A stretch of DNA of 64,000 nt from Bifidobacterium breve (GTDB lineage Bacteria; Actinomycetota; Actinomycetes; Nanopelagicales; Nanopelagicaceae). The notes under the pieces are model-generated. The model was not told where the DNA came from, searched no databases, and was given only the letters and a program-made list of their open reading frames with translations. The DNA is taken from positions 1 to 64,000 of the forward strand of contig CAMCVO010000006.1 of the NCBI GenBank assembly GCA_945881945.1, in the 5' to 3' direction. Position 1 is the stretch's first letter, and each line of letters begins with the position of its first letter. The translations under genes and the position numbers were made by a program. Shown one piece after another: positions 1-64,000 of this stretch.

Positions 1-2
1 GA

Positions 3-209
3 GTTAAGGCTGAGGCACTTACCCGGGGTCAACCTGAGGTCTTATTAAGCTTTGAGTTTCTGGATAAGAAAAGTCAGAAAAAATTTAGTAGAAAAATACG
101 CTCTGAGGTGCGGTGGAGTCACGGAAAGTTTTGTGGAAACCCAGAGGCCAAATTGTATAAACATGACTCGTGGTCCTACTCTGATTTGCCGTGGGCAATG
201 TCAGTGTGA
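3..209 (+). CDS. 3' end of an unidentified gene, cut by the window edge
   Basis: An open frame enters from the left edge in phase with base 3 and ends at a TGA at 207-209, leaving 68 codons. It ends 19 bases before the methyltransferase ATG at 229. The C-terminal part is basic then aromatic, with the stretch HGKFCGNPEAKLYKHD around residues 41-56 and an ending SDLPWAMSV. I do not recognise the family with certainty. Position directly before a C5 methyltransferase on the same strand suggests the partner restriction endonuclease; that is inference from context, and the N-terminal and catalytic parts are outside the window. Confidence 0.5.
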   Translation, partial: VKAEALTRGQPEVLLSFEFLDKKSQKKFSRKIRSEVRWSHGKFCGNPEAKLYKHDSWSYSDLPWAMSV

Positions 210-228
210 TGGCATAGACTGCATTTAT

Positions 229-1473
229 ATGAGTAAGAAAAAAATTGCATCCCTATTTTCAGGTTGTGGTGGCATGGATCTGGGATTTGAGGGGGATTTC
301 CCGATTCATAAATCAAGCATGTCATCTGATGAACTAGAGGTTACCAAGAGATTTAACAAAAGTGGTTTTGCAAACCTTCCTGAAGCTAACTTTGAAACAA
401 TATTTGCCTGTGACGTCTATGAGAAGGCTCAGATTGCCTGGGAATCTTTTTTTCAGCCCCGTCGGGATGTAAATGGTGTTTATCACTTAAAAAGCATTGT
501 TGAGATTGTCAAAAGTATTCAATCTGGCAAATTTAAGTTAAAGGAACCGGTCGATGTTGTAACTGGTGGTTTTCCTTGTAATGATTTTAGCGTTGCTGGA
601 AAACGGATGGGCTTTAAATCTCCAAAAAGTCACTTAGGAAATCAGGCAATGCTGAGTGGCATTGAGGACCCTTCAATTGAAAATCGAGGAATGCTCTACT
701 ACTGGATGCGTGAGTTTATTGCCGTGACAAATCCTTATGTGTTTTATGCTGAAAATGTGCGAGGTCTTGTCTCACTCGGAGATGCCAAAGATATTATTTC
801 AAAAGATTTTGCCTCAATCAATAAGAGTGGTTTTTTTGTACTCCCAGTAAGAGTTTTAAAAGCGATTGAGTATGGCGTTCCCCAAAAACGTGAGCGAGTA
901 ATTTTCATTGGTTTGAATAAATCTAAAGTAAAGCCAGAAATTCTTGCCTTTATGGAAAAACATGGAACTCTGCCAAGTGAGTTAGATCTTTACCCTGATC
1001 CAACACATGGGTTATCTCTCGGTGACATATTTGGATTACGTGGGCTGTCTACCTCAGCAGATGCATTTACTGGCCTAGAGGAGCCAGAATTCAGCCCAGA
1101 TCTTTCTCAACAAGCTTTCTCTAAAGCAGCTTATCTACATAAAATGCAGGGAAGTGCAGAGGTTTCGTTAACTAAACCTGGCCCAACTATTCGAGCTGAG
1201 CATCATGGAAATATCGAGTATCGTCGATTGAGTTTGGAGCACGGCGGGAAATCAGCTGAAGAATTAAGTCAAGGATTACCAGAGCGCCGATTGACGGTAA
1301 GAGAGTGCGCTCGGCTTCAAACCTTCCCAGATGATTACCGATTTGTAATCCCAAAAAAACTCTCCCAATCTGATGGGTATAAGTTAATAGGTAATGCGGT
1401 ACCGCCACTTCTTGCTTACCGTTTGGCAAAACAGCTTGAAAAAGCTTGGGATGAGATTTTTATACCAACTTAA
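229..1473 (+). CDS. DNA (cytosine-5-)-methyltransferase
   Basis: Transfers a methyl group from SAM to C5 of cytosine in a DNA target. Motifs appear in family order: I (FSGCGG, residues 10-14 region), IV with the catalytic Cys117 (PCNDFS), VI (ENV, 175-177), VIII (QKRER, 219-223), IX (RECARLQTFP) and X (GNAVPP) near the C-terminus. The variable target-recognition segment lies between VIII and IX. At 414 aa it is of ordinary single-enzyme length. The frame is open back to 52, but the upstream gene ends at 209 and motif I begins a few residues after the ATG at 229, so 229 is preferred. It probably belongs to a type II restriction-modification system. The architecture resembles enzymes of the GGNCC/GGWCC group, but I cannot derive the target from sequence. 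Confidence 0.93.
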   Translation: MSKKKIASLFSGCGGMDLGFEGDFPIHKSSMSSDELEVTKRFNKSGFANLPEANFETIFACDVYEKAQIAWESFFQPRRDVNGVYHLKSIVEIVKSIQSGKFKLKEPVDVVTGGFPCNDFSVAGKRMGFKSPKSHLGNQAMLSGIEDPSIENRGMLYYWMREFIAVTNPYVFYAENVRGLVSLGDAKDIISKDFASINKSGFFVLPVRVLKAIEYGVPQKRERVIFIGLNKSKVKPEILAFMEKHGTLPSELDLYPDPTHGLSLGDIFGLRGLSTSADAFTGLEEPEFSPDLSQQAFSKAAYLHKMQGSAEVSLTKPGPTIRAEHHGNIEYRRLSLEHGGKSAEELSQGLPERRLTVRECARLQTFPDDYRFVIPKKLSQSDGYKLIGNAVPPLLAYRLAKQLEKAWDEIFIPT

Positions 1474-1555
1474 TTAATCAGTCGAAAAGCAAGAAATGGA
1501 TACGTTCTTTACTACCCATGTTTTCTGGTAAATCTAAATTCACTCCATGACATTC

Positions 1556-2389
1556 CTAATTCAACGCAATCAACGCCAGCGCCGATGAGGTGGCGGCAAT
1601 TCCTAACCAGTTGGCAAGTGATGGGCGCTGCTTTAGTAATTTAATTGCTATTAAGGCAGATAGGGCAGGGGCAGATGCCATAAAGACCCCCACCTTACTT
1701 AACTCTAAATTGGTGATAGCAATTAAAAAGAGCAGATTAGCTACAACCTCACATGTGCCAGAAAGAAGTGCGTATCGCTTCCATCCACTACCTGTGGTTT
1801 TATCATTACTTTTTGGTGAGAAGATTATTGATACCAGTACTACCCCAATACGTGCGCCAAAGAGGGCGGCAATAATTTGTGCCTCATCAATTAGGGTCAT
1901 AAAAATTGAAAAGCCGGTGAAGCAAAAGGCGGCAGCGACGGTGAGACCAAATACCTTAAGAGTTGCCTTCTGATGGGTGGCTGAGCTTTTTGAGGCGAGA
2001 AATAAACCAAGGCAGGCGAGTGCTGATGCAATGGGAAAGCTCCAAGATAGATCCTCATTTTTAACAACTACTGCAAATAAGATCAGATTAAAAGATTGCA
2101 CCAAGGCGACAACGGGTGAGACAAATGAGACTGAGCCAATTGCAAATGCTTGAAATATCAACGGCAGGCCAAAGCCACCTGTCATGCCAGCTGCCATGCC
2201 GATAGCAACTGTTTTAATGCTTAAGGTATCTAGATTAAACAAGATTACGATGGAGATAATCACCATGGCAATTGAGCATGAGCCACGTAATGTGTTGCGC
2301 CAATTTGTTAATTGGGTTGATTTTCCGCCCAATATATTGGTTAGCGAGTTTCCTAATGCAGTTGAGAAGGAGGCGATCTCACCTATCAT
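1556..2389 (-). CDS. DMT/EamA-type membrane transporter
   Basis: A 277-residue integral membrane protein with about ten hydrophobic segments arranged as two similar halves, the layout of the drug/metabolite transporter superfamily. Small and hydrophobic residues dominate, with short basic loops (for example KSSATHQK near the middle). Substrate cannot be read from sequence. Its start overlaps the stop of the upstream amidotransferase by four bases (ATGA type, 2386-2389), so the two are very likely translated from one message. A second, separate DMT permease lies at 43552. Confidence 0.8.
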   Translation of the reverse strand: MIGEIASFSTALGNSLTNILGGKSTQLTNWRNTLRGSCSIAMVIISIVILFNLDTLSIKTVAIGMAAGMTGGFGLPLIFQAFAIGSVSFVSPVVALVQSFNLILFAVVVKNEDLSWSFPIASALACLGLFLASKSSATHQKATLKVFGLTVAAAFCFTGFSIFMTLIDEAQIIAALFGARIGVVLVSIIFSPKSNDKTTGSGWKRYALLSGTCEVVANLLFLIAITNLELSKVGVFMASAPALSALIAIKLLKQRPSLANWLGIAATSSALALIALN

Positions 2390-3150
2390 TTAACTGGCTG
2401 TAATTTAAAGGTTGCACTTATCTGGTTATCGACCTTAATAACCTCAGCTGTTGCAACTCTGCGAAGAAATGAATCTACTAAATCAAAGGCACGTTTATCT
2501 GAGGCAAGCTGCTCACGCTTTGTTTGCGCCCGTAGAGTTTGAATATCAACCCCAATGCTCTTTAGATAATCCTCATCACGCTTTACGGTAAGCCAGGAAT
2601 CTAATACCGCCAGATCAATCTCAGGATGAAATTGCACCGCCAAGGTTCTGCCCATTACAAATGCTTGATTAGCCTTTGCAGTGGTGGCAATTGGGGTAGC
2701 ACCCTTTGGGTTTTGCCAGCTATCAAAGTGGTACTCAAACCAGGGCCCTGATGAAATTAGTGATTTATCCGCTGACTCAATCTCATACCAGCCAATCTCT
2801 GCCTCTTTGGCTGGGGCAACTGAGCCACCTAACGCCCGAGCCATTAATTGACCACCAAAGCAGATGCCAAAGATTGGCACACCAGCATTGTGGGCATCTT
2901 GGAGTTTTTCTAACTCAGGCAGTAACCAATTACCAATTCGCTCATCCTCATGTACACCCCAGGGTGCACCCATGGCAATTACAACATCATATTGATTAAG
3001 GATCGGAAAGTTGGCAGGTACATTTGGTTGGTAGTAATCACTCTCTGGTACTACTTGAAATCTCTCAATCTGATAACCATGCTTTTCAAAGGCACGCCAG
3101 ATTGGACCACCAATAGAGACATGGTCATGTTCGATGAAAAGGGCGCGCAT
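2386..3150 (-). CDS. class I glutamine amidotransferase-like protein
   Basis: A 254-residue protein with the class I (triad) glutaminase fold: nucleophile Cys97 in GICFGGQ, and His175/Glu177 in QFHPE. Such stand-alone proteins are often annotated as GMP synthase-like amidotransferases; the acceptor reaction is unknown. A TANNNT hexamer (TAAGGT, minus strand, 3163-3158) ends seven bases before the ATG, suggesting a leaderless message. It is the first gene of a two-gene unit with the DMT permease at 1556; a link between amino-group transfer and export of a small metabolite is only a guess. Confidence 0.82.
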   Translation of the reverse strand: MRALFIEHDHVSIGGPIWRAFEKHGYQIERFQVVPESDYYQPNVPANFPILNQYDVVIAMGAPWGVHEDERIGNWLLPELEKLQDAHNAGVPIFGICFGGQLMARALGGSVAPAKEAEIGWYEIESADKSLISSGPWFEYHFDSWQNPKGATPIATTAKANQAFVMGRTLAVQFHPEIDLAVLDSWLTVKRDEDYLKSIGVDIQTLRAQTKREQLASDKRAFDLVDSFLRRVATAEVIKVDNQISATFKLQPVK

Positions 3151-3199
3151 CTACCTAACCTTACGCTATAAAAATCTAGGAAACTTATTTGTCGGGCTG

Positions 3200-3862
3200 C
3201 TATAGCGAGCGAAGAACTGCAGTGACCTTACCTAGAATTACCGCATCATCTGCTGGAATTGGTGTGAAATCATCATTTGCTGGCAAGAGCCAAAAGTGGC
3301 CATCTTTTTTCGACCAGGTTTTAACAGTTGCCTCACCATCAATCATCGCAGCGACAATCTCACCCTTTTCCGCACTCTTTTGGGATCGGATCACCACATA
3401 ATCACCATCACAGATTGCCAGATCAATCATGGAATCACCTTTGATCTGAAGTAAAAATAGATCACCCTTACCAACTAAAGATTCTGGAAGAGGTAGTACC
3501 TCTTCAACTATCTGCTCTGCCAAAATTGGATTTCCAGCTGCGATCTTGCCAACCAATGGAATAAGACGGGTCTTATCTTGTGGGGCGGCTTGGCCATCCT
3601 CACCAGGGAGGGTGATCTCAATAGCTCTTCCACGGGCGGCATCCCTTCGGATCCAACCCTTCTCTTCAAGAATTTGCAGTTGATAGGTGACGGATGCGGT
3701 GGAGGCAAGACCTGCGGCCTTACCGATCTCTCGCATAGAGGGTGGATACCCCTGGTTCTCAACTGCACGCTTAATAACTGACAAAATCTTTAACTGCCGT
3801 GGGGTTAGCCCATTGTCATCGGCTGGACCATCGGGAAGCTCAGTAACACTCTTTTTAGCCAT
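3200..3862 (-). CDS. lexA: LexA repressor, SOS regulator
   Basis: Represses DNA-damage genes and inactivates itself by RecA-stimulated autocleavage. The N-terminal winged helix spans about residues 20-82 ([12 protein letters not shown] through EEKGWIRRD). The cleavage site is Ala109-Gly110, the catalytic serine Ser144 (GDSM) and lysine Lys181 (EATVKTW). At 220 aa it is normal length. The frame is open 13 codons further upstream, but ATG 3862 is preferred: it begins the conserved MAKKS segment and a -10 hexamer TACCCT lies six bases upstream. It is divergent from the LysM gene at 4005, and an SOS box covers its own -35 region, so it is autoregulated. Confidence 0.97.
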
Positions 3863-3868
3863 AGATAA

Positions 3869-3897
3869 AGGGTATAGGAAGATCTGGAAAAAATCAA
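3869..3897 (-). promoter_or_regulatory. lexA promoter, leaderless
   Basis: On the minus strand a -35-like TTGATT (3897-3892), a 17-base spacer and a -10 TACCCT (3874-3869) are followed by six bases and then the lexA ATG. Transcription would start at or next to the start codon. The SOS box at 3894-3909 overlaps the -35. Confidence 0.6.
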
Positions 3898-3909
3898 ACA
3901 TTTGTTCGA
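3894..3909. promoter_or_regulatory. SOS box (LexA operator), lexA side
   Basis: TCAAAC-ATTT-GTTCGA matches the actinobacterial LexA operator TCGAAC-N4-GTTCGA with one mismatch. It lies over the -35 of lexA. Confidence 0.85.
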
Positions 3910-3951
3910 TTTAAAGTAGACATTGTCAGTGGGGTAGTGTTTAATACTCTA

Positions 3952-3967
3952 TAGAACAGGTGTTCGA
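3952..3967. promoter_or_regulatory. SOS box (LexA operator), LysM-gene side
   Basis: TAGAAC-AGGT-GTTCGA matches TCGAAC-N4-GTTCGA with one mismatch, 58 bases from the first box and 37 bases before the LysM gene start. A candidate -10 (TATAGA, 3950-3955) overlaps it, so LexA would block this promoter. Confidence 0.82.
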
Positions 3968-4004
3968 ATCCCCTCGAACTCTAGTTATCATGGAGAAAAC
4001 GAAG

Positions 4005-4304
4005 ATGAAGGCAAGACAGGCAAAGCGGTTAGCAAGAACAGTTTCAACCATATCCCTATTAGTAGTAATTGGCGCTGGTTTTAGCTCCATCTCATCAGCT
4101 AGTGATAGCACTGGTAATTTAAGTGATGGCAAGAGTAAGTATGTGCAGGTGGTAGTAACTCCAGGTGAGAGTCTTTGGTCGATCGCAGCCCTGGTGGCAG
4201 GTGAAGGTGATATCGCCTCAGTGGTCGCCGATATCGTTGAGGTCAATCAGCTTAAAGGCGCTGATGTGGCTGCCGGCAGTAAGTTGCTAGTTCCAGTTTT
4301 ATAA
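4005..4304 (+). CDS. SOS-controlled LysM protein, probable cell-division inhibitor
   Basis: A 99-residue exported or membrane-anchored protein. A basic N-terminus and hydrophobic segment (about residues 11-30, STISLLVVIGAG) are followed by a short linker and one LysM peptidoglycan-binding domain (about 45-99, from VQVVVTPGESLWSIA to KLLVPVL). ATG 4005 is chosen because GGAG lies nine bases upstream; in-frame starts at 3960 and 3990 fall in or near the SOS box. LysM or similar small membrane proteins divergent from lexA are SOS division inhibitors elsewhere: YneA in Bacillus, Rv2719c in Mycobacterium, DivS in Corynebacterium. The order lexA / this gene / nrdR matches Mycobacterium. Function is therefore inferred from domain, operator and synteny. 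Confidence 0.85.
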   Translation: MKARQAKRLARTVSTISLLVVIGAGFSSISSASDSTGNLSDGKSKYVQVVVTPGESLWSIAALVAGEGDIASVVADIVEVNQLKGADVAAGSKLLVPVL

Positions 4305-4398
4305 GCCCACCTTGGCTAAAAGGGGTGCGGAGTTAGAAAAGATTTCGCTAAACACGCCGACTCAGGTGCTGTTAAACCCTAAAGAGCGGGTCTATGGT

Positions 4399-4499
4399 TC
4401 ACCCAACATATAGGGGTGATTACGCTTATGGCTTCCATAAGTAGTGGTTTTCCACTATTGTTACCTCCCCCCGCTTAGCTAGGAAAGTAAGGAGTAAGC
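4399..4499 (+). promoter_or_regulatory. structured leader upstream of nrdR
   Basis: Three consecutive hairpins: TCACCC/GGGTGA (4399-4419), CTTATGG/CCATAAG with a 3-base loop (4425-4441) and TAGTGG/CCACTA with a TTTT loop (4442-4457). GCTTA/TAAGC (4473-4477 with 4495-4499) could enclose the Shine-Dalgarno GGAG (4491-4494), and CTCC at 4465-4468 could pair with it. No known riboswitch consensus was recognised. Confidence 0.4.
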
Positions 4500-4504
4500 C
4501 CCTC

Positions 4505-4996
4505 GTGATCTGTCCATTCTGCCGCTTTGAAGACTCCAGAGTGATTGATTCACGTCCAACGGATGAGGGAAACCAGATCCGTAGAAGGCGCGAGTGCACA
4601 AGCTGTGGCAAACGGTTTAACACCGCAGAGAGCTCCATTCTTCTAATCATCAAACGATCAGGTGCCACTGAGCCCTTCTCTAGAGAGAAGGTCATCAATG
4701 GTGTGCGCAAGGCATGCCAGGGCAGACCAGTTGATGATGATGATTTAGCACTACTAGCCCAACGAGTTGAGGAGTCCCTTCGCTCAGATGGTGTGGCAGA
4801 GGTTGAGGCCCAAGAGGTTGGAATGGCAGTTCTTGCGCCACTCCGAGAACTCGATGAGGTCGCCTACCTACGATATGCCTCGGTATACCGTAGTTTTTCC
4901 TCCCTAGAAGATTTTGAAGGTGAGATCGCACTACTTCGTGCAGAGCCTTCCAGAAATTCAAAAGCATTAAAGCTGCCCTCCCCGGCAAGAGGTTAA
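4505..4996 (+). CDS. nrdR: transcriptional repressor NrdR of ribonucleotide reductase genes
   Basis: Senses ATP/dATP and represses ribonucleotide reductase genes. It has the N-terminal zinc ribbon (Cys3, Cys6, Cys31, Cys34) followed by an ATP-cone domain (about residues 46-136, starting [17 protein letters not shown]). At 163 aa it has the usual length. It starts with GTG, ten bases after GGAG. It lies 118 bases before nrdJ on the same strand and directly after the SOS-controlled LysM gene. I could not find a convincing NrdR box before nrdJ or nrdR. Confidence 0.96.
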
Positions 4997-5010
4997 TTAC
5001 CTGTCCCGTT

Positions 5011-5055
5011 AAGTAGATAAGAAGTAGAGATAAGTAGTTTAGAAAAGTTAAGTAG
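5011..5055 (+). repeat. phased AAGTAG direct repeats in the nrdR-nrdJ gap
   Basis: AAGTAG occurs at 5011, 5022, 5032 and 5050, i.e. spaced 11, 10 and 18 bases, in an almost pyrimidine-free leader. The first three are about one helical turn apart. Confidence 0.5.
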
Positions 5056-5114
5056 AAAAAAGTTTTAAAAGAAGAGAAAAAGAATTTAAACAAACTAGTT
5101 AAGGGGATAAGTAA

Positions 5115-7922
5115 ATGTCTATAGTGAATAAGCCAGCCGCGGTTAAGACCGGAACTGGAAAAGGTCTTACCATCGAACGTATCTACACCACCGCTGGAGT
5201 TCACCCGTATGACACCGTTAAGTGGGAAAGGCGTGATGTTGTTCAGACCAACTGGAAATCTGGTGAGGTTATCTTTGAACAAAAAGGTGTTGAGTACCCA
5301 GAGTTTTGGTCGGTAAATGCCTCAACCATTGTTACCACCAAATACTTTAGAGGAGCTGTGGGAGCAGAAAATCGTGAGTGGTCGCTAAAGCAGGTAATTG
5401 ATCGCGTAGTTTTGACCTACACAAAAGCTGGAAAAGAGAATGGCTACTTTGCCACCCCAACCGATGCTGAAATTTTTGAACATGAATTAACCCATATGTT
5501 GATGCACCAAATATTTTCATACAACTCACCAGTTTGGTTTAACGTGGGAACAAATGCCCCACAACAGGTCTCTGCCTGCTTCATCCTCTCAGTAGATGAC
5601 ACAATGGAGTCAATTCTTAATTGGTATAAAGAAGAGGGCTTTATCTTCAAAGGTGGCTCAGGTGCGGGTCTTAATCTTTCAAGAATTCGCTCATCAAAGG
5701 AGCTTTTAAAATCAGGTGGCACAGCATCTGGTCCAGTTTCATTTATGAGAGGCGCCGACTCATCTGCTGGCACAATCAAATCAGGGGGAGCAACACGACG
5801 AGCAGCCAAGATGGTTGTTTTAGATGTTGATCATCCAGATATTGAAGAGTTTATTGAGACCAAGGTTCGCGAAGAGGACAAGATTCGCGCCCTGCGCGAT
5901 GCTGGCTTTGATATGGATTTGGGCGGCAAAGATATTGTCTCAGTTCAATATCAAAATGCTAATAACTCAGTAAGAGTCTCCGATGCCTTTATGCGCGCCT
6001 ATGAGAATGGTGAATCATTTGGATTAACCGCTCGCTCAACTGGTGAGGTTGTGGAGAGTGTTGATGCTAAACAATTATTTAGAAAGATGGCAGAGGCAGC
6101 TTGGGCATGTGCTGATCCTGGTATTCAATATGACGACACCATCAATGAGTGGCACACAAACCCAGAGACTGGCCGGATCAATGCATCCAATCCATGCTCT
6201 GAGTACATGTCACTAGATAACTCATCATGTAACTTGGCATCTTTGAACTTAATGAAGTTCTTAAAAGCTGATGGTTCATTTGATGTTAAAAACTTTGTCA
6301 AGGTAACTGAGTTGGTAATTACCTCAATGGATATCTCAATCTGCTTTGCAGATTTCCCAACCGCACCAATTGGTGAGACCACTAGAAATTTCCGTCAATT
6401 AGGAATTGGTTATGCAAATCTTGGTGCCCTCCTTATGGCATCAGGTCTTGCATATGACTCAGATGGCGGACGTGCCCTTGCTGGTGCGATCACATCATTA
6501 CTTACTGGTGTCTCATACCGACGAAGCGCAGAGCTTGCCGGCATTGTTGGTGCATACAATGGTTATGCCAGAAATGCTGCCCCGCACACCAAGGTAATGC
6601 GCAAACACCAAAATGCAACTGAGTCTGCAAAATCAGTCTCAACTTTGGATAAAGATGTTTGGACAGAGGCGATTAAGCAATGGTCTACTGGAAATACATT
6701 GGGTGAGAAAAATGGCTGGCGCAATGCGCAAGCATCAGTTTTAGCTCCAACTGGCACCATCGGATTAATGATGGATTGCGACACAACAGGTATTGAGCCA
6801 GATCTAGCTCTTGTTAAGTTTAAGAAGATGGTGGGCGGTGGTTCAATGCAGATTGTTAACCAAACTGTGCCACTTGCTCTTAAAAAACTTGGCTACACCG
6901 ATGAGACAATTGAAGCAATTGTTGAGTACATCGCAGAGAATGGAAACATAATTGATGCCCCAGGATTAAAGAGTGAGCATTACTCAGTCTTTGATTGCGC
7001 CATGGGAATTAGATCAATTAGCGCTATGGGCCATGTTCACATGATGGCAGCCTGCCAACCATTCCTATCTGGTGCGATCTCAAAGACAGTTAACCTGCCA
7101 TCGGATGCCAGTGTGGCTGAGATCGAAGAGGTTTACTACCAAGGTTGGAAGTTAGGTCTTAAAGCACTTGCGGTCTACCGTGATAATTGCAAGGTTGGAC
7201 AACCTCTATCTGATTCAAAGGGTAAAAAGGATGAGGCGGTATCAACTGAGGCTTCACACAGTGCAGTTCGAAGGAGATTACCAAAGACTCGTCCAGCACA
7301 GACCACATCATTTGCAGTAGGTGGCGCTGAAGGTTATATGACCAGCGGAGCTTATGCAGATGGGGCTCTAGCTGAGGTTTTCCTAAAGCTTGGCAAGCAG
7401 GGTTCAACACTTGCCGGTGTAATGGATGCCTTCTCAATTGCAGTATCAATTGGATTGCAATATGGCGTTCCACTAGAGACCTTTGTAGAGAAGTTTGCTA
7501 ATCAAAGATTTGAACCAGCTGGTATGACAGATGATGCTGATATCAGAATGGCGCAATCGGTAATGGATTACATCTTCCGCCGTCTTGCCCTTGATTACCT
7601 ACCATTTGAGTCACGTACTGCACTTGGTATTCACTCAGCGGCAGAGCGCGCTCGCGCCTTAGAAAGTGGTGAGTACACAGCTGATGAAAAACCAGTTGCA
7701 ATCTCAGCTCCAGTAAAAAAAAGTGAGAGCAAAAAACAAGAGGTAAAGATTGAAAAAGCACCAGTTGATAACTCATCCGTTGGATCATCAATGGAGTTGT
7801 TTGAGAAGATGGCTGGGGTTAAATCAGATGCACCACTTTGTATGACATGTGGAGTCAAAATGAGAATGGCCGGCTCCTGCTTTGTCTGCGAAGGTTGCGG
7901 AAACACCTCAGGTTGCTCCTGA
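5115..7922 (+). CDS. nrdJ: adenosylcobalamin-dependent (class II) ribonucleotide reductase
   Basis: Reduces ribonucleotides to deoxyribonucleotides without oxygen dependence, using B12 to make the thiyl radical. At 935 aa it fits the long class II form. Recognisable segments are the first redox cysteine region (VSACFILSVDD), the radical-site loop NPCSEYMSLDN with a second cysteine soon after (SSCNLASLN), a phosphate-binding APTGTIGLMMDCD, and a Cys-rich tail (CMTCG...CFVCEGCG...GCS) that can bind metal or relay electrons. A strong AAGGGG lies before the ATG. NrdR immediately upstream is the expected regulator, and a strong terminator follows. No class I genes are in the window, so this may be the main enzyme; cobalt for its cofactor could enter through the NiCoT permease at 58966. 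Confidence 0.96.
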   Translation: MSIVNKPAAVKTGTGKGLTIERIYTTAGVHPYDTVKWERRDVVQTNWKSGEVIFEQKGVEYPEFWSVNASTIVTTKYFRGAVGAENREWSLKQVIDRVVLTYTKAGKENGYFATPTDAEIFEHELTHMLMHQIFSYNSPVWFNVGTNAPQQVSACFILSVDDTMESILNWYKEEGFIFKGGSGAGLNLSRIRSSKELLKSGGTASGPVSFMRGADSSAGTIKSGGATRRAAKMVVLDVDHPDIEEFIETKVREEDKIRALRDAGFDMDLGGKDIVSVQYQNANNSVRVSDAFMRAYENGESFGLTARSTGEVVESVDAKQLFRKMAEAAWACADPGIQYDDTINEWHTNPETGRINASNPCSEYMSLDNSSCNLASLNLMKFLKADGSFDVKNFVKVTELVITSMDISICFADFPTAPIGETTRNFRQLGIGYANLGALLMASGLAYDSDGGRALAGAITSLLTGVSYRRSAELAGIVGAYNGYARNAAPHTKVMRKHQNATESAKSVSTLDKDVWTEAIKQWSTGNTLGEKNGWRNAQASVLAPTGTIGLMMDCDTTGIEPDLALVKFKKMVGGGSMQIVNQTVPLALKKLGYTDETIEAIVEYIAENGNIIDAPGLKSEHYSVFDCAMGIRSISAMGHVHMMAACQPFLSGAISKTVNLPSDASVAEIEEVYYQGWKLGLKALAVYRDNCKVGQPLSDSKGKKDEAVSTEASHSAVRRRLPKTRPAQTTSFAVGGAEGYMTSGAYADGALAEVFLKLGKQGSTLAGVMDAFSIAVSIGLQYGVPLETFVEKFANQRFEPAGMTDDADIRMAQSVMDYIFRRLALDYLPFESRTALGIHSAAERARALESGEYTADEKPVAISAPVKKSESKKQEVKIEKAPVDNSSVGSSMELFEKMAGVKSDAPLCMTCGVKMRMAGSCFVCEGCGNTSGCS

Positions 7923-7940
7923 TAAGAAAAATTAAATCTA

Positions 7941-7977
7941 AAGGGCTCGCAGGCAAAACTGCGGGCCCTTAGTTTTT
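7941..7977 (+). terminator. rho-independent terminator after nrdJ
   Basis: A 12-bp stem (7941-7952 with 7959-7970, one G-T pair) with a six-base loop GCAAAA is followed by TTAGTTTTT. Confidence 0.9.
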
Positions 7978-7983
7978 ATCAAA

Positions 7984-7989
7984 TAATCT
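7984..7989 (+). promoter_or_regulatory. -10 element of the DinG-type helicase gene
   Basis: TAATCT followed by six bases and the GTG start. It lies just past the nrdJ terminator and indicates a leaderless message. Confidence 0.55.
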
Positions 7990-7995
7990 GCCCTA

Positions 7996-10023
7996 GTGAG
8001 TGAGTATTCAAAAAAGGTAAGAAGCGCACTTGATGCTGCAGTTACTGCAATTGGTGGCTCACCTCGGGAAGGCCAGATTGAGATGGCCGAGGCGGTTGCA
8101 AATGCCTTATCTGATCGGCATCACCTTTTAGTTCAAGCTGGAACTGGTACTGGAAAATCTCTCGCCTACTTAGTCCCGGCCCTGGTCCATGGCAAAAAAG
8201 TTTTGGTGGCAACTGCCACCTTGGCATTGCAGCGGCAATTGGTAGAACGTGATTTACCAAAGATCAAAGCAGCATTAGATAAAGAGTTAAACCGAGATAT
8301 CTCATTTGCAATATATAAAGGAGTTGGTAATTACATCTGCCTGCAAAAGATGAATAACGCACCAAATGATCCTGAAGCCCAAGCTGTGCTTGAGGTTTCA
8401 GCATTGGAGGGGGATGCCAAAAGATTAAGAGCTTGGGCGAAATCACCTGGTGCTACTGGAGATAGAGATGATGCCCCAGAGGTTGATCGAAGGGTGTGGT
8501 CGGCAAACTCAGTATCAGGCCGTGAGTGCATGGGAGCAGATGAGTGTCCATCTGGTTCAAAATGTTTTGCCGCCCTGGCAAAGGCAAAGGCACAAACAGC
8601 AGATATTGTCGTTACCAACCACACCTTGCTAGCAATTGAGATTGTTGATTCCCATCCAATCTTGCCTGAACGAGATGCAATTGTTTTAGATGAGGCACAT
8701 GAGTTTATGGATCGCACCACACAGGCGGTCACCGAGGAGATAACAGCTGCCAGAGTTTTGCGTGCTGCCAATATGGCCAGAAAACATATGCCAGGAAAAG
8801 CAGGGGATGCTCTCTTTAAAGCAAGTGAAAAATTTGCAAAAGCAATTGGTGAGTATGGCGATGATTTAAAAGCTGATCCAACCAAAGCTGGTCGGTTGGA
8901 TAAATTACCAGCAGCACTTGAAGCACCACTTAGAGCTGTTAAAGAGGGGGTGGCAGCGGTTACTGCATTGATAGCGGCCGATAGTGAGATTATTGATCCA
9001 AACTCAATGGCAGATCGGGCCCGGGTAAAGGGTGCGTTAAATGAGATAAGCCAGACTGCAACCAAGTTATTAAAACCAGGTCATACCCATGTACTTTGGT
9101 TTGAGCCAACATATTCAACTTTGTACTTAGCGCCCCTGGCAGTATCTGATGTATTACGGGGAAATTTACTAACCCAAACCCCAGTAATTGCCACTAGTGC
9201 GACCTTAACAGTTGGTAAATCATTTGATGCAATTGCAAAAAATATTGGCTTTGTAATTGGTGGAAAAAATGAGGATGAAGGTGATGATGAGACCGAGGAG
9301 AGCTTTGAGAAAAAAGGGGGAATGGATCCAGCAAATCTGCAGATCCTAGATGTTGGCTCGCCATTTGATTTTGCTAATCAAGGAATGCTTTATCTGCCAA
9401 AGGATTTACCAGAGCCAGGCCGGGATGGGCCATCAAAGCAGGCGCTAACTGAGTTAGGTGAGTTAATTCAAGCAGCAGGTGGTCGCACCCTGGCTTTGTT
9501 TTCATCTTGGCGTGGAGTTGAAGCTGCAGATGAACACTTGCGAGATGTTTTAGCCGAGTTAAAGCTGCCAATTATTACTCAACGCCGGGGAGATTCAGTT
9601 GGGCCGTTGGTAGATAAGTTTGCAAAGGATGAGAAATCTATTTTGCTTGGCACAATCTCACTGTGGCAGGGAATTGATGTACCAGGGCCGGCCTGCACAT
9701 TGGTGGCAATTGATCGAATCCCTTTTCCGCGTCCAGATGAACCGGTGTTATCAGCAAGGGCGGCTGAGGCAGATGCTGCAGGGGGCTCAGGCTTTATGCA
9801 GATATCTCTTCCTAGAGCGGCCCTTTTACTTGCGCAGGGAACTGGCAGATTAATTAGATCCTTAGATGATCGAGGGGTAGTTGCAATATTAGATTCAAGA
9901 ATTGTAAATAAAAGATATGGCTCAATTCTTTTAAACTCAATGCCACCTTTTTGGCGTACCAGTGATGGAGCAGTAATTAAAGAGGCGCTTCGCAGATTAG
10001 ATGCGCAGTACCTGGGTAAGTAA
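7996..10023 (+). CDS. DinG/XPD-type ATP-dependent DNA helicase with iron-sulfur cluster
   Basis: A superfamily 2 helicase of 675 aa related to DinG and the Rad3/XPD group, acting on forked or R-loop DNA. Walker A AGTGTGKS is at 48-55 and the DEAH box at 232-235. Four cysteines between them (115, 178, 184, 190) have the spacing of the 4Fe-4S cluster domain. Motif VI appears as QGTGRLIRS near the C-terminus. Start GTG 7996 is supported by the -10 hexamer six bases upstream and the correct distance to the Q-motif region (PREGQIEM). An acidic insert (EDEGDDETEES) lies around residues 424-434. No SOS box is visible in front, so damage control is not supported. It ends one base from the convergent NUDIX gene. 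Confidence 0.9.
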   Translation: MSEYSKKVRSALDAAVTAIGGSPREGQIEMAEAVANALSDRHHLLVQAGTGTGKSLAYLVPALVHGKKVLVATATLALQRQLVERDLPKIKAALDKELNRDISFAIYKGVGNYICLQKMNNAPNDPEAQAVLEVSALEGDAKRLRAWAKSPGATGDRDDAPEVDRRVWSANSVSGRECMGADECPSGSKCFAALAKAKAQTADIVVTNHTLLAIEIVDSHPILPERDAIVLDEAHEFMDRTTQAVTEEITAARVLRAANMARKHMPGKAGDALFKASEKFAKAIGEYGDDLKADPTKAGRLDKLPAALEAPLRAVKEGVAAVTALIAADSEIIDPNSMADRARVKGALNEISQTATKLLKPGHTHVLWFEPTYSTLYLAPLAVSDVLRGNLLTQTPVIATSATLTVGKSFDAIAKNIGFVIGGKNEDEGDDETEESFEKKGGMDPANLQILDVGSPFDFANQGMLYLPKDLPEPGRDGPSKQALTELGELIQAAGGRTLALFSSWRGVEAADEHLRDVLAELKLPIITQRRGDSVGPLVDKFAKDEKSILLGTISLWQGIDVPGPACTLVAIDRIPFPRPDEPVLSARAAEADAAGGSGFMQISLPRAALLLAQGTGRLIRSLDDRGVVAILDSRIVNKRYGSILLNSMPPFWRTSDGAVIKEALRRLDAQYLGK

Positions 10024-10024
10024 T

Positions 10025-10477
10025 TTAAGCCTTTAATTTAGCTAGAAGTTGTGGCCAGGTATTGGCAAAGCTTGGATGCAAATTTTTATTGGCAACCTGA
10101 TCAATACCAACCCAAGCTACCTCTTTGGATTCATGATTTGCCTCATGAGCAGTTAATTCAGGATGTGCTTTGGCAATTACCGTGTGATAGCTCCACACCC
10201 CATGATCATCGGTGAAGATTTCACCCGGTGTTAAATGTTCAGCCAAGATACCAACCTCTTCATGAGCCTCTCTAATTGCCGCCTCAACTGGGCTCTCATG
10301 TGAATCTCTAGCCCCACCTGGAATACCCCAGGTATCACCATTGTGCACCCAGGGTGCACGGTGTTGCATCAAAATTGTTTTATCTCTTACCAAAAGTAAT
10401 CCTGCTGCGCCATGTAAACCCCAATGTTTTCCACCGCAATTACACTCAATCCAACCATCGCCATCACGGTGTGCCAT
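10025..10477 (-). CDS. NUDIX hydrolase with N-terminal zinc-ribbon-like segment
   Basis: Hydrolyses a nucleoside diphosphate linked to another moiety; substrate unknown. The Nudix box is complete: GGARDSHE, then REAHEEVGI. The N-terminus carries a short CNCGGKHWG motif, common in actinobacterial members of this group. ATG 10477 is preferred over the in-frame GTG at 10495: a TAGATT hexamer (10501-10496, minus strand) puts the transcription start near 10489, after that GTG. Confidence 0.88.
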   Translation of the reverse strand: MAHRDGDGWIECNCGGKHWGLHGAAGLLLVRDKTILMQHRAPWVHNGDTWGIPGGARDSHESPVEAAIREAHEEVGILAEHLTPGEIFTDDHGVWSYHTVIAKAHPELTAHEANHESKEVAWVGIDQVANKNLHPSFANTWPQLLAKLKA

Positions 10478-10562
10478 GGGTGAAGTTTTACACACAATCT
10501 AGCAATTCACAGCCTCAAGATTTTCTCAGCAGAAGGTAGGTGTAAATACCTAGATTATTCCC

Positions 10563-11084
10563 ATGTTAAAAGTAAAAAAGTTAATTATTATTTGTTTACT
10601 TCCGATTTTGCTAAGTGGTTGTGCTAGAGCTGAAGGAGCACTAGCACCAACTGGGGTAGCCCTTGATACTGGGGCAGAGGTCCCTATCTTGCAAGATGAG
10701 AAACAGTATCTGCCAAATGTTTTACCAGAGGCTCTTGAACCAGTAATAAATTATGTTGATGGTTTAAATCTAGCTTTAACTGGTGAGTTTTCCTATCTTA
10801 GATCTACTGCTACCAGCAGCTGTGATTGCCTGGCCATAGCTGATCGATTAGCAAAGTTATTTAAAACTGCCTCATTGATGGGCGGTGGCTATAAGTTGAA
10901 AAGTATTGAGTTGGCCAAGGAAGGGGCGAATCAAAAAAGCTTCCAGGTGGTAATTCATCGAAGTGATATGAGAAAAATAGATCGAGCAAGCAAAGAATCA
11001 ATCTTGTGGAGTGCCTCCAATATCAAAAATACCTTCATTGTAAAGAAAGTAGGAATGGAGTGGTTATTAAGCGATATCAAGTAA
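10563..11084 (+). CDS. lipoprotein, DUF6318-like
   Basis: A 173-residue secreted lipoprotein: basic N-terminus, hydrophobic stretch and a lipobox LLSGC with the lipidated cysteine at residue 19. The mature part contains a CDC motif (TSSCDCLAIADRL) and resembles the actinobacterial DUF6318 family, which is cell-surface and of unknown function. A TAGATT -10 ends six bases before the ATG. The next gene starts inside its last codons in another frame, so the pair is probably cotranslated. Confidence 0.75.
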   Translation: MLKVKKLIIICLLPILLSGCARAEGALAPTGVALDTGAEVPILQDEKQYLPNVLPEALEPVINYVDGLNLALTGEFSYLRSTATSSCDCLAIADRLAKLFKTASLMGGGYKLKSIELAKEGANQKSFQVVIHRSDMRKIDRASKESILWSASNIKNTFIVKKVGMEWLLSDIK

Positions 11085-11788
11085 TACTCATCATTTTGCT
11101 GCTTATCCCAAATCAGATTGCGCTAGCTGATCAAGAGTGCCTTGATAAAACCTGTGTTGATGTCTTTACCGAAAACAATCAAATAATTATTACCGCTTCA
11201 AAAAATGGCGCAAAAACAACCCCTATGCCAAGTAAAAAGGTAGTGGCTAAACCTAAGCCAGCTGTTACCAAGAAAAACACCCCAAGACCAGTGGCAAAGA
11301 TTGCGGTGCCAAAAAAAGTTACTCCGACAAAGGCTAAACCTAAGGCCGCACCAGCAAAAAAGGTTTCAGCCACCTCCTTATCTGATCGGTTGATTAAATT
11401 GGTGCCAGTCGGTGATATAAATTTTCAACCAGAAAATGATGCACTAGTAAACATGCCAGTTTACTTTTGGACTAAAACCCCACAACACTTTCATACAGTC
11501 GTACCGATCCTTAATCTGGTTGTCTATGTAAATCTCTATTCAACCTTCACCTGGAGCTTTGGTGATGGCAAGGTATTTACTACCACCAATCAAGGGGGGA
11601 GTTATCCAATGGGCTTGATTACAAATACCTATCAGTCAAATGGTAATTACCCAGTTAGCTTAAAGATAACTTGGCGTGGGACATGGTCTGTTAATGGGGT
11701 GACAACTCCAATTAGTGGCAATGCCATAACACAAAGTGTTACTAGGCAGATATCTGTACTTAATGCGGTAGGAAGATTTACCAGGTAG
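11060..11788 (+). CDS. secreted protein with Lys/Pro/Ala linker and PKD-like domain
   Basis: A 242-residue exported protein. GTG 11060 gives a clean signal peptide (VIKRYQVILIILLLIPNQIALA, cleavage before DQE); an earlier in-frame ATG at 11006 would bury it. A linker of about 60 residues is rich in Lys, Pro, Ala and Thr (repeated AKPK/KKVTP units), typical of wall-spanning segments. The C-terminal part has a PKD-like core (FTWSFGDGKVF ... GNYPVSLKITW). It overlaps the lipoprotein gene by 25 bases, suggesting a shared envelope role. Function is not known. Confidence 0.75.
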   Translation: MVIKRYQVILIILLLIPNQIALADQECLDKTCVDVFTENNQIIITASKNGAKTTPMPSKKVVAKPKPAVTKKNTPRPVAKIAVPKKVTPTKAKPKAAPAKKVSATSLSDRLIKLVPVGDINFQPENDALVNMPVYFWTKTPQHFHTVVPILNLVVYVNLYSTFTWSFGDGKVFTTTNQGGSYPMGLITNTYQSNGNYPVSLKITWRGTWSVNGVTTPISGNAITQSVTRQISVLNAVGRFTR

Positions 11789-11857
11789 CAACCTTACTAT
11801 CCACAATTTTTGGCTACAGCTGAGAAATTTACCAAGCATCGCTGCCACTGTTAGCTT

Positions 11858-12367
11858 ATGACAAATAATTTACTACTAGATGAGCAATTAACAAAGACAA
11901 GTGAAATTAATTATGATGGTGATGATGTTCTAACACAACAAAGATTGGGGGCGATCGCAGTCAATCAGCTGGTGACAAACTTTAGTAAGGCAACACATGA
12001 GAATGATTTAGAATTGATCGCCTTTGTCTTAGTTCGACTTAAAGATCTACAGGTACGCGATTATGCGATGGGGTTAGTTACTGAAGAAAATATTGATCAG
12101 CAGTTTAATCTTTGGTATTGGTTAATGAATATGGCGCCCAATGGCTACATTGCCCCAGTCGCATGCATATTTGCCGCCTGTGCCTATGAATCTGGCGAGA
12201 GTGATTTAGCACATAAGGCGTTGGATAATGCATTTGCAGATCAAATTTCCTACCCACTTGCTGTGCTGCTGCGGCGGGTATTTTTCTCCGGCTGGCCAGC
12301 ACAATCCTTTGCCGCAATGCGGGCCCAGCTACATCCAAAGATTTGTGCCGCTCTTTTTTTGGGGTAG
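11858..12367 (+). CDS. short DUF4192-like protein
   Basis: A 169-residue protein resembling the C-terminal part of actinobacterial DUF4192 proteins (VRDYAMGLV, then LWYWLMNMAPNGYIAPVACIFAACAYESGESDLAHKAL split over the middle, then YPLAVLLRRV). The family is usually more than twice as long, so this copy seems to lack the N-terminal domain. The sequence before the ATG shows no continuation of it. Function is unknown in the whole family. It lies between two envelope proteins and ald, all on the plus strand. Confidence 0.65.
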   Translation: MTNNLLLDEQLTKTSEINYDGDDVLTQQRLGAIAVNQLVTNFSKATHENDLELIAFVLVRLKDLQVRDYAMGLVTEENIDQQFNLWYWLMNMAPNGYIAPVACIFAACAYESGESDLAHKALDNAFADQISYPLAVLLRRVFFSGWPAQSFAAMRAQLHPKICAALFLG

Positions 12368-12391
12368 TATTTAATTAATAATCCTTGATCG

Positions 12392-12397
12392 TAGAGT
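12392..12397 (+). promoter_or_regulatory. -10 element of ald
   Basis: TAGAGT followed by six bases and GTG 12404. It favours 12404 as the start over the in-frame GTG at 12413, where the conserved IIGIPKE begins. Confidence 0.45.
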
Positions 12398-12403
12398 AGA
12401 TCG

Positions 12404-13495
12404 GTGTGGCCTGTGATAATTGGTATTCCAAAAGAGATTAAGAATAATGAGTTTCGAGTTTCAGCCACCCCGTCTGGCGTGCACGCATATATTCAAGCCG
12501 GCCACCAGGTCTTAGTTGAAAAGAGTGCCGGTATTGGCTCTGGCATATCTGATGCGGATTACATCAAAGCTGGAGCAAAAATTATTGATTCCGCTGATGA
12601 AATTTGGCAAAAGGCAGATTTAATTCAAAAGGTAAAAGAGCCGATTGAGGCTGAGTACAACCGTATGCGTAAGGGACAAATTCTTTACACCTACCTACAC
12701 CTGGCAGCTAATAAAGCTTGTACTGAGGCAATTATGAAATCAGGAATTACCGCAATTGCTTATGAAACAGTTGAGGTAGATGGTCTACTACCACTGCTTG
12801 CTCCAATGAGTGAGGTGGCAGGACGAATGAGTATTCAAGTTGGAGCCGCTGCCCTTGAGGCAAGTAAGGGTGGCAGAGGTGTATTACTAGGTGGTGTTCC
12901 TGGAGTTCGTCCAGGCAAGGTAGTAGTAATTGGCGGCGGCGTTGTTGGTGTAGCTGCAGCAACTATCGCCCATGGCATGAGAGCTGATGTAACAATTATG
13001 GATTTAGATTTAAAACGCCTGGCTCAAATTGATCAGATCTTTGCTGGCAATGTTAAAACATTAGCCTCAAGTGGATATGAGATTGAAAAAGAGGTTATGG
13101 CAGCAGATCTTGTTGTTGGCGCAGTGCTAGTTCATGGCGCAAAAGCTCCTAAATTAGTAAGCAACGCACTGGTTAAGCAGATGAAGCCAGGCTCTGTCCT
13201 AGTTGATGTGGCGATTGATCAAGGCGGATGTTTTGAAGATTCTCGGGCAACGACTCATCAAGATCCGACATATAAGGTCCATGATGCAATTTTTTATTGT
13301 GTAGCAAATATGCCGGGGGCGGTACCTGCCACCTCAACTTACGCCTTAGCTAATGCCACGATTAAGTATGGCTTAGCCCTGGCCAACAAGGGTTGGCAGA
13401 AGGCGCTGGCCGATGATGCCAACTTAGCCAAGGGTTTAAATGTGCATGAAGGCAAGATCATGTATGAGGCAGTTGCCAAGGCGCACAATCTCTAG
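12404..13495 (+). CDS. ald: alanine dehydrogenase
   Basis: Interconverts L-alanine and pyruvate plus ammonium with NAD. It carries the substrate-domain start IGIPKEIKNNEFRVSATP, the lysine and histidine of the active site in the N-terminal half (VEKSAGIGSG; YTYLHLAA), the nucleotide-binding loop VIGGGVVGVAAATIA and the C-terminal PGAVPATSTYAL. At 363 aa it is typical. The start is uncertain by three codons (12404 or 12413). It probably has its own leaderless promoter and is a single gene, ending before the SAM riboswitch. Confidence 0.95.
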   Translation: MWPVIIGIPKEIKNNEFRVSATPSGVHAYIQAGHQVLVEKSAGIGSGISDADYIKAGAKIIDSADEIWQKADLIQKVKEPIEAEYNRMRKGQILYTYLHLAANKACTEAIMKSGITAIAYETVEVDGLLPLLAPMSEVAGRMSIQVGAAALEASKGGRGVLLGGVPGVRPGKVVVIGGGVVGVAAATIAHGMRADVTIMDLDLKRLAQIDQIFAGNVKTLASSGYEIEKEVMAADLVVGAVLVHGAKAPKLVSNALVKQMKPGSVLVDVAIDQGGCFEDSRATTHQDPTYKVHDAIFYCVANMPGAVPATSTYALANATIKYGLALANKGWQKALADDANLAKGLNVHEGKIMYEAVAKAHNL

Positions 13496-13509
13496 TATTT
13501 TTTGCACTA

Positions 13510-13620
13510 GGTCACGAGTCTTAGTTCAAAGCCCCGGCTAACTAAGCGGCAACCCTCCACCACGGTGGGGTGCTCCGGGTGAAGACCAGGTCGATAGCAA
13601 GGTGCCATCGGCAAGTGTGG
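13510..13620 (+). ncRNA. SAM-IV riboswitch
   Basis: The segment contains the class signature: GGTCACGAGT, AAAGCCCCGGCTAACT, CGGCAACCCTCC, GGTGGGGTGCTCCGGGTGA and a closing GACC. The CACCACGGTG hairpin lies in the middle. This is the actinobacterial SAM-binding aptamer normally found before sulfur-amino-acid genes, and it precedes metY here. The 3' limit is approximate; the expression platform lies between about 13620 and the AGGAGG at 13673. Confidence 0.88.
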
Positions 13621-13683
13621 GTCGATAAAAATTTAGGGTAAAACTCTAATTATTTTCTCACCCCCTTTAACTAGGAGGTTGCA

Positions 13684-14988
13684 TTGTCATATTCATTTGA
13701 AACTCAACAAATTCATGCTGGTCAAATTCCAGATCCAACTACCGGCGCTCGCGCACTGCCGTTGTATCAAACAACTGCCTACCAGTTCCGCGATACCAAA
13801 CATGCAGCTGACTTATTTGGGTTAGCAGAGCTTGGAAATATCTATACCCGAATCATGAATCCAACCCAGGATACGGTGGAGCAAAGAATTGCAGCTTTAG
13901 AAGGTGGGGTTGCCGCACTTCTTTTGGCTTCCGGCTCTGCTGCTACTACCTTTGCAATTTTGAATGTGGCAGAGGCGGGTGATCACATAGTCTCTTCACC
14001 ATCTTTATATGGTGGTACTTACAATCTATTTCACTACACCCTACCAAAGTTTGGTATCGAGGTTTCCTTTGTTGAAAACCCAGATGATCCAGAGAGCTGG
14101 CGCAAAGCGGTAAAGCCAAATACCAAAGCTTTTTTTGGTGAGACGATTGCTAATCCAAAAAATGATGTTTTAGATATTGAAACAGTGGCAAAGATCGCTC
14201 ACGAAAACAATGTGCCATTAATCGTTGATAATACTGTGGCCACACCATATTTGATCAGGCCAATTGAGTGGGGTGCTGATGTGGTGGTTCACTCGGCAAC
14301 TAAGTTCTTATCTGGCCATGGAAATGCTGTAGTTGGTGCAATTGTGGATTCAGGTAAGTTTGATTACGCCAGATATCCAGAGAAGTTTAAAAACTTTAAC
14401 CAACCAGATCCTTCCTATAATGGTTTGGTTTATGCCCAAGCACTTGGGGTTGGCTCAGCCTTTGGGGCAAACCTTTCTTATATCTTCAAGATTAGATTGA
14501 CTCTACTTCGAGATATTGGCGCTGCCGTCTCACCATTTAATGCCTGGCTACTTGCCCAAGGGCTTGAAACATTATCGCTTCGTATTGAACGCCATGTTGA
14601 AAATGCCAAAGCGGTTGCCGCATTTTTGGAAAAACACCCTCAGGTCTCATCAGTTAACTATGCATCTTTGGCATCATCAAAGTGGAATAAGTTAGCGACT
14701 AAGTACTCCCCTAAGGGAAGTGGTTCAGTTCTCTCCTTTGAAATTAAGGGCGGGATTGAGGCGGGTAAGAAATTTATTGAAGCACTAAATCTGCACTCAC
14801 ATGTGGCAAATATTGGCGATGTTAGAAGCTTGGCAATTCACCCAGCATCTACTACTCACTCACAGCTCTCGCCTGAGGAGCAATTAACCGCCGGTGTTAC
14901 CCCAGGTTTGGTTCGGTTATCTGTTGGTATTGAAAATATCAAAGATATTCAAGCCGATCTTGAAACAGCATTTGCTACTGCTAAGTAA
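13684..14988 (+). CDS. metY: O-acetylhomoserine sulfhydrylase (aminocarboxypropyltransferase)
   Basis: PLP enzyme that makes homocysteine from O-acetylhomoserine and sulfide. It has the Cys/Met-metabolism fold with QIHAG near the start, the substrate-loop YTRIMNPTQDTVEQR, and the PLP lysine in HSATKFLSGHG. At 434 aa it is of the long sulfhydrylase type rather than the shorter MetB/MetC type. It starts with TTG, with AGGAGG five bases upstream. The SAM-IV riboswitch controls it, and metX follows after five bases, so both should fall when SAM is high. Confidence 0.95.
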   Translation: MSYSFETQQIHAGQIPDPTTGARALPLYQTTAYQFRDTKHAADLFGLAELGNIYTRIMNPTQDTVEQRIAALEGGVAALLLASGSAATTFAILNVAEAGDHIVSSPSLYGGTYNLFHYTLPKFGIEVSFVENPDDPESWRKAVKPNTKAFFGETIANPKNDVLDIETVAKIAHENNVPLIVDNTVATPYLIRPIEWGADVVVHSATKFLSGHGNAVVGAIVDSGKFDYARYPEKFKNFNQPDPSYNGLVYAQALGVGSAFGANLSYIFKIRLTLLRDIGAAVSPFNAWLLAQGLETLSLRIERHVENAKAVAAFLEKHPQVSSVNYASLASSKWNKLATKYSPKGSGSVLSFEIKGGIEAGKKFIEALNLHSHVANIGDVRSLAIHPASTTHSQLSPEEQLTAGVTPGLVRLSVGIENIKDIQADLETAFATAK

Positions 14989-14993
14989 AAAAA

Positions 14994-16091
14994 ATGAGTG
15001 AAGTAAATCCATCAGTTACCGGGGCATGGCTTGAATACCATAGCCCTGGTGATCGCCAATTTTTAAAGATTGGTGATTTAACCTTGGAATCTGGTGAGGT
15101 TTTACCTGATGTGGTTATTGCTTATCAAAGTTGGGGTGAGTTAAATACATCAGGTGATAATGCAATTTTAGTAAACCATGCTCTAACTGGCTGGGCCGAT
15201 GTTAATGGTTGGTGGCCGCAGATGGTTGGTCCAGGATTAACATTTGATACTGATAAATACTTTGTGGTTTGCCCAAATGTAATTGGCGGCTGCCAAGGTT
15301 CAACTGGTCCATCCTCCCTTGCTCCGGATGGCAAAAGGTGGGGCTCAAGGTTTCCAGTAATCACAATTAGAGATATGGTCCAAGCAGAGCTTGCCTTCAC
15401 CAAAAAGATTGGTGTTAAAAAGTATCAATTAGCTGTTGGCCCATCTTTAGGAGGTATGCGAAGTTTGGAGTGGGCAATTCAATACCCAGAGCTTGTTGCA
15501 GCGATCTGCACCATTGGTTCATCAGCGGTTGCAACTGGTGACCAAATAGGTGCTGCCTCAATTCAACTACGGGCGATAAAGAGTGATCCAAATTTTAATA
15601 ATGGTGATTACTATGAACAAAGTGTTGGCCCAATAGAGGGAATGGGAATTGCTAGAAGAATTGCACATTTAACCTATCGAACAGAGTCTGAGATGGATGT
15701 GCGGTTTGGTCGGGAGTTACAGGGGGATGAGACTGGCAGATACGCAGTTGAGTCATACCTTGACCACCAAGCGCAAAAATTGGCAAAGAGATTTGATGCC
15801 AATACCTACATTGCATTAACTGAGGCGATGAACTCCCATGATGTGGGTCGCGATCGAGGCGGGGTAGCAGCAGCCCTTGCCACACTTAAGGTGGCAGTTC
15901 ATGTGGTCTGCATTGATACCGATCGATTATTCCCACCTAGATTGCAGCAGGAGATTGTGGAGCTAACCCCGCAGCTAGCTACTTTGCACACCATTTCATC
16001 CCCATTTGGCCATGATGGCTTCTTAATTGAGGTGGAATCTGTGGGTCAGATCATCCAAAATGCGCTTATTGGTCAAAAAATCTCAAATTAG
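14994..16091 (+). CDS. metX: homoserine O-acetyltransferase
   Basis: Acetylates homoserine with acetyl-CoA and feeds the product to MetY. It is an alpha/beta-hydrolase protein of 365 aa: the conserved HALTGWAD and NVIGGCQGSTGPSS segments, the nucleophile Ser in GPSLGGM, the Asp in CIDTDRLFPP and the His in FGHDGFLIE form the triad. It is cotranscribed with metY under the SAM-IV riboswitch. Confidence 0.95.
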   Translation: MSEVNPSVTGAWLEYHSPGDRQFLKIGDLTLESGEVLPDVVIAYQSWGELNTSGDNAILVNHALTGWADVNGWWPQMVGPGLTFDTDKYFVVCPNVIGGCQGSTGPSSLAPDGKRWGSRFPVITIRDMVQAELAFTKKIGVKKYQLAVGPSLGGMRSLEWAIQYPELVAAICTIGSSAVATGDQIGAASIQLRAIKSDPNFNNGDYYEQSVGPIEGMGIARRIAHLTYRTESEMDVRFGRELQGDETGRYAVESYLDHQAQKLAKRFDANTYIALTEAMNSHDVGRDRGGVAAALATLKVAVHVVCIDTDRLFPPRLQQEIVELTPQLATLHTISSPFGHDGFLIEVESVGQIIQNALIGQKISN

Positions 16092-16126
16092 CCAATCAGG
16101 ATGTGCATTTAGGGCTGTGGACAATT

Positions 16127-16132
16127 TATAAT
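16127..16132 (+). promoter_or_regulatory. candidate -10 of sigA
   Basis: A perfect TATAAT about 70 bases before the sigA GTG. No good -35 is visible at 17-18 bases (TGCATT is the closest). The message would have a leader of about 60 bases, unlike most genes in the window. Confidence 0.45.
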
Positions 16133-16148
16133 ATAGCCAAGGGTCGAA

Positions 16149-16166
16149 GCGGTTTAAACAAACCGC
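16149..16166 (+). other. perfect hairpin in the sigA leader
   Basis: GCGGTTT-AAAC-AAACCGC, seven base pairs with a four-base loop, about 35 bases before the sigA start. An A-run and not a T-run follows, so it is not a terminator. Confidence 0.5.
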
Positions 16167-16200
16167 AAAAAGTAAAAGACCTAAAAACAAAGGATGAATT

Positions 16201-17772
16201 GTGGCTGTAACTCGTGCGCCCAAAAAAGGCGGCAAAGCAGGAAAGAGCAAGAGTAAACCTGCTGTGAAAAAGAGTTCAGCGAAAAAGGTTGTTGCAAAAA
16301 AGGTAAAGGCTGCAAAGAAGCCAATAAAAATTCCACAAAAGGCAGTTTTAGATGCTAAAGATGTTGGGCAAATATTAAAAATTAAAGAGATGGTAATCCA
16401 GCAAAAAACTGTATTAGCAGAGCTAGAAGGCCGTGGGATTACCAATATTCACCGGATTGTTAAAAAAGCAGATCAAGATTTAGTTTTAATCGCTCGTGAG
16501 TTAGAGGAGATTGTTCCTAAGCAGGTTGAAAAACTTCGAAAGCTTGGATTATCTCCCTATCGAATGCTTAAGAAGAGTGAGTTAGATTTATTCATCCCCC
16601 CTGCTTCTAAGCCAGTGGCTGCAACCAAGGGTGGCAAGGTTGAGAAGGTAAAGATTGATGGCGAAGAGGTTGAGTTAGAAGAGGTTGAGTTAGAAGATCT
16701 TGAAAATTTAATTGATGACAAAGAGGAGACACCTGCTGAAGATGGTGCCTCTGAGATCCGTGTAGTAAATGTTGCTGAAGAGTCACAAAATGAGGCGAAC
16801 TCATTTGTGCTTAAAGACTCTGAAGAGGATGACGCCCCACCACAGACTGTTTTAACCGCGGGTGCAACTGCAGATCCAGTTAAGGATTATTTGAAGTTAA
16901 TTGGCCGGGTGCCACTGCTTAACGCTGAGCTTGAGGTATCTCTTGCTCAATCGGTTGAGGCTGGTTTATTTGCGGAAGAGAGAATTGCAAAAGATAAGAA
17001 GATGGATAAGAAGGTTAAGCGTGAGCTTCAGCAGATTGTTATTAATGGCCGTCGTGATAAGAACCACCTATTGGAGGCAAATCTTCGTTTAGTAGTTTCC
17101 CTGGCTAAGCGTTACACCGGACGAGGAATGTTGTTCCTTGATCTAATTCAAGAGGGTAACTTAGGTTTGATTCGCGCTGTTGAGAAGTTTGATTACACAA
17201 AGGGTTACAAATTCTCAACCTATGCCACCTGGTGGATTCGCCAAGCGATCACTAGAGCGATGGCAGATCAAGCACGAACAATTCGTATTCCAGTTCATAT
17301 GGTTGAGGTTATTAATAAGTTAGCCAGAGTTCAGCGCCAGATGTTGCAGGATTTAGGAAGAGAGCCAACACCTGAGGAGTTAGCAAAAGAGTTAGATATG
17401 ACACCTGAAAAGGTTGTTGAGGTACAAAAGTATGGCCGTGAGCCAATTTCACTTCACACCCCACTAGGAGAAGAGGGTGACTCTGAGTTTGGTGATTTGA
17501 TTGAAGACTCTGAGGCGATCGTGCCAGCAGATGCAGTCTCCTTTACTTTATTGCAAGAGCAACTTCACTCAGTTTTGGATACATTATCTGAACGTGAGGC
17601 TGGGGTAGTGGCAATGCGATTTGGATTAACTGATGGTCAACCAAAAACATTGGATGAAATTGGCAAGGTTTATGGGGTTACCAGAGAACGTATTCGCCAA
17701 ATTGAATCAAAGACAATGTCTAAGCTACGCCATCCTTCCCGTTCACAAGTACTTCGAGACTACCTAGATTAA
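16201..17772 (+). CDS. sigA: principal RNA polymerase sigma factor
   Basis: The housekeeping sigma-70 factor. The N-terminal 130 residues are Lys/Ala-rich then acidic, as in actinobacterial SigA/HrdB. Region 1.2 starts around [14 protein letters not shown]; region 2 carries [17 protein letters not shown] and the -10 recognition helix [15 protein letters not shown]; region 3 has [15 protein letters not shown]; region 4 ends with the -35 helix [12 protein letters not shown] and [14 protein letters not shown]. At 523 aa it is standard. It starts with GTG, with AAGGA shortly upstream. Confidence 0.97.
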
Positions 17773-17786
17773 GGATTGGATAAATC

Positions 17787-17978
17787 ATGAGTGATAAAGT
17801 AAAAATTCAGGTTAAGAAAAATGGCTCAGTTCGAGTTACCGGCACCGTTGATTTTGTTGATGCCGAGGGGAATGTAATTGAAACTAAGACAGATTTCTCA
17901 CTTTGCCGCTGTGGTGCCTCAAAGGAGAAGCCATTTTGCGATGGCAGCCACCGCGATGCTGGATTTGTAGCTGATTAA
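17787..17978 (+). CDS. CDGSH iron-sulfur domain protein
   Basis: A 63-residue protein with one CDGSH motif: CRCGASKEKPFCDGSH, three cysteines and one histidine binding a 2Fe-2S cluster. Such small proteins are redox or iron-sulfur transfer factors of unclear partner. It lies 14 bases after sigA and is likely cotranscribed. Its stop is one base from the convergent DUF7455 gene. Confidence 0.92.
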   Translation: MSDKVKIQVKKNGSVRVTGTVDFVDAEGNVIETKTDFSLCRCGASKEKPFCDGSHRDAGFVAD

Positions 17979-17979
17979 A

Positions 17980-18195
17980 TTAGTTTGCAGCTTGCTTAGC
18001 TAATTTTTGCGTTTCATCCTGAATCACAGCCGCAATTGGCTTTAATCCTTCAGCGTATGACTTAGCGTGGTGTGAACAAAATAGTAATTCACCACCTGAT
18101 ACCAAGATGGCACGAACATATGCTTGCGCACCACAACGGTCGCAACGATCTAGTGAGTTCAATGGGGTCTGCTCCATTGTGATCTGAGTACTCAT
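17980..18195 (-). CDS. small DUF7455-like zinc-ribbon protein
   Basis: A 71-residue protein with RCDRCGAQAYVRA and a downstream FCSHHAK, giving a CxxC plus C-x-HH metal site, as in the actinobacterial DUF7455 family usually found beside sigma factor or gyrase genes. The double ATG at 18198/18195 follows GGAG closely; the second gives better spacing. The frame is open to 18273 but without support. Function is unknown. Confidence 0.8.
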   Translation of the reverse strand: MSTQITMEQTPLNSLDRCDRCGAQAYVRAILVSGGELLFCSHHAKSYAEGLKPIAAVIQDETQKLAKQAAN

Positions 18196-18408
18196 CATCT
18201 CTCCATCTGTTGTTGTCATCAGGGGAACATCAAACCATGAATACTTTATTCCCCGCACGATATTTGGTTTCAATTAAGTAAATTTTTCCGCTCAAATGCT
18301 GAGAATGTGTTGTAAATATCTCATTTTTATATCGATTAGCAATAAATATGGGTCTTTGTCGGCGAGGATCATCTATAGGTGGTATTGGCGCCGATAATCT
18401 TCTCACCC

Positions 18409-20499
18409 GTGGCAACTAAGAGCGCAAAACCTGATGATGGCACCTCAGCTGCAATTATCAGCAGTTACACCGCCAAAGATTTATCAGTCCTTGAGGGATT
18501 AGATGCAGTTCGCAAACGCCCCGGCATGTATATCGGCACCACCGACTCCCGTGGCCTTATGCATTGTCTTTGGGAAATTATTGATAACGCAGTTGATGAA
18601 GCATTGGCTGGTCATTGCCAGAAGATTGAAATTAATTTAGAGGCAGATGGTTCAGTTGAGGTCCACGATGATGGGCGCGGTATTCCAGTTGATAAGGAAC
18701 CAAAGACAGGTTTGACTGGAGTTGAGGTTGTCATGACAAAACTTCATGCTGGTGGAAAATTTGGTGGTGGCTCCTATGCTGCCTCTGGCGGATTGCATGG
18801 TGTTGGCGCATCTGTTGTTAACGCACTTGCTTCACGACTTGATGTTGAAGTTGACAGAGATGGAAAAATTTATTGGATGTCTTTTAAGCGAGGACATGCT
18901 GGAATATTTGAAGGCGATGGAATCAACGCATCCTTTACGGAAAAGTCAGGACTTCGAGTAATTGGCAAGGTATCAGCCAAAGTAACGGGCACCAGAATTA
19001 AATGGTGGTTTGATAAGCAAATTTTCTTAAAAGAGGCAGAGCTGGCAATTGAAGATATTTATGCCAGAGCAAGACAAACCTCCTATTTAGTTCCTGGTTT
19101 AACATTGATCGTAAATGACAGCCGAAGTAAGGCAAAGACGAGTGAAACCTTTTTCCATAAAGGTGGCATCTCTGAGTTCTGCACCTTCTTGCGTCCGGAC
19201 GATCCAGTTGGTGAGGTAATTAGAATCTCTGGCTCTGGTGCTTACACCGAAAATGTTCCAGTCTTAGATGAGAAGGGGCATATGACCCCAACTGAGGTTG
19301 AACGTGAGATGGGTGTTGATATTGCAATGCAGTGGGGAAATGGTTACGAGCCCACTATCGCATCCTTTGTAAACATTATTTCCACGCCAAAAGGTGGAAC
19401 ACATGTAGCAGGTTTTGAAAAATCAATTACTAAAGCAGTTAATGACACACTTCGTGCTACCAAGACTTTAAAAAATAATGAGGCAGATGTAATTAAAGAT
19501 GATGTGCAAGAGGGATTGACTGCGGTGGTAACTGTTCGAATGTCAGAGCCACAGTTTGAAGGACAAACTAAAGAGGTATTAGGAACAGCTGCGGCTGCCA
19601 AAATTGTTGGTCAAGTTGTAGCTGATGAGATGAAGGCATTTTTCAACACCACAAAGCGAGTTGATAAGGCAACTGGGCGACTAATCTTAGAAAAGATTGC
19701 CAACGCCTCTCGCACAAGAATTTCAGCCAGGGCCCATAAGGATTTGCAGCGGCGAAAAAATGCGCTGGAGAGCTCATCTTTGCCAACTAAGTTATCTGAT
19801 TGCAGATCTGATGATCCAACTAGAACAGAGTTATTTATCGTTGAGGGAGATTCCGCGCTCGGTACAACTAAAGCTGCTAGAAACTCAGAGTTTCAGGCGA
19901 TCTTGCCAATTCGTGGCAAGATTTTAAATGTTCAAAAAGCTTCTTTGTCTCAGATGCTTGAAAACAATGAGTGCGCATCAATCATTCAGGTAATTGGTGC
20001 AGGTAGTGGAAAATCCTTTGATATTAATGATGCTCGTTATGGCCGGGTAATTTTGATGTCAGATGCTGATGTGGATGGTGCTCACATTCGTTGCTTGTTG
20101 CTAACTCTATTTAACTCATACATGCGTCCATTGGTTGAGGCGGGAAGAGTATTTGCAGCGATTCCACCCCTTCACCGAATTGATGTAATTGGTGGCAAAA
20201 AGGGCGAGGTGCATTACACCTACTCAGATGATGAGATGAAAAAGGTAATCACTCAGCTTAAGAAGGATGGCAAGCGGTGGAAGGAGCCGATTCAACGTTA
20301 CAAAGGATTGGGTGAGATGGATGCTGATCAACTTCGTGAGACCACCATGGATCCAGACCATAGAACTTTGCGAAGAATTACTATGAAGGATGTTACAAAG
20401 GCAGAGGCTATCTTTGAGTTATTAATGGGTAATGAGGTTGCACCACGTAAAGACTTTATTTCAAATGCAGATATTGATCGGGAGCGAATCGACGCTTAA
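18409..20499 (+). CDS. parE: type IIA DNA topoisomerase, ATPase subunit (ParE/GyrB type)
   Basis: The ATP-hydrolysing subunit of topoisomerase IV or gyrase. It has the GHKL ATPase domain (EIIDNAVDEALAG, DDGRGIP, GLHGVGASVVNA), the transducer, and the TOPRIM metal site (EGDSALG; DADVDG), ending with the RYKGLGEMD segment. The product from 18409 is 696 aa. GTG 18409 is preferred over 18379 because a GATAAT hexamer (18393-18398) places transcription start about four bases before it. ParE is favoured over GyrB because a ParC-like subunit lies 1.6 kb away with an ABC-F gene between, but I cannot exclude gyrase without the other pair. Confidence 0.88.
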   Translation: MATKSAKPDDGTSAAIISSYTAKDLSVLEGLDAVRKRPGMYIGTTDSRGLMHCLWEIIDNAVDEALAGHCQKIEINLEADGSVEVHDDGRGIPVDKEPKTGLTGVEVVMTKLHAGGKFGGGSYAASGGLHGVGASVVNALASRLDVEVDRDGKIYWMSFKRGHAGIFEGDGINASFTEKSGLRVIGKVSAKVTGTRIKWWFDKQIFLKEAELAIEDIYARARQTSYLVPGLTLIVNDSRSKAKTSETFFHKGGISEFCTFLRPDDPVGEVIRISGSGAYTENVPVLDEKGHMTPTEVEREMGVDIAMQWGNGYEPTIASFVNIISTPKGGTHVAGFEKSITKAVNDTLRATKTLKNNEADVIKDDVQEGLTAVVTVRMSEPQFEGQTKEVLGTAAAAKIVGQVVADEMKAFFNTTKRVDKATGRLILEKIANASRTRISARAHKDLQRRKNALESSSLPTKLSDCRSDDPTRTELFIVEGDSALGTTKAARNSEFQAILPIRGKILNVQKASLSQMLENNECASIIQVIGAGSGKSFDINDARYGRVILMSDADVDGAHIRCLLLTLFNSYMRPLVEAGRVFAAIPPLHRIDVIGGKKGEVHYTYSDDEMKKVITQLKKDGKRWKEPIQRYKGLGEMDADQLRETTMDPDHRTLRRITMKDVTKAEAIFELLMGNEVAPRKDFISNADIDRERIDA

Positions 20500-22094
20500 T
20501 CGATCGTAACTAGATCAAAGTACTCCTCTTTCCAAAGATCCTCATCACCATCTGGCAAAAGTAATACTCGCTCTGGTTTTAACGCCTCCACTGCGCCAGC
20601 ATCATGGGAAACCAAAATTACTGCCCCTTGATACTCAGTAAGAGCTCCTAAGATCTCTTCCCGGCTTGCTGGATCTAAGTTATTTGTTGGCTCATCTAGC
20701 AGCAAGACATTTGCTGCACTAACTACTAATAAAGCTAAAGCCAATCTAGTTCGCTCACCACCACTTAATACCTTAACCGGCTTATGAACATCATCACCAG
20801 TAAATAGGAATGAACCAAGCACATTTCTCGCCTCTGGCTCTCTAATCTCTTTAGTGGCACTTAACATATTTTCTAAAACACTTCGCTCATAATCTAGAGT
20901 TTCATGCTCCTGGGCGTAGTAACCAATCTTTAATCCATGTCCTGCCTCAACATGACCGGTATCGGGCTCTAAATCACCGGCAAGAATTCGAAGCAGTGTG
21001 GTTTTGCCTGCGCCATTTAATCCTAAAATTACAACTCTAGATCCTTTATCAATTGCTAATTCAACATCGGTGAAGATTTCAAGTGAGCCATAAGATTTTG
21101 ATAACTCAGCTGCAGTAATTGGGGTTTTTCCGCAAGGAGCTGGAGTTGGAAAACGCAGCTTGGCGACCCGGTCAACCTTTCGAACCTCCTCTAGTCCAGT
21201 CCTTAATTTTTCAGCTCGCTTTAACATTCCCTGAGCAACACTTGCCTTGCTAGCTTTTGCTCGCATCTTCTCACCCTGCTTTTGCAAAATCTCCGCTTTC
21301 TTTTCAGCGTTGGCTCGCTCACGTTTTCTGCGGTGCTCATCAGCCTCTCGTTGAATTAGGTAGTTTTTCCAAGTCATGTTGTAAACATCAATTACATTTC
21401 GATTAGCATCTAAATAAAAGACCTTATTAACAACTGTTTCAATCAAATTAACATCATGGGAGATAATTACGAGCCCACCTGGATATTTGAGCAAAAATTC
21501 ACGCAACCAAATTATGGAATCAGCATCCAAGTGGTTAGTTGGCTCATCCAAAATCAATGTTTGAGCCCCAGAAAATAGGATTCTGGCTAACTCAATTCTT
21601 CGCCGCTGACCACCAGAAAGCGCGCTTAACTGCTGATCAAATAGATTATTTGGCACACCAAGTGAGGATGCAATCGCTTCGGCTTCAGCAGCTGCGGCAT
21701 AGCCACCAGCAGTTGAGAACTCATGTTCTACTCTGGTGTAACGCTCCATTGCTTTTTCAAGCTCTACTCCTTGGGCGGTAGACATATCCTCTTCAACAGC
21801 ACGCATACGTTTTGAAATTAAATCTAACTCTCGGACAGAAAGGATTCGATCAATCACACTGCCTTGGTCTTCACCAGTTCTAGGATCTTGTGGCAGATAT
21901 CCAATTTTTCCGGTGCGATTTACCGCACCACCTGCTGGCATTGTTTCACCAGCTAAAACTTTGGCCAGTGTTGATTTACCCGCGCCATTTCTGCCGACAA
22001 ATCCAATTCGATCGCCATGATTAATTCGAACTGTTACATCTTTGACCAGAAGTCTGGCGGCAGCACGAAGTTCTAGGGCGTTAGTTGATATCAA
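20496..22094 (-). CDS. ABC-F family ATPase
   Basis: A 532-residue soluble protein with two ABC domains and no membrane segment, the layout of ribosome-acting ABC-F proteins. Walker A motifs are GRNGAGKST and GLNGAGKTT, signatures LSGGQRRRIELAR and LSGGERTRLALAL, Walker B LILDEPTNHLD and LLLDEPTNNLD. A charged linker (residues about 225-290) joins them. The start is TTG 22094, six bases after the parC stop, without a clear Shine-Dalgarno; the first residues ISTNALELRAAARLL agree with family starts. It shares a four-base TTAA with the end of parE. Which ABC-F subgroup it belongs to is not resolved. Confidence 0.9.
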   Translation of the reverse strand: MISTNALELRAAARLLVKDVTVRINHGDRIGFVGRNGAGKSTLAKVLAGETMPAGGAVNRTGKIGYLPQDPRTGEDQGSVIDRILSVRELDLISKRMRAVEEDMSTAQGVELEKAMERYTRVEHEFSTAGGYAAAAEAEAIASSLGVPNNLFDQQLSALSGGQRRRIELARILFSGAQTLILDEPTNHLDADSIIWLREFLLKYPGGLVIISHDVNLIETVVNKVFYLDANRNVIDVYNMTWKNYLIQREADEHRRKRERANAEKKAEILQKQGEKMRAKASKASVAQGMLKRAEKLRTGLEEVRKVDRVAKLRFPTPAPCGKTPITAAELSKSYGSLEIFTDVELAIDKGSRVVILGLNGAGKTTLLRILAGDLEPDTGHVEAGHGLKIGYYAQEHETLDYERSVLENMLSATKEIREPEARNVLGSFLFTGDDVHKPVKVLSGGERTRLALALLVVSAANVLLLDEPTNNLDPASREEILGALTEYQGAVILVSHDAGAVEALKPERVLLLPDGDEDLWKEEYFDLVTID

Positions 22095-22100
22095 AGTTGC

Positions 22101-23600
22101 TTATGCAACAAGGCGGGTGCGGCGAGGGGAGGCGTACTTCTTTTCAATGTCAGACAACTCCTCGGCCACTTTAGCTTTGATGCTCTCCTCAGTTTTTAGG
22201 ATCGCAGTTAAGGTGGCGATTGTAGCCTTTAACTCCTTGGCCTCAGTCTCCAGTTCAATCTTGCTCATCTTGGTCAACCTGCGAAGTGGCATATCCAAAA
22301 TATAGGTGGCTTGTTCATCACTTAATTTAAAACTCTTGATTAAACCAGCCTTTGCAACTGTGGCATCTTGGCTTGCTCTGATCAATTTAATTACCTTATC
22401 AATATCAACGATCGCTTTTAATAATCCATCTACTAGATTTAATCTTGCCTGCGCCCTGGCTTTACGGAAGGCAGATCGACGGCGCACGACCTCAATCCGG
22501 TGATCAACAAAGACTTGTAAAAGCTCTTTTAACCCCAAGGTGAGTGGTTTGCCATTTACTAATGCCACCGCATTAATTGAGAAGGCATCCTCCATTGGCG
22601 TAAGGCGGTATAGATTTTCTAAAACTTCAGCTGGTTCATAACCATTTTTAATCTCTACTACTACTTTGGTGCCAGATTGACCATCTGATAAATCAACAAT
22701 ATCTGAGATGCCTTGCACCTTCTTTGCCTTTACTAGATCAGCAATTTTCTCAACGATTTTTTCAGGACCAATGTTGTATGGCAGCTCAGTAATCACAATT
22801 CCTTGCTTGCGAGATGAAACCTTTTCAATAACTGCAGTTGCTCGCACTTTAAATGAGCCTCGACCATTTGCATAAGCATCAGCAATTCCTTCGGTTGCGA
22901 CTAAATATCCACCAGTTGGAAAATCAGGTGCTGGCACAATCTTCATCAACTGCTTTAAGGTTGCTTTCGGATTCTCCATTAAGTGTTTTGCAGCAGCAAT
23001 AACCTCACCTAAATTGTGGGGCGCCATATTTGTTGCCATACCAACTGCAATACCAGTTGCGCCATTTACCAATAAATTAGGAAAGGCAGCCGGTAGTACC
23101 TGTGGTTCAAGAATTTGACCATCATAATTTGAACCAAAATCAACAGTGTCCTCATCAGATTCATCCACCATCATCATCGCTGATGGTGCAAGGCGAGATT
23201 CGGTGTAACGCATGGCAGCTGGGCCAGAATCTAGCGAACCAAAATTTCCATGGCCATCAATTAGTGGCAATCGCATTGAAAAACTTTGTGCCATACGAAC
23301 CATCGCATCATAGATAGCACCATCACCATGTGGGTGAAGCTTTCCCATTACATCGCCAACAACTCTTGCGCACTTAACATGACCTTTATCTGGTCTAAGT
23401 CCCATTTCATTCATCTGGTGCAAAATTCTTCGCTGCACCGGCTTTAATCCATCACGAGCATCAGGAAGGGCTCGTGAGTAAATTACCGAGTAGGCATACT
23501 CTAGGAATGACTCCGACATCTCAGAGGCAACATCAATATCAATTATGCGGCCGGGGTTTTCACCCGCTTTTGGTGCAACTACCTTTGGTGTTTTGGCCAT
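22101..23600 (-). CDS. parC: type IIA DNA topoisomerase subunit A, lacking the C-terminal domain
   Basis: The DNA-breaking subunit. The winged-helix/tower core is complete: [36 protein letters not shown], and the catalytic tyrosine in [10 protein letters not shown]. The protein ends at 499 aa right after the coiled coil ([17 protein letters not shown]), where GyrA and ParC proteins normally continue with about 300 residues of beta-pinwheel domain. The next gene begins six bases later, so there is no room for a separated domain. ATG 23600 starts the conserved MAKTPK; the frame is open to 23660. It probably works with the subunit at 18409. Confidence 0.9.
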
Positions 23601-23750
23601 AGAGCGTATCTTGCCAATAGAAGTACTGATTTGTTGCGATCGACAAGCCAGATTCATCAATGAATTAGCAAAATGCTAATCTTTAGGCATGCTTCATAGA
23701 TTTTTCACAATAAATCAGCCAGCAGAGTTTTGTATGGAGAATATCCCCAA

Positions 23751-24845
23751 TTGAGCAATAAAATATTTGGTTTATCAGATCTAACAAACTCAATTTTCAA
23801 CACATTATCAGTAACAAATACGTCCGATACCCTTTCACTTGGCCAATCTAAAATGCGTGAGTGTCTAATATTAATTGATGGCTTAGGGCAAGATGCAGTT
23901 GATAAATATGGTGATCAATTCGAGATTTTTTCAGATATAAAACAAGTAAATAATCTATCTGCAAACTTTCCATCAACTACTGCGACAAGTCTTTCTACCT
24001 TAGGCACTGGGGTATTACCTGGCGTGCACGGAATGCTTGGTTACACAGTGCGGGTACCAAGAAGTAATAACCGGTTATTAAATGCTCTTAAATGGGATGA
24101 ACGTGTTGATCCAGTGATGTGGCAAAAGGTGCCAACGTTATTTGAGCGAGCAAGCCAAGATGGTGTGGCAGTAACACATGTTGCAGCAAAGCGATATGAA
24201 GGAAGTGGGTTTACCCAAGCAGCATTACGTGGGGCGAAGTATGTTGGCGCTAATGGAATAGATGAGATGGTGTTGGCGGTAAGTCAGGGGCTAAAGCCAC
24301 AACCATCATTTGTGTACACATATCTAAACACCTTGGATTCTGCAGGGCACAGCGATGGTGTTGGTTCAGATAAGTGGCTTACCGCGCTGCAGCAGGTTTG
24401 TGAGTTTATAAGCAAGGTAAAGGGCAGTGTGCCAGCTGGAAGTAGAGTTTGGATTACCTCAGATCATGGAATGGTAAATAGCACATCTCAAATAATTTTA
24501 GGTCAAGATAATGATTTACTTGATAATGTCACTTTAATTGGTGGTGAACCACGGGCTCGTCATATTTATATAAAGCCGGGGGCTGAAAATGAAACCATCG
24601 CTTTATGGCAGGAGCAATTAAGTGGAAAGGCGCAAGTTTTAAGTAAGCAAGATGCAATCACATCTGGATTATTTGGTGATGTTGTCTCTGAAGATTCATT
24701 TGAGCGAATGGGAGATTTAATCGCTATCGCGCTAGATGATTTAATACTGATTGATCCAGCCAGAGTCCGAGAGGAGAGTTCGATGGTGGGCCATCATGGT
24801 GGTGTAACTAAAACTGAGGTTGCAATTCCGCTATTGCTTGGTTAG
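23751..24845 (+). CDS. alkaline-phosphatase-superfamily nucleotide pyrophosphatase/phosphodiesterase
   Basis: A 364-residue member of the alkaline phosphatase superfamily. Metal and nucleophile motifs are seen: LILIDGLGQDA, the Thr/Ser nucleophile region FPSTTATSLSTLGTG, LNTLDSAGHSDG, TSDHGM and a late HHGG. No signal peptide is evident, so it is probably cytoplasmic. TTG 23751 is preferred since GGAG lies about 13 bases upstream and the alternative ATG at 23730 overlaps that GGAG. Substrate is unknown. The stop overlaps the convergent sepH by four bases. Confidence 0.82.
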   Translation: MSNKIFGLSDLTNSIFNTLSVTNTSDTLSLGQSKMRECLILIDGLGQDAVDKYGDQFEIFSDIKQVNNLSANFPSTTATSLSTLGTGVLPGVHGMLGYTVRVPRSNNRLLNALKWDERVDPVMWQKVPTLFERASQDGVAVTHVAAKRYEGSGFTQAALRGAKYVGANGIDEMVLAVSQGLKPQPSFVYTYLNTLDSAGHSDGVGSDKWLTALQQVCEFISKVKGSVPAGSRVWITSDHGMVNSTSQIILGQDNDLLDNVTLIGGEPRARHIYIKPGAENETIALWQEQLSGKAQVLSKQDAITSGLFGDVVSEDSFERMGDLIAIALDDLILIDPARVREESSMVGHHGGVTKTEVAIPLLLG

Positions 24846-25636
24846 TCCTCATCCTTTTTGCCAAACATAATGTCATCCCAAGAAGGAATTTTAATTCTTC
24901 GAGTTACGCCATCTTTCTTCTCATCCTCATCAATTTCATCAACAGCCACTAATGGTGTTGGTGCATAAGGTGCGATATCTTCTTTAATGGAAACTAATCG
25001 TGGTGCTTCAGTTTGTGGAATGTTGCCAAAGGTTTGAGTTGGTGCCTTTGGTTTAGCCTCACCACCTATCCATTTAGCACCATCATCATGAGCTGAAAGT
25101 GCTCGACGACCTAAATTAAATAACCAGACCGCCTCACCCTTAGCCTCACTTGGTGATCCATCACGGAGTGGATAGTAAAGAGTTAACTCCCAATTGCCAT
25201 CTGGTAAGCGATGGGTATTCCATTCAACGGTATTCATATCAACACCACGTGGTGCTAATTGATTTGCTACCGCGGTCTCTAAATATGGCGCATGAGGTTC
25301 GCGGCGAATTTGGGTAGCAAGTGCTTGAGAAATAATAAAAGCTCGCTCTTGCAAAATTGGGCCGGCATAATTATCAATTTTTTCAACAGACCAATCGGTG
25401 GTGCGGGAGATGGAATCAATAGATTCACCACCTCGCAATCTTGCCTGCACCTCTTTTCCCGTTGTAGTAACTACTTCTTCAAAATTGGAAACGGCTGAAA
25501 GACGTGGTTGATTTACTGTGGCACGTAATGTGTCAGAGATTCGAAGTGAGTATTGATTTCCAACTTGATCAACCAACTCAAGCTCTGCGCCATCGGCAGA
25601 TTTACCGGTTAACCGTAGATCGGTTGGTTCATTCAT
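24842..25636 (-). CDS. sepH: septation protein SepH (DUF3071)
   Basis: An actinobacterial cell-division protein that, in Streptomyces and mycobacteria, binds FtsZ and promotes its assembly. The N-terminal DUF3071 domain covers about residues 1-165 with a helix-turn-helix-like part (VQARLRGGESIDSISRTT) and the GPILQERAFI segment; the acidic, flexible C-terminus ends KIPSWDDIMFGKKDED. ATG 25636 begins the conserved domain; a TTG at 25654 is also in frame. Length 264 aa is on the short side for the family. Confidence 0.88.
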   Translation of the reverse strand: MNEPTDLRLTGKSADGAELELVDQVGNQYSLRISDTLRATVNQPRLSAVSNFEEVVTTTGKEVQARLRGGESIDSISRTTDWSVEKIDNYAGPILQERAFIISQALATQIRREPHAPYLETAVANQLAPRGVDMNTVEWNTHRLPDGNWELTLYYPLRDGSPSEAKGEAVWLFNLGRRALSAHDDGAKWIGGEAKPKAPTQTFGNIPQTEAPRLVSIKEDIAPYAPTPLVAVDEIDEDEKKDGVTRRIKIPSWDDIMFGKKDED

Positions 25637-25718
25637 GAGAGTAGATTGCCACAATTAATCGGTGGGATAAATCTGCCACACACGCTCAGCTCTTGGCTTT
25701 TCATGCTTAGATAACCTG

Positions 25719-26477
25719 GTGAGCCTAGAGTTATTAAAAATTGCTGAATCGGTGGCAAAAGCCGCCGGTGCACATCTTATGAACCGACCAGCAACCTTTA
25801 CCTTTACTGAGAAAAGTTCCGCAGTTGATTTTGCAACCCAGATGGACCAACAAGCAGAACAAATCATTGTTAGCCAAATTTTAAAGGCACGACCTGATGA
25901 TGGAATCATCGCTGAAGAGGGTGCTAGTAAGGAGAGTAAAACTGGAATCACTTGGGTGATTGATCCACTAGATGGCACGGTGAATTACCTCTATGGCCTA
26001 CCAGGTTGGAATGTTTCAATTGCTGCTAAAGATAAAAGTGGCGTGGTAGCGGGAGTGGTTTATGCCCCCAGTATTAATGGTTTTTGGAGCGCAGCAAAAG
26101 GTAATGGCGCTTTTTATAATGGCGTAAAAATCAAATGTAATGATCCAGTTGAACTTGATAAGGCGTTATTGGCAACTGGTTTTGCCTATGATTTAAATTT
26201 GCGAATTAGCCAAGGTGAGACAATGGCAAAACTTTTGCCAAAGATTAGAGATCTGCGAAGAAATGGCGCAGCTGCTGTTGATCTTTGTTATGTTGCCATG
26301 GGTGCATTAGATGGATACTTTGAAGCATCACTTAAGGAGTGGGACCACGCAGCTGGTGGATTAATTGCAACTGAAGCCGGTGCGGTTGTCTCTGGCCCAG
26401 CAGGTGGTGTACCAAGTACTCAACTGGTCATGTGTGCTGGGCCGGCCCTGCATGCTCAGCTTTTGCCCTTAATTTGA
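25719..26477 (+). CDS. inositol monophosphatase family phosphatase
   Basis: A Mg-dependent phosphatase of 252 aa. Metal-binding motifs are EE in IIAEEGAS, WVIDPLDGTVNY, and WDHAAGGLIATEAG. Family members act on inositol phosphate, histidinol phosphate or fructose bisphosphate. Given inositol-phosphate synthase at 55788 and a PimB-like enzyme at 46250, inositol monophosphate is a reasonable substrate, but histidinol phosphate cannot be excluded. The start is GTG 25719. Confidence 0.9.
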   Translation: MSLELLKIAESVAKAAGAHLMNRPATFTFTEKSSAVDFATQMDQQAEQIIVSQILKARPDDGIIAEEGASKESKTGITWVIDPLDGTVNYLYGLPGWNVSIAAKDKSGVVAGVVYAPSINGFWSAAKGNGAFYNGVKIKCNDPVELDKALLATGFAYDLNLRISQGETMAKLLPKIRDLRRNGAAAVDLCYVAMGALDGYFEASLKEWDHAAGGLIATEAGAVVSGPAGGVPSTQLVMCAGPALHAQLLPLI

Positions 26478-26498
26478 TCTCAAATTGATCTAATCACC

Positions 26499-26512
26499 CC
26501 TGCTGTGGCAGG
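26499..26512 (+). other. small hairpin in the rplS leader
   Basis: CCTGC-TGTG-GCAGG, with CAC/GTG extending outside it, lies 59-72 bases before rplS. It could be part of a ribosomal-protein leader, but no known leader consensus was recognised. Confidence 0.3.
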
Positions 26513-26570
26513 ATGTGCCCTCATTCAAAATAATTGATTGACCATTAAATTTAACGATTAGGACAAAACA

Positions 26571-27104
26571 ATGAACGTGTTAGATGCTGTTGATGCCGCC
26601 TCACTCCGTCAGGACATCCCATCATTTCGTTCTGGCGATGAACTAAAGGTTCATGTGCGAGTTATTGAAGGTGCCAAGAGCCGTATTCAGGTTTTCCAAG
26701 GTGTAGTAATTGCTCGATCAGGTTCTGGAATTCGTGAGTCATTTACCATTCGTAAGATTTCTTACGGTGTTGGTGTGGAGCGAACCTTCCCAGTGCACAC
26801 CCCAGTAATTGAAAGAATTGAAATTGTTCGTCACGGCTCAGCTCGTCGAGCCAAGCTTTACTACCTACGTAAGTTAACTGGTAAGGCAACAAAGATTAAA
26901 GAGCGTCGTGGTGCAGATGGTGAAATTATTGTCGAGCCAGAGTATGTGCCACCTGTAGTTTCTAAAAAGGTTGAGGTTCCAGTAGTTGCAGAGGCCGCAC
27001 CAGTTGTTGAGGCAGTTGCAGAGGCAGCGCCAGTAGTAGAAGCAGTAGCCGAAGCCGCACCCGTTGCACCAGAGGCTGCAGCTGATTCAGATAAAAAAGA
27101 GTAA
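26571..27104 (+). CDS. rplS: ribosomal protein bL19 with long Ala/Val/Glu-rich tail
   Basis: The large-subunit protein at the 30S/50S interface. The first 115 residues match bL19 ([46 protein letters not shown]). About 60 extra residues follow, including three copies of a [10 protein letters not shown]-like unit in an acidic, alanine-rich tail. It is the first gene of a unit with khpA, rimM and trmD, with gaps of 3, 1 and -14 bases. In most bacteria rpsP heads this unit and rplS ends it. Confidence 0.95.
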
Positions 27105-27107
27105 TTA

Positions 27108-27347
27108 ATGATTGATGAAGCTTTAGAGCATTTAGTAAAAGGGATTGTTGATAATCCACAAGAGGTAGTTATCACTGAGAAAAGTTCACGTGGTGGCACA
27201 ACACTTGAGGTAAGAGTTCATCCAGAGGATATTGGCAAGGTAATTGGCCGCAATGGTCGAACTGCTAAAGCACTTCGCACAGTGATTAGTGCACTAGCTG
27301 GTCGTTCAGTGCGAGTAGATCTAATCGAGGCTGACGAGGTCCGTTAA
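27108..27347 (+). CDS. khpA: KH-domain RNA-binding protein KhpA
   Basis: A 79-residue single KH-domain protein with the RNA-binding GKVIGRNG loop (GxxG). KhpA-type proteins bind many RNAs and influence cell shape or translation. It lies between rplS and rimM, as usual for the family's position before rimM. Confidence 0.93.
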   Translation: MIDEALEHLVKGIVDNPQEVVITEKSSRGGTTLEVRVHPEDIGKVIGRNGRTAKALRTVISALAGRSVRVDLIEADEVR

Positions 27348-27348
27348 T

Positions 27349-27849
27349 TTGCAACTTGTCGTAGGTCGCATTGGCCGCGCACATGGTGTTCTTGGCGAAG
27401 CAACAATTGATGTTCAAACCGATGATCCAGATTTACGGTTTAAAGTTGGAAGTAAATTAACTCTAGATTCAGGCCAAGAGTTAACAATCAAATCATCACG
27501 CTGGCATAACCAGATACTCCTACTTGGATTTGAAGGAGTTAATGACCGCAATCAAATTGAAGCCTTACGTGATCAATTAATCTCATCCCAAGTGGATCTG
27601 TCACAGCTTGCCCCTGGTGAGTACCACTATCAACAATTAATCGGCTGCCAGGTTTATCTGCAAAACAATGAGTTGGTGGGTCAGGTTAGTGAGGTAGTAA
27701 AGCTGCCTGGGCAGGATCTGCTATCTGTTGATAAAAATGGCAGCCAGGTGCTGATTCCAATGGTGAAGCAGATTATTATCAGCATTGATATTTTAGCTAA
27801 AAAAATTGTAGTAAATCCACCGGAAGGATTATTAGATGTTACAAATTGA
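27349..27849 (+). CDS. rimM: 16S rRNA processing protein RimM
   Basis: A 30S maturation factor of 166 aa with the N-terminal RimM barrel (VVGRIGRAHGVLGEATID) and the C-terminal PRC-barrel (YHYQQLIGCQVYL ... VLIPMVKQ). It starts with TTG one base after khpA and overlaps trmD by 14 bases. Confidence 0.95.
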   Translation: MQLVVGRIGRAHGVLGEATIDVQTDDPDLRFKVGSKLTLDSGQELTIKSSRWHNQILLLGFEGVNDRNQIEALRDQLISSQVDLSQLAPGEYHYQQLIGCQVYLQNNELVGQVSEVVKLPGQDLLSVDKNGSQVLIPMVKQIIISIDILAKKIVVNPPEGLLDVTN

Positions 27850-28534
27850 TCTAATCTCAATCTTTCCAGATTACCTAACCCCATTAAACCTATCCCTACT
27901 TGGTAAGGCGCAGGAGAGATCCTTAATAAAAATTGCTATCCATGATTTAAGGGATCAGACCAAAGATGTGCACCATTCAGTAGATGACACCCCATATGGT
28001 GGCGGAGCAGGAATGGTGATGTCACCTGAGCCGTGGGGCAAAGCAATTGATGCGATTACTAATGAGAAAGATCAGGTTGATTTAATTATTTTAACTCCAG
28101 CAGGCAAGAGATTTAATCAGCAGATGGCGATGGAGTTTTCAAAGAAATCACATCTTATTTTTGCCTGCGGCAGGTATGAAGGAATCGATGCCAGGGTAGG
28201 TCAATATTATGCTGGTAAAAATAACTTTAAAGTTCATGAGGTTTCAATTGGTGATTATGTGTTAGGTGGCGGTGAGGTAGCGGCAATGGTGATAATTGAA
28301 GCTAGCACCAGATTAATTCCAGGTGTCTTAGGAAATCCTGAATCATTAAAAGAGGAATCCCACTCAATTTCATCAGATGATTTGATATTGGTTGAGTATC
28401 CAAATTACACAAAGCCGGCAAATTGGCGGGGGATAGATGTGCCAGAGGTTTTGCTCTCAGGAAATCATGGGCAGATTGCTAAGTGGCGGCTTGAGCAGGC
28501 TGAGCGTCGGACAAATCAACTTAAGCAGGAATAA
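27836..28534 (+). CDS. trmD: tRNA (guanine-37-N1)-methyltransferase
   Basis: Methylates G37 of tRNAs to prevent frameshifting. The SPOUT knot motifs are present: DTPYGGGAGMVM, LIFACGRYEGIDARV and SIGDYVLGGGEVAAMV. At 232 aa it has standard length. It overlaps rimM by 14 bases, which implies translational coupling. Confidence 0.96.
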   Translation: MLQIDLISIFPDYLTPLNLSLLGKAQERSLIKIAIHDLRDQTKDVHHSVDDTPYGGGAGMVMSPEPWGKAIDAITNEKDQVDLIILTPAGKRFNQQMAMEFSKKSHLIFACGRYEGIDARVGQYYAGKNNFKVHEVSIGDYVLGGGEVAAMVIIEASTRLIPGVLGNPESLKEESHSISSDDLILVEYPNYTKPANWRGIDVPEVLLSGNHGQIAKWRLEQAERRTNQLKQE

Positions 28535-28579
28535 TCCCGACACGCCTAGCGTTGATTAGGTACATCGATCTCTAATAGG

Positions 28580-28606
28580 GGATTATCCGCCCAGTTGGGG
28601 TAATCC
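28580..28606 (+). other. hairpin between trmD and the DUF4193 gene
   Basis: GGATTA (28580-28585) pairs with TAATCC (28601-28606), with an inner CCC/GGG. No T-run follows on either side, so it may be a weak terminator of the trmD unit or a leader structure of the next gene. Confidence 0.35.
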
Positions 28607-28660
28607 TTACACCAAAGATATTAAAGCGAGTTTTACTTAAATTTTTAAAGGAGGTGGATG

Positions 28661-28957
28661 ATGGCTACAGATTATGACACCCCCAGAAAAACCGATGAAG
28701 AGTTACATGAGGAATCCTTAGAAGAGTTAAAGGCTCGTCGTGCTGATGCTCAATCAGGTCAGGTAGATATTGATGAAGCAGAGGCAGCAGAAAGTCTTGA
28801 ACTTCCAGGAGCAGATTTATCTGGTGAAGAGTTGACGGTGAAGGTTGTTCCTAAGCAAGAAGATGAGTTCACCTGTAGCCGTTGTTTCTTGGTCAAACAC
28901 ATTGGTCAGCGCGCTCGCGGAGAAGGTCCGAAGGCAGTTTGCCAAGATTGTAATTAA
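28661..28957 (+). CDS. DUF4193 family protein with C-terminal zinc ribbon
   Basis: A 98-residue acidic actinobacterial protein. A charged N-terminus (MATDYDTPRKTDEE) is followed by a Cys4 site: CSRC around residue 74 and CQDC at the end. The family is small, conserved in actinobacteria and of unknown role. A very strong AAAGGAGGT precedes a double ATG; 28661 has the better spacing. The strong ribosome binding site suggests high expression. It shares TTAA with the convergent gene. Confidence 0.85.
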   Translation: MATDYDTPRKTDEELHEESLEELKARRADAQSGQVDIDEAEAAESLELPGADLSGEELTVKVVPKQEDEFTCSRCFLVKHIGQRARGEGPKAVCQDCN

Positions 28958-29403
28958 TTTAATTTACTAGCTAATAGTTTTGCTTTTCTGCTTGAAATCA
29001 GCCAGTAGGGTGTTGGATCTTTTTTATCATTAATCTCAACCTTAACTCCAGTTGAAACCCAAAATCTTGTGCCATTAAATGCTGCCGGATCTGCATCACG
29101 GCCACGAAGTTTTGAGAAATCTGCCTTGTTTAATGGCGTTGCTTTCTTAAGATACTTACTTTCGATTTTCGCATTTCCTACATAAAGCCAGTCATTAATG
29201 AGTACCGTCTCTAATGCGAACTTATTGTTGCTATAGACCAATGCTCCAGTAATCAGTACGGTAATCATGATCGCAGCTAGATGGCCAAAGGGTGCCCAAA
29301 AAGTTAAGTAGATCGAACCCACCATCATCGCCAGAAAGAGCCATAACCAAAGCGGCCAAACTATTCGTTCAGCAAACTCAGATTTGGAATTAGATCTAGC
29401 CAT
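28954..29403 (-). CDS. DUF3093 family membrane protein
   Basis: A 149-residue protein with two hydrophobic helices (about 15-60: WPLWLWLFLAMMVGSIYL and a following HLAAIMITVLITGALV) and a basic C-terminal domain ending in KLN. It matches the actinobacterial DUF3093 family, often next to dut. ATG 29403 is supported by TATCCT ending seven bases upstream on the minus strand. Function is unknown. Confidence 0.82.
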   Translation of the reverse strand: MARSNSKSEFAERIVWPLWLWLFLAMMVGSIYLTFWAPFGHLAAIMITVLITGALVYSNNKFALETVLINDWLYVGNAKIESKYLKKATPLNKADFSKLRGRDADPAAFNGTRFWVSTGVKVEINDKKDPTPYWLISSRKAKLLASKLN

Positions 29404-29410
29404 GGCATAA

Positions 29411-29420
29411 AGGATACGCT
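29411..29420. promoter_or_regulatory. overlapping divergent -10 elements
   Basis: AGGATACGCT contains TATCCT on the minus strand (29416-29411, for DUF3093) and TACGCT on the plus strand (29415-29420, for the thioesterase). Predicted start sites are 23 bases apart and both coincide with start codons. Confidence 0.5.
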
Positions 29421-29426
29421 TGACCC

Positions 29427-30011
29427 ATGGCACGTATTGCATCCACCACTCCACCAGAGGATGCGGTGATGCCAGCAAGACATCCCAAGGCACCAGCTAT
29501 TGGCTCGCAAATTCCATCTCACTTTGGTTTCTGTTTTGGTTGTGGGGAGTTACATAAAACAGGATTACATTTTGTTGCTAAAGCTGGAAAAGAATTAGAT
29601 TTAACTGGCAGCTTTACCGTTACCGAGAATCATCAAGGTGCCCCTGGGCTAGCCCATGGTGGATTGCTATCACTTGCTTTTGATGAAGCACTTGGAAAGT
29701 TAATGTGGCTAATTAGAACTCCGGCGGTTACTGGCCGACTAGAAACAGATTTTTTACTCCCAGTTCCGATGGGCCGCACACTTTATATTGATGCAAAAAT
29801 TACTGGACAAGCTGGGCGAAAAATTTATACCGAGGCTGAAGGAAGACTAGATTCACCAACAGGTGAAATTGCTGTGAAAGCTGCTGCTTTGTACATTGCT
29901 GTTCCAATGGAGCATTTTATAAAGAATTTAACTGAGCAATATAAGGATCACTTGGTTGAGCACCCTGAACTAATGGCATTTGTTGACCCAGATTTTGATG
30001 TAAATCCATGA
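29427..30011 (+). CDS. PaaI-type hotdog thioesterase
   Basis: A 194-residue hotdog-fold protein. The central helix segment HQGAPGLAHGGLLSLAFDEALG carries the family pattern, followed by TDFLLPVPMGRTLYIDA. Preceding FCFGCGELHKTGL holds a CxxC. It probably hydrolyses an acyl-CoA; substrate unknown. The start coincides with the predicted transcription start. The stop overlaps dut by four bases (ATGA). Confidence 0.82.
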   Translation: MARIASTTPPEDAVMPARHPKAPAIGSQIPSHFGFCFGCGELHKTGLHFVAKAGKELDLTGSFTVTENHQGAPGLAHGGLLSLAFDEALGKLMWLIRTPAVTGRLETDFLLPVPMGRTLYIDAKITGQAGRKIYTEAEGRLDSPTGEIAVKAAALYIAVPMEHFIKNLTEQYKDHLVEHPELMAFVDPDFDVNP

Positions 30012-30442
30012 TGGCTGTATTAATAAAAAGACTTGATCCAAGTGTGCCACTTCCAACCTATGCAAAGGCTGGTGATGCTGGGGCTGATCTAACAACTCGA
30101 ATTGATTTCACAATTAATCCTGGTGAGCGAATGCTTATACCCACTGGCATAAGCATTGCACTTCCAAATGGTTATGTTGCACTGGTGCATCCAAGATCTG
30201 GGTTAGCGATCAAGCATGGAATATCAATGGTCAATACTCCTGGAACAATTGATGCTGGCTATCGTGGCGAGCTTCAAGTTATTTTGATCAATCATGATTT
30301 AGCTCAATCTGTTTCATTTAAAAAAGGGGATCGAATTGCACAACTAGTTATTCAAAAAGTAGAACACGCAGATTTTGTCGAGGTTGAGAATCTGCCAGGC
30401 TCTGAAAGGTCAGTTGATGGATTTGGATCAACGGGAAAATGA
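30008..30442 (+). CDS. dut: dUTP diphosphatase
   Basis: Hydrolyses dUTP to dUMP, keeping uracil out of DNA and feeding dTMP synthesis. All five trimeric dUTPase motifs are visible: AGDAGADL, PRSGLAIKHG, GTIDAGYRGEL, GDRIAQLVIQ and the C-terminal GFGSTGK. Length 144 aa is typical. Two ATGs (30008, 30011) are possible. It is coupled to both neighbours by four-base overlaps. Confidence 0.96.
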   Translation: MMAVLIKRLDPSVPLPTYAKAGDAGADLTTRIDFTINPGERMLIPTGISIALPNGYVALVHPRSGLAIKHGISMVNTPGTIDAGYRGELQVILINHDLAQSVSFKKGDRIAQLVIQKVEHADFVEVENLPGSERSVDGFGSTGK

Positions 30443-31062
30443 GTTACCAGGGCGAGGGTGCTGATAAGGACAAGGTTGTTAATGCCTTAGGAGGCAAAAA
30501 AGGGTTAATCGATTCAGGGCTTCCTTCTCTTGTTTTCTTGCTTGTTTTCAATCTGTCTAATCAAAATATCAATACTGCAATTTATGCAGCACTGACACTT
30601 TCAATTGTTTTAACCTTGCTTCGACTAATCAAACGAGAAACATTGCAACATGCTTTCTCTGGTTTAGTTGGTGTTGGAATTTGTGCCCTTATCGCTCGGC
30701 GAAGTGGAAATGCAGCAGATTTTTACCTGCCAGGATTGTGGATAAATGCTGGATATGCTTTTTTATACGCCATAACAAATCTGTTGAAGTTGCCGCTTTT
30801 GGGAGTACTGCTTGGACCGATTTTGGGTGAAAATTTGATGTGGCGAAAAGATCCAGCAAGATTAAGTGCGTATATAAGAGCAGGTTGGCTATGGGTAGCA
30901 ATGTTTACAGCTCGACTTGTAATTCAGTACCCACTTTACACCAGTGGAAATGTGAATGCACTTGGAACTGCACGATTGATTATGGGTTACCCACTATTTA
31001 TTTTGACCGCTTGGGGTACTTGGCAGGTTTTGAGAAAAACACCAACTACAAAGATTAATTAA
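30439..31062 (+). CDS. DUF3159 family membrane protein
   Basis: A 207-residue membrane protein with about five hydrophobic segments, starting after GKKGLIDSGLPSLVFLL. It contains the family pattern DFYLPGLWINAGYAF and GPILGENLMWRKDP. DUF3159 proteins are conserved in actinobacteria next to dut and trkA genes; function unknown. It overlaps dut by four bases and shares TTAA with the convergent TrkA gene. Confidence 0.85.
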   Translation: MSYQGEGADKDKVVNALGGKKGLIDSGLPSLVFLLVFNLSNQNINTAIYAALTLSIVLTLLRLIKRETLQHAFSGLVGVGICALIARRSGNAADFYLPGLWINAGYAFLYAITNLLKLPLLGVLLGPILGENLMWRKDPARLSAYIRAGWLWVAMFTARLVIQYPLYTSGNVNALGTARLIMGYPLFILTAWGTWQVLRKTPTTKIN

Positions 31063-31712
31063 ATAAAACAAGCCTTTAATAGCTCTTCAGCTTTGGCCGA
31101 GGCGACAAAGATTAATTCATCACCAGCTGCAAATACATCATGGTCTTTTGGTGTAATTACATGACCATCTCTTACAATTGCTGCAATGCTGGCATCTTCT
31201 GGAAGTTCTACCTCTCCAACAGTTTTACCACAGCAGGCGGCAGTATCGGGTAGTGTGATTTCAACTAGATTGGCCTCACCCTTTCGAATTGAAAATAAAC
31301 GAACCACATCACCAACACTTACTGCTTCCTCTACTAGCGCTGAAATAATTCTTGGGGTAGAAACTGCGACATCAACGCCCCATGATGAATCAAACATCCA
31401 CTCATTCTTTGGGTGATTAACGCGGGCAACTACTCTTGGAACGCCATACTCAGTTTTTCCTAGTAATGAGGCAACAAGATTAACTTTGTCATCTCCTGTT
31501 GCGGCAACCAACACCTGACACCCATCTAATTTTGCTTGATCTAGTGCGGTGATTTCACAGGCGTCAGCCAATAACCATTCAGCACTTGGTACAGAGTCCA
31601 TTTTTAAGGCCTTTGGATCCTTATCAATCAAAAGCACTTGGTGCCCATTTCCCAAAAGCTCTCGAGCTATCGCTCGCCCTACGTTTCCAGCTCCTGCAAT
31701 CGCAATTCTCAT
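31059..31712 (-). CDS. TrkA-type NAD-binding potassium-uptake regulator (second of pair)
   Basis: A 217-residue cytoplasmic RCK protein: Rossmann TrkA-N domain (IAGAGNVGRAIAREL, about 1-120) and a TrkA-C domain (about 135-217). Such proteins gate a potassium transporter in response to NAD(H) or nucleotides. The start overlaps the preceding TrkA gene by one base (TAATG). The membrane partner is not in the window. Confidence 0.9.
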   Translation of the reverse strand: MRIAIAGAGNVGRAIARELLGNGHQVLLIDKDPKALKMDSVPSAEWLLADACEITALDQAKLDGCQVLVAATGDDKVNLVASLLGKTEYGVPRVVARVNHPKNEWMFDSSWGVDVAVSTPRIISALVEEAVSVGDVVRLFSIRKGEANLVEITLPDTAACCGKTVGEVELPEDASIAAIVRDGHVITPKDHDVFAAGDELIFVASAKAEELLKACFI

Positions 31713-32374
31713 TACGCACCAGCCGGAGATTTAGCTAATGTCTTTTCAACTTGCAAAACTTGTTTCTCATTTACTAATAGGTGTACCAAATCACCTTCCT
31801 GTAAAACTGTATGCTCATTTGGCAGAATTGCTTCGCCAAGCCTGGTGATAAATGCAACTCTTGCATCCGTATTCTTCTCAATTAACAAAATTGATTCTCC
31901 GTACCACTCTTTATGCAGACTAGCCTCAACTAATTGCACTGTTCCAGTGGCATCGCGCCATTCTGATTTCGTACCGTCTGGAGCAAGTCGTCGCATAATT
32001 TGATCAGTTGTCCATAGCACGGTTGCTACCGTAGGGACTCCTAAGCGTTGGTAAATCTCCGCCCTACCTGGATCATAAATTCGCGCAACCACATTTTTAA
32101 CACCAAATGTTTCTCTGGCCACTCTGGCTGCCAAAATATTTGAGTTGTCACCATTGGAAACAGCGGCGAAGGCATCAGCTTTTTCGATACCTGCATCCAA
32201 TAGAGTGTCGCGATCAAAACCCACGCCAGCCACCGTGCGGCCATTGAATTGCGCGCCCAAACGACGGAATGCTTCTCGGTTTTGGTCGATTACTGCGACT
32301 GTATGACCAGATTTCTCCAGAGCTACTGCAAGGGTAGATCCGACTCGACCACAACCCATTATTACTACGTGCAC
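31712..32374 (-). CDS. TrkA-type NAD-binding potassium-uptake regulator (first of pair)
   Basis: A 220-residue RCK protein with VVIMGCGRVGSTLAVAL and an aspartate at the end of strand 2 (AVIDQN), then a TrkA-C domain. With the downstream gene it forms a pair like CeoB/CeoC of mycobacteria. GTG 32374 (HVVIMGCG) is chosen since TAAGTT ends seven bases before it on the minus strand; a TTG at 32383 lies within that promoter region. Confidence 0.9.
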   Translation of the reverse strand: MHVVIMGCGRVGSTLAVALEKSGHTVAVIDQNREAFRRLGAQFNGRTVAGVGFDRDTLLDAGIEKADAFAAVSNGDNSNILAARVARETFGVKNVVARIYDPGRAEIYQRLGVPTVATVLWTTDQIMRRLAPDGTKSEWRDATGTVQLVEASLHKEWYGESILLIEKNTDARVAFITRLGEAILPNEHTVLQEGDLVHLLVNEKQVLQVEKTLAKSPAGA

Positions 32375-32381
32375 AAAGCAC

Positions 32382-32399
32382 AACTTACACCCATAGGCT
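32382..32399. promoter_or_regulatory. divergent -10 elements, trkA pair / RNA methyltransferase
   Basis: TAAGTT on the minus strand (32387-32382) and TAGGCT on the plus strand (32394-32399), each ending seven bases before a start codon. Confidence 0.45.
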
Positions 32400-32406
32400 C
32401 CGCTCT

Positions 32407-33612
32407 ATGGAATCAAACGCTCAGGAGCGGTTAAAAGTAGGCCAGGTTGTCCAGGTTGAGATTGGCTCAGTCGCACATGGCGGACACTTTGTTGCAAGGT
32501 ATAACGGACAAGTTATTTTTGTTAGACATGGGATTACTAGTGAAATTGCAAATATAAAAATTACATCAGTGAGCTCCAAGATTGCCCACGCTGATCTCAT
32601 TGAAGTAGTTCAAGCCAGCCCAAATCGTGTTAATCCGCCATGCTCATATGCAGGAAGTTGCGGTGGCTGCGATTTTCAGCACATAAATCTGGTTGCTCAG
32701 AGAAGTTTTAAATCAGAGATTATTAAAGAACAATTCTTAAGAATTGGAAAGATGGATTTGGTAGCCCTTGGATTTGAGGTGAATGTAAAAGCTGTGGAGC
32801 CAGCAGATGGATTACATTGGCGCACCCGCATGGACTTTGCAGTCTCTAGCAATGGCCGCATAGGACTATTCGGTGCTCGAAGTAATGAAGTGGTGGAGAT
32901 AAAGGATTGTTTAATTGCAGACTCGCGTATGAATGTAAGTGAATTAGCTACTAGAGAGTGGAAGTCAGATCCAAGGGTTGAGGTGGCGGTTTCAAGCACT
33001 AATGAGGTTTCAATTACTAGATCTGGCAGAAGTATTAGTGGTCCTACCCAACTTGTTGAACAGGTAGGCCCTAACTCACTCAAGATTTCGCCATCAGCAT
33101 TTTGGCAAAGTCATAAAGCAGCACCTGTTGAATTAGTAAAAGCATGTTTACTTCAAATCGGAGCAAAACCAGGAGATCATGTTTTAGATCTCTACTCCGG
33201 AGTTGGATTATTTGCTTCAGCATTGCTCAAAGAGGTTGGTGAACGAGGATTTGTTACCTTGATTGAGAGCGATAAAACTGCAGTTGCAGATGCAAGAAGA
33301 ATTTTCTCCGGTAAAGAGAATGTCAAGATTTTGCAAGGTTTAGTAGCGCAGCAGCTGCCAATTGTTAAAAAAGCAGATTTAATTTTATTGGATCCACCTA
33401 GAACCGGTGCTGGAGATGTTGCAATTAAACAAATGATTAAATCCAAACCACGTAAAATTGTTTATGTCGCTTGTGATCCAGCAGCTTTGGCACGTGATGC
33501 AAAAATATTGGCAGATGCTGGTTATAAGTTAGATCACATTGAAGCCTTTGATCTTTTCCCAATGACCCAGCACATAGAGTGCGTGGCTGGATTTTCACCA
33601 GCAAAGAGATAG
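32407..33612 (+). CDS. TrmA/RumA-type RNA (uracil-5-)-methyltransferase
   Basis: SAM-dependent methylation of a uridine in 23S rRNA or tRNA. N-terminal TRAM domain ([16 protein letters not shown]), an iron-sulfur site ([13 protein letters not shown]), SAM-binding [15 protein letters not shown], catalytic motif [10 protein letters not shown] and [13 protein letters not shown]. At 401 aa it is typical. The target base cannot be told from sequence. Leaderless start, divergent from the trkA pair. Confidence 0.92.
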
Positions 33613-33650
33613 GATTAATCCAGAATTACACAGGAAAGAGGTGTGGAGCA

Positions 33651-36311
33651 TTGAGTAAGAACTCATTCAAGTCCAAGACCACACTTGAAGTAGCTGGTAA
33701 AAGCTACGAAATTTTTGATATAACTGGTTTTCCAGAGGCAAAAGATCTTCCATTTAGCTTAAAGATTTTGCTGGAGAATTTACTTCGAACTGAAGATGGC
33801 GCCAATATCACTGCTGAGCAGATTAAGAAATTGGCTAATTGGGATCCAGCAGTAGAACCAGATACTGAAATTCAATTTACGCCGGCTCGAGTAATTATGC
33901 AGGACTTTACAGGAGTTCCTTGCATTGTCGATCTGGCAACAATGCGAGAGGCAATTGCTGACTTGGGTGGTGATCCGGCTCGAGTAAATCCGCTTTCACC
34001 AGCTGAATTAGTAATTGACCACTCTGTCATTGCTGATTTATTTGGCACAAAAGATTCATTTGAACAAAATGTGGATATTGAGTACCAAAGAAATAAGGAA
34101 AGATATCGATTCTTAAGATGGGGTCAAACAGCATTTGATGAGTTTAAAGTTGTGCCACCAGGAACTGGAATTGTTCATCAAGTAAATATTGAGTATTTGG
34201 CTCGAGTAGTGATGAGTCGTGAAGTTGATGGCGTACTTAGGGCATATCCAGACACCGTAGTTGGAACTGATTCACACACAACTATGGTTAATGGCCTTGG
34301 AGTTTTAGGTTGGGGAGTTGGTGGAATCGAAGCAGAGGCAGCTTTGCTGGGACAGCCAGTATCAATGTTAATTCCTAAGGTTGTTGGCTTTAAACTAAAT
34401 GGAAAATTACCTATTGGCACAACCGCTACTGATCTAGTGCTCACAATTACCCAGATGTTAAGAAAACATGGTGTGGTAGGAAAGTTTGTAGAGTTCTATG
34501 GACCTGGTGTATCAGCGCTACCAATGGCTAATCGTGCCACGATTGGCAATATGTCGCCAGAGTATGGATCTACTTGTGCAATCTTTCCTATTGATGAAGA
34601 AACAATTAAATATTTAAAACTTACAGGCAGATCTGCTGAACAGCTGGAGTTAGTTGAGCGGTATGCAAAAGTTAATGGGCTTTGGCATGATCCAGCTGCA
34701 TCACCTAGGTTTTCTGAAAAACTTGAGTTAAATCTGGAAACCATCGTGCCTTCAATTGCCGGTCCTAAGCGACCACAAGATCGAATTGCTTTAACTAGCG
34801 CAAAGAGTTCATACCAAGAGATAGTACCCTCATATTTTAGTGATAAGACAAATAAAAATAAGATCGATATAAAAGTTAATGGTAAAGCAACAACTGTCTC
34901 AAATGGCGATGTTGTAATTGCATCTATTACTTCTTGTACTAATACCTCAAATCCATCGGTGATGATCGGGGCTGCCTTACTAGCCAAAAAAGCGGTCGAG
35001 AAAGGTTTAACTAGCAAGCCTTGGGTAAAAACTACTTTGGCGCCTGGATCAAAGGTAGTTACTGATTACTACGATCGTGCTGGATTAACTACCTATATGG
35101 ATAAGTTGGGTTTTAATTTAGTTGGATATGGTTGCGTTACCTGTATTGGAAACTCAGGTCCGCTACCAATTGAGATTAGTAAAGCAATAAATGAGAATGA
35201 CTTAGCTGTATCTGCTGTGCTATCTGGAAATCGTAACTTTGAGGGAAGAATCTCACCAGATGTAAAGATGAATTACTTGGCCTCACCACCCTTAGTTGTT
35301 GCTTATGCATTAACTGGATCTATGAATCATGATTTTCAGAAGGATCCAATTGGAACCGGCAATGATGGGAATCCAGTATTCCTAAAGGACATTTGGCCAA
35401 CTACTGAAGAGATCGATTCAGTTATTTCATCATCAATATCATCGGACATGTTTACTAAAGATTATGCATCTGTATTTGAAGGGGATAAGAGATGGAAATC
35501 TCTAGATACACCAACTGGAAAGATCTTTGAATGGGATTTAAAATCAACTTATGTAAGAAAGCCACCTTATTTTGAAGGAATGCCAAGGGATCCAATTCCA
35601 GTAACCAACATATCTGGAGCAAGAGTTCTGGCGGTGCTAGGAGATTCAGTTACAACCGATCACATCTCACCTGCCGGAAACATTAAAGCTGACTCACCAG
35701 CAGGAAAGTATTTAGCCGAGCATGGAATCGAAAGAGCAGACTTTAACTCTTATGGTTCACGTCGAGGCAATCATGAGGTAATGATTAGAGGAACATTTGC
35801 AAATATTCGCTTAAAGAACCTGCTTCTAAATGGTGTAGAGGGTGGCTTCACCAAAAACTTCTTAGCAAATGGTGAGCAAACAACAATTTACGAAGCATCA
35901 ACTGCATACATTGGTGCTGGTGTCCCATTGGTAATTTTGGCTGGCAAAGAGTACGGCTCTGGTTCATCTAGAGACTGGGCTGCAAAGGGAACTGCCTTAT
36001 TGGGGGTTCGTGCTGTGATAGCTGAATCCTTTGAAAGAATTCACAGATCAAATCTCATTGGCATGGGTGTGCTACCACTTCAATTTCTTGATGGTCAAAC
36101 TGCTGCATCACTTGGTCTTGATGGAAGCGAAGTGTTTTCAATCTCTGGCGTAGAGAAGCTAAATGAGGGAGTAACGCCGAAAGAGGTCGAGGTAGTAGCT
36201 GGCGATAAGAAATTTAAGGCAAAACTTAGGATTGATACACCAGGTGAGGCTGATTACTACCGCCACGGCGGCATCATGCAGTATGTGTTACGTTCATTAC
36301 TCGGTAAATAA
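33651..36311 (+). CDS. acn: aconitate hydratase
   Basis: Converts citrate to isocitrate in the TCA cycle. The 886-residue protein has the AcnA/IRP-type order. 4Fe-4S ligands are the cysteine in [13 protein letters not shown] and the pair in [11 protein letters not shown]; the swivel domain has [13 protein letters not shown] and [15 protein letters not shown] 33651 ([13 protein letters not shown]) is preferred because GGAG and AGGAAAGAGG lie just before it; the frame is open to 33579, inside the previous gene. Confidence 0.95.
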
Positions 36312-36341
36312 ATCGCATTCTTATTAAGTACCCTTTAAACT

Positions 36342-38282
36342 ATGAGCATGCTTAACCAGATCAATTCTCCATCTGATGTCAAAGGATTAAATGATGAAGA
36401 AATAGTGCAATTAGCCAGTGAAATTAGAAGTTTTTTAATTGAACAAGTTTCAAAATCTGGGGGCCACTTAGGACCAAATTTGGGTGTTGTTGAGTTAACG
36501 ATTGCCATTCATCGCAGCTTTGATTCACCAAAAGATGTTGTAGTTTTTGATACTGGCCATCAAAGTTATGTGCATAAGCTATTAACCGGAAGAGTTGCTG
36601 GTTTTGACAAATTACGTCAACGCGGCGGCTTAGCTGGTTATCCAAATCGTAGCGAGAGCGAGCATGATGTTGTTGAAAACTCTCATGCTTCAACAGCCCT
36701 TTCATGGAGTGATGGTATTGCAAAAGGTTTTTCTCTGACTGGTCAAAAAGATCGGGTAGTTGTTTGCGTGGTTGGTGATGGTGCATTAACTGGCGGAATG
36801 AGCTGGGAGGCATTAAATAACATCTCAACTAGTAAAAATGAGAGATTAGTAATTATTGTTAATGACAATGAACGTTCCTACTCACCAACAATTGGTGGCT
36901 TAGCCACCTATCTTTCAACACTTAGAGCAACAAGTGGATATGAGAAGTTCCTAGATTGGGGTAAGGGCGTACTAGAGAGAACGCCGGTGGTTGGCCATCC
37001 AATTTATGAAACCTTGCATGGTGTAAAAAAAGGTATTAAAGACATTGTTGCACCGCAAGGTATGTTTGAAGATTTAGGTTTGAAGTATTTAGGGCCAATA
37101 GATGGCCATGATGTGCTGGCAATGGAGAAAAGCTTAAAAATTGCTAAAGAGTTTGGACAACCAGTTTTAGTACATGTCATCACTGAAAAAGGTAGGGGAC
37201 ATGCACCTGCTGTTAATGATGAGGCAGAGAAGTTTCATGCTGTCGGAGTTGTTGATGCAGAGACGGGTCAACCATTAAGCAAGGGTGGCAAGAGTTGGAC
37301 AAGTGTATTTTCCGATGAGCTAGTCAAGATTGGTGCTGAGCGAAGTGATGTAGTTGCAATTACTGCAGCGATGATGGGGCCAACTGGGTTAGATAAATTT
37401 GAAAAGGCATATCCAGATCGCACTTTTGATGTTGGTATTGCCGAACAACATGCCACAACAGCCGCTGCTGGAATGGCATTTGCTGGATTACATCCAGTAG
37501 TTGCTGTTTATTCAACTTTTTTAAATCGTGCCTTTGATCAATTATTGCTAGATGTTGCCCTGCATAAAGCTGGAGTTACATTTGTATTGGATAGAGCTGG
37601 TGTCACCGGTGATGATGGACCATCACATAATGGGATGTGGGATCTGGCTTTAACTGGAATTGTTCCAACTTTGCATGTGGCAGCTCCACGAGATGGGGAG
37701 CGGCTTGAAGAAACATTACGTGAGGCATTAGATATCTCTGATGCACCATCATTAATCAGATTTCCAAAGGGTGCGATAAATCCAGATATTCCAGCCTTTG
37801 AACGTCGAGATGGAATTGATGTGTTATATCGTGGCGAGAGTGCGGATGTATTACTGGTAAGCATTGGTGCCTTTGCATCGATAGCTGTTGAGTCTGCTGC
37901 TCAGGCCTATCGTGAAGGTGTTGGTGTCACAGTCATTGATCCAAGATGGGTTAAGCCGCTACCTAAAGCTTTGATAACAATGGCGCAGCGATATAAAAAT
38001 GTCGTGGTGTTAGAAGATGGAATTAAGCATGGAGGCATTGCAAGCACAATCTCTGAATTATTTAGAGAGGAGCAGTTGAATATCCCAGTTCACTCAATTG
38101 GATTACCACTAGCATTCTTAGAGCACGCCAAGCGAACACAGATTCTTGAAGATCTTGGCATAACTGTTCAAAACATTACGCGATCATTGGTTTCTTGGAA
38201 TAGCAGTCAAATTGAAGTTGATGCTAAGGAAGAGATGCCACTCCCTTTGGATGAAAGCGAACGCCGCAAACCGCTTCGCTAA
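36342..38282 (+). CDS. dxs: 1-deoxy-D-xylulose-5-phosphate synthase
   Basis: First step of the MEP isoprenoid pathway: pyruvate plus glyceraldehyde 3-phosphate. Motifs: GGHLGPNLGVVELT, the thiamine diphosphate-binding GDGALTGGMSWEALNN, GLKYLGPIDGHD, DVGIAEQHA with the catalytic glutamate, and DRAGVTGDDGPSHNG. Length 646 aa is normal. TACCCT ends seven bases upstream of the ATG. Its last 59 bases overlap the convergent fadB gene. Confidence 0.96.
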   Translation: MSMLNQINSPSDVKGLNDEEIVQLASEIRSFLIEQVSKSGGHLGPNLGVVELTIAIHRSFDSPKDVVVFDTGHQSYVHKLLTGRVAGFDKLRQRGGLAGYPNRSESEHDVVENSHASTALSWSDGIAKGFSLTGQKDRVVVCVVGDGALTGGMSWEALNNISTSKNERLVIIVNDNERSYSPTIGGLATYLSTLRATSGYEKFLDWGKGVLERTPVVGHPIYETLHGVKKGIKDIVAPQGMFEDLGLKYLGPIDGHDVLAMEKSLKIAKEFGQPVLVHVITEKGRGHAPAVNDEAEKFHAVGVVDAETGQPLSKGGKSWTSVFSDELVKIGAERSDVVAITAAMMGPTGLDKFEKAYPDRTFDVGIAEQHATTAAAGMAFAGLHPVVAVYSTFLNRAFDQLLLDVALHKAGVTFVLDRAGVTGDDGPSHNGMWDLALTGIVPTLHVAAPRDGERLEETLREALDISDAPSLIRFPKGAINPDIPAFERRDGIDVLYRGESADVLLVSIGAFASIAVESAAQAYREGVGVTVIDPRWVKPLPKALITMAQRYKNVVVLEDGIKHGGIASTISELFREEQLNIPVHSIGLPLAFLEHAKRTQILEDLGITVQNITRSLVSWNSSQIEVDAKEEMPLPLDESERRKPLR

Positions 38283-40326
38283 TTCCTTCTCGATCTAGAT
38301 AAGGCAAGATGCCACCTAAGTGCATCGGCCAACCAGAACCAAGTAGCATGCAAATATCGATCTCCTGTGGTGTTGCAACCACACCTTCATCAAGCATCAT
38401 CTTTGCCTCAGTTGCTAACGCCTCTAGCGCCCGCTTTCTTACCTGGTCAGCAGTTGATGCTGAATTACCTTTTTCAAGAGCTGCCAATGCTGCAGGATTT
38501 ACAATGTTTAAACCATTTGCATCTTTAACATAGAAAGTCTTGACGCCTTCTTTAACAAATCTTTGCATGGTTGGCGAAACTTTATAACGTGGCCCAAGAT
38601 TCTTATTTAAAGTCTCTGACACATGCAATGCCACCCCTGGTCCAACTAGACCAAGTAATTCAAGTGATGACATTGGAAAGCCAAGTGGTGCCATAGCAGC
38701 ATCTGCTACCTCATATGGGGTTCCTTCATCCATTGCATCGGTAACCTCACCCATAAATCTAGTTAGTAAACGGTTAACTACAAATGCTGGTGCATCTTTT
38801 ACGATCACCATAGTTTTCTTCAACTCCTTACCAACATTAATTGCGGTGGCAGTTGTGGCATCATCAGTTTTAGTAGTTCGCGCCACCTCAAGAAGAGGCA
38901 TTACTGCAACTGGATTAAAGAAGTGAAACCCAACAACTCGCTCTGGATTTTTCAATCCTTCACTCATCGCCTCAACTGAAAGTGAGGAGGTATTGGTTGC
39001 CAACACACACTCAGGGGTGATGATTGCTTCTAGCTCCTTAAATAGCTTTTGTTTTAAAGCCAACTCTTCAAAGATTGCTTCTATAACAAAATCACAATTA
39101 GCAAACACTTTCTTATCTACTGAGCCTGAGATATTAGAGAGCAATCGGGTTGCAGCTTCGCTACCAAGTCGCTTCTTGTCAACTAATTTTTGGATTTCAG
39201 ATTTAATCCAGGTTAAGCCTTTATCAACCCGCTCTTGATCAATATCGGTAATAACTACTGGAACTTTTAAGTTCCTAAGCATTAAGAGTGCAAGCTGAGA
39301 GGCCATCAAACCGGCGCCAACTACACCAACCTTGGTAACTTTGCGAGCTAAAGCAGGCTTAGGCGCTCCCTCAACTTTTTTACGCTTCTTCTGAATCAAA
39401 TTAAAAGAGTACAAAGAGGCACGCAATGAATCACTCATTACTAAATCAGCTAACACCTTAGTTTCAGCTGCAAACCCATCCCTTACTGAGTTACTTTGCG
39501 CAGCTTTAATTAGATCCAACGCAGCCAAAGGTGATGGAATCTGAGCACCGCTGTATTTCTTAGCGACCGCAGCTTTTCCAGTTGCAATAGCTTTTTCAAA
39601 TGCTGCAGAATCCTTGCTGAAGTCTTTACGTTCAATTTTATTTTTTCCATTTAAAACATTTGCAGCAAACTTAACTGAGTTTTCCAGAAAATCAGATGGT
39701 TCAAAAACTGCATCAACTACACCAAGTGAGAGCGCATCCTTTGACTTCATCATCGTGTTGTTGTTTAAAGCATTAACAATAATTACTTGAACTGCATTCT
39801 CTGGTCCTACCAATTTTGGCAATAAAGTTGCCCCGCCCCAGCCTGGAACTAATCCTAAAAAGCACTCAGGTAGCCCAGTAAAGGCAGTTGATGCCAAGGT
39901 GCGGTAGTGGCAATTTAGACCAACCTCTAGTCCGCCACCTAGTGCTAATCCATTAATAAATGCAAAGGTTGGCTTCTTGCTCTCATGAAGTTTAAGGAAC
40001 ACCTCATGGCCCAGATCGCCAATTGCAATTGCCTGTGATTTATCCTTTAAAAAACTCATAGCTGACAGATCAGCACCGGCTGCGAATATAAATGGCTTAC
40101 CAGTTATCGCAATTGCCACTGCATCTGATTTTTGTGCCTCATCAATTGCATTAGAAAGTGAGGTAAGAGATGCTGCCCCAAATGTGCTGGGACGATTATG
40201 ATCTGCTCCATTATCTAATGTAATTAAAGCTAAATTACCGGTATGGCCAAATGGGGTAAGTGAAACCATTTGTACAATTGCATTTGTGATAACCTCATCG
40301 GGTGCTCCTGCTAAAACTTCAGTCAT
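38224..40326 (-). CDS. fadB: fatty-acid oxidation protein: enoyl-CoA hydratase / 3-hydroxyacyl-CoA dehydrogenase
   Basis: A bifunctional beta-oxidation enzyme of 700 aa. The N-terminal crotonase domain (about 1-200) has GKPFIFAAGADLSAM and INGLALGGGLEVGLNC; the dehydrogenase part starts near residue 330 with KVGVVGAGLMASQLA and carries GFHFFNPVAVMPLLEV and DAPAFVVNRLL. It is cotranscribed with fadA, whose stop touches this ATG by one base. The 59-base 3' overlap with dxs is unusual. Confidence 0.94.
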   Translation of the reverse strand: MTEVLAGAPDEVITNAIVQMVSLTPFGHTGNLALITLDNGADHNRPSTFGAASLTSLSNAIDEAQKSDAVAIAITGKPFIFAAGADLSAMSFLKDKSQAIAIGDLGHEVFLKLHESKKPTFAFINGLALGGGLEVGLNCHYRTLASTAFTGLPECFLGLVPGWGGATLLPKLVGPENAVQVIIVNALNNNTMMKSKDALSLGVVDAVFEPSDFLENSVKFAANVLNGKNKIERKDFSKDSAAFEKAIATGKAAVAKKYSGAQIPSPLAALDLIKAAQSNSVRDGFAAETKVLADLVMSDSLRASLYSFNLIQKKRKKVEGAPKPALARKVTKVGVVGAGLMASQLALLMLRNLKVPVVITDIDQERVDKGLTWIKSEIQKLVDKKRLGSEAATRLLSNISGSVDKKVFANCDFVIEAIFEELALKQKLFKELEAIITPECVLATNTSSLSVEAMSEGLKNPERVVGFHFFNPVAVMPLLEVARTTKTDDATTATAINVGKELKKTMVIVKDAPAFVVNRLLTRFMGEVTDAMDEGTPYEVADAAMAPLGFPMSSLELLGLVGPGVALHVSETLNKNLGPRYKVSPTMQRFVKEGVKTFYVKDANGLNIVNPAALAALEKGNSASTADQVRKRALEALATEAKMMLDEGVVATPQEIDICMLLGSGWPMHLGGILPYLDREGISEAVCGVRFHPKGVASLP

Positions 40327-41531
40327 TATTTACTTCCTTTGAAATTTGGGTTTTCCCAGATAATGGTGCCACCCATACCTAAACCGATACACATAGTTGT
40401 AATTCCATATCGCACATCAGGATTTTCTTTAAATCCATTAGCCAGATTAAGAATCAAGCGAACACCAGATGAAGCCAAGGGATGACCAACTGCAATTGCG
40501 CCACCGTAGATATTTACCCGCTTATCATCATCGGCAATTCCAAAATGATCTAAAAATGAGAGGACTTGAATTGCAAAAGCTTCATTAACCTCAAACAAGC
40601 CAATGTCAGTTATATCTAAACCTGCTTTTTTTAGCGCCTTGATAGTGCTAGGCACTGGTCCATAACCCATAATCTCAGGCTCCACACCTGCAAATGCAAA
40701 GGAGACCATCTTTGCTTTGATCGTTAGATTTAACTCTTTTGCTTTATCTTCAGAGGCTAAAATTGCAGCAGTTGCACCATCATTTAATCCAGCAGCATTT
40801 CCAGCTGTTACTCGCCCTGCTGGTCTGAAGGGAGTTTTAAGTGCAGCTAATGCCTCTAATGTGGTTTGTGGCCGTGGTGGCTCATCAACTGTTGCAATGC
40901 CCCAACCAAGTTCAACATTTCTAGTTGCAACTGGAATCAAATCTGGCTGAATTTTATTTGCTGCATATGCTGCTGCAGTTTTTTGTTGTGAGGCTAATGC
41001 ATACTTATCAGCCCGTTCCTTAGTTAATTGTGGAAACTTGTCATGCAATCTTTCAGCTGTCATACCCATTTGCAAGGCATCGGTATCAACAATCTTTTCA
41101 GCCAAATAACGAGGGTTTGGATCGATGCCATCACCCATTGGATGATTTCCCATATGCTCAACACCACCAGCTATCGCTAAATCATAAGCGCCCATATTTA
41201 TGCCACCGGCGATTGTGGTAACTGCAGTTAGCGCACCCGCACACCATCTATCAATTGAGTAACCTGGTACAGATTTTGGAATACCAGCCAAGATTGAAAC
41301 TGATCTACCAATATTCATTCCTTGGTCGCCAGTTTGTGTAGCAGCAGCGATTGCAACATCATCAATTTGATCAAGCGGTAGATTTGGATTTCGCTCTAAT
41401 AATCCACGAATACAACGAACCATAATGTCATCGGCTCGAGTTTGAGCATAAAGGGAGCCTGCTTTTCCAAATGGGGTTCGCACCGCATCTACTAAGACCA
41501 CATTGGTTTTGGCTGTCGCAGTTTTGCTCAT
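40326..41531 (-). CDS. fadA: acetyl-CoA acyltransferase (3-ketoacyl-CoA thiolase)
   Basis: Thiolytic last step of beta-oxidation. The 401-residue protein has the nucleophile cysteine in DRWCAGALTA, GGVEHMGNHPMG, NEAFAIQ, the His in GGAIAVGHPLASSG and the second cysteine in CIGLGMGGT. It is the first gene of a two-gene unit with fadB. Confidence 0.95.
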   Translation of the reverse strand: MSKTATAKTNVVLVDAVRTPFGKAGSLYAQTRADDIMVRCIRGLLERNPNLPLDQIDDVAIAAATQTGDQGMNIGRSVSILAGIPKSVPGYSIDRWCAGALTAVTTIAGGINMGAYDLAIAGGVEHMGNHPMGDGIDPNPRYLAEKIVDTDALQMGMTAERLHDKFPQLTKERADKYALASQQKTAAAYAANKIQPDLIPVATRNVELGWGIATVDEPPRPQTTLEALAALKTPFRPAGRVTAGNAAGLNDGATAAILASEDKAKELNLTIKAKMVSFAFAGVEPEIMGYGPVPSTIKALKKAGLDITDIGLFEVNEAFAIQVLSFLDHFGIADDDKRVNIYGGAIAVGHPLASSGVRLILNLANGFKENPDVRYGITTMCIGLGMGGTIIWENPNFKGSK

Positions 41532-41616
41532 ATCCCACCCCTAGCTATCGATCTATCGGTATGAGAGTAGGTTACTCGCCAGTAAAGAAATTGGATAGTG
41601 AGCAGGGGCAGCGGTT

Positions 41617-42906
41617 TTAGGCGATCTCCTCCGGTGAATTTTGGCCCTCAGTTTCAACTGGTTCTGGAATTATCAAAGGCTCAGTTGCCCCAAGATTCGC
41701 TGCGACTAAGTGTGCAACTTGTTCTACCTGCCAAGGCCTGGCACCTAAGCGCACTAATTCAGTATTCACAAAATCTTCATAATCACTTGCAATAAGTGGT
41801 GGCTCCTGCCAGCAGATACGTTTAATAAGCTCTGGGGTAACTAAATTCTCAGTTGGAATTTGAAGCTGTACTGATAACTCCAATAAGGCAGCCCGAACAT
41901 GAGTTAATCTGGCATAACCAATTGGATTTTTCTCTTTCCAGATTTTAAGTGGTGGCATATTTTGAGATGCCACTCTTAATTCAGGTTGCTCTCCTATTGA
42001 TGTCTTAAGAGAGGCGGTTAACACCTTTAGCCAACGGTTAAATGGTGGCGACTCTAATCTGGTTCGCCAACCAATTACCTTTGCAACATCCTCTAATGTC
42101 TCTGGTCGCTTAGTTGCTAGCTCAACAATTGCCTCATCATTTAGTACTCGACCAGGTGCAAGATCTATTTCACGTGCTAATTGGTCTCGGCTAATCCATA
42201 AATCTCTAACTATTGTCAGAGTTAAACGATCTCGCACCTTGTGCATGCCTGAGGTTTTGCGCCAGCGATCAGATTTCGGAGTATCTGTGAACTCATAATC
42301 CTGATAGTTCTTTAAAATGGATGCAAAATCTTGCATTGCCCACTTGAGCTTGTCTTGTTCAGTGAGCATCTGCTCAACCTTGTCCCTAATCTCAAGCAAG
42401 ATATCAACATCAAGAGCAGCGTAAGTAATCCACTCAGGACGCAGTGGCCGGATTGACCAATCAACTGCTGAGTGCTCCTTTGCTAATTGCAGTTCAAGCA
42501 AACTTTCAGCAAGTGCTCCTAAACCAACCTTTGGACAACCAGCAATTCTTGCGCCTAATTCAGTATCAAAGAGGAGTTTGGGGGAGAGCCCAACTTCGAT
42601 CAAACAAGGTAAATCTTGAGTGCTTGCATGTATTACCCACTCAATATTTGCAAAGTGATCATTAAACTCCTGCCAAAGTTTTGATCCTTTAAGTGGAATC
42701 GGATCAATTAAATGCAAGCCACCATCTTTGCGAAATATCTGGATTAAATAAGCCCGTTGACTGTAGCGATAACCCGAAGCACGTTCGGCATCAATTGCAA
42801 TTGGCCCACTACCAGCCAATAGAGATTTGATCACTTTCTCAAAGCTGCTTTCATCGGCAGAAATTTCAGGGGTGCCAGCACGCGGCGATAAAAGTGGTGT
42901 CAGCAT
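41617..42906 (-). CDS. rnd: ribonuclease D-like 3'-5' exonuclease with HRDC domains
   Basis: A DEDD-type 3'-5' exoribonuclease of 429 aa. Exo I IAIDAERASGYR, Exo II HASTQDLPCL and Exo III YAALDVDILLEI give the metal-binding acidic residues; HRDC-like helices follow (TLTIVRDLWISRDQLARE). Its role is 3' maturation of structured RNAs such as tRNA. It follows DUF3000 by 13 bases on the same strand, the common actinobacterial order. Confidence 0.92.
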   Translation of the reverse strand: MLTPLLSPRAGTPEISADESSFEKVIKSLLAGSGPIAIDAERASGYRYSQRAYLIQIFRKDGGLHLIDPIPLKGSKLWQEFNDHFANIEWVIHASTQDLPCLIEVGLSPKLLFDTELGARIAGCPKVGLGALAESLLELQLAKEHSAVDWSIRPLRPEWITYAALDVDILLEIRDKVEQMLTEQDKLKWAMQDFASILKNYQDYEFTDTPKSDRWRKTSGMHKVRDRLTLTIVRDLWISRDQLAREIDLAPGRVLNDEAIVELATKRPETLEDVAKVIGWRTRLESPPFNRWLKVLTASLKTSIGEQPELRVASQNMPPLKIWKEKNPIGYARLTHVRAALLELSVQLQIPTENLVTPELIKRICWQEPPLIASDYEDFVNTELVRLGARPWQVEQVAHLVAANLGATEPLIIPEPVETEGQNSPEEIA

Positions 42907-42919
42907 TACTTAGATAATT

Positions 42920-43459
42920 CTAGTTGTTGCGAGCAATTGAGCTAACTCCATGTGGAATTGGCTCAAGTCCTGCACTAATTGCCAACAACTCTAACCAGGC
43001 ATTTACATGCTCGGCTAAGTTTCCTTCATTTGTTGGCGTCCAGGATGCGCGCACTTCAATCTCAGAATCCTCATCTCGATCTACTAATTCGCCAAACGAT
43101 GCGCTAGCAACCCTAGTTACTGTGCCACTTGGATTGATGAATTCACAGCCATGTTTTTTCAAAGATTCCAATAACCAAGCCCAGCCAATCTCTGGTAATA
43201 ATGGATCTGAGGCCATCTCTAAATCAATCGCAGCTCTGGCAAATGTCACGCACCGCCATTGACCTCCCCACCCTTCTTGGCCAGCGGGATCATGTAGTAA
43301 AACAAATCTGCCGGTGGCTGCATCTTCTAAAACATCGGCTGTCATGGCTAATGCGTGAGGTGCAAGTTTTTGTGGCGCAGGTACTGTCTCGAGCAAAATT
43401 TCACCTCGTGGCTTTAAATCCAAAACAGGTTGAATTAATTGATCAAATGATTTGCTCAC
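42920..43459 (-). CDS. DUF3000 family protein
   Basis: A 179-residue actinobacterial protein with the family core APQKLAPHALAMTADV, GRFVLLHDPAGQEGWGG, WRCVTFARAAID and a C-terminal EVRASWTP. Function is unknown; the gene is conserved next to ribonuclease D. GTG 43459 is supported by TATCCT ending six bases upstream on the minus strand. Confidence 0.85.
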   Translation of the reverse strand: MSKSFDQLIQPVLDLKPRGEILLETVPAPQKLAPHALAMTADVLEDAATGRFVLLHDPAGQEGWGGQWRCVTFARAAIDLEMASDPLLPEIGWAWLLESLKKHGCEFINPSGTVTRVASASFGELVDRDEDSEIEVRASWTPTNEGNLAEHVNAWLELLAISAGLEPIPHGVSSIARNN

Positions 43460-43551
43460 TACCTAAGGATAAATTGCTAATTGAATAAGTATGTGCAGGC
43501 ACGAGCAAACTCAGACAGATAAGCCCTAATGCAACCTAGTAGGCTCCACCG

Positions 43552-44391
43552 GTGGCCTCCTTATTAGCTCTTCTATCCTCAATTCTTTGGGGTGGAGCTG
43601 ATTTCCTGGGTGGAAAATTGTCTAAGCGATATCAAGCAATTGCAGTGACGGCGGTTTCACAAGTATTTGGATTGTTAATCGGAGTCTTAATTGTTTTAGT
43701 CAGCTCTTCTTGGTTAAGTCCCTCGCTTTCTTGGGACAGTTATTTCATATCGGGAGTTTTTGCTGGCTTGCTTGGCTTTATTGGCTTGGTGGCTTTCTAT
43801 TCAGGGCTTGCAACGGGACGAATGGGAGTTGTTGCACCTATCGGCGCATTAAGTGTGTTTATTCCACTTACTATTGCTTTGATTAATGGTGAAAAACCAA
43901 ACACTGGACAGTTGATAGGAATGGGTATTGCTTTAGCGGGTGCTTTCTTTGCAAGCGGACCAGAGATTAAAGGTGGCGTAACTATCAAACCAATTATCTT
44001 TGCCGTGATTGCAGCATTTGGATTTGGTGGTGCGGTGACATTTATAGCACGAGGTTCGGAAACAAGTGCAATTATGACAATGACCACAATGCGTCTTGCT
44101 ACCTTAATGGTTGCACTTTTATTGTTGGCTCGTTATCGAACAATAGGAGGCTTCACTAGAAAAGACCTGCCAATTTTAATCGCAATTGGTGGGGCTGACT
44201 TTATTGCAAATTTATTGTTAGGAGTCGCAACCACCAAAGGCTTGGTCTCACTGGCGGTTGTTTTAGGTTCGCTATACCCGATTGTTACCGCTTTACTTGC
44301 CTTTAAACTGCTGCATGAGCGATTACATAAGGTTCAATATCTTGGGATTGCTTTTGCAATTACTGGCGTTGCGGTAATATCACTTAGTTAA
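43552..44391 (+). CDS. DMT/EamA-type membrane transporter
   Basis: A 279-residue protein with ten predicted hydrophobic segments and the EamA start pattern LSSILWGGADFLGGK. The second half repeats the first (IAFAITGVAVISL at the end). Substrate unknown. TAGGCT ends six bases before GTG 43552. It overlaps the convergent reductase by 12 bases. Confidence 0.85.
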   Translation: MASLLALLSSILWGGADFLGGKLSKRYQAIAVTAVSQVFGLLIGVLIVLVSSSWLSPSLSWDSYFISGVFAGLLGFIGLVAFYSGLATGRMGVVAPIGALSVFIPLTIALINGEKPNTGQLIGMGIALAGAFFASGPEIKGGVTIKPIIFAVIAAFGFGGAVTFIARGSETSAIMTMTTMRLATLMVALLLLARYRTIGGFTRKDLPILIAIGGADFIANLLLGVATTKGLVSLAVVLGSLYPIVTALLAFKLLHERLHKVQYLGIAFAITGVAVISLS

Positions 44392-44907
44392 TTTTTTGTA
44401 GTAATTGAATTGGCAGGGTGGGATATCCTCGCTACTAATCAACTCAAAACCTTTAGTTAATTCAGAGATAGATATGGGGTTTTCACCAACTTCCTGCAAA
44501 TTAACAGTTAGGTATAAGTGATCAACCAATCCTTGGCTAATCATTAGCTGTAAAAGAGTTGGTCCTGCCTCAATTAGCAGGTGAATTGGGGATGCTTGTG
44601 TGTTTTTAAAATTTGTGGAAATTTCTTCAATCATCTGCAGAGGTGTTAATGCAAATTGTTTTGCTAATTGATTTTTAGGTTGCAACCTAACCTTGGTATG
44701 GGTGAGAATATAGAGCGGAATTGGGGTGCGCTTATAGGGCTCTCGCCGTGCGGTATTTCCACCAATTAATATCAGGTCACTCTTATCCCGCAGCGCCTTA
44801 AAGCGGTTGCGATCCTCATCGGTTGATAGGCCAATCGAGGAGCCTGATTTGGTGGTGGAGCCATCTTTGCCCACAACCAGGTTTGCGGTGGTGATCACTT
44901 TTGGCAT
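44380..44907 (-). CDS. RibD C-terminal-domain reductase
   Basis: A 175-residue stand-alone reductase of the RibD-C/dihydrofolate reductase-like fold: TTANLVVGKDGSTTKSG at the start, LRDKSDLILIGGNTARRE for NADPH binding and HLLIEAGPTLLQ. It could be the riboflavin pyrimidine reductase or a related enzyme; the deaminase half is absent and no rib genes are nearby. Confidence 0.82.
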   Translation of the reverse strand: MPKVITTANLVVGKDGSTTKSGSSIGLSTDEDRNRFKALRDKSDLILIGGNTARREPYKRTPIPLYILTHTKVRLQPKNQLAKQFALTPLQMIEEISTNFKNTQASPIHLLIEAGPTLLQLMISQGLVDHLYLTVNLQEVGENPISISELTKGFELISSEDIPPCQFNYYKKLTK

Positions 44908-44954
44908 AGTGCTTAAGGTTACCCAGTGTCAGTGGCCCCCTCTAACCTTTAGCA

Positions 44955-45173
44955 ATGATCATCGATTGTGATAGTTGTGTAATGCGCGATATCGCCTGTG
45001 GCGATTGTGTTGTATCAGTGCTGCTTCAAATTACCCCTGCAACTGATAAAAAAGCTGAGTTAAGTAACTCTCATGCGGCTGCCATAAATAATCTTGCCTT
45101 GGTTGGGTTAGTTCCACCCTTGAGATTTACTCCCACTGTCACTAGCCCTGGGGGTAGTAAGAAAACAGGCTAA
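44955..45173 (+). CDS. small conserved Cys-rich actinobacterial protein
   Basis: A 72-residue protein with an N-terminal cluster IDCDSCVMRDIACGDCVVSVLL (four cysteines in two CxxC units, split here by short spacing) and a C-terminal LVPPLRF segment. Similar short proteins occur beside NlpC/P60 and PimB genes in mycobacteria and relatives. Metal or redox binding is likely from the cysteines; function unknown. TAACCT ends six bases before the ATG, supporting a real leaderless gene. Confidence 0.75.
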   Translation: MIIDCDSCVMRDIACGDCVVSVLLQITPATDKKAELSNSHAAAINNLALVGLVPPLRFTPTVTSPGGSKKTG

Positions 45174-45267
45174 ATGGGTGCAAAATCTCATAAATTTTAG
45201 AGAATTCTCAGCAGAGCACGCTTGCAATGGGTTGAGTTTGCCTGCTTTAGCCAGTTAGCCTTTCTCG

Positions 45268-46269
45268 ATGCGTTACCTCCTGCGATCAGTTTTTGCTTTA
45301 GTAATCGCCTCTGGCCTACTTTTTCCAATCCCAGCAAATGCTGCTCCCAATTTAATTGAGGTGCAAGGGCGGATTAGGGATCTGCAAGAGCAGGCGACAA
45401 CTGCAGCAGAGGGCGCCCAAGAGGCAAAGGTGCAGCTGGCAAAGTTAAAAAAGACCTTAGATTCAGTCCAGCAAGAGGCAAGCCAACAAGGCGCCTTAGT
45501 TACCGCACTTAATAAATCTATTGGTGCGATTGCAAATGAACGTTATAAATCTGGCCCACTTAGCCAATCACTTGAGCTGTTGTTTTCTACCGACCCAAGC
45601 CTTTACCTATCCGCAGCTGGCTCCTTAGAGGCGGTTACTAGACAAAAGACTGCCGATCTAATGAAATTCTCAGTGGCAACTCAACGATTAACTGCCACCT
45701 CACTAACTGTTGCAGATAAGTTAGCAATGGTTAAAGCTGCTGAAGCAAGATTTACTAGGCAATTAGCACTGGCTAATTCAAAGTTAAAAGAGGCAGAGGC
45801 ACTACTTGCAAAATTAACCGCTGCAGAACGAGAGCGGCTTGCCAAATTAACTGAGGATGAAGAGGATGCCGATCAACAGAAGTCCCTAAGTGATGCTGGT
45901 AAGTACTCTGGCGTTTCTGGTCGCGGAGGAGTTGCAATCAAATATGCACTCGCTCAAATTGGCGATAGGTATGTATTTGGTGCTGCTGGGTTAGTCAATT
46001 GGGATTGCTCTGGTTTAACCATGCGGGCCTTTGGTGCAGCTGGTGTATCACTGCCCCACCACTCCGGTTCCCAATATCGATATGGCAAAGCAGTTGCAAA
46101 AAAGGATTTACAGCCAGGTGATTTAGTATTTTTTGGTAAACCAATTTCACACGTTGCAATATATCTAGGACCAGATCGAATGTTGCATGCGCCTAGGTCC
46201 GGAAGTCGAGTAAAAATTGCCAATATGAATATGGGCAAGAAACCTTATATTGGAGCACGCCGTCTCTAA
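45268..46269 (+). CDS. secreted NlpC/P60 peptidoglycan endopeptidase
   Basis: A RipA/RipC-like cell-wall hydrolase of 333 aa. Signal peptide about 1-25 (ending PIPANA), a long coiled coil about 30-200 that usually restrains activity, then the NlpC/P60 domain with catalytic Cys247 (NWDCSGLT), His295 (ISHVAIYL) and His307. It would cut stem-peptide bonds. TAGCCT ends six bases before the ATG. It overlaps the mannosyltransferase gene by 20 bases, an order matching Rv2190c-Rv2188c of M. tuberculosis. Confidence 0.94.
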   Translation: MRYLLRSVFALVIASGLLFPIPANAAPNLIEVQGRIRDLQEQATTAAEGAQEAKVQLAKLKKTLDSVQQEASQQGALVTALNKSIGAIANERYKSGPLSQSLELLFSTDPSLYLSAAGSLEAVTRQKTADLMKFSVATQRLTATSLTVADKLAMVKAAEARFTRQLALANSKLKEAEALLAKLTAAERERLAKLTEDEEDADQQKSLSDAGKYSGVSGRGGVAIKYALAQIGDRYVFGAAGLVNWDCSGLTMRAFGAAGVSLPHHSGSQYRYGKAVAKKDLQPGDLVFFGKPISHVAIYLGPDRMLHAPRSGSRVKIANMNMGKKPYIGARRL

Positions 46270-47407
46270 TCAACAAAAGGTACTGCTGGTCACCAATGAC
46301 TTAGGGCCTAGGGCTGGTGGCATAGAGACATTTGTACTTGGTTTAATTGAAGGATTGCCTAAAAACTCTTTGATTATTTACACATCCAGTCAAAAGGGGG
46401 ATAAAGAGTTTGATAAGCAGCTGCTTGATAAATTTGGCGCGGTGGTAATTAGAGATCGAGCAAAGATTTTGTTACCAACTCCAAGAGTTACTCGCCGGGC
46501 GGTAAAAATCCTTAAGCAAAGTGGAGCTAAAAATCTCTGGTTTGGCGCCGCTGCGCCATTGGGATTAATGGCTGGCACACTTCGAGCAGCTGGTGCTACA
46601 AATATTTTGGCGCTGTCGCATGGCCATGAGGTGTGGTGGGCCAAGATTCCATTTCTCAAAGGCTTGCTTAAGAAGATAGTTAAAGATGTTGATTATCTTG
46701 GTTATTTAGGTGAGTTTACCAGGAGTCAAATTATCAAGGTTAGTGAAAAACCTGAAAAGTTTGTGCAGATTGCTCCAGGAATTGATACAAATCATTTCAC
46801 CCCCAAACAACCAAGAGCTGATCTAATTGAAAAGTATCAATTAGATGGCAGGCGAGTTATTGTTTCTGTGGGCAGATTGGTTCATCGAAAAGGGCAAGAT
46901 GAATTAGTTAAGGCTATGCCAAAAATACTAGAGAAATTTCCAGATGCAATTTTGTTATTAGTTGGTGAAGGACCAATTAAACAGATGCTGTTTAATTCAG
47001 CAAAGCAGTTGGGTGTTTTAACCAAAGTAACTTTTGCTGGAAGAGTTTCCCATCAGGAGCTGCCAGATTACATTTGTCTTGGGGAAATCTTTGCCATGCC
47101 GGTGAGATCTAGATTTTCTGGATTAGAGGTGGAAGGTCTTGGAATTGTTTACCTAGAGGCTAGTGCTTGCGGGTTGCCAGTTGTGGTTGGAAACTCAGGG
47201 GGAGCAGTGGACGCAGTACTAGATAAAGTCACCGGAGTTTTAGTTAATGGCAGCAATGCTGATGAGATCGCTGAGAAAATATGTGAACTACTTGCAAATC
47301 CGCAGGCAGCAAAGCAGATGGGCCAAGCTGGCAGAGGTTGGGTAATTGAGAATTGGCAGTTGAGTAGATGGTCAAAGAAGTTTAATCAGCTACTGATTGG
47401 TGATTAA
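46250..47407 (+). CDS. pimB: GT4 glycosyltransferase, PimB-like mannosyltransferase
   Basis: A GT-B glycosyltransferase of 385 aa: N-terminal VTNDLGPRAGGIETFV, C-terminal nucleotide-sugar site VSVGRLVHRKGQDELV and EGLGIVYLEASACGLPVVV. The motif set and neighbourhood (NlpC/P60 before, FadD, SRPBCC and PlsC after) match PimB', which adds the second mannose to phosphatidylinositol mannoside. The start is TTG 46250; no better start lies before the conserved VLLVTND, and no Shine-Dalgarno is clear. It overlaps the convergent response regulator by 18 bases. Confidence 0.82.
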   Translation: MEHAVSNQQKVLLVTNDLGPRAGGIETFVLGLIEGLPKNSLIIYTSSQKGDKEFDKQLLDKFGAVVIRDRAKILLPTPRVTRRAVKILKQSGAKNLWFGAAAPLGLMAGTLRAAGATNILALSHGHEVWWAKIPFLKGLLKKIVKDVDYLGYLGEFTRSQIIKVSEKPEKFVQIAPGIDTNHFTPKQPRADLIEKYQLDGRRVIVSVGRLVHRKGQDELVKAMPKILEKFPDAILLLVGEGPIKQMLFNSAKQLGVLTKVTFAGRVSHQELPDYICLGEIFAMPVRSRFSGLEVEGLGIVYLEASACGLPVVVGNSGGAVDAVLDKVTGVLVNGSNADEIAEKICELLANPQAAKQMGQAGRGWVIENWQLSRWSKKFNQLLIGD

Positions 47408-48001
47408 TTTATTCTCGATACCAATTGAAACAGCTTGAGCGCGATTTGCCGCCCCTAATTTTCGATAAAGATTAGCTAAATGAGTTTTGATTGTCGCCTC
47501 AGTTAGAAAAAGTACCGCTCCAATTGCATTTGCGGTCGCACCAGATGGTAAAAGTGAGAGTACCTCTAACTCTCTTGGGGTTAAATCAAAATCCTTCCTG
47601 CCTGGGAGAGTACTTATCTCACCTGCCTTTAGAAAACGATCCACACCAGCTGCCACACTTTGAATTACTTCAAGTAGAGAATCGGTGGGTGCAGATTTTG
47701 TTATGAAAGCAACAGCTCCAGCCGCCTTTGCCAATTCAAGTGTTTGATTATCATCATGCATTGTCAGCACAACAAATTTGCTACTTATTCCATCACCCTT
47801 TGCTTGCTTAATTAAATCAATTCCATTGCTACCTCCCAGATTTATATCAATTAAGGTGATTTCAGGTTTATGGGTATTTAGCATCGCAAGCCCCTGACCA
47901 ACACTTGAAGCCTCAGCAACTACTTCAAAGTTTTTTTGAGCAAGAGCAGCTGCCACGCCAGATCTGATCAAGGCATGGTCATCAATAAGAAGGACCTTCA
48001 T
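47390..48001 (-). CDS. NarL/LuxR-type response regulator
   Basis: A 203-residue regulator: receiver domain with phospho-acceptor Asp52 (LIDINL), acidic pair Asp7/Asp8 and a late lysine (FITKSAP), then a LuxR helix-turn-helix (LTPRELEVLSLLPSGATANAIG ... TIKTHLANLYRKLG). It starts one base after the stop of the histidine kinase gene, so both are cotranscribed behind fadD. Targets unknown. Confidence 0.92.
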   Translation of the reverse strand: MKVLLIDDHALIRSGVAAALAQKNFEVVAEASSVGQGLAMLNTHKPEITLIDINLGGSNGIDLIKQAKGDGISSKFVVLTMHDDNQTLELAKAAGAVAFITKSAPTDSLLEVIQSVAAGVDRFLKAGEISTLPGRKDFDLTPRELEVLSLLPSGATANAIGAVLFLTEATIKTHLANLYRKLGAANRAQAVSIGIENKLITNQ

Positions 48002-48002
48002 T

Positions 48003-48572
48003 TTAAAGAGTAATACTTACCGATGTGCCAGCAGGGGTGGAAGTAATTTTCATCTTGGCACCAATTAACAAAAGCCGCTCAGAAACACCGGTTAGACCAA
48101 AGGAGTTCTCTTTATCTATCACACCGCCTTCACCATCATCTACGATCAAAATTTCTGATGGCGTTAATAAAATTTTGATCTGATTGCAGTTGGCATGACG
48201 TTTTGCATTTATAACTAACTCACGAATAGCTCGAAGCAACTCAAACTTATGAGCAGGATCGATAAAGATCTCACCTGTTACTTCATAGGTTATGGCGGTG
48301 CTTGAGAGCAGAGTTTGGATTTGATCAATCAATTGTTGATTAAAGTTTTTAACTTTTTCATTTCTCAGCTCATAGATTTCATCTCGCACCTGATTAATGA
48401 TTGTAGAAAGTGATAGGCGAAGTTCACGAAGAGTGGATCGATTGTTACTGCCTAAGTTGTCATCACCAATTACTGCATCCAAGCGATAGCCAAATGCGGC
48501 TAATTCTTGAGCCAAACCATCATGAAGCTCTCGAGCAAGTCGAGTACGTTCTGAATTAGGCGAAGAGTTCAT
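48003..48572 (-). CDS. minimal cytoplasmic histidine kinase (HisKA_3 + HATPase)
   Basis: A kinase of 189 aa consisting only of catalytic parts. The HisKA_3 phosphorylation helix RTRLARELHDGLAQEL lies at the very N-terminus (His17 from ATG 48572) and the ATPase has IRELVINAKRHA (N box), DDGEGG (G1) and FGLTGVSERL (G2). There is no membrane segment, PAS, GAF or other input domain; upstream is the fadD coding sequence, which its start overlaps (17 bases from 48572, 32 from an alternative start at 48587). Partner is the response regulator at 47390. Confidence 0.88.
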   Translation of the reverse strand: MNSSPNSERTRLARELHDGLAQELAAFGYRLDAVIGDDNLGSNNRSTLRELRLSLSTIINQVRDEIYELRNEKVKNFNQQLIDQIQTLLSSTAITYEVTGEIFIDPAHKFELLRAIRELVINAKRHANCNQIKILLTPSEILIVDDGEGGVIDKENSFGLTGVSERLLLIGAKMKITSTPAGTSVSITL

Positions 48573-50340
48573 CAATCTCGCGAGCAAATTGCTGCGAAAC
48601 TACATGTCGCTTCACTGATAACTTGGCGGTTAATTGCCCACCAGGAATTGTGAAATCAACTGGCAAGATGGTGAACTTTCTAATTGATTCAGCCCTACTT
48701 ACTGCTTTGTTGGTTTCATCCACTGCAGTTTGAATAACAGATTGCAAGGTAGGGTCCTTTGCTAAATCAGCAATTGAAGCACCCTCTTTTTTATTTGCAA
48801 CCGCCCATGGCTTAATTGCATCTGGATCAATAGTGATCAAAGCTGCAATAAATGGTTTGTTGTCGCCAACTACCATGCATTGGCTAATGAGTGGATGTGC
48901 TCGCAATCTATCTTCCAAAACTGCTGGCGCAACATTCTTACCACCTGCGGTAACAATCAACTCTTTCTTACGGCCGACAATTGATAAATATCCCTCATCA
49001 TCAATCTTGCCAAGATCTCCTGATTTAAAGTAACCATCTGAGGTAAATACCTCTTTGTTAGCGGCATCATTTTGCCAATAACCTTGCATAACAATTGCAC
49101 CCTTGATCAAAACCTCGCCATCTTCGGCGATCTTGATAGTAGTTCCTGGAATTGGCTTACCAACTGATCCGACTTTGTGTGATTTTGTTAAGTTCAAAGT
49201 TGCACCAGCTGTAGTTTCAGTTAAACCGTAACCTTCTAATACTCTGATGCCAGCACCACGATAGAAGTGACCAAGCCGTTCACCAAGTGGAGCACCACCT
49301 GAGATTGCTGCCTCAACTCTGCCACCTAGACCGGTGCGAATCTTTACATAAACCAACTTATCAAATAACCCATGTTGCAATTTAAGAAGTGGTGAGATCT
49401 TCTTGGTATCTAAAGCTTTGCTGTATGCAATTGCTACCTCAGCTGCTTTATGGAAAATCTTGCCCTTGCCTGCTGCTTGCGCCTTTGCTTCAGCACCGTT
49501 GTAAACCTTTTCAAATATACGTGGCACTGCCAAGACGAAGGTTGGCTTAAATGAGGCTAAGTCTGTTGGTAATTTAGTTAGATCACTGCAATGAGCAAGA
49601 TGTAAGCCTGCCGTAATTGAGCCAATTTGAACCATTCGACCAAATACGTGAGCAACTGGCAAGAATAAAAGTGTTGAGCCGCCAGGCTTTAGGAATAGAT
49701 CACTTGCACCATTTACGACATTTCCACACTCAGACAAGAAGTTTCCATGTGTTAATTGCACACCTTTTGGCTTACCAGTTGTACCTGATGTGAAAATTAA
49801 AGTTGCCAAAGTCTCTGGCTTTAATTGTTCCCGGCGCTTTGTAATTTCACTATCACTTACATCTTTTCCTTCATGAGTTAAAGTAGCAAGTGCGTTGTAG
49901 GTGATATTCCATACGTGCTTGCAGGTTGCAGGTAGTACTGGTTGAACTAACTCTGCCAATGCAGGTGTTTCAACAATAATCGCAACTGCAGATGAGTCAG
50001 TTAATATCCACTCTACTTGCTCAGCACTTGAAGTTTCATAAATTGGAACTGGAACTGCGCCGGCATACCAAATTGCAAAATCTAAAACAGTCCACTCATA
50101 ACGAGTCTTTGCCATGATCGCAACTCGATCACCAACTGAGATACCAGCTGCAATTAATCCCTTTGCAACCGCTTTGATCTCCTCTTCATACTCTTTAGCG
50201 GTAACTGCTTGCCAACCATCACCAAGTGGGCGAGAGACGATTACCCGTTCAGGCTCAAAGTGAGCTCTTTCTGAAATTAGATTTGTTAAGTTACCAGCAA
50301 CTGGGGCTGGAATTAATGCGGGAATAGTTATCTCGTTCAT
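48556..50340 (-). CDS. fadD: long-chain acyl-CoA synthetase (FadD15-like)
   Basis: Activates fatty acids to acyl-CoA through an acyl-adenylate. AMP-binding motifs: LIFTSGTTGKPKGVQLTHGN (A3), VLEGYGLTETTA (A5), YFKSGDLGKIDDEGYL (A7) and GRKKELIVTAGGKNVAP; the C-terminal lysine region is RKFTILPVDFTIPGGQLTAKLSVKR. 594 aa. TAGCGT ends six bases before the ATG. It heads a unit with the histidine kinase and response regulator, and lies back to back with the SRPBCC gene, as fadD15 does near pimB in mycobacteria. Confidence 0.92.
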   Translation of the reverse strand: MNEITIPALIPAPVAGNLTNLISERAHFEPERVIVSRPLGDGWQAVTAKEYEEEIKAVAKGLIAAGISVGDRVAIMAKTRYEWTVLDFAIWYAGAVPVPIYETSSAEQVEWILTDSSAVAIIVETPALAELVQPVLPATCKHVWNITYNALATLTHEGKDVSDSEITKRREQLKPETLATLIFTSGTTGKPKGVQLTHGNFLSECGNVVNGASDLFLKPGGSTLLFLPVAHVFGRMVQIGSITAGLHLAHCSDLTKLPTDLASFKPTFVLAVPRIFEKVYNGAEAKAQAAGKGKIFHKAAEVAIAYSKALDTKKISPLLKLQHGLFDKLVYVKIRTGLGGRVEAAISGGAPLGERLGHFYRGAGIRVLEGYGLTETTAGATLNLTKSHKVGSVGKPIPGTTIKIAEDGEVLIKGAIVMQGYWQNDAANKEVFTSDGYFKSGDLGKIDDEGYLSIVGRKKELIVTAGGKNVAPAVLEDRLRAHPLISQCMVVGDNKPFIAALITIDPDAIKPWAVANKKEGASIADLAKDPTLQSVIQTAVDETNKAVSRAESIRKFTILPVDFTIPGGQLTAKLSVKRHVVSQQFAREIDELFA

Positions 50341-50440
50341 AGCCCCACGCTACTGGCTTGCACTTATTTGCGCTAGAACCTAGCCATAACTCTCAGGAAG
50401 GGGGCTAAAAAGGGCTGCTACTTCAGGGTAACCTAGCGCC

Positions 50441-50875
50441 ATGTCTAACCCAACCACCTCAACAGTAACAATCGCAGCTGCCGCAGATGATGTCCGGGCG
50501 GTGCTGTTTGATATCGCAAATTTTCCAACCTGGTCCACCTCATTTAAAGCAGTCACTGTTCTTGCCTCAAACGGTGATGGCCGGCCAACTCAGGCAAAAC
50601 TTACAGTTGATGCCGGTGCTTTGAAAGATAAGCCAACATTAAATTTTGATTGGTCTGCATACCCAGATCGAGTGGATTACTCACTTGAGGATGCTGACTT
50701 ATTAACTGATATGAGTGGTGCCTATATTGTTAAGGACAATGGTGATGAAACTGAGGTTACTTTTGAATTAACAGTTGCACTTTCTATGCCAGTTCCTGAG
50801 GTGATGCGCACAAAAGCTGAGAAAGCAACCATCGATTTAACCTTAAAGCAGTTAAAGGAAAAACTGGAAAACTAA
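50441..50875 (+). CDS. SRPBCC (polyketide cyclase-like) family protein
   Basis: A 144-residue START-like protein with a hydrophobic ligand pocket: STVTIAAAADDVRAVLFDIANFPTWS, TEVTFELTV and a C-terminal long helix (ATIDLTLKQLKEKLEN). Members bind lipids or other hydrophobic ligands. It corresponds in place to the SRPBCC gene near fadD15 in mycobacteria. TAACCT ends six bases before the ATG. Confidence 0.85.
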   Translation: MSNPTTSTVTIAAAADDVRAVLFDIANFPTWSTSFKAVTVLASNGDGRPTQAKLTVDAGALKDKPTLNFDWSAYPDRVDYSLEDADLLTDMSGAYIVKDNGDETEVTFELTVALSMPVPEVMRTKAEKATIDLTLKQLKEKLEN

Positions 50876-51841
50876 TTGAGCATTAATATCCCAACCTCTG
50901 CTCTAACAATCGGCATTGATATTGGTGGTAGCAAGGTTCTAGGTGGGGTAGTAGATAGCAACGGAAAGATAATCGACTTAGCCAGGCGGCCAACACCTGC
51001 AAGTGGTGGCCAAGAGTTAGTTGCGACAATCATTGATCTGATAAAAGAGTTTCAAGTAATTTATAAAATTGCCGGCATTGGAATTAGTGTGGCTGCTTTA
51101 ATCTCTAAAGATCAGGGCATAATTGTTGGCGCGCCAAATATCGCTAATTTAAGTCAATTAAACTTTGTTGCTGAATTGGAGAGAGTTTTTAACCTGCCCG
51201 TAATTGTAGAAAATGATGCAAATGCTGCGATGTGGGCTGAGTATAAATCTGGTAACGCCCAAGGTTTAAACCCAGTTATCTTTTTTATTATTGGCACTGG
51301 CATGGGTGGTGGCTTGGTAGTAGATGGCAAGTTATTCAAGGGTGCTAATGGAATTGGCGCCGAGTTTGGCCACATGATTGTGCAACCAAATGGCTTGAAA
51401 TGTGGTTGTGGAGCTTTTGGCTGTATCGAGCAATATGCATCAGGCAGTGCATTGATGCGTTATGCAAAAGAGGGGATCGCTGCAGATCCAAGCCAGGGTA
51501 AGGAGCTGCTCTCACTATGCGAAGGCGATCTCGCTCAGTTAACTGGCACGGTATTAACTCAGGCTGCTAAAAATGGAAATCAACTAGCAATATCAGCATT
51601 TAATAAACAAGCAGATTGGCTAGGAAGTGCCTGTGCCTCATACACATTGTTACTTGATCCGCAGGCGATTGTGGTTGGTGGTGGGGTAGTGGAGGCTGGT
51701 GAGTTGTTTTTAGCCCCAGTAAGAAGTGCGATGGAAAGATATATGCCATTTGCTGGAACGCATTTGTTGCCAAGAATTATTGCCGCCAAACATGGCAATA
51801 ACGCTGGGTTAATTGGAGTGGCAGATTTAGTTAGAGGCTAG
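50876..51841 (+). CDS. ROK family sugar kinase, probable glucokinase
   Basis: Phosphorylates a hexose, most likely glucose. The 321-residue protein has the ATP-binding start IGIDIGGSKVLGGVVD, VENDANAAMWAE with the catalytic Asp, GTGMGGGLVVDG, and the ROK zinc site GHMIVQPNG followed by KCGCGAFGCIEQYASG. It starts with TTG directly after the SRPBCC stop. It overlaps the convergent lipase gene by 11 bases. Confidence 0.9.
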   Translation: MSINIPTSALTIGIDIGGSKVLGGVVDSNGKIIDLARRPTPASGGQELVATIIDLIKEFQVIYKIAGIGISVAALISKDQGIIVGAPNIANLSQLNFVAELERVFNLPVIVENDANAAMWAEYKSGNAQGLNPVIFFIIGTGMGGGLVVDGKLFKGANGIGAEFGHMIVQPNGLKCGCGAFGCIEQYASGSALMRYAKEGIAADPSQGKELLSLCEGDLAQLTGTVLTQAAKNGNQLAISAFNKQADWLGSACASYTLLLDPQAIVVGGGVVEAGELFLAPVRSAMERYMPFAGTHLLPRIIAAKHGNNAGLIGVADLVRG

Positions 51842-52940
51842 CCCCATCTTCAAAGTCATCCTCTTTTCTGGCGGTTCGCCAAATAATTATTGCAATAGAG
51901 GATAGAAAACCCAATACTGCCGGCCAGACTCCAATAAATTCAAAATCAGTAAACCAATACAGCAGCAGGTAGGCAGCAGATCCTAAGAAAGCCACCGCAG
52001 AGCTTCGTTGCATTTGATCAAGATTAACTTTGCCAGGATTTGGTGGAATAAATCTATTTGATTGATCAATTTGATCTAGCTCATCTAAATAGGCAGTAGG
52101 TGAGGATTGATCCAAGGAAAGGCCAGAGACAATTGATTCAAACTCAGCATCTACTAAATCATTCTCATTAAAATCTGACCCACGTTTTACTGCGCCAGAT
52201 AGCACATCTTCGATAAATATCTTACTTTCGATATTTAACTGCTCAACATCAAAATCAAGTGCCACATTGTGGAATGAGTTTTCAAAAGCTACCTCTCGGA
52301 TATCTACCGAAAAGACATTGTCAATAACTGTGATTGAATTCTCTGGATCAACTGCATGATCATTTACTGAGTAAGCGACCATTATGGGTAGATCAATTAA
52401 GTAAAGATCTCGTTCTACCAGCCGCCATAGATTTCGAAGTGAATCAAGTGCCTTAAGCGGGGTTCTTGCATAGGAGTGAAGCGGTGGGTTAGGAGCTGCA
52501 ACATCGGTTGGTCCTTTACTAACTGAACCAACTAGGAACTTTAATACTGGTAGCAACTTCATAAACCATCGTTTGTCATGCACTGATGGATTTAAAACAA
52601 TTAAGCCCTCTACCTCTGAGCCCCTGATCTGGCACAGTCTTAACGCCAATGCTGCACCCATGGAGAAGCCGGCGATAAAGACTCGGTCACAACTTTGTTT
52701 TAACTGCAGAAATGATTTCTCAACCTCGTCATACCACTGCTGCCAAGTTGTTTGATTCATCTGCTGCCAAGTTGTGCCATGTCCAGGCAATAGGGGTGCG
52801 ATGACTGTGTAACCAGAGTTATTTAAAAACTTTGCCCAGGGCGCGATGCTGATTGGCGTGCTGGTAAAACCATGGATTACTAGAACTCCGATTTTTCCAC
52901 CCGGCAGGGTAAATCCAGCTGAGTTTGGAATGGAATTCAC
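51831..52940 (-). CDS. alpha/beta-hydrolase (lipase/carboxylesterase) fused to a C-terminal membrane tail
   Basis: Residues 1-240 form a serine hydrolase of the monoglyceride lipase/carboxylesterase group: VLVIHGFTSTP (oxyanion), nucleophile in IAGFSMGAALAL, an Asp near SVNDHAVDPE and the His in ENSFHNVAL. Residues 250-369 are different: an acidic segment (NENDLVDAEFESIVSGL), a proline motif FIPPNPGK and two hydrophobic helices, ending DDFEDGASL. That tail resembles a small actinobacterial membrane protein normally encoded alone. The active site should face the cytoplasm at the membrane. GTG 52940 is the start. Total 369 aa. Confidence 0.82.
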   Translation of the reverse strand: MNSIPNSAGFTLPGGKIGVLVIHGFTSTPISIAPWAKFLNNSGYTVIAPLLPGHGTTWQQMNQTTWQQWYDEVEKSFLQLKQSCDRVFIAGFSMGAALALRLCQIRGSEVEGLIVLNPSVHDKRWFMKLLPVLKFLVGSVSKGPTDVAAPNPPLHSYARTPLKALDSLRNLWRLVERDLYLIDLPIMVAYSVNDHAVDPENSITVIDNVFSVDIREVAFENSFHNVALDFDVEQLNIESKIFIEDVLSGAVKRGSDFNENDLVDAEFESIVSGLSLDQSSPTAYLDELDQIDQSNRFIPPNPGKVNLDQMQRSSAVAFLGSAAYLLLYWFTDFEFIGVWPAVLGFLSSIAIIIWRTARKEDDFEDGASL

Positions 52941-52984
52941 GCTCGAATGGTGTCATAGATTGGCTTAGCCACTAAATTATCCCT

Positions 52985-53695
52985 ATGCCATACAAGATTT
53001 TGAAGTCATTTCTGATTCCACTCTTGATGTTTATTTTCCGGCCCAAGGTGACTGGATTACGACATGTACCAAGCTCAGGCCCAGTGATCATCGCCTCTAA
53101 CCACTTATCCTTTAGCGATTCAATCTTTATGCCACTGGTTGTGCCACGTAAGGTCACATTCTTAGCCAAGAGTGAGTACTTCACATCTCCTGGTTTGAAG
53201 GGCTTGATAAAAAAACTTACCTTTATCGCACTTGGTCAGGTGCCTATTGATCGCGCTGGTGGTAAACGAAGTGATGCGGCAATCCTTACCGGACTTCGGC
53301 TATTGGAAGAGAATCACTGTGTTGGAATTTACCCCGAGGGAACTAGATCGCCAGATGGGCGTCTTTATAAGGGACGCACTGGTATTGCTCGAATGGCGAT
53401 TGAATCAGGTGCACCAGTTGTACCAGTTGCCATGTTTAATACCGCCGAGATTCAGCCCACCGGTCAGGTAGTACCAAAGGTGCAACGAGTTGAGATGGTA
53501 TTTGGTGAACCAATGTATTTCACCGGGGACCCATCTGATCAAACTGTTTTAAGAGCTGCCACCAATGAGTTAATGGAGAGGATTGCGAAGCTTTCCAAGC
53601 AAGATTATGTTCCCCATATGTACGCATCTGATGCAAAAGATGCCATCAAAAAGAGTTTAAAAGAGCGAACCGACTTTGATGAGGATGACGCCTAA
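52985..53695 (+). CDS. plsC: 1-acyl-sn-glycerol-3-phosphate acyltransferase
   Basis: Makes phosphatidic acid. The 236-residue enzyme has the HX4D catalytic motif (His40, Asp45 in NHLSFSD), the substrate loop ALGQVPIDRAGG and the EGTR motif (118-121). It corresponds to Rv2182c in the mycobacterial pimB-fadD15 neighbourhood. TAAATT ends six bases before the ATG. The next gene, convergent, abuts with no gap. Confidence 0.93.
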   Translation: MPYKILKSFLIPLLMFIFRPKVTGLRHVPSSGPVIIASNHLSFSDSIFMPLVVPRKVTFLAKSEYFTSPGLKGLIKKLTFIALGQVPIDRAGGKRSDAAILTGLRLLEENHCVGIYPEGTRSPDGRLYKGRTGIARMAIESGAPVVPVAMFNTAEIQPTGQVVPKVQRVEMVFGEPMYFTGDPSDQTVLRAATNELMERIAKLSKQDYVPHMYASDAKDAIKKSLKERTDFDEDDA

Positions 53696-54388
53696 TTACT
53701 GAGCACCAATAAATTGGCGCCTTTGGGTTAAGTAGTTACACATATCGCAGTTGTCTTTAGCAGCTGGCATATCTGCACTGACCACGGTAATGAAATCAGT
53801 TAATCGCTCAGCAAGGGCTTGCGGGTTTCGCTCAATTGGCCGCCAGGTATGTTTTAACTTCAAACCAAAACCTTTATTTACGTCCCCTGCTGGTTCAAGT
53901 AATGACCAAACCAAAAGACCCATCAGTGAAACCTTTCTCGGTGCACCACTTGCTGGATTTTCTAGCGCAAATGCATACGCCTCAAGTTGTGGTTGGTATA
54001 GACCAGTTTTATCTGAGTCTTTTGCTTGAAATTTGCAATCAATAATGCCAAATGTGCCATCGGCGAACTCAATTAACAGGTCGTATTTACCGCGGATTGC
54101 ATACTTGCTGGCAGAGCCATTTACATCAATCAGAGATGATTTAACCCAACCACCTAGATCTGCCACCTTGCCTTCAGGTAAAACTGGTGCAATATCGCCG
54201 CAACTTTTACCGGCAAAGTAATTTTCCTGCATATTTGCAAGATCTCCCACCAGTGGCATAAAGCCAGGGGTGCGAAGACCGTGGTTGTAATTAAGCCACA
54301 AACAGCGGTGGCATGATCCCCAAGAGAATGTTAAATCTGATGGTGAGATAAATTCGCGAGCATTTCCAACTGCATTTGATGAAGCCAT
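53696..54388 (-). CDS. PD-(D/E)XK nuclease with four-cysteine (RecB/Cas4-like) site
   Basis: A 230-residue protein of the RecB-like PD-(D/E)XK superfamily. Asp103 (GKYD), Asp117 and Lys119 (IIDCK) form the catalytic set and Gln134/Tyr138 (QLEAY) the RecB motif. Cys26 and Cys29 (SCHRC) with Cys214 and Cys217 (CDMC) flank the fold as in iron-sulfur Cas4/AddB-type nucleases. No cas genes or CRISPR repeats are in the window. It is probably a stand-alone exonuclease; DNA or RNA substrate is unknown. Confidence 0.75.
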   Translation of the reverse strand: MASSNAVGNAREFISPSDLTFSWGSCHRCLWLNYNHGLRTPGFMPLVGDLANMQENYFAGKSCGDIAPVLPEGKVADLGGWVKSSLIDVNGSASKYAIRGKYDLLIEFADGTFGIIDCKFQAKDSDKTGLYQPQLEAYAFALENPASGAPRKVSLMGLLVWSLLEPAGDVNKGFGLKLKHTWRPIERNPQALAERLTDFITVVSADMPAAKDNCDMCNYLTQRRQFIGAQ

Positions 54389-54503
54389 GATCTCTCTTTT
54401 CCGTTTCGCACTTTATAAAGTAAGTGCCTGATTTTGGTTTGCTAAGTAGTACAAGTCTGCCCCTTGCCACTGACAAATGGCTAGATCGCCACGAAATAAG
54501 GGG

Positions 54504-55160
54504 TTAGCCGATTATTACCGCTGAAAAAATGGTAAATACGCCAAGGCCAATCATTACCACCCCGCCAAATCTGCGCATAAATATCAATCTTCTAACATCA
54601 CCTGATAACCAAATTCTGATCGTGCCAGCTAAGACGCCATAGGCTCCATCTGAAATAAGCGCAACTAAGGCAAATATCCCACCTAGTAGAAGTAATTGAG
54701 CGGTGACATTGTTTTTCTCTTGATCGACAAATTGCGGCAAGATCGCAGCGAAGAAAACAATTGATTTTGGATTTAATGTGCCAACCCAAAAGCCATTTTT
54801 AATTGATGTAAAAAAAGATGGCTTTGCCCCATCTGTATTTTGTAGATCCTGGGCATGGGCTTTACTGGCAGCGATAGCGGCATAACCTAGGTAGATAAGG
54901 TAGCCACCGCCCGCCCACTGAATACCGTTGTAGAAAAGTTTTGAGCTCTGCAAAATTGGGCCGAGGCCAAGTGCGACCAAAACTGAGATTAAAAACATTC
55001 CAGCGGCGTTGCCAATTACAGTTGCAATTGCAGCCACCCTGCCCCAAGCGATCGCTCGGGCGATGGTGAAGAGCACTGAGGGGCCAGGAGCGAGAATGAT
55101 CAAAATTGTGGCTATTAAGTACTCCCAGAGCCGCGATGGGATGGCATCTGAGAGGAACAC
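54504..55160 (-). CDS. LysE/RhtB family amino-acid exporter
   Basis: A 218-residue membrane protein with about six hydrophobic segments and the family start LIILAPGPSVLFTIARA and GTLNPKSIVFFAAILP. It exports an amino acid or related metabolite. GTG 55160 is supported by TAGGAT ending six bases upstream (minus strand). It is divergent from padR, and the palindromic operator between them may regulate both. Confidence 0.88.
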   Translation of the reverse strand: MFLSDAIPSRLWEYLIATILIILAPGPSVLFTIARAIAWGRVAAIATVIGNAAGMFLISVLVALGLGPILQSSKLFYNGIQWAGGGYLIYLGYAAIAASKAHAQDLQNTDGAKPSFFTSIKNGFWVGTLNPKSIVFFAAILPQFVDQEKNNVTAQLLLLGGIFALVALISDGAYGVLAGTIRIWLSGDVRRLIFMRRFGGVVMIGLGVFTIFSAVIIG

Positions 55161-55207
55161 GCCTTAATCCTATGGGTTGCCAATCTGAAGGGAATGGGTT
55201 TAAATAC

Positions 55208-55227
55208 TCGATAGTATCGATTCGATA
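55208..55227. promoter_or_regulatory. candidate PadR operator, three alternating half-sites
   Basis: TCGATA-G-TATCGA-T-TCGATA: two perfect 6-1-6 inverted repeats sharing the central half. It ends seven bases before a TAGATA -10 (55235-55240) of padR, so it covers the -35 region. Confidence 0.6.
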
Positions 55228-55248
55228 TATCCAGTAGATAGGAAGCAT

Positions 55249-55791
55249 GTGAGATCTCGTTCTGAGTCCTTGGAGTTTGCTCTCCTTGGCCTGCTCTCAC
55301 AAGGTCCATTACATGGGTATGAGTTACGAAAGCGAATGAGCGCTATCTATGGACCATTTCGCGCTTTAAGTTTCTCTGTTTTGTATCCGCAGCTTCGCAA
55401 AATGTTGGAGGCAAATTTAATTGAGGAGTCATTTACAGATGCTGGTGGTTTATCTAGGAGATCTCGAATTGTTTACGACTTAACTGCAAAGGGTAGAGAG
55501 CGTTTTTCATCTTTAATGCAAAGTGCCAGCCCAGACTCCTTTGAGGATGAGGGGTTTGAGGTGCGATTCGCATTTTTTGGACCAACGCCACGAAATAACC
55601 GGGTAAGAATTTTAGAAGGACGCCATCGCAGATTAGTTGAGAAGGCTGAAATTGTCCGGAAGGACTTAGGAAAAATTCCAGAGGGTATTGATACCTATTT
55701 AGTTGAGTGGCGCCGTCACTCATTGGAATCAGCAGAGCGAGAGATCGCTTGGCTGGAAGAGATGATAAAAACCGAAAGGAAGAGCTCGTGA
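55249..55791 (+). CDS. PadR family transcriptional regulator
   Basis: A 180-residue regulator with an N-terminal winged helix ([26 protein letters not shown] and [10 protein letters not shown]) and a C-terminal helical dimerisation part. GTG 55249. It overlaps the inositol-phosphate synthase gene by four bases (GTGA), the same pair and order as Rv0047c-Rv0046c in mycobacteria. It likely represses its own operon through the palindromic site at 55208-55227. Confidence 0.9.
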
Positions 55792-56882
55792 GCGTAGAAA
55801 ATAAAGGGGAGATCCGGGTAGCAATAGTTGGAGTAGGAAACTGCGCCAATTCATTGATCCAAGGAATTACCTACTACAAGGATGCTACTAACGAAACCGA
55901 GATTCCTGGTTTGATGCACCCTGTTCTTGGTGGCTATCACATTAAGAATATTAACTTTGTCCTAGCCCTAGATGTTGATGCCAAAAAAGTTGGCTTAGAT
56001 CTAGCAGATGCCATTTGGGCAAGTGAAAACAACACAATTAAGTTTGCAACAGTTGCTAAAACTGGCGTTGTGGTAAAACGAGGAACCACACTCGATGGTC
56101 TTGGCCGTTACTACAAAGAGACAATTAAAGAATCAGATGAGCAAGCTGTAGATGTCGTAGCTGAGTTAAAGGCGAATAAGGTTGATGTTTTGATCTGTTA
56201 TTTGCCAGTTGGCTCTGAAGAGGCAGCAAAGTTTTATGCCCAATGTTCAATTGATGCTGGCTGCGCCTTTGTTAACGCCCTACCAGTATTTATCGCCTCT
56301 GATCCAGTTTGGGCCGATAAGTTCACTAAGGCTGGAATTCCAATTGTTGGCGATGATATTAAGTCCCAGGTTGGCGCAACTATTACCCACCGAATCATGG
56401 CAAAACTATTCCAAGATCGCGGTGTTCACCTAGATCGTACATACCAATTAAATGTTGGTGGAAACATGGACTTCAAAAACATGTTGGAGCGAGATCGCTT
56501 AGAGTCTAAGAAGATCTCTAAAACCCAATCTGTTACCTCACAGTTAGATTATGACTTAGGTGATAAGAATGTGCATATCGGACCATCTGATTACATTCCA
56601 TGGCTAGATGATCGCAAATGGGCATATGTTCGGCTTGAGGGTCGAGCATTTGGAGATGTGCCATTAAATCTTGAGTACAAGCTTGAGGTATGGGATTCAC
56701 CAAACTCAGCTGGGGTGATCATTGATGCACTTCGATGTGCCAAGATCGCCTTAGATCGCAAGATTGGTGGACCACTTCTTTCCCCATCTAGCTACTTTAT
56801 GAAATCACCACCTATTCAATACACCGATGAGCAGGCCTACCAAAAGGTAGAACAGTTCATTGAAGGAAATATTGAACGATAA
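55788..56882 (+). CDS. ino1: inositol-3-phosphate synthase
   Basis: Converts glucose 6-phosphate to inositol 3-phosphate, the source of phosphatidylinositol and mycothiol. The 364-residue prokaryotic form has [16 protein letters not shown] (NAD site), [24 protein letters not shown] and [15 protein letters not shown] 55788 is chosen: it overlaps the padR stop by four bases and follows AAGGA. A terminator follows. Confidence 0.96.
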
Positions 56883-56898
56883 TTAATGTTTGAGTAAT

Positions 56899-56934
56899 AC
56901 CCCTGGGCGAATTAAAGCCTAGGGGTTTTCCTTT
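56899..56934 (+). terminator. rho-independent terminator after ino1
   Basis: ACCCCTGGGC pairs with GCCTAGGGGT around an eight-base loop (10 bp, one G-T), followed by a T-rich stretch. Confidence 0.88.
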
Positions 56935-56970
56935 TCCTACATTTTTTGGGCATGAAGCGGGTAGCAGAGA

Positions 56971-57360
56971 TTAATTCTCCACCACATGTTGAGTGCATAT
57001 TCGCTCACCATTGGGTCCAATAGATAAATGACTGCAAGTAATTCCTAATTTATCAAATGCCTTATCACCAAAATGCGCACGGTATGCCAAAGCAAGAAGC
57101 ACTCGGACATTTACCTCACCATTTGATTTGATGGCAAAGGCTTGAGCAACTCGAGAAACAGTATTTTCAATAACTTTTTCGGTATGAGCGGATTCTTTAG
57201 CGATGGCAGAGTTGGTTAAACCATCACAAAGATGTTCGCAGACTAACTGCTCAAATGGGGTAAGCTCCCGCAGCAGAATATTTACATCCAAACTGACTCT
57301 CCATTGATCGGCGTCTATATATTCTGCTCCTAGAAACCCACTTATTTCAACTAAGTGCAA
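56971..57360 (-). CDS. orphan LuxR-type helix-turn-helix protein
   Basis: A 129-residue protein. Residues about 33-75 (LTPFEQLVCEHLCDGLTNSAIAKES, then ENTVSRVAQAF) match a LuxR DNA-binding domain. No receiver domain is present; the N-terminal 30 residues and a Cys-containing tail (TCSHLS, RICTQH) are not recognised. The likely start is TTG 57360. It is divergent from the enoyl-CoA hydratase gene by 29 bases and may regulate it; that is inference. Confidence 0.72.
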   Translation of the reverse strand: MHLVEISGFLGAEYIDADQWRVSLDVNILLRELTPFEQLVCEHLCDGLTNSAIAKESAHTEKVIENTVSRVAQAFAIKSNGEVNVRVLLALAYRAHFGDKAFDKLGITCSHLSIGPNGERICTQHVVEN

Positions 57361-57377
57361 CTGTGGCGATTTGCGCT

Positions 57378-57383
57378 TACTAT
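57378..57383 (+). promoter_or_regulatory. -10 element of the enoyl-CoA hydratase gene
   Basis: TACTAT followed by six bases and ATG 57390. It rules out the in-frame GTG at 57363 as start. Confidence 0.5.
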
Positions 57384-57389
57384 TGCCAT

Positions 57390-58139
57390 ATGAGTTTTAT
57401 TGAATCAGAGCAGGTTGGCGCAGTTTTGCGCCTTACCTTAGATCGACCTGAGAAGAAAAATGCAATTACCCAAGAGATGTATCAAACCTTGGCAAATAAA
57501 ATAAATGAAGCAGCATCTGATTTTGGAATTCGAGCAGTGGTTATTTCTTCAAATGGTGATTCATTTACCGCTGGAAATGACATAAATGATTTTGCTAATG
57601 ATCCACAAATGGACTCTGGCTCACCAGTTTTTAACTTCTTATTTGCCATTCATAATTTCCCAAAGCCACTTATTGCAGCAGTTAAAGGTCGAGCAGTTGG
57701 AATTGGCACCACCATGTTGATGCACTGCGACTTAGTTACTGCAAATCCTGATACTAAATTTTCGATGCCCTTTGTCTCCCTTGGCTTAGTTGCAGAAGGC
57801 GGCTCAAGTTATCTATTCCCAAGACTGGTTGGCCATGCAAAGGCGGCTGAGATATTTTTTACCGGCCGAACATTTTCTGCGCAAGAGGCACTAGAGATGG
57901 GATTGATTAATTCAATCGCTGAAGATGAATTAGCTGCTGCCATGGCATTTGCACAGGAGATCGCTGAGCAGCCACCAACAGCTGTTATTAACACCAAAGC
58001 ATTGTTAAAGAGTTCATCTCATGAAGCTTTAAATCAGGTGATATTGGCAGAAGGAGAGTTGTTTAAGATGGCCACGCAATCTGAAGAGGCACAAATGGCA
58101 TTTATGAACTTCTTAGCGAAGAAGAGTAAGGTCAAGTAA
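57390..58139 (+). CDS. enoyl-CoA hydratase/isomerase family protein
   Basis: A crotonase-fold protein of 249 aa with LDRPEKKNAITQEM, the oxyanion segment FTAGNDINDF and VKGRAVGIGTTMLMHCDL; MPFVSLGLVAEGGSS covers the region of the catalytic acids. Substrate may be an enoyl-CoA or an isomerisable 3-enoyl-CoA. The start at 57390 is supported by the -10. It shares one base with the SDR gene (TAATG), so the two form a unit. Confidence 0.9.
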   Translation: MSFIESEQVGAVLRLTLDRPEKKNAITQEMYQTLANKINEAASDFGIRAVVISSNGDSFTAGNDINDFANDPQMDSGSPVFNFLFAIHNFPKPLIAAVKGRAVGIGTTMLMHCDLVTANPDTKFSMPFVSLGLVAEGGSSYLFPRLVGHAKAAEIFFTGRTFSAQEALEMGLINSIAEDELAAAMAFAQEIAEQPPTAVINTKALLKSSSHEALNQVILAEGELFKMATQSEEAQMAFMNFLAKKSKVK

Positions 58140-58969
58140 TGACATTAGCTGGCAAGCGAATATTTGTAACTGGTGGCTCACGCGGTATTGGACTTGCTAT
58201 CGCATTACGTGCGGCAAAAGATGGTGCATCAATTGCCATCGCTGCTAAAACTGCTGAAGCTCACCCAAAATTGCCTGGCACAATTTTTACTTCAGCAAAA
58301 GATATTGAAGCAGCTGGCGGCAAAGCCTTGGCAATTCAATGTGATATTCGAGATGAAAATCAAATAGCTCAAGCAGTTGAGCAGGCAGCAAATGAATTTG
58401 GTGGAATTGATATCTTGATTAATAACGCATCTGCAATCAATTTAACCAATACTGAAAATACTCCAGCCAAAAGATTTGATTTGATGATGGGTGTAAATAC
58501 CCGAGGCACATTCTTAACCTCACAAGCTTGCCTGCCATATTTGAAAAAGAGTGCACAAGAGGGAAGAAACCCACATATTTTGATGCTCTCACCACCATTA
58601 TCAATGAAGGGTAAATGGTTTAAACCCCATCTGGCTTACACCATGGCAAAGTATGGAATGAGTATGTGTGTATTGGGATTAGCAGATGAGTTAAAGCGGG
58701 ATGGCATTGGTGTCAATGCGCTATGGCCAAGAACTGCAATTGATACAGCAGCCCTTGCGATGATTCCAGGGGTAGATACTGCATTTTGCCGAACCACTGA
58801 GATTATCTCTGACTCAGCTTACATAATTTTAAATCGACCAGGAAAAGAGTGCTCTGGTAACTTCTTTATTGATGATGAGGTGTTGGCTAGTGAAGGAGTA
58901 GTTGATTTAGATAAATACGCGGTAGTTCCTGGCACAAAAGAGTTTATAAACGATTTATACGTAGATTAA
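58139..58969 (+). CDS. short-chain dehydrogenase/reductase, HSDL2-like
   Basis: An NAD(P)-dependent SDR of 276 aa. TGGSRGIG (11-18) binds the cofactor, INNAS is present, and the catalytic serine, tyrosine and lysine are in MLSPPLSMKG and HLAYTMAKYGMS. The longer spacing and the SPPL motif fit the HSDL2-type subgroup. Cotranscribed with the enoyl-CoA hydratase, it probably handles a hydroxyacyl or related lipid intermediate. Confidence 0.87.
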   Translation: MTLAGKRIFVTGGSRGIGLAIALRAAKDGASIAIAAKTAEAHPKLPGTIFTSAKDIEAAGGKALAIQCDIRDENQIAQAVEQAANEFGGIDILINNASAINLTNTENTPAKRFDLMMGVNTRGTFLTSQACLPYLKKSAQEGRNPHILMLSPPLSMKGKWFKPHLAYTMAKYGMSMCVLGLADELKRDGIGVNALWPRTAIDTAALAMIPGVDTAFCRTTEIISDSAYIILNRPGKECSGNFFIDDEVLASEGVVDLDKYAVVPGTKEFINDLYVD

Positions 58970-60105
58970 AGTTTAATTTCGGTATGTTCATGCTCAGTTT
59001 CCTTGATACCTGAGGAGTAGCGAACCTCATATCTTCCAAGGCGCCAAATTAAGACTGAGATAAGCCAGGCGGCTACAAATGATGCAACTATAAAGTAACC
59101 GACACGATTTAAATCAAGTGAAGCAATGAAAGTAAATGGCTGGTAATTATCAATATTTGTTTTATTTGCAAGTACGCTGACAAATTGAATTGTTCCAATG
59201 ACAAATGCCACAAAGATAGATAAGCCAGTTGTGGTGATGTTGTAATAAATTTTACGAAGCGGTGAGGTAAAGGCCCAGGCATAAGCTTTAGTCATGAAAA
59301 TTCCATCTAATGAGTCCATTAGCGTCATACCGGCAGCAAAAATCAGAGGCAGAGCAATTATTGCAAGTGGTGGTAAAAAACCTCCGACAGTTCCAACAGC
59401 GGCTGTGGCAGATAATGCAAGTAGAGCAACCTCTGTGGCGGTATCAAAACCTAAACCAAACAAAACACCAACTGGATATAATTGTCTGGAGTTATCAAAG
59501 CCTTTTTTGAATGCGCCTTTAAAAACTCTACGCATTAAACTACGCTCATTTAAAAGATCGGTTAAATGTTGATGGGAGAATTTGCCACTTTTTGCCTGGC
59601 GCCAAACTTTAATAATTCCAATAAGGATGACTAAGTTTAGAATTCCAACTAGATACAAAAAAATTGTTGAGACTGAAGCGCCAATTAACCCACCAGTTTC
59701 AGCAAAATCTTTTTGAAACTTAGCAGCTTGTCTGGCAGCAAATGCCACTCCGATACATAGTGCAAGAACAATTGTTGAGTGCCCCAATGAGAAAAATAAT
59801 CCAAGAGCAATAGGATTTTTTCCCTTAGCCAGCATCAGTCTGGTGGTGTCATCAATGGCGGCAATATGATCGGCATCAAATGCGTGACGTAATCCAAATG
59901 AGTAAGCAAGAGCGCCAGCACCGGCGTAAACCAAAGCACCACTTGAATCGGCCAGGGCGCTATATGCTGGATTTGAGTTGTAGTGAATAAATAATCCCCA
60001 ACCAACAATATGAAGCACAGCAACAACAGTTATCACGCCGATCAGTGATGGCAACTCCTGACGGGTAAAGCGAAGGTGGTCCCGAAGTTTGTTTTCTTTG
60101 CTCAT
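58966..60105 (-). CDS. NiCoT family nickel/cobalt permease
   Basis: A 379-residue membrane permease with about eight hydrophobic segments. The metal signature RHAFDADHIAAIDDTTR in helix 2 and FSLGHSTIVL, LFGLGFDTATEVALL and LMDSLDGIFMTKAY identify the NiCoT family. It takes up Ni or Co. No hydrogenase or urease is in the window, whereas NrdJ needs cobalamin, so cobalt is plausible. TAACCT ends six bases before the ATG, and a palindromic operator sits immediately upstream of that -10. Confidence 0.92.
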   Translation of the reverse strand: MSKENKLRDHLRFTRQELPSLIGVITVVAVLHIVGWGLFIHYNSNPAYSALADSSGALVYAGAGALAYSFGLRHAFDADHIAAIDDTTRLMLAKGKNPIALGLFFSLGHSTIVLALCIGVAFAARQAAKFQKDFAETGGLIGASVSTIFLYLVGILNLVILIGIIKVWRQAKSGKFSHQHLTDLLNERSLMRRVFKGAFKKGFDNSRQLYPVGVLFGLGFDTATEVALLALSATAAVGTVGGFLPPLAIIALPLIFAAGMTLMDSLDGIFMTKAYAWAFTSPLRKIYYNITTTGLSIFVAFVIGTIQFVSVLANKTNIDNYQPFTFIASLDLNRVGYFIVASFVAAWLISVLIWRLGRYEVRYSSGIKETEHEHTEIKL

Positions 60106-60111
60106 AACTTA

Positions 60112-60134
60112 AGGTTATTGCAAATGATTTGCAT
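60112..60134 (-). promoter_or_regulatory. NiCoT promoter -10 with Fur-family-like operator
   Basis: The -10 TAACCT (60117-60112, minus strand) abuts TTGCAA-ATGAT-TTGCAT (60118-60134). This fits the Nur (nickel regulator) consensus TTGCAA-N5-TTGCAA and contains a perfect 7-1-7 palindrome TGCAAAT-G-ATTTGCA. A further TGCAA lies at 60136-60140. Confidence 0.65.
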
Positions 60135-60161
60135 CTGCAACTATTTACTAAAAAGCCTTGC

Positions 60162-60167
60162 TAGAGT
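60162..60167 (+). promoter_or_regulatory. -10 element of copC
   Basis: TAGAGT followed by six bases and GTG 60174, favouring GTG 60174 over ATG 60177. Confidence 0.45.
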
Positions 60168-60173
60168 GTCGGT

Positions 60174-60701
60174 GTGATGAAAATTCAGCAGAAAAATTCT
60201 CTGTTAGCAGTTGCGCTTACTCTTTTTATCACTGGTTTAAGCGGAGTGACACCCTCATTTGCCCATACCAACCTGTTGGTGCAAACACCAGCTGCAAGTA
60301 GCGAGGTTGCCACTTGGCCATCTCAACTAACCTTGGAATTTGATGAGCAGTTACAAAATTTAGGTGATGAGAAAGCTAATTTCCTAGTTGTAAACAACGC
60401 AGCAGGAGATCAGGTGAGTGAAAATGATGAAACCCTTGTAGGTAACACAATTACTGTGACCCTCTCACCAAATCAGGTGCAAGGTCCGGTGTTGGTTTAC
60501 TACCGAGTGGTGTCAGGGGACGGTCACCCAGTAGAGGGTGAGTACACATTCACTTATGGAATTGGTGTAGAAACTGCTGAGGGAGTAGTTGAAGAGGAAT
60601 CAACTGAGTACCCAATCGCAGTTTATTTAGCTTCAGCAATTTTTATTGTTTCTGGATTGTTTTTTGCTATCTACTCATACCGCAGAAGAAGCAAGATATA
60701 A
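60174..60701 (+). CDS. copC: CopC domain copper-binding membrane-anchored protein
   Basis: A 175-residue exported protein: signal peptide about 1-30 with cleavage before HTNLLVQ (the mature N-terminal His is the classic Cu ligand), a CopC beta-sandwich (about 31-130, with VVSGDGHPVEGEYTFTYG carrying a second conserved His) and one C-terminal membrane helix (about 148-168) followed by RRRSK. It probably binds copper outside the membrane. It is divergent from the NiCoT gene, and the shared gap holds the operator at 60118-60134. Confidence 0.9.
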   Translation: MMKIQQKNSLLAVALTLFITGLSGVTPSFAHTNLLVQTPAASSEVATWPSQLTLEFDEQLQNLGDEKANFLVVNNAAGDQVSENDETLVGNTITVTLSPNQVQGPVLVYYRVVSGDGHPVEGEYTFTYGIGVETAEGVVEEESTEYPIAVYLASAIFIVSGLFFAIYSYRRRSKI

Positions 60702-60736
60702 AAAAATAATGCCCCGGTGGTTAACCGAGGCATTAT
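60699..60736 (-). terminator. terminator after glnA
   Basis: ATAATGCC pairs with GGCATTAT (60706-60713 with 60729-60736); read on the minus strand it is followed by TTTTTT. On the plus strand it lacks a T-run but could still stop copC transcripts. Confidence 0.75.
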
Positions 60737-60746
60737 CTGTAATCTC

Positions 60747-62177
60747 TTAGAGATCGTAGTAAAGCTCAAACTCAGCTGGATGTGGTCGCAATCTGACGTA
60801 ATCCACCTCTTGCTTGCGCTTGAAGTCAATCCAGGTATCAATTAGATCTTTAGTAAATACCCCACCGCGAGTTAAGAACTCATTGTCTCGCTCTAAGTTA
60901 TCAAGTACGGCATCAAGTGAGCCAGGAACTTGTGGGATAGATTTTGCTTCATCCCCCTCTAGCTCATATAGGTCTTTATCTACTGGCTTTGGTGGCTCAA
61001 TCTTGTTTTGAATTCCATCTATTCCAGCCATCAACATCGCAGCGAATGCTAAATATGGATTAGATGATGGATCTGGACAACGGAACTCAATTCGCTTGGC
61101 CTTTGGATTAGATCCAGTAATTGGAATACGAATACAAGCTGATCGGTTTCTAGCTGAGTAGACCAGATTTACCGGGGCTTCATACCCTGGAACTAAGCGC
61201 TTATATGAGTTAACTGTTGGATTAGTAAAGGCAAGCAAGCTTGGCGCATGCTTTAACAATCCACCGATATACCAACGAGCCATATCTGAAAGATTTGCAT
61301 ATCCATCTCCCCAGAACAATGGTTTGCCATCTTTCCAAAGTGATTGGTGAACATGCATGCCGCTTCCGTTATCACCAAACAATGGCTTTGGCATAAAGGT
61401 TGCTGTTTTGCCAGCTGCCCAGGCGGTGTTCTTAATAATGTATTTAAACTTCATCAACTCATCTCCGGCAGTTAAAATATCGCTGAAGCGATAGTTGATT
61501 TCCATTTGGCCAGCTGTGCCAACCTCATGGTGGGCTCGCTCAACGAGTAAGCCAACCTTGCCAAGATTCATCACCATCTCATCGCGAAGATCTGCAAATT
61601 GATCAGTTGGCGAAACTGGGAAGTAGCCACCTTTAATTCTGGTGCGATAGCCACGGTTTGGTGTGCCATCTGCATCCTCTTCAATACCGGTATTCCAAGC
61701 ACCTTCATAAGAATCGATGTGATGGAAAGCCTGATTCATACCAGTTAAAAACCTGATGCGATCAAAGACATAAAACTCTGCCTCTGGTGCAAAAAATGCA
61801 GTGTCGGCAATTCCAGTACTGCGCATAAAATCAACCGCTTTTGCAACAATGCCGCGGGGATCTCTTGAGTATGCGGTGTTGTCATCTGGATTATGCACTG
61901 AGAATAAAATGATTAAGGTTTTTTCCTTACGGAATGGATCAAGGTATGCCGATGATGGAACTGGTAACAACTTCATATCTGACTCATGGATTGATTGGAA
62001 GCCTCTAATTGATGAGCCATCAAACATTAAGCCATCTTTAAAAACACTCTCATCAAATGATTCCACTGGCACATTAAAGTGATGTTGAATACCTGGTAGA
62101 TCGATAAATCTGACGTCAATCAACTTCACATCATTCTTTTTGATGTAATCGAAGATCTCTGTGGAATTCTTAAACAT
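60747..62177 (-). CDS. glnA: glutamine synthetase type I
   Basis: Makes glutamine from glutamate and ammonium. At 476 aa it is the GSI-beta type. Motifs: FDGSSIRGF, the ammonium/ATP region with [38 protein letters not shown] and the adenylylation-site loop DKDLYEL containing the modifiable tyrosine. AAGGAG lies seven bases before the ATG. A GlnR-like site is about 100 bases upstream. Confidence 0.97.
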
Positions 62178-62266
62178 CTATTCTCCTTGGATAAATTTTG
62201 CTGAAAGAAGGGCGCCTTTGCTCGACTTCAGATGGGTAAAACATAGTTGAAATTAATGAAAAATCG

Positions 62267-62293
62267 GTAAAGCACGTGTTACATCTATGTTTC
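62267..62293 (-). promoter_or_regulatory. candidate GlnR-type site between glnA and the RDD gene
   Basis: On the minus strand GAAAC (62293-62289), six bases, GTAAC (62282-62278), six bases, TTTAC (62271-62267). This is the alternating pattern with six-base spacing of actinobacterial GlnR boxes (gTnAC-N6-GaAAC), with a degenerate third unit. Confidence 0.4.
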
Positions 62294-62323
62294 GTTTACC
62301 CCAGGTGGGCTAGGGTTGCCCGC

Positions 62324-62704
62324 ATGACTTGGGAGAATAACCAGAATTTGTTGCCGGCTGCATCCCTTGGCCGGCGGCTATTAGCCCTGGTGATTGACTG
62401 GACGATGTGCCGGTTGATTGCTGCACTTTTGAGCCCATCGGTGATTCCAGATAACACATTCTCTACCTTGATCATTTTTTATCTTGAGGTCTGTTTATTT
62501 ACCATAACTTTTCAAGCATCAGCTGGACAGAGAATTATGGCTATTAAGGTGGTTACCTATCCAGATCAAATGCGAGTAAAGCCAACAAAGATACTCCTGC
62601 GAACATTATTAATCTGTTTAGTTCTGCCAGCAGTCTTTACCAACAATGGCAGAGCCCTGCATGATCATGTTGCTAACAGCCAAACAGTAAGAGAGCGTTA
62701 CTAA
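62324..62704 (+). CDS. RDD family membrane protein
   Basis: A 126-residue membrane protein with the RDD start ASLGRRLLALVIDWTMCR and GQRIMAIKVV, and three hydrophobic segments. TAGGGT ends seven bases before ATG 62324, which selects this over an earlier in-frame ATG at 62276. RDD proteins beside glnA are common in actinobacteria; function unknown. Confidence 0.85.
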   Translation: MTWENNQNLLPAASLGRRLLALVIDWTMCRLIAALLSPSVIPDNTFSTLIIFYLEVCLFTITFQASAGQRIMAIKVVTYPDQMRVKPTKILLRTLLICLVLPAVFTNNGRALHDHVANSQTVRERY

Positions 62705-62707
62705 ACC

Positions 62708-63412
62708 TTACCTACGTGGCATCTTAAGATTTGTTGGCATTGGACCCTTAGGCATTGGCAGATTCAAGCCACCAACTGATTTCAACCTTGCTCGGACCTC
62801 TCGAAGTTGCACAGTGCTTAACTTCTTTGGCAATTTCTTTAAATGTTTTTGTAATTTTCTTATTGAAACCTGGCCTTGCGCACTACCGACCACAATCTCA
62901 GTTACTGGTACACCAGATAAAAATCTCTCCATCTTACGTTTTTCATCCTGAAGTAATGATTTAACTCCATAGCCGCCCTCACCAACTAAAATGATTCCCG
63001 CTCTGGCAGACACTCGATGAACCATATCTTGGTCACGATTTACATTGACAGCAGGTGTGGTAAGAAAGCCCCGGCGAATAGACATTAGAACACTTGCCCC
63101 AGCACCAACTTGGCCTTCTATTGATGAAAAAGCGGCTGAGTTTGCGTAGCGAGTGAAGAGAAAAAATGCTGCTAAAAATGCCATTGGCAGCGACAAAAAG
63201 CCGGCGTAAATTGGATGACCTAAATTATTACCAATAATAATTCCAAATGTTAAAACTAAAATGAAAACTACCGCACACCAAAGGATTGATAGGGGAGAGT
63301 CCTTCTTAACTAATCGATAAGCATCTTTTACAACCGCTAATTGGGATTGCTTCTTTGGCGCATCAGGTTTGCCAGCAGCAGCTGCTTCCTTCTTTTTCTT
63401 TCGTCCAAACAT
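62708..63412 (-). CDS. DUF4191 family membrane protein
   Basis: A 234-residue protein with a Lys-rich N-terminus, two hydrophobic helices (about 42-90) and a basic C-terminal domain with SVEMSI-like loops (SVLMSIRRGF, VGEGGYGVKSLL) and a proline-rich end (LPMPKGPMP). The family is conserved next to lipA in actinobacteria; function unknown. GGGAGAG lies just before the ATG, and lipA ends nine bases upstream, so the two are cotranscribed. Confidence 0.87.
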   Translation of the reverse strand: MFGRKKKKEAAAAGKPDAPKKQSQLAVVKDAYRLVKKDSPLSILWCAVVFILVLTFGIIIGNNLGHPIYAGFLSLPMAFLAAFFLFTRYANSAAFSSIEGQVGAGASVLMSIRRGFLTTPAVNVNRDQDMVHRVSARAGIILVGEGGYGVKSLLQDEKRKMERFLSGVPVTEIVVGSAQGQVSIRKLQKHLKKLPKKLSTVQLREVRARLKSVGGLNLPMPKGPMPTNLKMPRR

Positions 63413-63421
63413 CTCTCTCCC

Positions 63422-64000
63422 TTACTTAACTGCCCGGGCAGCCATTGCTTGGTTATAAAGCCGGCCGGCTCGATAGCTAGAACGTACCAATGGACCACTC
63501 ATAACGCCAAGAAATCCTATTTCTTCCGCTTCTTTACTCAACTCCACAAACTCATTTGGCTTAACCCAACGCACCACTGGATGGTGTTTGGCAGTTGGCC
63601 TTAGATACTGGGTAATTGTAATCAGATCACACCCCGCCTGCCGCAAATCAATTAGGGCCTGGGTAATCTCCTCCCGAGTTTCACCCATTCCAAGAATTAA
63701 ATTTGATTTGGTAATCAGACCAAAATCTCTAGCTTGGGTGATTACATCTAATGATCTCTCATATCTAAAGGCTGGACGTATCTGTTTAAATATTCTTGGC
63801 ACCGTCTCTAAGTTATGAGCAAAGACCTCAGGCCTGGTTTCAAATACCTGATTTAGTAAATGAGCATGGCCACTAAAATCTGGGGCTAACATCTCAACTC
63901 CAACACCAGGATTTAATTGGTGAACTTGGGAGATAGTCTCGGCGTAGAGCCAAGCGCCCTCATCATCTAAATCATCACGGGCAACACCGGTGATAGTTGC
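63422..64000 (-). CDS. lipA: lipoyl synthase, C-terminal part (cut by window edge)
   Basis: Radical SAM enzyme that inserts two sulfurs into octanoyl groups. Only the last 192 codons are in the window, running open to base 64000. Recognisable segments are [51 protein letters not shown] and [16 protein letters not shown]. The radical SAM CxxxCxxC and N-terminal cysteines lie outside. DUF4191 follows nine bases later. Confidence 0.95.

Follow-up and report, generated by a model that had tools for sequence, protein, structure and literature searches.

The window analysed here is a 64,000-nucleotide stretch of DNA from a genome of the Nanopelagicales kind (1.10 Mb, 86% complete). Few freshwater bacteria are as abundant as the Nanopelagicales, whose genomes are near 1.2 Mb. 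In the window, lexA is divergent from a gene encoding a small LysM protein, which is followed by nrdR and then by nrdJ (Table 1). The LexA protein shares 98% identity with its counterpart in actinobacterium SCGC AAA027-J17, a single-cell genome, and several of the next-closest lexA loci carry the names Nanopelagicaceae, Nanopelagicus or Planktophila. The lexA start is the ATG at 3862, since the MAK start is conserved in 15 aligned loci; a longer open reading frame, reaching 3901, would begin inside LexA box 1. No paper on the lexA/LysM locus in Nanopelagicales was found within the literature searched.

Table 1. Features of the lexA-LysM-nrdR-nrdJ region (positions in the window).
Feature	Position	Strand	Sequence or evidence
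lexA	3200..3862	-	TIGR00498 lexA 225.7 bits (cut-off 110.95); Pfam LexA_DNA_bind and Peptidase_S24
LexA box 1	3894..3909		TCAAACATTTGTTCGA, one mismatch; 32-47 nt upstream of lexA start
-35-like hexamer TAGACA of the putative LysM promoter	3917..3922	+	17 nt from -10; TAGACA/TGGACA in 14/14 leaders of genus
PafBC / RecA-NDp core	3924..3931	+	TGTCAGTG; published consensus; conserved in order
-10 TTTAAT of the putative LysM promoter	3940..3945	+	TAnnnT in most other genera; predicted start ~3952
LexA box 2	3952..3967		TAGAACAGGTGTTCGA, one mismatch; over the predicted LysM transcription start
mRNA leader hairpin GUUCGA-AUCCCC-UCGAAC	3962..3979	+	5' arm = 3' half of LexA box 2; covariation, folding, covariance-model hits
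LysM protein gene, 99 aa	4005..4304	+	Pfam LysM 29.0 bits (cut-off 20.9); AlphaFold2 model; Foldseek
NrdR-box-like element 1, nrdR leader	4401..4416	+	conserved in 7 aligned leaders
NrdR-box-like element 2	4432..4447	+	31 bp from element 1, weaker match; aligned leaders
nrdR	4505..4996	+	TIGR00244 152.8 bits (cut-off 124.65)
nrdJ, vitamin B12-dependent ribonucleotide reductase	5115..7922	+	NF005122 1566 bits (cut-off 859)

The gap between the LysM gene and nrdR (4305-4504) contains a strongly conserved block with two NrdR-box-like elements, and upstream of them a further conserved stretch, AACACGCCGAYT..AGGT. The nrdR-nrdJ pair is likely to be transcribed from its own, NrdR-controlled promoter. 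No riboswitch in the nrdR leader was matched by Rfam in a search of 3860-5130. Elsewhere in the window there is a SAM-IV riboswitch (13510-13623, 106.8 bits) and, near its start, an open reading frame of 473 aa (52-1473) that is presumably a C5 cytosine methyltransferase, judging by its motif.

The two LexA operators had been placed by the preliminary description, with one mismatch each to TCGAAC-N4-GTTCGA, and both positions and mismatches were borne out. At a tolerance of up to two mismatches they would not be remarkable: two sites occur in the window against 1.03 expected (30 of 100 shuffles reach two), and the 29 sites genome-wide, against 68 for a reversed control pattern, are no excess. 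With at most one mismatch, however, two sites compare with 0.044 expected in the window and five with 0.76 expected in the genome, where three exact boxes (0.014 expected) precede a dnaE2-type operon, recA and a TPR gene. The last of these boxes lies just before the gene for a 342-aa TPR protein (contig C10:45575-45590, same genome). Both boxes of the lexA/LysM region recur at a spacing of 58-59 bp in all 14 close named relatives (loci with LexA identity of at least 71%). At least two boxes are found in 109/109 leaders from 14 genera of the order, which are not a random sample because they combine the 30 best LysM hits, 20 genomes covering genera and 59 usable regions of 60 chosen by hand (one, a 16-base contig end, was dropped). 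This conservation in relatives and leaders is the reason for regarding the boxes as real.

The pairing of the genes is equally stable. In 49 of 50 loci lexA is divergent from a LysM gene, the fiftieth being a contig end, and the pair is found in 17 of the 21 more distant lexA loci examined, so that the synteny extends across phyla. A LysM gene was detected in 192 of the 251 genomes of the order and in 96 of the 108 good ones; the 59 genomes without a hit include many incomplete ones, and also 12 of the good ones. The proposal that a LysM gene of the YneA/ChiZ type beside lexA is under SOS control is thus well supported by comparative evidence, namely conserved boxes and synteny, and from its conserved operator the promoter of the LysM gene may be classed as LexA (SOS) type.

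The LysM protein

The start at 4005 is right and corresponds to the conserved ATG, which gives a protein of 99 aa. The view that this is a minimal version did not hold: where other Actinobacteria, Acidimicrobiia and Clostridia encode a LysM protein beside lexA, it mostly has 92-126 aa, and in this order such proteins have 96-150 aa. YneA of Bacillus subtilis has about 100 aa; ChiZ (Rv2719c) of Mycobacterium tuberculosis is larger, at about 165 aa. Since the lexA-LysM pair (17/21 distant loci) and the LysM gene (192/251 genomes) are common, the checkpoint would be of a known kind, and its size is nothing unusual.

Among NCBIfam models YneA itself (NF010723) matches best, at 47.2 bits and under the cut-off of 60; eight of ten other lexA-neighbour LysM proteins also remain under this cut-off. 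The AlphaFold2 model contains a helix at residues 6-24 (low confidence) and a LysM fold from about 45 to 98 (confidence about 92), and Foldseek matched LysM structures (best 4uz2, E 7.9e-3). In YneA, the transmembrane helix is described as docking on FtsW, with peptidoglycan binding by LysM also needed, so that septal wall synthesis is blocked; AlphaFold 3 models by the same authors suggest the same mechanism for ChiZ (PMC13396833). A point against the analogy is that D46 and T47 of YneA, which peptidoglycan binding requires, correspond by eye to E and S in the LysM protein (GES for GDT). Candidate targets are present: two SEDS proteins (FtsW/RodA family) are encoded in four of four genomes of the genus.

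The single N-terminal hydrophobic stretch, previously described as a membrane anchor, is indeed the only one, but it is compatible with either an anchor or a cleavable signal, because it is short and weak (best 19-residue hydropathy 1.69) and the small residues that follow it are suited to signal cleavage. The protein may thus be secreted, and the cleaved form would have no transmembrane helix with which to dock on FtsW. This feature fits an alternative in which damage induces the LysM protein to bind or remodel the wall, after its signal is cleaved and it is secreted, and division goes on. The alternative could also appeal to ChiZ, for which wall hydrolase activity has been described, with a LysM domain that seemed dispensable (PMC3989709). 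We consider this alternative unlikely, given that the Pfam search found the LysM domain alone and no catalytic domain, that the best family match is YneA, and that the synteny with lexA is kept across phyla. By analogy, division arrest is the most likely role of the LysM protein, and we think it probable that the protein inhibits division in the manner of YneA and ChiZ and that DNA damage induces it through two switches.

The promoter of the LysM gene

The putative second switch was missed by the preliminary description. Between the LexA boxes, and pointing at the LysM gene, lies TGTCAGTG-N8-TTTAAT (3924-3945), the motif of RecA-independent damage promoters controlled by PafBC in mycobacteria. 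The published mycobacterial consensus for these promoters (PafBC / RecA-NDp) is tTGTCRgtg-8 nt-TannnT (PMC5656591), and that given for M. tuberculosis is TGTCGG or TGTCAG-N10-TA-N3-T (PMC8151990). Core and spacing of the LysM promoter are exact, whereas its -10, TTTAAT, departs from the consensus at position 2; a perfect TAnnnT is present in 20 of 50 loci. PafB is reported to bind a -26 motif, and PafBC to adapt the housekeeping sigma factor for promoters of this type (PMC11804915).

If transcription starts at about 3952, as predicted, the first base of the PafBC motif would be at about -28 and box 2 would cover about +1 to +16. This geometry corrects the earlier placement of box 2 on the -10 of the LysM gene, as the box begins 6 nt past the putative -10 and lies over the predicted start. 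The matching statement that box 1 covers the -35 of lexA is unsupported, no sigma-70-type promoter having been found in 3150-5150.

The core, with the right spacing and followed by T[AT], is present in 105 of the 109 leaders of the order and absent only in genera g5 and g8 (4/109); the R of TGTCRGTG varies between A and G, as in the published consensus. The composite motif of PafBC core and downstream LexA box occurs in 149 of the 251 genomes of the order, against 0 in every row for the reversed-pattern control, and in two settings, before the LysM gene and before dnaE2. In this genome the second setting is a dnaE2-type operon whose first gene encodes a DUF6504 protein (contig C10:18929-18967), and at recA (contig C23:329-424; the contig ends inside the gene) an exact LexA box is combined with a one-mismatch PafBC site, CGTCAGTG-N8-TACCTT, nearer the gene. 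This arrangement matches the two published promoters of mycobacterial recA (PMC5656591). The machinery is also encoded: PafB is found in 21 of 22 genomes tested and, in this genome, pafB (WYL and WCX domains) is directly followed by pafC (HTH_PafC, 96 bits).

These observations bear on the possibility that the LysM gene is under LexA alone and that TGTCRGTGG is a mere part of an ordinary sigma-70-type promoter. Most leaders do have a TTGC- or TTGA-like -35 at 17-18 nt before the -10, the -10 is TTTAAT in this genus, and g5 has TTGACA without a PafBC core. The possibility is nevertheless quite unlikely, because the -35 drifts but the core keeps both its sequence and its spacing, because the core recurs with a LexA box before dnaE2, because the pafBC genes are present, and because the motif has the direction that works in M. 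tuberculosis, where the rv2719c operon is driven by a PafBC motif close to lexA and directed away from it (PMC8151990). With a PafBC-type promoter, LexA need not be the sole route by which damage induces the LysM gene. Dual LexA/PafBC control has been published for Rv2719c of M. tuberculosis (PMC8151990), so the same control of the LysM gene would be a known arrangement, here in a streamlined lineage.

Several wider readings of the motif were rejected. In a scan of the whole genome the RecA-NDp motif occurs at 33 places against 27 for the control, and therefore does not by itself define a regulon; dnaB, ssb and dnaX (gene names assigned by eye) lie behind weak sites of this kind. The motif does not track the presence of PafB either, which was found in four of the five g5 and g8 genomes tested. 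Across the class, 68 of 296 genomes have the composite motif (none in the control), and it is no class-wide hallmark of the LysM gene, since by a motif search none of 30 inspected loci outside the order adjoins one; the neighbours recognisable by eye are presumably DUF6504/dnaE2-type, HEPN-like or HNH-like genes. Six loci of Microbacteriaceae type (L031-L036) have a perfect LexA box before a small LysM gene beside lexA, and three of them (L033-L035) also a TGTCGGTG core with a TA-type -10 before that gene. Genus g13 combines TTGACA with the PafBC core; in g5 the core is lost and TTGACA is found, as if dependence on PafBC had been shed (loci L223, L230-L232, L233 and L235 for the two genera).

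The leader hairpin

Directly after box 2, or overlapping it, the mRNA leader contains a hairpin with an almost fixed UCCCC loop, which had also escaped the first reading. Of the 109 leaders, 89 have a TCCCC motif within reach, with a stem of at least four uninterrupted pairs in 78 of these and of at least five in 55. The stems differ between genera: TTCGA/TCGAA here, AGAGT/ACTCT in g7, ACACT/GGTGT in g10, ACCGA/TCGGT in g6 and AAACC/GGTTT in g2. In g13 the loop is altered and the stem has 8 pairs, and the hairpin is absent in most of g3 and in all sampled g5, g8, g14 and g15.

Among 22 distinct hairpins, 89.4% of cells are paired, compared with 51.5% (sd 3.9) when shuffled, a level of pairing reached in 0 of 500 shuffles, and all six pairs of the stem show changes on both sides, although these counts are not independent events because the sequences are related. 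Sliding the partner lowers pairing to about 40% or less. A covariance model placed its best site in the LysM leader in nine of nine genomes; as only this leader stands out in each, the hairpin was rejected as a regulon-wide element. When the leader of the window is folded by itself, support is only modest (z -2.35 over 39 nt, -0.23 over 59 nt). Rfam has no match at gathering score in the window leader or in the loci of 12 relatives, and no relevant match at E up to 5 in 3860-5130.

The runner-up of the model in this genus is the T-arm of tRNA-Glu; the 3' end of tRNA-Glu(CTC) (L334, L336-L338) and the LysM leader of this genus share 15 identical bases, GTTCGAATCCCCTCG. That the hairpin merely results from the LexA palindrome or from a tRNA-like sequence, with no functional RNA element, is very unlikely: in this genus its 5' arm is a LexA half-site and the T-arm with its identical bases ranks second, but in g2, g6, g7, g10 and g11 it lies beyond the LexA box, where unrelated stems are still paired around the same loop.

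As a functional element, the hairpin does not appear to mask its own ribosome site. Pairing of the loop with the Shine-Dalgarno region was rejected (mean longest run 3.38 against 3.71 in shuffled sequence, 81 leaders), and self-masking is disfavoured because the loop pairs with the downstream message no better than shuffled sequence. What remains is that the hairpin may act through a partner in trans or in stability. In several relatives (L315, L316, L313, L147, L154) the LysM start codon is immediately preceded by a second UUCCCC, besides the hairpin loop or replacing it. We tentatively suggest, at somewhat less than even likelihood, that the UCCCC hairpin represents a new class of cis-regulatory RNA, a third and post-transcriptional lock on the division inhibitor. 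Its reader would be either a G-rich sRNA acting in trans or an RNA-binding protein. In this genus it would share bases with the LexA operator, so that a single stretch of DNA would serve as a repressor site at first and as an RNA switch later.

Relation to known checkpoints and proposed mechanism

The LysM gene shares with yneA of B. subtilis its position beside lexA, probable SOS control, and a product with one LysM domain and an N-terminal helix (transmembrane in YneA and possibly so here), although the protein falls under the YneA family cut-off and, to our knowledge, there is no PafBC system in Bacillus. In regulation there is a likeness to Rv2719c/ChiZ, whose LysM gene is also divergent from lexA, with SOS boxes and a PafBC motif pointing away from lexA (PMC8151990). 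ChiZ is described as a negative regulator of division and, unlike the LysM-only protein here, is a reported wall hydrolase (PMC3989709); the Nanopelagicales locus shows a constant 58-bp geometry together with the UCCCC hairpin in its leader. DivS of Corynebacterium glutamicum is likewise an SOS-induced division suppressor next to lexA, but the same source describes it as having no significant homology to YneA (PMC3989709). Compared with PafBC / RecA-NDp promoters in general, the LysM promoter has the tTGTCRgtg core with its 8-nt spacing, in a genome that encodes pafB and pafC, and differs by the -10 TTTAAT of this genus and by the LexA box on the predicted start. The locus is thus probably a dual-controlled checkpoint of a known kind whose dual switch has precedent, and the covarying leader hairpin is the part for which no known match was found.

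In undamaged cells, LexA would occupy box 1, repressing lexA, and box 2, over the LysM start site. Upon damage, RecA on single-stranded DNA would induce self-cleavage of LexA and so free the LysM start site. In parallel, PafBC activated by single-stranded DNA would act on the -26 motif TGTCRGTG and recruit the housekeeping polymerase to this promoter with its weak -35. On the leader mRNA, the UCCCC-loop hairpin would probably adjust how stable the message is or how well it is translated, by way of a trans-acting partner. The LysM protein would then be exported by its N-terminal helix, its LysM domain would bind nascent septal peptidoglycan and, by analogy with YneA, the protein would stall FtsW-driven septum synthesis until repair is done.

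A two-input (LexA and PafBC) damage checkpoint on division, kept in fixed geometry across at least 12 genera, would show which damage functions survive genome streamlining. If the leader hairpin works, it would add RNA-level control to the LexA/PafBC circuit, in the form of a small and testable element.

Follow-up and report, generated by a model that had tools for sequence, protein, structure and literature searches.

Sensorless proteins built of DHp and CA-like domains are known in Spo0B and ChpT, whose ATP-binding domains are degenerate. The closest sensing system is DesK-DesR of Bacillus subtilis, a HisKA_3 kinase with a NarL-type regulator, in which five transmembrane (TM) helices and a two-helix coiled coil precede the DHp domain. 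DesK deprived of its TM region is constitutive and has been described as locked in a kinase-dominant state (PMC3996569, PMC8301901), and destabilization of its coiled coil leaves it constitutively ON (PMC6879721). MacS/MacR (SCO2121/SCO2120) of Streptomyces coelicolor likewise joins a HisKA_3-type kinase to a NarL-type regulator (PMC9739842). By position, the nearest systems are actinobacterial TM5-GAF-HisKA_3 kinases with NarL-type regulators that lie beside fadD and pimB' in Micromonospora and others. The pair described here occupies the same locus in the same order, but whereas the sensor of those kinases spans roughly 340-430 residues, this one has none.

A kinase core between fadD and pimB'

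The window, a stretch of 64,000 nucleotides, comes from a genome that is 86% complete. With 43% GC and genomes of 1.1-1.2 Mb, its source is very likely an acI actinobacterium of the Ca. Nanopelagicus kind. The features of the locus are as follows.

46250-47407, plus strand: pimB' mannosyltransferase, GT4, convergent with the regulator (match to 3oka, 5e-81)
47390-48001, minus strand: NarL/LuxR-type response regulator, REC and GerE HTH, with REC residues D7, D8, D52, T80 and K102 (Pfam, alignment)
48003-48572, minus strand: sensorless histidine kinase, DHp and CA only, 189 aa from ATG, frame open from TTG 48587
48006-48347, minus strand: CA (HATPase) domain of the kinase, N box and G boxes intact (Pfam, family alignment)
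48360-48551, minus strand: HisKA_3 DHp hairpin of the kinase, with H17-D18 and the DxxxQ phosphatase motif (Pfam, family alignment)
48524-48522, minus strand: codon of the phospho-histidine, residue 17 counted from ATG 48572
48556-50340, minus strand: fadD, long-chain acyl-CoA synthetase, FadD15-like by position, 594 aa, first gene of the run (AMP-binding 264 bits, Pfam)

The ATG at 48572 is the likely start of the kinase and is kept across the window genus. Counted from it, the kinase gene shares 17 nt with fadD; the regulator ATG lies one base past the kinase stop, and the 3' end of the regulator overlaps pimB' by 18 nt. The initial annotation had described a kinase with no input domain and its phospho-histidine at residue 17, followed one base later by a NarL-type regulator, in a PIM locus. 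All of this holds, the locus label because the neighbouring GT4 gene matches PimB'. It had also called the kinase translationally coupled to fadD; the overlap is there, and coupling may follow from it.

The divergent intergenic region between fadD and the START gene (50340-50441) is just 100 bp long. Promoter-like blocks lie within a few bases of each of the two start codons, which suggests leaderless mRNAs. Footprinting of this region across three clades returned these blocks and nothing else, and no conserved operator palindrome was seen by eye.

The kinase scores 41 bits against HisKA_3 (Pfam cut-off 24; residues 13-76 of the TTG frame) and 20.2 bits against HATPase_c, under the Pfam cut-off of 26.4. 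Its AlphaFold model (pLDDT 83) combines a pair of long DHp helices with an ATPase domain of alpha/beta fold, and its best Foldseek matches are VraS and DesK, with DesKC the best over the full chain. A DHp domain with H-D-x3-Q and a HATPase domain with N and G boxes place it in the HisKA_3 class, and the N-terminal sensor or input region of that class is absent. Sixteen residues precede the histidine, the first eight of the ORF being modelled with low confidence; across 60 family kinases the frame stays open before the histidine for a median of 25 residues and a maximum of 43. The kinase thus lacks both the TM region and the coiled-coil linker of DesK and is nearer the laboratory truncation DesKC. 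We rejected an identity with MacS: against a cut-off of 300 bits, the NCBIfam profile NF047322 scored the window kinase at 27 bits and its full-length relatives at 36-56. The regulator (Response_reg 78 bits, GerE 60 bits) carries the phospho-Asp and Lys of the receiver and the GerE HTH expected of the NarL type. In the window genome as recovered, this kinase is the sole HisKA_3 match, and there are five receiver-domain matches.

Catalytic residues were counted in 60 sensorless kinases of the window family and overall are kept in 56-60 of them. The phospho-histidine and the DxxxQ glutamine are each present in 59/60, the missing row being cut at the DHp by a contig end; among the alignable kinases, H and Q stand at 59/59 and D at 57/59. 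Unlike Spo0B and ChpT, these proteins have an intact ATP-binding domain, with N-box Glu and Asn in 60/60, the G1 Asp in 58/60 and the G2 Gly in 60/60. The partner regulators keep the phospho-Asp and the Lys in 60/60. Pairwise dN/dS within the window genus is 0.02-0.06 for the DHp, the most constrained domain, 0.08-0.18 for REC, 0.01-0.16 for the HTH and 0.02-0.04 for FadD; CA evolves fastest of the unit in most pairs and is still at 0.14-0.36. On motif conservation and dN/dS well below 1 we rejected a pseudogene, and, as judged from these alignments, the kinase core is under purifying selection rather than decaying. The possibility raised at the outset that the gene is a remnant in most relatives does not survive these 60 kinases.

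The kinase was found in 20/24 other genomes of the window genus, and pimB' convergent with regulator-kinase-fadD, followed by START and ROK genes, is the order in the loci read, both within that genus and across further genera of its family. The gene is not a chance frame, because it recurs in these congeners with conserved gene order. Three of the four congeners without it are drafts that also lack fadD. The fourth, G012, keeps fadD, and there fadD and pimB' lie tail to tail with stops about 70 nt apart (L171, 1428-1498), the pair being cleanly gone. Conservation of the three-gene unit, the check that had been proposed, is therefore broad, with a deletion in one congener and a fusion in a sister clade. 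One contig, CAMCYS010000001.1 (L111), is titled Bifidobacterium breve; by its FadD (75% identity) and its sensorless unit it falls with the Nanopelagicaceae-like family, and it is probably a mislabelled MAG.

Full-length relatives and loss of the sensor

Syntenic kinases in other families of the class are mostly 541-640 aa long; lengths above this range arise from stop-to-stop frames that extend beyond the gene itself. They have several predicted TM helices (about five), a GAF domain that is weak in some, HisKA_3 and HATPase, with a NarL regulator next to them, and in most of these loci pimB' and/or fadD is near. Compared with DesK, their sensor has an extra GAF domain, and the likeness of the two TM regions is one of helix count. 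Before the histidine, kinases of the window family (f1) have at most 43 residues and outgroup kinases at least 347, across at least ten families.

In Micromonospora and in two close outgroups, L128 and L124 (the latter a record titled Ca. Nanopelagicales), fadD is directly followed by the full-length kinase. The adjacency of fadD, kinase and regulator is older than the loss of the sensor, because these kinases keep their own sensor there. In the FadD tree, every sampled member of the window family lacks the sensor or is reduced still further, and the outgroup kinases sampled beside fadD have their full length, except for L069 and for lineages without the pair. The sensor was lost in the ancestor of the window family (Ca. 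Nanopelagicaceae-like). A single branch of the kinase-core tree (SH-aLRT 85) splits paralogues from the sensorless and full-length kinases together, and orthology of this fast-evolving core rests more on synteny than on the tree. At L069 (6853-7734, family f7), a sensorless kinase directly after fadD is nested among full-length kinases, which suggests a second, independent loss. In many Streptomyces and Kitasatospora, fadD directly faces pimB', and no kinase-regulator pair was found beside fadD in these two genera.

Fusions, orphan regulators and deletion

In a sister group, sampled from two genera and from named MAG contigs, a single ORF of about 127-190 aa fills the space between fadD and pimB' at 21 loci (L070-L077, L086-L088, L094, L097, L098, L100, L105, L106 and L172-L175). 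This ORF runs from a DHp-like helical hairpin into the regulator HTH and has neither ATPase nor receiver; DHp and HTH are thus the domains that survive. One type keeps the histidine, with the DxxxQ glutamine mostly changed, and another lacks the histidine. Pfam sees GerE strongly and HisKA_3 weakly, and profiles built from the family kinases detect the hairpin in every fusion but L086. The AlphaFold model of the L105 fusion (mean pLDDT 73) has a hairpin of moderate confidence and a confident HTH, and Foldseek matches it mainly through the HTH. The fusion HTH reaches 66% identity to that of the window regulator, the FLTEATIK helix included, which suggests that the two may share targets. In a careful FadD tree all 21 fusions form a single clade with support of 14/22, and this would fit one origin or several. 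A DHp joined straight to an HTH without kinase or receiver has no description that we could find in the open-licence PMC literature.

Other lineages have gone different ways. At L176 and L177 (G137, G139) the kinase is lost, and an orphan regulator keeps its HTH with a degraded receiver from which the N-terminal acidic pair is missing. At L178/L182 (G034) a very divergent FadD (56%) precedes a protein of 176 aa whose N-terminus is helical and whose HTH is the same; this may be another reduced form.

We consider it somewhat better than an even guess that the locus records a stepwise collapse, from TM-GAF-DHp-CA with REC-HTH, through the DHp-CA with REC-HTH of the window, to a signal-free DHp-HTH whose hairpin would be a mere dimerizer that locks the regulator on.

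The input and output of the core

We propose a model in which an ancestral membrane kinase (about five TM helices, GAF, HisKA_3 and HATPase) was encoded at pimB', flanked by fadD and a NarL-type regulator. Its whole sensor was deleted in the ancestor of the streamlined window family, and what remained was a soluble catalytic core that would be translated together with fadD. We take this core to be constitutive because it is without both TM region and coiled coil, as in the DesK precedents; by that likeness it would be kinase-dominant and keep the regulator phosphorylated, at a level set by fadD-linked expression and ATP supply. The pair would then activate or repress independently of any signal and would not be a lipid sensor. 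In the sister group, collapse to DHp-HTH presumably dimerizes the DNA-binding domain permanently and mimics the phosphorylated dimer for good, which would fit a system whose useful state is ON. A sensorless, signal-independent and probably kinase-dominant pair that keeps the regulator on, made permanent by the fusion, is the explanation we favour, and we regard it as reasonably probable. With its DxxxQ motif retained, the core has probably kept its phosphatase activity, an odd trait in a device that would act as a kinase alone.

That motif also lends something to a bifunctional core with no dedicated signal, one that reads the energy state (ATP/ADP) or the kinase:regulator ratio. The full bifunctional motif set is present and no sensor was found in the window genome, but the fusion lineages suggest that a fixed output is enough, and we think this improbable.

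A little less probable again is that FadD, or its acyl-adenylate or acyl-CoA product, is the input, FadD having taken over sensing after the membrane sensor was lost. The initial annotation had named another protein, or the acyl-CoA or acyl-adenylate that FadD makes, as the signal required. Core kinases can be controlled by soluble partners, and FadD could act on this one in that way; in the family loci read, the kinase adjoins or overlaps fadD, with overlap in the window genus. However, full-length relatives share the fadD adjacency, and with this the argument from neighbourhood falls: the adjacency predates the sensor loss. Moreover, fadD stays beside DHp-HTH fusions that have neither kinase nor receiver, the loci read contain no FadD-kinase fusion, and identity across most of the family is 75-97% for FadD, whereas it falls to 30-75% for the kinase. 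Lipid sensing through FadD is weakened accordingly, and no result obtained here speaks for FadD or acyl-CoA in particular. The further statement that such a unit in a lipid locus was undescribed stands for the literature searched: on sensorless kinases, DHp-LuxR fusions or kinases at fadD15/pimB, nothing on point was found in open-licence PMC articles.

A separate, non-homologous membrane sensor acting in trans seems distinctly unlikely. Accessory proteins do control some HisKA_3 kinases, LiaF with LiaRS being an example (PMC7191749), but no membrane gene was seen inside the unit, and a search of the 86%-complete window genome for a GAF_3 domain or a homologue of the ancestral sensor found none; such a search sees homologues, and a novel partner would escape it. 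The sensor encoded elsewhere that had been raised as an objection thus did not appear in recognisable form. Least likely of all, and very improbable, is that the gene is a remnant in decay or encodes a phosphotransferase of the Spo0B/ChpT kind whose ATPase domain is dead, a view that could appeal to the relaxed CA (dN/dS up to 0.36) and to the fusion, orphan-regulator and deletion states, but runs against the intact N box and G1 Asp and the low dN/dS of the family kinases.

Streamlined freshwater actinobacteria keep few two-component systems, and at this one syntenic locus related species still preserve loss of the sensor, fusion of kinase with regulator, and complete deletion of the pair. These intermediates make testable both the behaviour of a sensorless core and the dismantling of signalling with its output kept. 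They also correct a tempting reading, in that proximity to fadD reflects inheritance and is not evidence of lipid sensing.

Follow-up and report, generated by a model that had tools for sequence, protein, structure and literature searches.

A predicted Nur operator in the promoter spacer of an exchangeable nickel transporter gene in freshwater actinobacteria

The window, the whole stretch of 64,000 nucleotides analysed here, carries a minus-strand gene for a NiCoT/NicO Ni(Co) permease of 379 amino acids (58966..60105; PF03824, E 7.8e-79). The nearest NCBIfam model is NicT, and the permease scores below the cut-off of that model. An SDR gene on the plus strand (58139..58969; PF00106) is the right-hand flank of the transporter, which is exchanged for another in sister genomes, and the minus-strand glutamine synthetase gene glnA (60747..62177; PF00120) is the left-hand flank of the locus. 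Between glnA and the permease lies a divergent neighbour on the plus strand, a copC-domain gene of 175 amino acids (60174..60701; PF04234, E 1.6e-17).

On the minus strand, TTGCAG (60140-60135) is followed by the 17-mer TTGCAAATGATTTGCAT, TAACCT (60117-60112), six bases and the ATG start codon (60105). TTGCAG (60135..60140) is the putative -35 hexamer of NiCoT and is kept together with the box across the genus. It lies 17 bp from the putative -10 hexamer TAACCT (60112..60117), and the 17-mer (60118..60134) fills exactly this 17-bp spacer of the predicted promoter. Because the -10 is six bases before the ATG, the NiCoT mRNA is probably leaderless. A TAANNT hexamer, then 5–6 nt, then a start codon is present in 66/67 transporter loci that were collected with a strict promoter pattern.

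Direct reading shows that the core of the 17-mer, TGCAAATGATTTGCA (60119-60133), forms a perfect 7-1-7 palindrome, and the 17-mer matches TTGCAA-N5-TTGCAA at 11/12 specified bases, with a mismatch at the final base alone. The first-pass annotation had described such a palindrome, a Nur box with one mismatch, directly abutting the NiCoT -10; each of these points was borne out, TAACCT adjoining position 60118. Its proposal that a Fur-family operator is fused to the core promoter of NiCoT, so that a bound repressor would block polymerase, is supported by the position of the predicted site in the spacer. The extra TGCAA that it noted near 60136 also exists. It was read as a cooperative half-site, and this reading was rejected in favour of the conserved -35 hexamer 17 bp from the -10, since plus-strand CTGCAA at 60135-60140 is the complement of the NiCoT -35.

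A palindrome of this kind is not significant by itself and proves nothing alone. The window contains 8 perfect 7-1-7 palindromes, where 30 dinucleotide shuffles average 5.6, and TTGCAA-N5-TTGCAA is matched twice with no more than one mismatch, against a shuffle mean of 0.9. Despite this chance-level count the site is convincing because it is conserved: it recurs at this position ahead of Ni/Co transporter genes far more often than chance would allow. Among loci found by protein, TGCRA-N5-TYGCA is upstream of 22/23 orthologous NiCoT genes (NiCoT-A), 19/19 divergent NiCoT-B genes (19 taken out of the family's 27) and 18/20 CbiM genes of the family (9/10 in the genus, 9/10 in other genera). In other actinobacterial families of the class it precedes 11/16 CbiM and 3/6 NiCoT genes. 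The shuffle expectation is at most 0.02 per set, and the pattern was found inside 0/23 NiCoT genes. Three loci (L039, L267, L291) have a transporter and no intact box.

The conservation counts rest on these protein-found loci, as position frequencies in the leaderless groups chosen by pattern are partly circular. Rows dropped from the count were L047 (truncated), L262 (start not found), the short nur loci L068, L083 and L087, and the short sodN loci L054 and L062; 8/27 divergent NiCoT loci and those CbiM genes that received no locus also stand outside it. Of 296 genomes in the family, 71 contain the strict promoter pattern AGWTGCRAAYSRYTYGCAWTAANNT, and none contains its reversed control. From the named genome collection the pattern retrieved 88 stretches; their titles are mostly Nanopelagicaceae, Planktophila, actinobacterium or freshwater MAGs, although some of these are evidently mislabelled. 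A NiCoT (27) or CbiM (40) gene follows the pattern in 67/88 stretches; the remaining 21, titled mainly as proteobacteria and firmicutes with one Corynebacterium, have neither transporter. The tighter core TGCRAAYNRTTYGCA is found in 19/25 genus genomes, once per genome except for G024, which has two; the match in G022 and the second match in G024 are inside genes, away from any transporter.

In the NiCoT-B group (L232-L250) the box is 67–190 bases before the matched coding start, and several members have an apparent ribosome-binding site. The operator seems in these genes to be at or after the start site rather than in the spacer. The same 15-mer class also occurs before other kinds of genes outside the actinobacteria. 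Operator-like 15-mers in firmicutes (L148, L179, L191, L194), Chromatiaceae and Lamprocystis (L164, L214) and Erysipelothrix (L180) precede, as judged by eye, lipoprotein genes, FeoA-like genes and one CobW-like gene. The half-site may be shared with other members of the Fur family, and the motif by itself does not identify the regulator.

The first-pass annotation had called the site Nur/Zur-like and proposed a search for Fur-family genes. The genome encodes two, one Nur ortholog and one Zur ortholog. The best solved-structure match of the Nur ortholog (C12:2802-3218) is 3eyy, S. coelicolor Nur (E 6.9e-46, 70/133 identical), and the next-best structure matches at E 2.4e-16. In 3eyy numbering His33, 70, 72, 75, 81, 88, 90 and 126 are kept, position 86 is Leu and position 87 is Thr. 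Among these positions are putative metal ligands of S. coelicolor Nur. The change of His86 to Leu could have shifted the metal preference. The gene adjoins ygfZ, which is also the arrangement of nur in S. coelicolor (PMC4531530). A Nur-type box is located 502–704 bases upstream of nur in 20/27 nur loci, including our genome, where the box TGCAAAGGGCTCGCA lies between a thioredoxin-like gene and DUF4395-nur-ygfZ; it was found with the looser published Nur form, tTGCaa-N5-ttGCAA (PMC3919588), and the tight consensus does not match it. Nur is the sole Fur-family hit in each of three sister genomes (G001, G005, G014; 99–100% complete) that contain the transporter site. From the box at the nur operon, the different box at zur and these three genomes, Nur is the likely regulator of the NiCoT site. 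Of the two regulators in the first-pass name, Nur is preferred over Zur.

At the start of the nur operon, between the box and DUF4395, a conserved short ORF of about 27–29 codons comes right after the Nur-type box (L064, which is G000:C12, with MFSIQPVFFTKRRVIDFSRAKGCMCWFK, and L065-L092). It is probably leaderless. Cysteine-containing upstream ORFs of mycobacteria (PMC4633059) resemble it, and by this analogy nur may be a point where nickel and cysteine signalling converge.

A close Nur was not found in 14/25 genus genomes, mostly drafts (G002, G003, G004, G007-G010, G012, G013, G018-G021 and G024), among them 9/10 of the CbiM type. Completeness would predict 5.6 missing rather than 14 (P about 1e-4), and NiSOD is missing in one only. 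Of the 14, 13 retain the box. In G062 (94% complete), too, the box is present and the search gave no close Nur. ORF reading of the complete genome G014 places nur within about 4 kb of genes resembling surface-polysaccharide genes. Drafts often lose regions of this type, and as a guess this might account for the missing Nur.

A chance palindrome or non-regulatory repeat would agree with the palindrome count in the window, but position and sequence are conserved across the family and beyond, and this reading can practically be dismissed. Control of NiCoT by the zinc repressor Zur through this site deserves more thought, as the genome encodes Zur (C4:53268-53591; nearest structures S. coelicolor Zur 3mwm and M. 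tuberculosis FurB 2o03), both types of box are 7-1-7 palindromes of the Fur class, and several genus genomes without a close Nur still give a weak Fur-family hit. However, zur follows a ZIP transporter gene, and the ZIP-zur promoter bears a different perfect box, TGATAATCATTATCA, and Zur boxes published for actinobacteria resemble TGAAAATGATTTTCA (PMC2823685). The TGCRA-N5-TYGCA type is instead carried by the nur operon and stands before Ni/Co transporters (NicO/NiCoT), which are not zinc-related, and G001, G005 and G014, all with the site, give Nur as their single Fur-family hit. Zur was rejected on the ground of its own differing box, and we regard it as a very unlikely regulator here.

The metal itself could be cobalt, both as cargo and as signal, because NiCoT and CbiM are families of transporters for Ni or Co and a MetH-like gene was recognised by eye in the genome. 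Against this, CbiC, a shared step of B12 synthesis, was found in 0/25 genus genomes by a search that was positive in control genomes. No Rfam match reached the gathering score within 56000-64000, and control of a cobalt transporter at the locus by a cobalamin riboswitch was rejected. NiSOD, in contrast, is encoded in 24/25 genus genomes, including our own, where the gene for its maturation protease is beside it. Fe/Mn-SOD (PF02777) was found in 0/25, again with a search positive in control genomes. We give the cobalt reading little credence, and nickel for NiSOD is the simplest reading of the metal. The NiSOD gene sodN was itself considered as a target and rejected, as TGCRA-N5-TYGCA is present at 0/9 sodN loci, our own included.

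It is very probable, judging from sequence, that the palindrome is the operator of Nur, a nickel-responsive Fur-family repressor that would switch nickel uptake off. When nickel is sufficient, a nickel-bound Nur dimer would bind 60118-60134, the 17-bp spacer, and exclude RNA polymerase from the NiCoT promoter. When nickel is scarce, Nur would leave and the NiCoT mRNA would be made. The nickel imported by NiCoT would feed NiSOD, the sole SOD type found in the genus. Nur would also act on its own operon, DUF4395-nur-ygfZ, through the same kind of box. Nickel dependence, direct binding, the direction of control and the leaderless start are all points that we infer. Such a predicted nickel switch would operate in tiny-genome freshwater actinobacteria, which are among the most abundant freshwater bacterial groups. 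No earlier report of this site was recognised in the part of the literature that was searched.

The known targets of S. coelicolor Nur are nikABCDE and sodF. Our locus resembles that regulon in having an orthologous Nur beside ygfZ, a box with one mismatch, an operator on a nickel importer promoter (with a predicted start) and NiSOD in the genome. It differs in that the importer is NiCoT or cbiMNQO rather than nikABCDE, in that the nur operon also has a box, and in that the box at NiCoT occupies the spacer of what is probably a leaderless promoter. A further difference is the lack of the sodF branch. With no Fe/Mn-SOD and no box at sodN, inverse control of sodF and sodN is absent here; such control belongs to the S. 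coelicolor targets and is not a property of the regulator. The Nur regulon thus seems to be trimmed in these cells, where the one SOD type detected is nickel-dependent. The actinobacterial Zur regulons reported for C. glutamicum and S. coelicolor are similar in placing a Fur-family 7-1-7 operator over the promoter, with some targets leaderless (PMC2823685). Their half-site is TGATAAT or TGAAAAT, whereas it is TGCAAAT here, and their targets are zinc genes; the Zur-type box of our genome sits at ZIP-zur. NikR is a ribbon-helix-helix regulator with another operator. The NikR-controlled importers reported in other bacteria (NikMNQO, NiCoT) are examples of nickel-dependent repression of the same two families (PMC2667541).

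The switch mechanism itself is ordinary and well supported; the fresh part is the exchange of the transporter in place. Among the 25 genus genomes NiCoT is present in 12, our own included, and CbiM above the cut-off in 10, while none has both and 3 have neither (weak, below cut-off CbiM hits in G007 and G017 were left out). Sister genomes also have this operator between copC and the SDR gene, but there it stands before cbiMNQO rather than NiCoT. The SDR gene is on the far side in 20/22 genus loci whichever transporter is present; the other two contigs end early. Trees of SDR, copC and glnA each require five changes of transporter type, and well-supported branches force at least 3 (SDR), 4 (copC) and 4 (glnA). 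Our genome (G000, NiCoT) groups with CbiM-type G009 in all three trees, and also with CbiM-type G002 for SDR and copC; G003 (NiCoT) groups with G021 (CbiM) in every tree. Judged against label shuffles, the two transporter types show no strong clustering. The regulatory site thus stays while the adjoining transporter gene is replaced by a non-homologous one, a clear example of regulation outlasting the regulated gene. In another genus, at locus L295 (G042:C66:2998-4325), a fragment of a broken NiCoT (residues 6-88, one stop) immediately precedes the operator, which is followed by an intact cbiM. The fragment is likely a trace of transporter exchange.

We wondered about the divergent copC gene, as the first-pass annotation had placed its -10 about 28 bases from the site and suggested one metal regulator for both genes. 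The distance was right: the predicted -10, TAGAGT (60162..60167, plus strand), is 6 nt before the GTG start (60174), and 27 bases separate it from the 17-mer. In all 22 genus loci, those with NiCoT and those with CbiM, copC adjoins the site. Its start lies 37–41 nt from the 15-mer, with TANNNT at -12..-7, in 20/22 genus rows, the two unusable rows being G001 (start miscalled) and G012 (wrong site). About 68 bp separate the two predicted start sites, and polymerases working from both promoters should therefore collide. This fixed geometry favours a coupled promoter pair and makes copC control plausible. On the other hand, seen from copC the box would fall at about -40 to -56, which is upstream of the core promoter of that gene, and CopC is by name a copper-protein family. 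The divergent neighbour also varies once one leaves the genus and parts of a second one: among loci L113-L222, most other genera in the family have a different gene there (EamA-like, SulP-like or others) or none. That Nur represses both NiCoT and copC from one operator, which would extend the Nur switch proposed above, is accordingly a tentative suggestion, somewhat short of an even chance. A broader proposal would make the operator a fixed regulatory socket, with two unrelated nickel importers, the NiCoT permease and the cbiMNQO ECF transporter, swapped several times between copC and SDR in a NiSOD-only lineage and with CopC itself under Nur control and serving in nickel rather than copper handling. 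Taken as a whole it is speculative and rather unlikely.

Other copies of the site were sought in our genome with the pattern TTGCAAATNATTTGCAW. Allowing up to 3 mismatches, 47 forward and 40 reverse matches were obtained versus 13 and 6 for the reversed control. Most of the nine best matches are inside genes, and C4:62176 (1 mismatch, before cysK) alone looked regulatory. This copy, TTGCAAATCATTTGCGT (L004, G000:C4:62176-62192), is upstream of cysK and is followed by a short ORF with Cys codons and an FTRRRVIDF motif, the same as in the short ORF of the nur operon.
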